A DNA stretch of 12,361 bases from Candidatus Woesearchaeota archaeon. Lineage in GTDB: Archaea > Nanobdellota > Nanobdellia > Woesearchaeales > GW2011-AR15. The notes below the pieces were generated by a model. It worked only from the letters and a program-made list of their open reading frames with translations. It was not told the DNA's origin and made no database searches. This document shows positions 1 through 12,361 of the stretch, one piece after another (position 1 is the stretch's first letter; every line of letters starts with the position of its first letter). Made by a program: the position numbers and the translations under genes. The DNA lies in assembly GCA_023701075.1 (NCBI GenBank), contig JAMPXQ010000026.1, positions 1 to 12,361 of the forward strand, given 5' to 3'.

Positions 1-270
1 TAGGTCAACTTCCAATCTTACTGGTATCCCTTTCCTTAAGGTAGAGGGATACATCTCATATTTATAGTTCACATATTTCAGTATCACTTCCTGCTCTCCG
101 TTTTCATTGATGCTAGGAGCGTTGCCTATATTCACAGGCACTTCTGCATTATTTATCGGATTATCATTGCCTGCAGGATTAGGGACATTTCCGCTGAGCA
201 TATTCTTCGCTGAGATAAGTACCACTAGTGCAACAAATATTGCTGCGATTCCAATTATAGCATTTTTCAT
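1..270 (-). CDS. membrane-anchored cupredoxin-like protein (5' part; runs off the left edge)
   Basis: Seen: reading from the ATG at 270 gives 90 codons without a stop. Residues 1-24 form an N-terminal hydrophobic anchor or signal (MKNAIIGIAAIFVALVVL). Residues 25-52 are an Asn/Pro-rich linker. From about residue 55 a beta-rich segment follows, EVILKYVNYKYEMYPSTL then RKGIPVRLEVDL. Family knowledge: that spacing, a short strand then 'xPxTLxxxKGxPVRLxVD', is typical of the first strands of plastocyanin-like/COG4633-type cupredoxins; the copper-ligand Cys and His would lie beyond the window edge. The RBS GGAGGGAT sits 8 nt upstream, inside the end of the preceding gene, which stops 1 nt before this ATG, so translation is probably coupled. 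Inference: an outer-face copper-binding partner of the HMA/membrane protein encoded just upstream. The metal ligands cannot be checked here. Confidence 0.72.
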   Translation of the reverse strand, partial: MKNAIIGIAAIFVALVVLISAKNMLSGNVPNPAGNDNPINNAEVPVNIGNAPSINENGEQEVILKYVNYKYEMYPSTLRKGIPVRLEVDL

Positions 271-271
271 C

Positions 272-1195
272 TTAAATCCCTCCAAACAATAATGATTTAG
301 GCCCTAGTATCATTATGGTAACCATGACAGCTGTGAATATTATGCAGCCTGAGATGAATGTCCAAAAATCTATAGGGTTCTTTTCCACCATCTTCCCTTC
401 TACGACTTCTTCATACATCATGTATGAGAAGCCGGCAAGTATTGCGACATTGATGATCATGTAGAACGGCATGAAAAGCAGCAGGTGGTCTGAAAACATC
501 ATGAGGCTTATCATCGGCCCCATAGTGCCTCCCATGAGGCCTGACATCATGCCTTGCATGACACCCATGACCCCTCCGCTCTTCCCTGTGATTATCCCTA
601 CAGCATTGCCTACAAGCATCCCCACCATGGATCCGATGAAGAAACCATTCGTGGCTCCGATTACTGCACCAAGCATCATCCCTGCCTGCATCCCGAATGT
701 CATCCCAATCATCATTCCTGTCATGCATGTGACTTTTCCTTTATACGCAAGGAAATGCCATGTGGCAGCGCCTAATGTGACAACGCTTAGATTGAGATAA
801 AACAACCATATCCCATAATCCTTGAAAAAATTAGGTATTGCACTAAAAAAACCGAAATATGCAACTGCTTCGATTGCAGCAAGTATGAAAAATGCATATA
901 CTACATAGCTGAGCCCGGTCCTCTCTATATCATATTTATGCTTGAGTTCTCTGAATTCCTTCCATCTCTCACCTAGCGTCTTTCTGTCAAACGGCTCAGT
1001 GCTTGCCCTATACCCTGCATCTTTGATAGTGTTTATTATATGATCAGTCTTCACCATGCCATCATCATATGATATCTCAACAGAGTCATCAGAGAACTTA
1101 GTACTGGAAATGCCTTGCACATTCTTTAGCTTCCTTGAAATCAGCTTGACGCAGCTGTCGCATTCGATGTCCGGCACATAGATTTTCGTCTTCAT
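272..1195 (-). CDS. HMA-domain fused Met/Gly-rich polytopic membrane protein, putative copper handling
   Basis: Seen: 307 aa. Residues 1-65 are a heavy-metal-associated domain with C12-D-S-C15 and the usual beta-alpha-beta-beta-alpha pattern. A charged linker (66-95) leads to about seven hydrophobic segments (near 97-120, 129-150, 156-178, 180-203, 208-233, 237-260, 277-298). Residues 158-233 contain 18 Met in glycine-zipper-like strings (GMMIGMTFGMQAGMM, GVMQGMMSGLMGGTMG), and Cys157 precedes the first string. Family knowledge: HMA domains pass Cu(I) through CxxC, and Met-rich membrane helices are typical of Cu(I)/Ag(I) handling. No P-type ATPase domains (DKTGT, TGES, CPC) are present, so this is not CopA. 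The start ATG directly follows the stop of the HMA chaperone, with GGTGA 5 nt upstream. Inference: a Cu(I) channel, transporter or sensor. The bacterial HMA-TauE/SafE-cupredoxin order is similar, but the membrane domain looks different. Confidence 0.75.
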   Translation of the reverse strand: MKTKIYVPDIECDSCVKLISRKLKNVQGISSTKFSDDSVEISYDDGMVKTDHIINTIKDAGYRASTEPFDRKTLGERWKEFRELKHKYDIERTGLSYVVYAFFILAAIEAVAYFGFFSAIPNFFKDYGIWLFYLNLSVVTLGAATWHFLAYKGKVTCMTGMMIGMTFGMQAGMMLGAVIGATNGFFIGSMVGMLVGNAVGIITGKSGGVMGVMQGMMSGLMGGTMGPMISLMMFSDHLLLFMPFYMIINVAILAGFSYMMYEEVVEGKMVEKNPIDFWTFISGCIIFTAVMVTIMILGPKSLLFGGI

Positions 1196-1372
1196 CTATT
1201 TCACCTTGTATCCTTCAGCAACAATGAGCTCTTTTGCTTTTTTCACGTCCAATTTGTCAAAGCTGGCTTTCCCTATCATCACTTTGACATCAGAAGCACC
1301 GGCCTCTTCAAGTACGTCTTTTATCAGCATCACACAGCTATTGCAGTGCATCCCTTCGATCTTTAGTTCCAT
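1196..1372 (-). CDS. small HMA-domain metallochaperone (CopZ-like)
   Basis: Seen: 58 aa, starting MELKIEGMHCNSCVMLIKD, with the canonical GMxCxxC metal site (Cys10, Cys13) and a C-terminal 'AKELIVAEGYKVK' matching the last helix and strand of HMA folds. It is somewhat shorter than typical chaperones (about 65-70 aa) because the middle strands are trimmed. The start is set by GGTGA about 8 nt upstream of the ATG at 1372; the ATG at 1376 is out of frame. The stop TAG (1196-1198) abuts the ATG of the HMA/membrane protein with no gap. Family knowledge: CopZ/Atx1-like proteins ferry Cu(I) in the cytoplasm. Inference: it delivers metal to the HMA domain of the downstream membrane protein. Ni, Zn or Hg cannot be excluded from sequence alone. 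Confidence 0.85.
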   Translation of the reverse strand: MELKIEGMHCNSCVMLIKDVLEEAGASDVKVMIGKASFDKLDVKKAKELIVAEGYKVK

Positions 1373-1445
1373 TCATCTTCACCTTTTGTTTTATTGTTTG
1401 TATTATCGATTTGTTTTATTTTTGTTTTTTTTTCAAACAACTTAT

Positions 1446-1541
1446 GTTTCAATGCAGGAAATGAATGTGATACTGCTTAATAAACATTGTATGCAACTAG
1501 TTTCAATGATAGACGAGAAACAAAAAGAAAAAGTTTCAATG
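1446..1541. repeat. three direct copies of GTTTCAATG in the HMA-operon upstream region
   Basis: GTTTCAATG occurs at 1446-1454, 1500-1508 and 1533-1541 (spacings 54 and 33 nt, close to whole DNA turns). On the minus strand, where the genes lie, it reads CATTGAAAC. One copy is near the predicted start of transcription, one is upstream of the weak TATA, and one forms half of the terminator hairpin of the upstream small gene. They may be regulator sites or chance in AT-rich DNA. The spacing is unequal and the units too short for CRISPR. Confidence 0.35.
1476..1485 (-). promoter_or_regulatory. possible TATA box of the HMA chaperone/membrane protein/cupredoxin operon
   Basis: The minus strand reads GTTTATTAAG. 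Transcription would begin near 1455, leaving an 80-nt leader that is very A-rich with few T (1385-1435), so probably unstructured, and ends in the AAAGGTGA ribosome binding site. It is a weaker match than the other TATA boxes here, so this is tentative. Confidence 0.35.
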
Positions 1542-1550
1542 GCATGAAAC
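1518..1550 (-). terminator. hairpin plus T-tract terminator after the 18-aa Cys peptide gene
   Basis: Immediately after the TGA at 1551-1553 the minus strand reads GTTTCA-TGCCAT-TGAAAC, a perfect 6-bp stem with a 6-nt loop (1533-1550), followed by TTTTTCTTTTTGTTTC (1517-1532). T-tracts terminate archaeal transcription; the stem may add to this. It argues that the small gene is a separate transcript, not part of the downstream HMA operon. Confidence 0.6.
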
Positions 1551-1607
1551 TCACTTCTTTTTCTTGCCTTTTGGCTTTGCTTCTGAGCAACCGCATGAAC
1601 TGCACAT
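1551..1607 (-). CDS. 18-aa CxxCGC metal-binding peptide (small ORF)
   Basis: Seen: ATG at 1607 encodes MCSSCGCSEAKPKGKKKK and stops at 1551. The support for such a short gene is unusually good: a perfect GGAGGTG Shine-Dalgarno (1615-1621) 7 nt upstream, a TATA box (1643-1653) at the right distance, and a hairpin/T-tract terminator directly after the stop. The head has Cys2, Cys5 and Cys7 as CxxCGC; the tail is Lys-rich. Family knowledge: the N-terminus of HypB GTPases (MCTxCGC) carries the same CxxCGC motif as a high-affinity nickel site, so a free peptide of this form could bind soft metal ions. Inference from context (HMA proteins, cupredoxin): a metal buffer, chaperone or signal peptide in copper homeostasis. 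I do not know it as a named family. Confidence 0.65.
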   Translation of the reverse strand: MCSSCGCSEAKPKGKKKK

Positions 1608-1614
1608 AGTTATG

Positions 1615-1653
1615 CACCTCCAAACAGAATTATTAGAAATCAATATTTAATAA
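1615..1653 (-). promoter_or_regulatory. TATA box and strong RBS of the 18-aa peptide gene
   Basis: The minus strand has a TATA-like ATTAAATATT stretch at 1643-1653. A start near 1622 would give a leader of about 15 nt that contains only the GGAGGTG site (1615-1621) before the ATG. Confidence 0.55.
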
Positions 1654-1655
1654 GA

Positions 1656-1670
1656 TGATGTTTAACATCA
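1656..1670. promoter_or_regulatory. 15-bp perfect palindrome TGATGTTtAACATCA next to the TATA box
   Basis: The arms are 7 bp around a single central base, and the palindrome ends 2-3 nt upstream of the TATA box of the Cys-peptide gene, where an archaeal regulator would overlap the BRE. It also overlaps the stop codon of the 140-aa gene (TGA, 1668-1670). It is a candidate operator; no T-tract follows it, so a terminator is less likely. Confidence 0.4.
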
Positions 1671-2090
1671 ACCTAAAAGAAGATTCTTATATCCTTTTGC
1701 GAATTCTGCAAATTGAGCCTTTATTGCAGGGTAATATTTATCAGTATGTTCATCAATTCTTAGATATAATTTAGGTTGATTTGCTTTTCTGAATGTAGCG
1801 CCAGTATCCTCATCCGGTGCTACCAGATCAAGTGTATATACTGGAGTTCTGCCTCCAAAAAAATGGACTAAGGACTCAATGATTTTTTCACCAGGATAGC
1901 TTACATATACATTTACAGGTGTAGAAACAAGCCCTGGATGGGTATTTATGGAATGAGTTTCACCGTATTCAAATACATAATTAGCATTTGGAAAATAATT
2001 TTTCTCAGCTAGCATCTCATTCAATTTATGGGCCAATCCATCTATACCTTCTTTTGTTAATTCAACATTCTGTAATCTTGGTTTTGCCAT
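1668..2090 (-). CDS. unrecognised 140-aa soluble protein
   Basis: I do not recognise this protein. It begins MAKPRLQNVELTKEGIDGL, has no membrane segment or signal peptide, and contains alternating helix and strand stretches. A mid-region reads VNVYVSYPGEKIIESLVHFF then GGRTPVYTLDLV, and the C-terminal helix is rich in Ala/Lys. It contains no Cys and has four His, so no CxxC-type metal site links it to the neighbouring metal genes. The ATG at 2090 is chosen over the in-frame ATG at 2102 because the TATA box at 2111-2120 places transcription start at about 2090, giving a leaderless message. It ends just before the Cys-peptide promoter and follows the COG2512-type regulator gene on the same strand. 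Role unknown. Confidence 0.75.
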   Translation of the reverse strand: MAKPRLQNVELTKEGIDGLAHKLNEMLAEKNYFPNANYVFEYGETHSINTHPGLVSTPVNVYVSYPGEKIIESLVHFFGGRTPVYTLDLVAPDEDTGATFRKANQPKLYLRIDEHTDKYYPAIKAQFAEFAKGYKNLLLG

Positions 2091-2110
2091 GACACAAAAC
2101 AAAAACCAGA

Positions 2111-2135
2111 TATATTTAAATGTTTCTACTAGAAA
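2111..2135 (-). promoter_or_regulatory. TATA box with adjoining 13-bp palindrome, promoter of the 140-aa gene
   Basis: TTTAAATATA on the minus strand (2111-2120) lies 25 nt before the ATG at 2090. Directly upstream, 2123-2135 is TTTCTAcTAGAAA, a perfect palindrome with 6-bp arms, again in the BRE-proximal position. It could be an operator or a chance AT-rich palindrome. Confidence 0.55.
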
Positions 2136-2139
2136 GTGA

Positions 2140-2610
2140 CTATTTCAATATGACTACATTAGTCATTCCACGTCTCTTGCGCTCTATGATGCCCTTGCCT
2201 TCAAGCTTATCCAAGATTCTTGTTATCTTAACCTTTGTCATCCCGGTCCTTTCGACAAGCTCGCTTTGGAAGACAGTCCCTTCGGCCCCTATTATCTTGT
2301 CATATACTATCTTCTCATCCCCGTCCAACAGGACTTTTTTCCGTAGAGGGATCTTTTCGACTTCGACTCTTCCTTGGAAGACAAGATATATCCCTATGCA
2401 TATGACAATGACCATTATAGTCCCTGCAAGGACATATGGCCAGACACTATGGGTATCATGAAGGCATGTGCCGTCATCAAGGTAGCACGAGCCGTCATTT
2501 TTTGCAATTATGATATTTATGGCCTCGATTTCCCGTATCCTCAAGAATACGATGAAGAATATTGCAAGTAGACCAATGGCAATGAGCGAGAACCCTATCT
2601 TTTTCTGCAT
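2140..2610 (-). CDS. membrane-tethered winged-helix regulator (COG2512-like) with Cys/His sensor loop
   Basis: Seen: 156 aa from the ATG at 2610. TM1 is at about 5-23 and TM2 at about 58-78. The roughly 35-residue loop between them contains NDGSCYLDDGTCLHDTH (Cys42, Cys49, His51, His54), all on the outer side if the N-terminus is inside. Residues 98-155 form a winged helix: 'EKIVYDKIIGAEGTVFQSEL', recognition helix 'MTKVKITRILDKLEGKG' and wing 'IERKRRGMTNVVIL', typical of COG2512/MarR-like archaeal regulators. The ATG at 2655 is rejected because the TATA box (2631-2640) lies between it and 2610. Inference: a one-component regulator sensing an extracytoplasmic metal ion, perhaps Cu, and controlling the metal genes downstream on the same strand. 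Ligand and targets are not shown by the sequence. Confidence 0.8.
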   Translation of the reverse strand: MQKKIGFSLIAIGLLAIFFIVFLRIREIEAINIIIAKNDGSCYLDDGTCLHDTHSVWPYVLAGTIMVIVICIGIYLVFQGRVEVEKIPLRKKVLLDGDEKIVYDKIIGAEGTVFQSELVERTGMTKVKITRILDKLEGKGIIERKRRGMTNVVILK

Positions 2611-2630
2611 CTTACCTGAAATGGAGGATG

Positions 2631-2659
2631 GATATTTAAGTTTTATCCATTGCATGCAA
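2631..2659 (-). promoter_or_regulatory. TATA box of the membrane regulator gene and upstream palindrome TTGCATGCAA
   Basis: CTTAAATATC on the minus strand (2631-2640) sets transcription near 2611, just before the ATG at 2610. A 10-bp perfect palindrome TTGCATGCAA lies at 2650-2659, 10 nt upstream, between the divergent genes; it may be an autoregulatory site. Confidence 0.5.
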
Positions 2660-2678
2660 ACGTATCAACAAAAAAATA

Positions 2679-2690
2679 ATTTTAATAATG
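2679..2690 (+). promoter_or_regulatory. TATA-like box of the 165-aa gene
   Basis: ATTTTAATAATG on the plus strand predicts a start near 2710, leaving about 12 nt before the ATG at 2722. The match is moderate. Confidence 0.4.
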
Positions 2691-2721
2691 CGCTCCTTTG
2701 CATTCATACAGATGATAGCAG

Positions 2722-3219
2722 ATGCCAAAGCATGAAAACACTGTCCGCATGTATGTCTCTGTGGATGAGCAGCAGTATATCTTAGAATTAAACAGAAGAG
2801 AAAATATGATATTGATTGCAGGTGCACAAGAGACTGATGGACTAGTTGCATGGGCTGATGAGAATGGCCTTGTCCGTGAAAGCATGGATGACAGCTCATA
2901 CTTTAGGGCATATAAGAAAAAGACTGTTGCAGAGGCATATTCAGAAATAGCAGGCTGCAGTCAGAGCATAGATATCATAGCCAAAACCTCTGGCCTGCAG
3001 AGGAGATGCATCCTTCCGATAATGGATAAAGAAGCGATGTCTCTGCTGACATATAACCTAAGATGGGGATTCACGTATAACGACATAAGTGATGTGATGC
3101 TGGGAAAAAATATCCGTATATTCTCTTATATGCCAAAAAGTGCAGTGGAATCATATTGCTATGCTATAAGGACAGATGCTGCAAGTGAATTCTTAGATAT
3201 GGTCAGGAAAAGCCTATAG
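2722..3219 (+). CDS. unrecognised 165-aa soluble protein
   Basis: I do not recognise this protein. It starts MPKHENTVRMYVSVDEQQY and is transcribed divergently from the membrane regulator, with a 111-bp gap holding both promoters. It has no signal peptide or TM segment. Residues about 6-35 look like beta strands (RMYVSVDEQQYILEL, MILIAGA). The rest is mostly helical, with a Leu/Ile-rich 'SQSIDIIAKTSGLQRRCILPIMD' that could be a helix-turn-helix, though I would not call it one. Three Cys (in AGCSQ, RRCIL and SYCYA) are scattered without a CxxC motif. Codon use resembles its neighbours. A DNA-binding or ligand-sensing role is possible but unsupported. Confidence 0.7.
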   Translation: MPKHENTVRMYVSVDEQQYILELNRRENMILIAGAQETDGLVAWADENGLVRESMDDSSYFRAYKKKTVAEAYSEIAGCSQSIDIIAKTSGLQRRCILPIMDKEAMSLLTYNLRWGFTYNDISDVMLGKNIRIFSYMPKSAVESYCYAIRTDAASEFLDMVRKSL

Positions 3220-3231
3220 GCATCAGAGTGA

Positions 3232-3242
3232 TTTAAATATAA
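3232..3242 (+). promoter_or_regulatory. orphan TATA box TTTAAATATAA
   Basis: This is an exact 11-bp copy of the TATA box at 3310-3320, 78 bp upstream of it. Its predicted start near 3262 has no start codon of a plausible gene within reach, so it may be a second promoter for the 206-aa gene, a short RNA, or nothing. Confidence 0.3.
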
Positions 3243-3309
3243 TGCAAAGTGAGTTTTCGTAAATTTTATTGTTTAGCTATTTTAAAACTAACGAATACTA
3301 TACTCAGCT

Positions 3310-3320
3310 TTTAAATATAA
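3310..3320 (+). promoter_or_regulatory. TATA box of the 206-aa gene (leaderless)
   Basis: TTTAAATATAA centred near 3315 lies 25 nt before the ATG at 3340, the spacing expected for a leaderless archaeal transcript. This decides the start against the upstream TTG at 3325. Confidence 0.65.
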
Positions 3321-3339
3321 CTTATTGATTTTAGGATTC

Positions 3340-3960
3340 ATGGTACTCTCCTCGCCTGTCACACAGATATTTGGCACGCTGCCTGTAATGGCGCAGCCTA
3401 TAGAGATGCCTTCATTCTATCTCCTTTATACTGAATATAGGCTCTTGCCTCTGCCGCATACTTCCATAAGGTTGGCCCAGATTAATTTTGAGGGGGAACA
3501 TGACCCCTATAAAGGGATTGCAAAGATAGTTAATGATGGTGCGCTAAGGAGGAACGAGCAGATAGTGGAATATCTTAGGAGGACGCACTCGCTCAAGGAC
3601 AACATCACAAGGACAGGATATCTGGACAGGCCAAAGCAATGGAATTTCTATGATGAAGACATAACACCCGGATGGATAATGTTTGATACAGTGAATGGCA
3701 TTTGCCTGCCGGGAAATGCAAAGATATATGTTGCAGGCGTGCAGAATTTCCAGCTGGATGATCCTTCACCATTCTACCAAGAAGACCTGGTTAGTAAGAT
3801 AGTCCAAGCTAGGGACAAGGGAGAAAATATCATCAATATGCCTCTTGGAAAGACAAATTTTGCAGCAGCTTATACGCCGCCTCCAAAAAACAATGTCTCA
3901 TATGATAGAGGATTTAGGACAAGCACCATTGAAAAACGCTTGCCTAACAGGCCGAATTAG
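3340..3960 (+). CDS. unrecognised 206-aa protein
   Basis: I do not recognise this protein. It starts MVLSSPVTQIFGTLPVMAQP. The N-terminal 20 residues are mildly hydrophobic but lack a clear signal peptide or TM segment. The central part is charged and partly helical (KGIAKIVNDGALRRNEQI). A later segment, 'GICLPGNAKIYVAGVQNFQLDD', looks like beta strands. The C-terminus is rich in Pro, Asn and Arg and is probably disordered (PPPKNNVSYDRGF to PNRPN). The start is set by the TATA box 25 nt upstream. Its 3' end overlaps the end of the convergent MFS gene by 4 nt (3957-3960). Role unknown. Confidence 0.72.
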   Translation: MVLSSPVTQIFGTLPVMAQPIEMPSFYLLYTEYRLLPLPHTSIRLAQINFEGEHDPYKGIAKIVNDGALRRNEQIVEYLRRTHSLKDNITRTGYLDRPKQWNFYDEDITPGWIMFDTVNGICLPGNAKIYVAGVQNFQLDDPSPFYQEDLVSKIVQARDKGENIINMPLGKTNFAAAYTPPPKNNVSYDRGFRTSTIEKRLPNRPN

Positions 3961-5192
3961 ACCTCATGAAAAATCTCTTTCTTCTTTGAATACATTGTGA
4001 TGAATACTGCCCATGCAGCAGCGATGGATATCCCTGCGACGATCATTGGAAGACCGATGAAGATGCCGGATATTATCCCTGCGATTATAGGCGGGATTGC
4101 CATGGCAAGGCTCTGGATGCTCTGGTTTATCCCTAGTATCTCTCCCTGGCTTTCCTTTCCTGCAAGATTAGAGATTATTGCAGTTGTATTAGGGAAGGTT
4201 ATCCCGTTTGAAAGTGCGATGAAAGGTATTATGACATAAAAATAGAAAGGCACTTTTGGGAGCAACTGAAGGCTTACGCTTATGGCAAGCATCAGGATTG
4301 AAAATTTTATCACTGTCTCTGGCTTCATGACTTTTGAGAGCGCCCTTGTCACAAATCCTTGTGTGAGTGCAATCCATATCCCCATATACCCAAAAAGAGA
4401 GCCTATCTGCACCTGCGTGAAACTGAATTTCTCAATAAGATATACCTGGAAGAACTGCGTATAGAAATTGAAGCCGAAAGTTATCAGGAATACTACAATG
4501 AACATCGTCCTTACATTCTGCATGCTCATAGCCTTGGCGATATTTTTGAACCCTGTAAGGAGGCTTACCTCAGTATGCGACACAGTCTTTAGTGTCTCAT
4601 CGAAATTGAAGATGACAAGTGCGAAATTGATAAGGCTTAGTAGCGCTGCAAAAAAGAAAGGTATGCTTGGGTTGAACCATGATACTAGTGTATTATCAGC
4701 CAAGAATCCCCCAATCACCGGCCCAAATATTATGCCTAATCCAAAAGCCATGCCGATGAGCCCGAAATTCTTTGCCTTCTCTTCATGCTTGCTTATGTCT
4801 GCTATGGCAGACATGATTGTAGAGATGTTCCCTCCTGTGAATCCGTCAAGTATCCTGCTGGCAAAAAGGAGCGTGATGTTTCTCGTAAGTATGCCGTATG
4901 CAAAAAGGACATAGCCTATGAAAGTCCCAAAAAGTGATATCAAAAGTATTTTCTTTCTCCCATATCTATCAGACAGCGCTCCAAGGATTGGCGCTCCAAA
5001 GAACTGTGCAAGCGGATATACCGAAATGAGTATGCCAAGCATCAATGTCCGAAATGACAGAGCATATTCACCGGGGAGTATCCCATTAGCATCCATGAAT
5101 AGATGACCTAGGACAGGGATGACTATCCCGATACCGAGCATATCTATGAGAGCTGTAAAGAAGATTGTGAACAGTGGGTTTTTTGCATTCAT
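3957..5192 (-). CDS. MFS drug/metabolite exporter (DHA1, TetA-like)
   Basis: Seen: 411 aa with about 12 hydrophobic segments. MFS motif A is clear at 71-83 (GALSDRYGRKKIL). Motif B-like RILDGFTGGN starts at 113, and antiporter motif C GLGIIFGPVIGG is at 151-162; 'IDMLGIGIVIPVLG' in TM1 is also typical of the TetA/DHA1 group. Family knowledge: 12-TM DHA1 members are proton antiporters that expel drugs or metabolites from the cytoplasm; motif C marks exporters. The length is normal. The start ATG at 5192 is supported by a TATA box about 25 nt upstream. It ends 4 nt inside the convergent 206-aa gene. The substrate is not predictable; a tetracycline label would be over-reading. Confidence 0.88.
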   Translation of the reverse strand: MNAKNPLFTIFFTALIDMLGIGIVIPVLGHLFMDANGILPGEYALSFRTLMLGILISVYPLAQFFGAPILGALSDRYGRKKILLISLFGTFIGYVLFAYGILTRNITLLFASRILDGFTGGNISTIMSAIADISKHEEKAKNFGLIGMAFGLGIIFGPVIGGFLADNTLVSWFNPSIPFFFAALLSLINFALVIFNFDETLKTVSHTEVSLLTGFKNIAKAMSMQNVRTMFIVVFLITFGFNFYTQFFQVYLIEKFSFTQVQIGSLFGYMGIWIALTQGFVTRALSKVMKPETVIKFSILMLAISVSLQLLPKVPFYFYVIIPFIALSNGITFPNTTAIISNLAGKESQGEILGINQSIQSLAMAIPPIIAGIISGIFIGLPMIVAGISIAAAWAVFITMYSKKKEIFHEV

Positions 5193-5213
5193 CCAACATG
5201 ATTACTATGAGAC

Positions 5214-5224
5214 GTTTAAAAAAG
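5214..5224 (-). promoter_or_regulatory. TATA box of the MFS gene
   Basis: TTTTTTAAAC on the minus strand, 25 nt before the ATG at 5192, implies an essentially leaderless transcript. Confidence 0.55.
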
Positions 5225-5290
5225 TATTGTAAAAAAGATATTTTGATGAACAGAAATTATAATTCCTAATCCCTATTATCCTAAAGCAAA

Positions 5291-5300
5291 TTATTTAAAC
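5291..5300 (+). promoter_or_regulatory. TATA box of the SCP2-like membrane protein gene
   Basis: TTATTTAAAC centred near 5296 predicts transcription from about 5321, so the ATG at 5323 is preferred over the one at 5305. Confidence 0.55.
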
Positions 5301-5322
5301 CAAAATGCAAAGCATATATTCT

Positions 5323-5997
5323 ATGCCAGAGAAAGACTTGAGAGATTATGTCAAGGAAGCCAGGAGACATAAAGTCCCTGAGTCACAGATAAGGAAGAAA
5401 CTGATAGAGGCAGGCTGGTCAGAGGAGCATATAAAAAAAGCCCTAGCAAGAAAGAAATTCCCTATATTCACATTCATCACAATATTATTGATAGCATTCC
5501 TATTGTACACTTATTTTTTCATCCTCTCTCCGACAAACGTGGAGAAGCCGCAGATGGAAAGACCGCCGATCCAGCAGGCCGAGAGCAACGTGACAATGGG
5601 ACAAGGGAAGGTTGGAGATGATCATGTAGAATACATAGTGAATGAGCTGGGAGGATATAAGCTGCATGATGAGCCACTGAGCGGAGAGCCGCCTGTCATT
5701 GAATTCATCGTATCAGACACAAAAGACACATATTCAGTGATAATTGAGGACAATGTCCCAATTGTTAAGGAAAGCGATGCAAAGCCTGACCTTAGGATTT
5801 CAGGGGACGCTGCAACACTTCTTAGGCTGTGCAGTTCAAAGTCCCTGCAGTCCGAGATCGTCCCCATGGTGAAGGAAGGCACTATACAGATAGAGATAAT
5901 CACTGATGAGAAGACGCTTGCGCTCAAAGGCTATAAGTCGATATATGACAGCCTGAATTCCGGCATGCCTACAGGGAATGCCATAAGGCTTGCATAA
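5323..5997 (+). CDS. single-pass membrane protein with helical N-domain and possible SCP2-like C-domain
   Basis: Seen: 224 aa. Residues 4-43 form two short helices (DLRDYVKEARRHKVPESQI, then KKLIEAGWSEEHIKKAL), a pattern common at the N-terminus of small archaeal membrane proteins. A TM segment lies at about 47-68. A Pro/Gln-rich linker follows (72-95). The C-terminal 125 residues look like alpha/beta: 'PVIEFIVSDTKDTYSVIIED', then 'PDLRISGDAATLLRL' and 'EGTIQIEIITDEKTLALKGY'. Family knowledge: a strand followed by 'xxISGDAxTLLxL', then a strand with an EGxIxIE-like turn, resembles SCP2 sterol/lipid-carrier domains. Inference: an anchored extracellular lipid- or hydrophobe-binding domain. This call is tentative; a DPANN-specific fold is the alternative. 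It is divergent from the MFS gene and convergent with the methyltransferase-like gene. Confidence 0.7.
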   Translation: MPEKDLRDYVKEARRHKVPESQIRKKLIEAGWSEEHIKKALARKKFPIFTFITILLIAFLLYTYFFILSPTNVEKPQMERPPIQQAESNVTMGQGKVGDDHVEYIVNELGGYKLHDEPLSGEPPVIEFIVSDTKDTYSVIIEDNVPIVKESDAKPDLRISGDAATLLRLCSSKSLQSEIVPMVKEGTIQIEIITDEKTLALKGYKSIYDSLNSGMPTGNAIRLA

Positions 5998-6028
5998 TCC
6001 TTATAGATAAATGATTATGTGCCATAAT

Positions 6029-6883
6029 TCAAAGACAAGCTGTGTTAAAAACATCAGCTGTAGATGAAGGTATGATGCTTCCGGAAGCATCGTCGCCTGC
6101 TGCATTGAAGACAATATGAAAACCTCTTCTAAGATGTGATAAAGACAAAGGCAGGTTGCCATTATCATCAAGAGTGACCTTTTCAGCATAGAGATCGACC
6201 AATTTTGGGTTCAATAATATCTCAAGCCTTCTTAACGCTAAAGCAACACCATAATCTTTTTGGTCTTTGTATCCTTTAACGTTATAGCCTAAAAAAGGTG
6301 TGAATGAATCATATAAGATAGTTAGGTTATTCATATCAACTGCTGTGTGTATAGGATATTCATTTCTTGTATCAATCTTATTTAAGACTCCTTTTAACAA
6401 ACCTAGCGCTACAGATAATTCACCATATCCACATCCTAATTCAAGAGTCTTTGCTGATAGATATTGCTCATTGATTGGCTTATCCTTAAATTTAGCTAGA
6501 TAATATATCAGTGTGTCATAAGGCAAATCCAATTGATTGCTTATGGTTTGCAGGTCAGGCTTCTTCAAATTCCTGATCAGCTCACAGATTCGTTCATTAT
6601 TTCTATATAGGTTGCCGATATAAGCTTGATATTGGCCTAGATCCCGACCAGTGATAAGGTGATGGCCATATTGGATCAGCGATTCGAAAGTTGAATCCAT
6701 AGAGACAAGCATGGAACCATTGAACGTGTTTACGGTTCTTCCTGCATTATCTACTTCCATGAGCATATAAGTCCTGCTGATGCCTAGATAATAATGTTCT
6801 CCAAAATTTAAAGGATCAAAATCTTCTGAAGTTATTAACTCATTTGCTTTTTTTTCTGAATAGATTATAAACTCTAAAACCAT
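6029..6883 (-). CDS. putative SAM-dependent methyltransferase-like protein
   Basis: Seen: 284 aa from the ATG at 6883. The N-terminal half (1-140) is unrecognised, with charged helices and a His/Tyr-rich region around 68-98. From 146 it reads KTLELGCGYGELSVAL, a good match to class I methyltransferase motif I (E/DxGxGxG). About 25 residues later comes 'IHTAVDMN', with Asp183 where motif II's acidic residue binds the SAM ribose. 'RRGFHIVFNAAGDD' near the C-terminus could be the strand-4 motif. Against this, the domain after motif I is short and lacks a clear catalytic NPPY-type motif. The ATG at 6883 is chosen over the upstream TTG because a TATA box sits 25 nt before it. Substrate unknown; it could also be a degenerate, non-catalytic Rossmann protein. 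Confidence 0.62.
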   Translation of the reverse strand: MVLEFIIYSEKKANELITSEDFDPLNFGEHYYLGISRTYMLMEVDNAGRTVNTFNGSMLVSMDSTFESLIQYGHHLITGRDLGQYQAYIGNLYRNNERICELIRNLKKPDLQTISNQLDLPYDTLIYYLAKFKDKPINEQYLSAKTLELGCGYGELSVALGLLKGVLNKIDTRNEYPIHTAVDMNNLTILYDSFTPFLGYNVKGYKDQKDYGVALALRRLEILLNPKLVDLYAEKVTLDDNGNLPLSLSHLRRGFHIVFNAAGDDASGSIIPSSTADVFNTACL

Positions 6884-6902
6884 GAGGTTCAAAAAATTAA
6901 AG

Positions 6903-6913
6903 CATATTTAAAT
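6903..6913 (-). promoter_or_regulatory. TATA box of the methyltransferase-like gene
   Basis: ATTTAAATATG on the minus strand lies 25 nt upstream of the ATG at 6883, indicating a leaderless transcript. Confidence 0.6.
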
Positions 6914-6968
6914 GTTATCATTTTAACCACTAATAAATAGTAAAAATAATCTCAAATGCTTCTGCTAT

Positions 6969-8222
6969 CTATTCGTACCTAAGCGCATCGACCGGCTTCA
7001 GTTTTGACGCCTGAACAGCAGGGATTGTCCCTGCGACTATCCCAATTATGACTGATATCCCTATCGCAAGTACTACACTATTGAGGCTTATTATGGCGTC
7101 CCCTGACCCGAACCTGCTAAAAGGCCCTCCTCCTGAACTGCTCATGAGAGAAGGCAATATCCCTGATAATATATAACCTAATGCAAGCCCTAGTATCCCC
7201 CCTATGAGTCCTATGAGCGCTGCATGTATGAGGAATATCTTGAGTATGTCTGAGTTCCTCGCGCCTATGGCTTTCATGATGCCTATCTCCTTTGTCTTCT
7301 CCAAAACTGATGTGAACATGGTGTTCGCGATGCCTACTGCTCCTACAAGGAGAGCTACAGCTGCAATCGCAGTGAGGAACGTAGTCATGGAACCCATCAT
7401 CTCTGACCTCTGGGCCTGCACTGCCTTGTTTGAAGTCAATGTGAAATCATATTTCTTCCCTAGAACATGCCTCTTCTGCGCAAGCTTATATTCGATGCTT
7501 GCCATTGTCGAATTGATTGCATCTTCATCTTTCACCTGTATTATTATAGTATCGAATTCATCCTTGTCCTTGTCTTCAAGTATTGCATATGCAGAATCTA
7601 TAGGCATATAGATAGAGCTGCTGGTATCATCAAGTATCCCTACGATCCTAAAAAGCCTATCCTCAATAGTGATAAGCTGGTTGAGCCCTACCTGCCTAGA
7701 AAAGAAACCGTCAGCTATCCTTCCGCCTACTACTATTACATTTGTATCAGCAGGCCCTAGCATCCTCCCTTCTGCAATCTTGCTTGTAGTCACAGTTGCC
7801 CACGTAGCCTCTTCTACTCCAACCACGCTCGCACTGCCTTTTTCAGCAACATAATAAATGTCTGCCTGGCCGCTTATCTGGGTATCTATGGATTTTATCC
7901 CGCTGACAGATTTCAATACCTGAAGATCGGTCTTATCTAGGACAATCTCATCTTCAGTAGAGACAGCGCTTGCACCTCCTCCACCACCTTCTCTTCCAGG
8001 ACCAAAGAAAGACGCTCTTGATGCGCCTGCCCTAAGGGTCAGGAGGTCTCCGCCCAAATCTCCAAGCTGAGAGCTTATCTGCTTTTGCATCGTCTCTCCA
8101 AGTGAGACTATAGATATGACAGCGCCTACACCAATCACTATTCCAAGTATTGTGAGCCAGCTCCTGAGTTTAGCATGGAGCACCATATTTAGGGCGTGCC
8201 TAATTATCTTATTTAGTCTCAT
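6969..8222 (-). CDS. ABC transporter permease, FtsX/MacB family
   Basis: Seen: 417 aa. TM1 is at about 21-42 (SWLTILGIVIGVGAVISIVS), a large extracytoplasmic domain at 43-278, then TM2 at about 281-303, TM3 at about 328-355 and TM4 at about 381-402. This is the MacB-core plus FtsX layout. Between TM2 and TM3, 'EKTKEIGIMKAIGARNSDI' is the conserved FtsX coupling segment. The C-terminus 'PAVQASKLKPVDALRYE' is the family ending. Two Gly/Ser-rich loops (74-86, 360-374) are unusual. Family knowledge: such permeases do not move substrate through the bilayer; they use ATP to drive mechanical work on the outer face (mechanotransmission). It is the third gene of the operon, 15 nt after the COG1361-like gene, with GAGG as RBS. 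Substrate unknown; peptide or lipoprotein handling and envelope defence are the usual roles. Confidence 0.9.
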   Translation of the reverse strand: MRLNKIIRHALNMVLHAKLRSWLTILGIVIGVGAVISIVSLGETMQKQISSQLGDLGGDLLTLRAGASRASFFGPGREGGGGGASAVSTEDEIVLDKTDLQVLKSVSGIKSIDTQISGQADIYYVAEKGSASVVGVEEATWATVTTSKIAEGRMLGPADTNVIVVGGRIADGFFSRQVGLNQLITIEDRLFRIVGILDDTSSSIYMPIDSAYAILEDKDKDEFDTIIIQVKDEDAINSTMASIEYKLAQKRHVLGKKYDFTLTSNKAVQAQRSEMMGSMTTFLTAIAAVALLVGAVGIANTMFTSVLEKTKEIGIMKAIGARNSDILKIFLIHAALIGLIGGILGLALGYILSGILPSLMSSSGGGPFSRFGSGDAIISLNSVVLAIGISVIIGIVAGTIPAVQASKLKPVDALRYE

Positions 8223-8237
8223 CTGGATTCCTCAAAC

Positions 8238-9647
8238 TCATCTCTTTATTTTTTTCTTCTGGAACATTTCGCCAAGCATCTGTTTCATGGTATAGTCCGG
8301 ATCTTTCATCTTCCCTTTCTTATATTTTTTATTTAATCCTAGATACATGATGAATATCACAAGCCCTAAGAATATCCATTTGCCATTGTTCCAGATAGTT
8401 AGGAAGATGTTCTGGCTCTGCCTGCTTCTTGCGCTGCTGCCATATCCTGTTGCTGCAAGATTCGTGCCTGCAGAAGTTGATGCAAAGACAGGAACTTCCT
8501 TAGTAACAGTATTCCTATTCCCCCTGGAATCAGTATATATTATCTCTATCTTAAGAGAAGACGCACCCTGGCCTGCTGGCTGAGCGCTCTGGTTTCCACT
8601 GCCACTATTTGTCCTTGCAACCCCAGTCCTCTGCATGCTGGTCATGTTCCTTGAGGCTTGCTGGAGAGCGAAGCTTGCGACAGTATAATCCCCTTCATTC
8701 AGGTTCCCTATTATCACTGAACTGCTTCCTGTTGTTTTCCATCCGGCCTGAGAGGGTATCTTCACTGTCACTGAACTTGCAGCGACACTCCCGATATTTG
8801 CAATGGAGAAAGAATATTCGCCATTTGAGACTCCTGAATAAGCGACATCAAAATCAGTCGCCCCTCCTACATAAATCCCTGCCTTTGTCTGTATCTGCGT
8901 CTCTTCTCCGCTGACTGGATTATCATAAGTAAGGTATAGGTCCATCTTATAGAGATCAGGATCTGCAGTTGCGCTCGCGATAACATCGAACTTCAGTTCA
9001 GAGCTCTCTCCCACATCGATATACTTGATATATTTTGTATTGTCAGAACCTACAGGAAGGATTATGTCATCCTCATTCTCCCATTTGAATGTTAGGTCTC
9101 TTAAAGGCGTAGAACCGACATTATTTATCGTGAAAGTGAGAGGCGTTATATGTCCTGGAATCAACTCCACCTGGTCTATATAGATTATCTCAGCATTCTC
9201 GCTGCTCTCTACATCTATGCCAAAGAGCCTTGTCGTTGGGAGATTTGTCCCATCCTTCTCATATGCAAGGAGCGCAATATTATATGTGCCTGCAATGACA
9301 TCCTTGTTTATCTTGACCTTGAATTTCGCAGTCATCTTGTTGTTCCCTTTTATCTGGGAAGAGATTTCGCCTAGGTTGAGCTGATATATCTCACCCTGCA
9401 TTGCTTCAAAAGGATATTCTGGCTTGAATTCCAAGATATATTCACCAGTAGTCTTCTGCCCCAGGTTCTCTATCCCTAGTCTTATCTCAACAATATCTCC
9501 TGAGATTGCAGGGTCAGGGTCCTGGTTCAAGAGTGATATGGACACTGCTTCATCAGTGATAGCATCTGTTGCTATGGATTGCCCTGCTGCAAATGCTGCT
9601 GATATAGCCAAAAGGAACAATGCAAATAAGATATAGTGTTTTTTCAT
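8238..9647 (-). CDS. COG1361/CARDB-like extracellular protein anchored by a C-terminal TM, partner of the ABC transporter
   Basis: Seen: 469 aa. A signal peptide is at 1-21 (MKKHYILFALFLLAISAAFAA). Tandem beta-sandwich repeats of the CARDB/NEW3 kind follow: 'QDPDPAISGDIVEIRLGIEN' at about 42-61, a second at about 158-187 ('IPGHITPLTFTINNVG'), and a third at about 270-330. Next is a Ser/Gly/Gln-rich linker (about 335-365), one more strand region, a TM near 424-440, and a 30-residue Lys-rich cytoplasmic tail. Family knowledge: archaea place COG1361 proteins beside MacB-like permeases, apparently in place of the bacterial MacA adaptor. The gene starts 7 nt after the ATPase stop, with AAGGTG as RBS. 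Inference: it is the extracellular domain that couples to the permease or contacts substrate or the cell wall. Confidence 0.85.
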   Translation of the reverse strand: MKKHYILFALFLLAISAAFAAGQSIATDAITDEAVSISLLNQDPDPAISGDIVEIRLGIENLGQKTTGEYILEFKPEYPFEAMQGEIYQLNLGEISSQIKGNNKMTAKFKVKINKDVIAGTYNIALLAYEKDGTNLPTTRLFGIDVESSENAEIIYIDQVELIPGHITPLTFTINNVGSTPLRDLTFKWENEDDIILPVGSDNTKYIKYIDVGESSELKFDVIASATADPDLYKMDLYLTYDNPVSGEETQIQTKAGIYVGGATDFDVAYSGVSNGEYSFSIANIGSVAASSVTVKIPSQAGWKTTGSSSVIIGNLNEGDYTVASFALQQASRNMTSMQRTGVARTNSGSGNQSAQPAGQGASSLKIEIIYTDSRGNRNTVTKEVPVFASTSAGTNLAATGYGSSARSRQSQNIFLTIWNNGKWIFLGLVIFIMYLGLNKKYKKGKMKDPDYTMKQMLGEMFQKKKIKR

Positions 9648-9653
9648 TCGGTT

Positions 9654-10385
9654 TCACCTTTTATCTGAATAGATAATGTTATTGTTTTCTCTGATATCGA
9701 CGACTTTCCCGTCTTTTAGTTCGACATGCTTCTGCGCATATCTCGCCAGGTTCAAGTCGTGCGTGACCATGATTATTGTCTTTCCTTCTTTTTTCCAGAG
9801 AGTCTGCAGTGTTGAAAGCACTTCCCTCCCTGTGACGCTGTCAAGCGCTCCTGTAGGTTCGTCTGCAAGTATTATCTCCGGGTCAGTCACAAGCGACCTT
9901 GCGATTGATACTCTCTGCTGCTGCCCTCCTGAAAGCTGTGAAGGGAGATGATACATCTTGTCATGCAGACCTACGCTCTCCAGGACTTTCCTTGCCTTCG
10001 CCTGTGCCTCATGTTCATCAATCTCAAGGAATTCTAGAGGCAGCATGACATTCTCAAAAGCAGTCATGTTCTGTATGAGGTTGTACTGCTGGAAGATGAA
10101 TCCTACAGCCTTTCCCCTAAGGGTAGAGAGGTCTGATTCAGAAAGTTTTGATATGTCATGTGATTTGAGCATGACAGTCCCCCTTGATGGCATGTCAAGG
10201 CATCCTACCATGTTCATCATTGTGCTCTTTCCGCTGCCTGACTGCCCGATTATCGCGACAAATTCACCTTTATAGATATCTACTGTGGCTCCTCTAAGGG
10301 CCGGGACATCAACTTCTCCCATCCGATATATCTTCCATACATCATTCAAAGATACCAAAGGCAGCCTGTTATTATTATCTTTCAT
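9654..10385 (-). CDS. ABC transporter ATP-binding protein, LolD/MacB type
   Basis: Seen: 243 aa with every ABC ATPase motif. Numbered from the chosen start: Walker A GQSGSGKS (47-54), Q-loop Gln near 99 ('FIFQQYNL'), signature LSGGQ (151-155), Walker B IILADE (171-176), D-loop GALDS, H-loop His209 in VTHD. 'DVWKIYRMGEVDVPALRG' near the N-terminus is typical of the LolD/MacB group. It supplies ATP hydrolysis on the cytoplasmic side for the FtsX-type permease. Of the tandem ATGs at 10388 and 10385 I take the second, because GGAGA (10391-10395) then lies 5 nt away; the ATG at 10406 lacks an RBS. It is the first gene of the three-gene operon and is preceded by a palindromic operator and TATA box. 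All catalytic residues are intact. Confidence 0.93.
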   Translation of the reverse strand: MKDNNNRLPLVSLNDVWKIYRMGEVDVPALRGATVDIYKGEFVAIIGQSGSGKSTMMNMVGCLDMPSRGTVMLKSHDISKLSESDLSTLRGKAVGFIFQQYNLIQNMTAFENVMLPLEFLEIDEHEAQAKARKVLESVGLHDKMYHLPSQLSGGQQQRVSIARSLVTDPEIILADEPTGALDSVTGREVLSTLQTLWKKEGKTIIMVTHDLNLARYAQKHVELKDGKVVDIRENNNIIYSDKR

Positions 10386-10464
10386 CATTATCTCCGATTG
10401 ATGCATATTCCCTAGGATATAAATTATATGCTATCTCTCCCATCTTTACCTGTTCCTTTTTCAT

Positions 10465-10494
10465 CCTTTAAAAGCAATGTGGACGTAACGTCCA
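10465..10494 (-). promoter_or_regulatory. ABC operon promoter: 15-bp palindromic operator plus TATA box
   Basis: On the minus strand, TGGACGTtACGTCCA (10480-10494, perfect palindrome, 7-bp arms) is followed by CAT-TGC and then CTTTTAAAGG (10465-10474) as TATA box. Transcription would start near 10445, leaving a leader of about 60 nt. Positions 10477-10494 match 11222-11239 at 15 of 18 bases, with the same placement before the TATA of the 7-TM/regulator operon. A second TATA-like stretch (10417-10426) could be an alternative promoter. Confidence 0.65.
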
Positions 10495-10500
10495 TTTTCA

Positions 10501-10620
10501 TCAGTCATATTCTTCAAGCTCTTTTTCCATGACCAATAGTTCAATGTCATCAAGGTCAGTTATCTCATACCACTGTTTTTTGCGGAGTGATTTTCCGATA
10601 GGGATTCTAAAAGATACCAT
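10501..10620 (-). CDS. small 39-aa acidic-tailed protein
   Basis: Seen: the ATG at 10620 opens 39 codons ending TGA at 10501. The N-terminal half is basic (RIPIGKSLRKKQWYEI) and the C-terminal half strongly acidic (TDLDDIELLVMEKELEEYD), consistent with an amphipathic helix. A TATA-like TTTTTTAAT at 10636-10644 is positioned to start transcription within a few nt of the ATG; there is no strong RBS. It lies between the secreted repeat protein and the ABC operon operator, all on the minus strand. I do not recognise it. The codon pattern and charge asymmetry look protein-like, but a chance ORF of this length cannot be excluded. Confidence 0.5.
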   Translation of the reverse strand: MVSFRIPIGKSLRKKQWYEITDLDDIELLVMEKELEEYD

Positions 10621-10635
10621 ATTACTGCCCCAAGA

Positions 10636-10645
10636 TTAAAAAAGC
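10636..10645 (-). promoter_or_regulatory. TATA-like box of the 39-aa gene
   Basis: CTTTTTTAAT on the minus strand predicts transcription near 10615-10620, right at the ATG. It is moderate evidence. Confidence 0.35.
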
Positions 10646-10649
10646 TCCA

Positions 10650-10664
10650 ATATCAAAAAAAATA
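10650..10664 (-). terminator. T-tract terminator after the secreted repeat protein gene
   Basis: About 12 nt after the TGA at 10675 the minus strand has TTA followed by a run of eight T (10655-10662), the usual archaeal termination signal. No strong hairpin is seen. Confidence 0.5.
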
Positions 10665-10674
10665 AGGAAGAGGA

Positions 10675-11133
10675 TCATCCTCTCCTCCTAAAAGAACCTC
10701 TTTGGCCGTTCATTGGTGGGATGTTATCTTTTGGCCAATCATCAGATATATTATCATTCTGCCTTGCCTCATGCATCTCGGTAAGCTTTGTGAATTCTTC
10801 TTCAGTCAGTATCTCAGAATTCGCGGCATCCTTCGCTGCTGCTTTGTATGCATCATAGTCTCCTAAGTCTATTGCATCTCTAATATCTTGGTTCATCTGC
10901 ATCCTTTTTGACATCACTATATGTCTTTCAATGATAGCATTGAAATTCTCTTCAGTAAGCGTTGCAGTGACTGCTTCTTTCCAGGCACCGAAATCTTTGT
11001 CCTCTATCGCTGTCCTGACAGCATCATTCCCTGCAGTGTCCATGCCTAGCATGTGTCCCATCACAGGCATCCCTGCTGCCACTATCCCAATCAGCATGAG
11101 TGCAGCAAGTCCAAATATTATTGTCTTTTTCAT
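10675..11133 (-). CDS. secreted or membrane-anchored protein with two tandem helical repeats
   Basis: Seen: 152 aa. A signal peptide or anchor is at 1-21 (MKKTIIFGLAALMLIGIVAAG), followed by a Met/His cluster PVMGHMLGM (23-31). Two helical repeats of about 40 residues follow: 37-74 'DAVRTAIEDKDFGAWKEAV...LTEENFNAIIERH' and 82-124 'QDIRDAIDLGDYDAYKAAA...LTEEEFTKLTEMH'. The tail is Pro/Gly/Arg-rich. Family knowledge: repeats of the form 'AIexgDydaWkaa..iTEenF..fvemh' recur in secreted proteins of CPR bacteria and small archaea; their function is not established to my knowledge. The start at 11133 is fixed by GGAGG 8 nt upstream. It is divergent from the 7-TM/regulator operon. Inference: an envelope stress or metal-binding protein in the same regulon. 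Confidence 0.78.
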   Translation of the reverse strand: MKKTIIFGLAALMLIGIVAAGMPVMGHMLGMDTAGNDAVRTAIEDKDFGAWKEAVTATLTEENFNAIIERHIVMSKRMQMNQDIRDAIDLGDYDAYKAAAKDAANSEILTEEEFTKLTEMHEARQNDNISDDWPKDNIPPMNGQRGSFRRRG

Positions 11134-11194
11134 CTTTCTTTCCTCCATAGTTTGCATCAGGTATCTTCCTGATTATTCTTAAGACTGCTGAATT

Positions 11195-11203
11195 GTTTAA
11201 AAA
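11195..11203 (-). promoter_or_regulatory. TATA box of the secreted repeat protein gene
   Basis: TTTTTAAAC on the minus strand predicts transcription near 11174, giving a leader of about 40 nt that carries GGAGG at 11142-11146. Confidence 0.5.
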
Positions 11204-11221
11204 GAAGAACGACAGGAGATG

Positions 11222-11251
11222 TGCACTTTGCGTCCACATGATTTATATATT
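11222..11251 (+). promoter_or_regulatory. promoter of the 7-TM/regulator operon with second copy of the operator
   Basis: TGCACTTTGCGTCCACAT (11222-11239) shares 15 of 18 bases with the ABC operon operator; the CGTCCACAT half is identical. TTTATATATT follows at 11242-11251. Transcription is predicted near 11272, so the first gene is leaderless from the ATG at 11272. The operator is less symmetrical than the ABC copy and lies between divergent promoters, so it could also affect the secreted repeat protein gene. Confidence 0.6.
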
Positions 11252-11271
11252 ATATAGTGATGATTAATGAT

Positions 11272-11973
11272 ATGATAGAAAGAATCGGGCATATTGGTCC
11301 GCCTATTGAGTTCCTTGTGATAGAATTGATATACGTGCTCTTGGTCGTGACAATGTCACTCATAATCTATTTCAAGACAAAAGAGCTCTATGACCTAAGC
11401 AGGCATAAGGGCATATTCCATTTCAGGAACATATTCCTGTTTTTCTCATTGTCATACATCTTCAGGCTTGTGCAATTGATGTTCCCGCTCTCAAAAGAGC
11501 TGTTCTCATTTTATTTCCCATTCATGCTCATGCCTATAAATCTTATATTCATAAGCTACTTCAGCACAATGGCCATTCTATCTTTGATAATGGCACTCAT
11601 TGTGAAAGAGATGAAAGGCGATGGCAAGAGATTGGATATTGTAATGCATGGCGTTGCAATCGCTGCGTCAATTGTTGTATTCCTCACTAGGTCGCCTTTG
11701 ATTATGCTCTCATTCCAGCTGGCTGTATTCCTGATCTCATTGGTGATGATGTCGCTCAATTTCAGGAAGACAAAGCATGAGATGCTGATGACCCAAAACA
11801 ATATGACTTACATCCTGCTGTTCATCTTCTGGTGCATAAATACAGTGACCATGATGAGGGGGCTCATAGCAAGAGAGCTCCATATACCTCTCAACCTGCT
11901 TTCTACAGGTGTTTTCTTCTGGGTATTCTCAAGGGTCCAAAAGAGGTTAGGCAATGGCAAAAAAAAGAGATAG
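11272..11973 (+). CDS. 7-TM integral membrane protein, putative sensor partner of the downstream regulator
   Basis: Seen: 233 aa with seven hydrophobic segments (about 13-33, 51-70, 88-112, 122-139, 143-163, 177-196, 205-222) and a short basic C-terminus (QKRLGNGKKKR). A conserved-looking loop, 'LSRHKGIFHFRNIFLFFSLSYIFR' (about 42-65), joins TM1 and TM2. No catalytic domain follows, so it is not a histidine kinase. The ATG at 11272 is preferred over GTG 11257 and ATG 11260 because the TATA box places transcription start there. Its 3' end overlaps the start of the winged-helix gene by 20 nt. Inference: a membrane sensor that signals to, or sequesters, the regulator; I know no named family. 7-TM sensor domains of other signalling proteins are the nearest analogy. 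Confidence 0.75.
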   Translation: MIERIGHIGPPIEFLVIELIYVLLVVTMSLIIYFKTKELYDLSRHKGIFHFRNIFLFFSLSYIFRLVQLMFPLSKELFSFYFPFMLMPINLIFISYFSTMAILSLIMALIVKEMKGDGKRLDIVMHGVAIAASIVVFLTRSPLIMLSFQLAVFLISLVMMSLNFRKTKHEMLMTQNNMTYILLFIFWCINTVTMMRGLIARELHIPLNLLSTGVFFWVFSRVQKRLGNGKKKR

Positions 11974-12229
11974 ATTGGAGATAATCTATGCCATCCTAAA
12001 GATAATCCAGGACAATAAGAACTCTATAAAGATAACTCCTCTCTTGAGGTATTCAAACATCTCATCCCAGAGCTTCTCGGAATATTTCTCAGAGCTCCTG
12101 CAAAAAGAGCTGGTGAGAGAGGTGATTGAAAAAAAAACAGGGAAATATATAACTCTCACAGACAAAGGTTTCAAGTACCTGGAGAAATATCAATACATAT
12201 TGGGTTTCATAGATGAATTCGAGCTATAG
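11954..12229 (+). CDS. winged-helix transcriptional regulator (HTH_45/COG3432-like)
   Basis: Seen: 91 aa. Helices 'RDRLEIIYAILKIIQDN' and 'ITPLLRYSNISSQSFSEYF' are followed by recognition helix 'SELLQKELVREVIEKK', wing 'GKYITLTDKGFKYL', and a C-terminal helix 'EKYQYILGFIDEFEL'. Family knowledge: this layout and 'YxLTxKGxxFLEKY' match the archaeal HTH_45/COG3432 (SSO10a-like) proteins, which dimerise through the C-terminal helix. AGAGGT lies 7 nt before the ATG, inside the overlap with the 7-TM gene, so the two are translationally coupled. Inference: it binds the 18-bp element before its own operon and before the ABC operon. Whether it activates or represses is not visible; the site at the BRE edge fits either. 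Confidence 0.85.
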   Translation: MAKKRDRLEIIYAILKIIQDNKNSIKITPLLRYSNISSQSFSEYFSELLQKELVREVIEKKTGKYITLTDKGFKYLEKYQYILGFIDEFEL

Positions 12230-12275
12230 CATAATAGTAGTAGATTGATGTAGATTCTCATATACCATTAAGAGT

Positions 12276-12361
12276 TCATAAATCATTGATATATCTCCTG
12301 CAGCTCTCGCTTCCACACCTGCAGTATTCTCTCATGGAATTCTTGCTGAACTTGTAATCAA
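12276..12361 (-). CDS. C-terminal fragment of a SET-domain-like protein (runs off the right edge)
   Basis: Seen: reading leftward from the edge, 27 codons then TGA: DYKFSKNSMREYC-RCGSESCRRYINDL. The CxCGxxxCR pattern (three Cys, then Arg) at the very C-terminus is the post-SET zinc motif of SET-domain lysine methyltransferases (CxCGxxxCRG); Gly is replaced by a second Arg here. The upstream 'DYKF' also fits the end of a SET domain. Only this tail is inside the window, so the catalytic region is not seen. The other two minus-strand frames are interrupted by stops, and the frame ends cleanly 46 nt from the convergent regulator gene. Confidence 0.55.
   Translation of the reverse strand, partial: DYKFSKNSMREYCRCGSESCRRYINDL

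Follow-up and report, generated by a model that had tools for sequence, protein, structure and literature searches.

The right end of the window (the whole 12,361-nucleotide stretch analyzed here) holds two operons, a leftward ABC operon and a rightward operon for a seven-transmembrane (7-TM) protein and a regulator, with a small leftward gene between them. The ABC operon on the minus strand encodes an ABC ATPase of the MacB/LolD type (9654-10406; Pfam ABC_tran, with MacB and LolD as the best NCBIfam matches, each under its cut-off), an exported NEW3-like (NPCBM_assoc) accessory protein (8238-9647; PF10633, 31.9 bits against a cut-off of 24.4), and a MacB-type permease (6969-8222; MacB_PCD 109.5 and FtsX 74.7 bits, both over the cut-off). 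By Pfam, this is a MacB-type exporter, a MacB_PCD and FtsX permease with its cognate ABC ATPase; its NCBIfam score of 138.1 falls short of the MacB equivalog cut-off of 966. On the plus strand, the frame of the 7-TM gene (11272-11973) is open from 11257, its likely start at 11272 lies close to the expected transcription start, and its 3′ end overlaps the gene of a winged-helix regulator (11954-12229). The small gene between the operons (10675-11133, minus strand, or possibly from a longer start at 11157) encodes a secreted protein without a match in our Pfam search. Two similarities of this protein, one to the mS26 ribosomal family (E 2.6e-4) and one to Metal_resist (1 of 29 members, 1.2e-4), were discounted as functional evidence. 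Elsewhere in the window, we observed a gene for an HMA-domain membrane protein (Pfam HMA; 272-1195, minus strand) and, by eye, an adjoining second short HMA-like frame (∼1200-1374, minus strand), and metal handling near the cassette is possible.

The regulator belongs to HTH_45 (PF14947; 48.9 bits, cut-off 25.5), as do 22 of 22 aligned relatives at E ≤ 0.001. Against NF053610, the NCBIfam model of the Sso10a family chromatin proteins, it scored 48.3 bits, under the curated cut-off of 60. The fold of its model (pLDDT 91.5) did not settle the winged-helix family, because MarR, PadR, and AspA proteins rank equal to or over Sso10a in the fold list; judged by its sequence, the regulator is an HTH_45, Sso10a-like protein. 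AlphaFold2 gave the 7-TM protein seven helices (pLDDT 88.6, pTM 0.86) in a predicted GPCR-like arrangement. In the Foldseek list, three microbial rhodopsins (ranks 31, 43, and 49 of the 50 matches listed) stand among GPCRs, and since rhodopsins share the list, a general seven-helix resemblance may explain the GPCR matches. Between relatives, the regulator is the more conserved of the two proteins, with 49-75% identity to the window copy (21 relatives) compared with 27-47% for the 7-TM protein (44 relatives).

The initial annotation had reported an 18-base site before each operon, the two agreeing at 15 of 18 bases, and we confirmed these letters and their coordinates, as well as the TATA box that abuts each site (gap of 3 nt on the ABC side and 2 nt on the 7-TM side). 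The position and the match of the 18-mer stand, but the true conserved unit is 21 bp long (10477-10497 and 11219-11239): both sites are members of an imperfect dyad, approximately ATGTACACTTnAAGTCCACAT, ending 2-3 nt 5′ of the TATA box. The ABC-operon copy (10477-10497, minus strand; 25.2 bits with the relatives matrix) contains a perfect 15-bp palindrome, TGGACGTTACGTCCA, with a single occurrence in its own genome, and its TATA box TTTTAAAG (10466-10473, minus strand) keeps equal spacing in aligned relatives. The palindrome had been ascribed to this copy, where it is indeed perfect, but the second copy is likewise a dyad, ATGTGCAC-N5-GTCCACAT, which we read as a full dyad and not as half a palindrome because the conserved unit spans 21 bp. 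This second operator, ATGTGCACTTTGCGTCCACAT (11219-11239, plus strand; 22.5 bits), is followed by the 7-TM/regulator-operon TATA box TTTATATA (11242-11249, plus strand). It had been assigned to the 7-TM/regulator operon; that assignment holds, but the site is shared with the divergent secreted-protein gene. To its left lie a second conserved element, AAGAACGAC in the window (11205-11213), and, on the minus strand, TTTTTAAA (11196-11203), which probably serves the secreted-protein gene as its TATA box. As the initial annotation had stated, the window holds no further copy, the best other score with a relatives-only matrix being 2.1 bits. Immediately 5′ of the ABC operator, we also observed a 39-codon frame, MVSFRIPIGKSLRKKQWYEITDLDDIELLVMEKELEEYD (10501-10620, minus strand); a strict text pattern found it again in only one relative (L042) among 51 upstream regions, too few to call it a gene.

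We searched the window and the genome of origin, a draft of 1,261,383 bases in 157 contigs that is 76% complete, for further matches. With up to three mismatches, the joint pattern TGSACKTTRCGTCCACAT occurs three times in the window, at both sites and on the opposite strand of the palindrome, compared with a mean of 0.03 in shuffled sequence. Across the genome, its exact matches are the two sites only, and two other places match at three mismatches. The next-best genomic match to TGGACGTTACGTCCA (two mismatches) falls within an 860-codon open frame. Taken by itself, the 15-bp palindrome is no commoner in the genome than a reversed control (17 vs. 59 places, three mismatches allowed), and the evidence therefore lies in the site pair and its relatives and not in palindromes alone.

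A shared motif was visible by eye in the upstream regions of relatives. We iterated a matrix on the loci of 24 relatives, leaving the window out; it kept 36 sites, where 3.15 were expected in first-order Markov sequence, a count obtained on the same loci that the iteration used. Subsequent analyses used the 30 sites with scores of 17 bits or higher. Twenty-five sites from 16 genomes, oriented toward their TATA box, give a gap-free alignment of 35 columns (dyad, 2-3 bases, TATA) and form the model R1, with the genome of origin outside the training set. When this genome was scanned with R1, the two sites ranked first and second (E 1.7e-4 for the ABC-operon site and 1.8e-4 for the other), followed by a third match at 0.011. 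A wide regulon was considered and rejected, as the pattern, palindrome, and R1 scans gave no further convincing site in this genome. In a position test that looked for a site of at least 12 bits in the 260 bp 5′ of each 7-TM gene, the operator was present in 15/21 first-set clusters, 30/42 held-out clusters of the order, and 16/20 clusters outside the order, in addition to the window. Among 63 held-out 7-TM upstream regions, 47 reach 12 bits and 54 reach 5 bits; 200 column-permuted matrices gave means of 0.15 (maximum 2) and 2.0 at these thresholds, and 2 and 13 of 2000 random stretches passed. Many operator-negative regions have a visible weaker site, and L060, L139, and L149 show little; L177 and L236, where the 7-TM frame is split and the site lies inside the gap, were tallied as negative.

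Relatives of the 7-TM protein occur in 26 of the 60 genomes searched, the genome of origin included, and we retrieved the 26 stretches around these matches, some of them interrupted by contig ends. A 7-TM gene is accompanied by a winged-helix gene scoring at least 130 bits at 21 of the 26 loci, a secreted-protein gene is present at 19, and the ABC, NEW3-like, and MacB genes are present at 16. In the common layout, the 7-TM/regulator pair is divergent from the secreted-protein gene and the MacB-type ABC operon; in variants, all genes are codirectional (L045) or the ABC genes lie 3′ of the regulator (L044). At L052 and L054, the secreted-protein gene has been relocated and is still preceded by the operator and a CTTCTTCTTG element. 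The dyad is the mark of a recurrent cassette with a 7-TM gene and a winged-helix gene. The initial annotation had proposed one regulator for its own operon and the transporter, and the genome scan and the relatives support this proposal, binding by the winged-helix protein being inferred. Very probably, to judge from these sequence comparisons, the two sites are shared operators of one regulator, the HTH_45 protein at 11954-12229.

We then compared promoter anatomy across the cassettes. A logo of 72 operator promoters reads, from left to right, a leftward TATA box (columns -23 to -16), the element AAGAAGAAG (-14 to -6, mostly 0.5-1.6 bits per position), the dyad (0 to 20), TTT, and a rightward TATA box (23 to 30). 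In the divergent promoter, the element AAGAAGAAG separates the dyad from the leftward TATA box, and on the leftward strand it bears no likeness to a BRE. In 198 other TATA promoters of the same loci, A is frequent at -4 (0.56) and -3 (0.62), as in a BRE, whereas the 72 operator promoters have T at -3 (0.74); the mean number of purines at -6 to -1 is 2.07 in the operator promoters vs. 3.56 in the others. Before the 7-TM and ABC genes, the outer part of the dyad overlaps the BRE positions. The BRE of the leftward divergent promoter lies outside the dyad and is poor nonetheless (CTTCTTG).

A site abutting the BRE can serve activation or repression. We lean toward an activator, which would recruit TFB to promoters with a good TATA box and a poor BRE, because the uncovered leftward BRE is poor too and because this promoter combination is the setting in which the Pyrococcus regulator TFB-RF1 activates (PMC5937170). 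The same regulator and operators might instead work in repression, with a dimer over the BRE excluding TFB until a signal from the 7-TM protein relieves it. This version, to which we give a real but lesser chance, draws on the overlap of the dyad with the BRE before the 7-TM and ABC genes, by which TFB could be blocked, and on promoter-bound regulators described in the same source as interfering with TFB or TBP (PMC5937170). The location of the operators 5′ of the TATA box, the poor leftward BRE outside the dyad, and activation by TFB-RF1, the most similar characterized system (PMC5937170), argue against it.

To ask whether operator and regulator travel together, we scored both in 352 genomes of the order, the genome of origin included. 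Regulators were called with the A2 profile at 130 bits or more (68 genomes), a line set after we had seen a gap from 132 to 115 bits, and operators were called with R1 at E ≤ 0.001 (55 genomes). Both are present in 45 genomes, the regulator only in 23, the operator only in 10, and neither in 274; without the 16 training genomes, the counts are 32, 22, 8, and 274. Fisher's test gives ∼6e-30 for all 352 genomes and ∼6e-23 without the training genomes, values that ignore genome kinship. The operator lies within 5 kb of a regulator gene for 65/82 matches (46/59 in held-out genomes). The conservation in relatives on which the initial annotation had staked its reading is present: most genomes keeping the genes carry the operator before them, and across the 352 genomes, the operator tracks the winged-helix gene. 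Some of the 23 regulator genomes without a match at E ≤ 0.001 have weaker sites. Where only more distant regulator relatives occur, 1 of 30 genomes has the operator (G237, its cluster broken by a contig end).

Binding of the sites by another regulator, encoded elsewhere, with the winged-helix gene a mere neighbor, appears improbable. Seven of the ten operator-only genomes have a cluster broken by contig ends, and G276 has a regulator below the score line. The other two, G176 and G177, have no cluster within the retrieved stretch and so speak for another binder; the strong site in G176 (E 6.7e-6) lies between the 3′ ends of convergent genes, without an evident target, and that in G177 is weaker. 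The window itself encodes a second HTH regulator (2140-2655), which could be such a binder, but its protein is matched in 1 of the first 26 relatives, whereas the winged-helix gene is, among the window genes tested in these relatives, the DNA-binding gene that stays with the cassette. The co-occurrence of operator and winged-helix gene across the 352 genomes likewise favors the HTH_45 protein. It is hardly credible that the palindrome is an RNA hairpin or terminator or a chance match: TGGACGTTACGTCCA could fold as RNA and lies 3′ of the short frame at 10620-10501 (minus strand), but the conserved unit lies 5′ of the TATA box and the dyad is uneven in most 7-TM promoters (ATGTACAC...GTCCACAT), which would weaken an RNA stem, while chance is ruled out by shuffles, the relatives-only matrix, Markov sequence, permuted matrices, and random stretches.

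Several scans returned matches beside other genes, which we name from their translations. A few extra matches, with E values between 3e-4 and 1.1e-3, occur in other genomes. In G006, the match lies 5′ of a CMD/AhpD-like gene that is followed by FMN-binding and ApbE genes; in G262, of DoxX/FMN-binding/ApbE genes; in G177, of cytochrome-b5-like/DoxX genes; and in G264, of an XRE-like gene. Weak operator-like matches in three genomes (L133 ∼7684, L129 ∼2978, and L128 ∼8779) precede CMD/AhpD-, DoxX-, FMN-binding-, and ApbE-like genes. A link to redox functions is possible from the CMD/AhpD, DoxX, FMN-binding, and ApbE neighbors, but we do not propose a redox regulon. The A2 profile also detected a lower-scoring second HTH_45 group (G000:C46:9316-9582 and 30 genomes), some members of which stand beside a 7-TM gene (L061) without this operator; this group may have an operator of its own.

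Beyond the order, a one-genome-per-species scan found 150 regulator relatives, of which we examined the best 80. Many of these 80 come from Woesearchaeota records, and others come from Methanosarcinales, ANME-2, Methanoperedens, Archaeoglobus, and Bathyarchaeota records and from Diapherotrites, Micrarchaeota, Parvarchaeota, Aenigmatarchaeota, and Pacearchaeota records; two, probably misbinned, are in bacterial bins. The operator recurs in Methanosarcinales/ANME, Archaeoglobus, and some other DPANN, and it is almost letter-perfect in many of these outside relatives (e.g., ATGTACACTTTACGTCCACTT in ANME-2); the AAGAAGAAG element is present in Methanosarcinales and ANME loci too. In a sample of 26 genomes beyond the 352, picked for carrying the regulator, 21 contain an R1 match at E ≤ 0.01; the best match coincides with the regulator locus in 19 of these, as judged from the recurrence there of the letters of the site. 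The Diapherotrites, Parvarchaeota, and Micrarchaeota regulator genomes (G372-G374) have no R1 match genome-wide. In G357, a Methanoperedens record, two extra sites (L275 and L285) adjoin a second copy of the secreted-protein/ABC genes and an S469-like gene; these operators are on other contigs, which suggests that the cassette's regulator may act in trans there.

Taken as a mechanism, the HTH_45 protein would bind the 21-bp dyad, probably as a dimer, 2-3 bases 5′ of the TATA box and would control both operons, the one it shares with the 7-TM protein and that of the MacB-type ABC exporter, as well as the divergent secreted-protein gene. The 7-TM protein would sense something at the membrane and gate the regulator, and activation, the sign toward which we lean, would proceed by recruitment of TFB. 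A bolder version, which we regard as doubtful, is a kinase-free signaling cassette in which the regulator, an HTH_45 protein with a defined operator, is gated directly by a stand-alone 7-TM receptor of the GPCR fold encoded beside it, and in which the whole unit (receptor, regulator, operator, AAGAAGAAG, secreted protein, and exporter) moved between DPANN and the ANME/Methanosarcinales and Archaeoglobus lineages, its cis-sites almost unchanged.

Autoregulated control of exporters by MarR/PadR-type proteins is known in bacteria. In contrast to those proteins, the regulator here lacks an effector domain apart from its winged helix, its gene is accompanied by that of a 7-TM partner, and the promoter is an archaeal one with TATA box and BRE. 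The closest parallel in archaea is TFB-RF1 (PF1088) of Pyrococcus and other Thermococcales, which activates at promoters with a good TATA box and a weak BRE (PMC5937170). There, as here, a small regulator is encoded 3′ of a membrane-protein gene in one operon and governs both this operon and one for an ABC exporter (a prediction in our case), a palindrome with arms five bases apart directly precedes a weak BRE and a good TATA box, sites are few genome-wide, and the promoter layout is conserved in related genomes (PMC5937170). Here, however, the dyad extends with its outer part into the BRE. In that source, the TFB-RF1 operator is TCTGAANTTCAGA, which the consensus here does not match; its membrane partner PF1089 has four predicted transmembrane segments rather than seven; its exporter is of the ABC2/drug-exporter type rather than the MacB type; no mention is made of a divergent secreted-protein gene; and the system is reported in Thermococcales, whereas the present one spans several archaeal groups (PMC5937170). 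We do not count the system described here as a member of the TFB-RF1 regulon; the likeness is one of layout. Measured against the TFB-RF1 regulon (PMC5937170), the pairing of membrane gene and regulator, autoregulation, a single exporter target, and a palindrome before a weak BRE were known already, and the operator, HTH_45 regulator, 7-TM partner, MacB-type target, and multigroup spread differ. Sso10a/HTH_45 proteins (PF14947; 1r7j) are described as chromatin proteins whose binding bends, bridges, or coats DNA, high-affinity sites being left as a possibility (PMC4941522); for the present regulator, unlike the Sso10a proteins described there, a defined operator and targets are predicted. Among the papers listed in searches of the open-licence literature, none dealt with this operator or cassette, and PF14947 and DUF6962 yielded none at all.

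For a regulator of the HTH_45/Sso10a-like group, in which the best-studied proteins have been described as chromatin proteins, the dyad supplies a defined candidate operator that can be tested, and it does so in lineages known mainly from metagenomes. The 7-TM protein is put forward as a possible membrane receptor in this circuit. The regulator and its putative DNA site remain matched across distant archaea, and the Methanosarcinales and Archaeoglobus relatives may allow the circuit to be taken to the bench.
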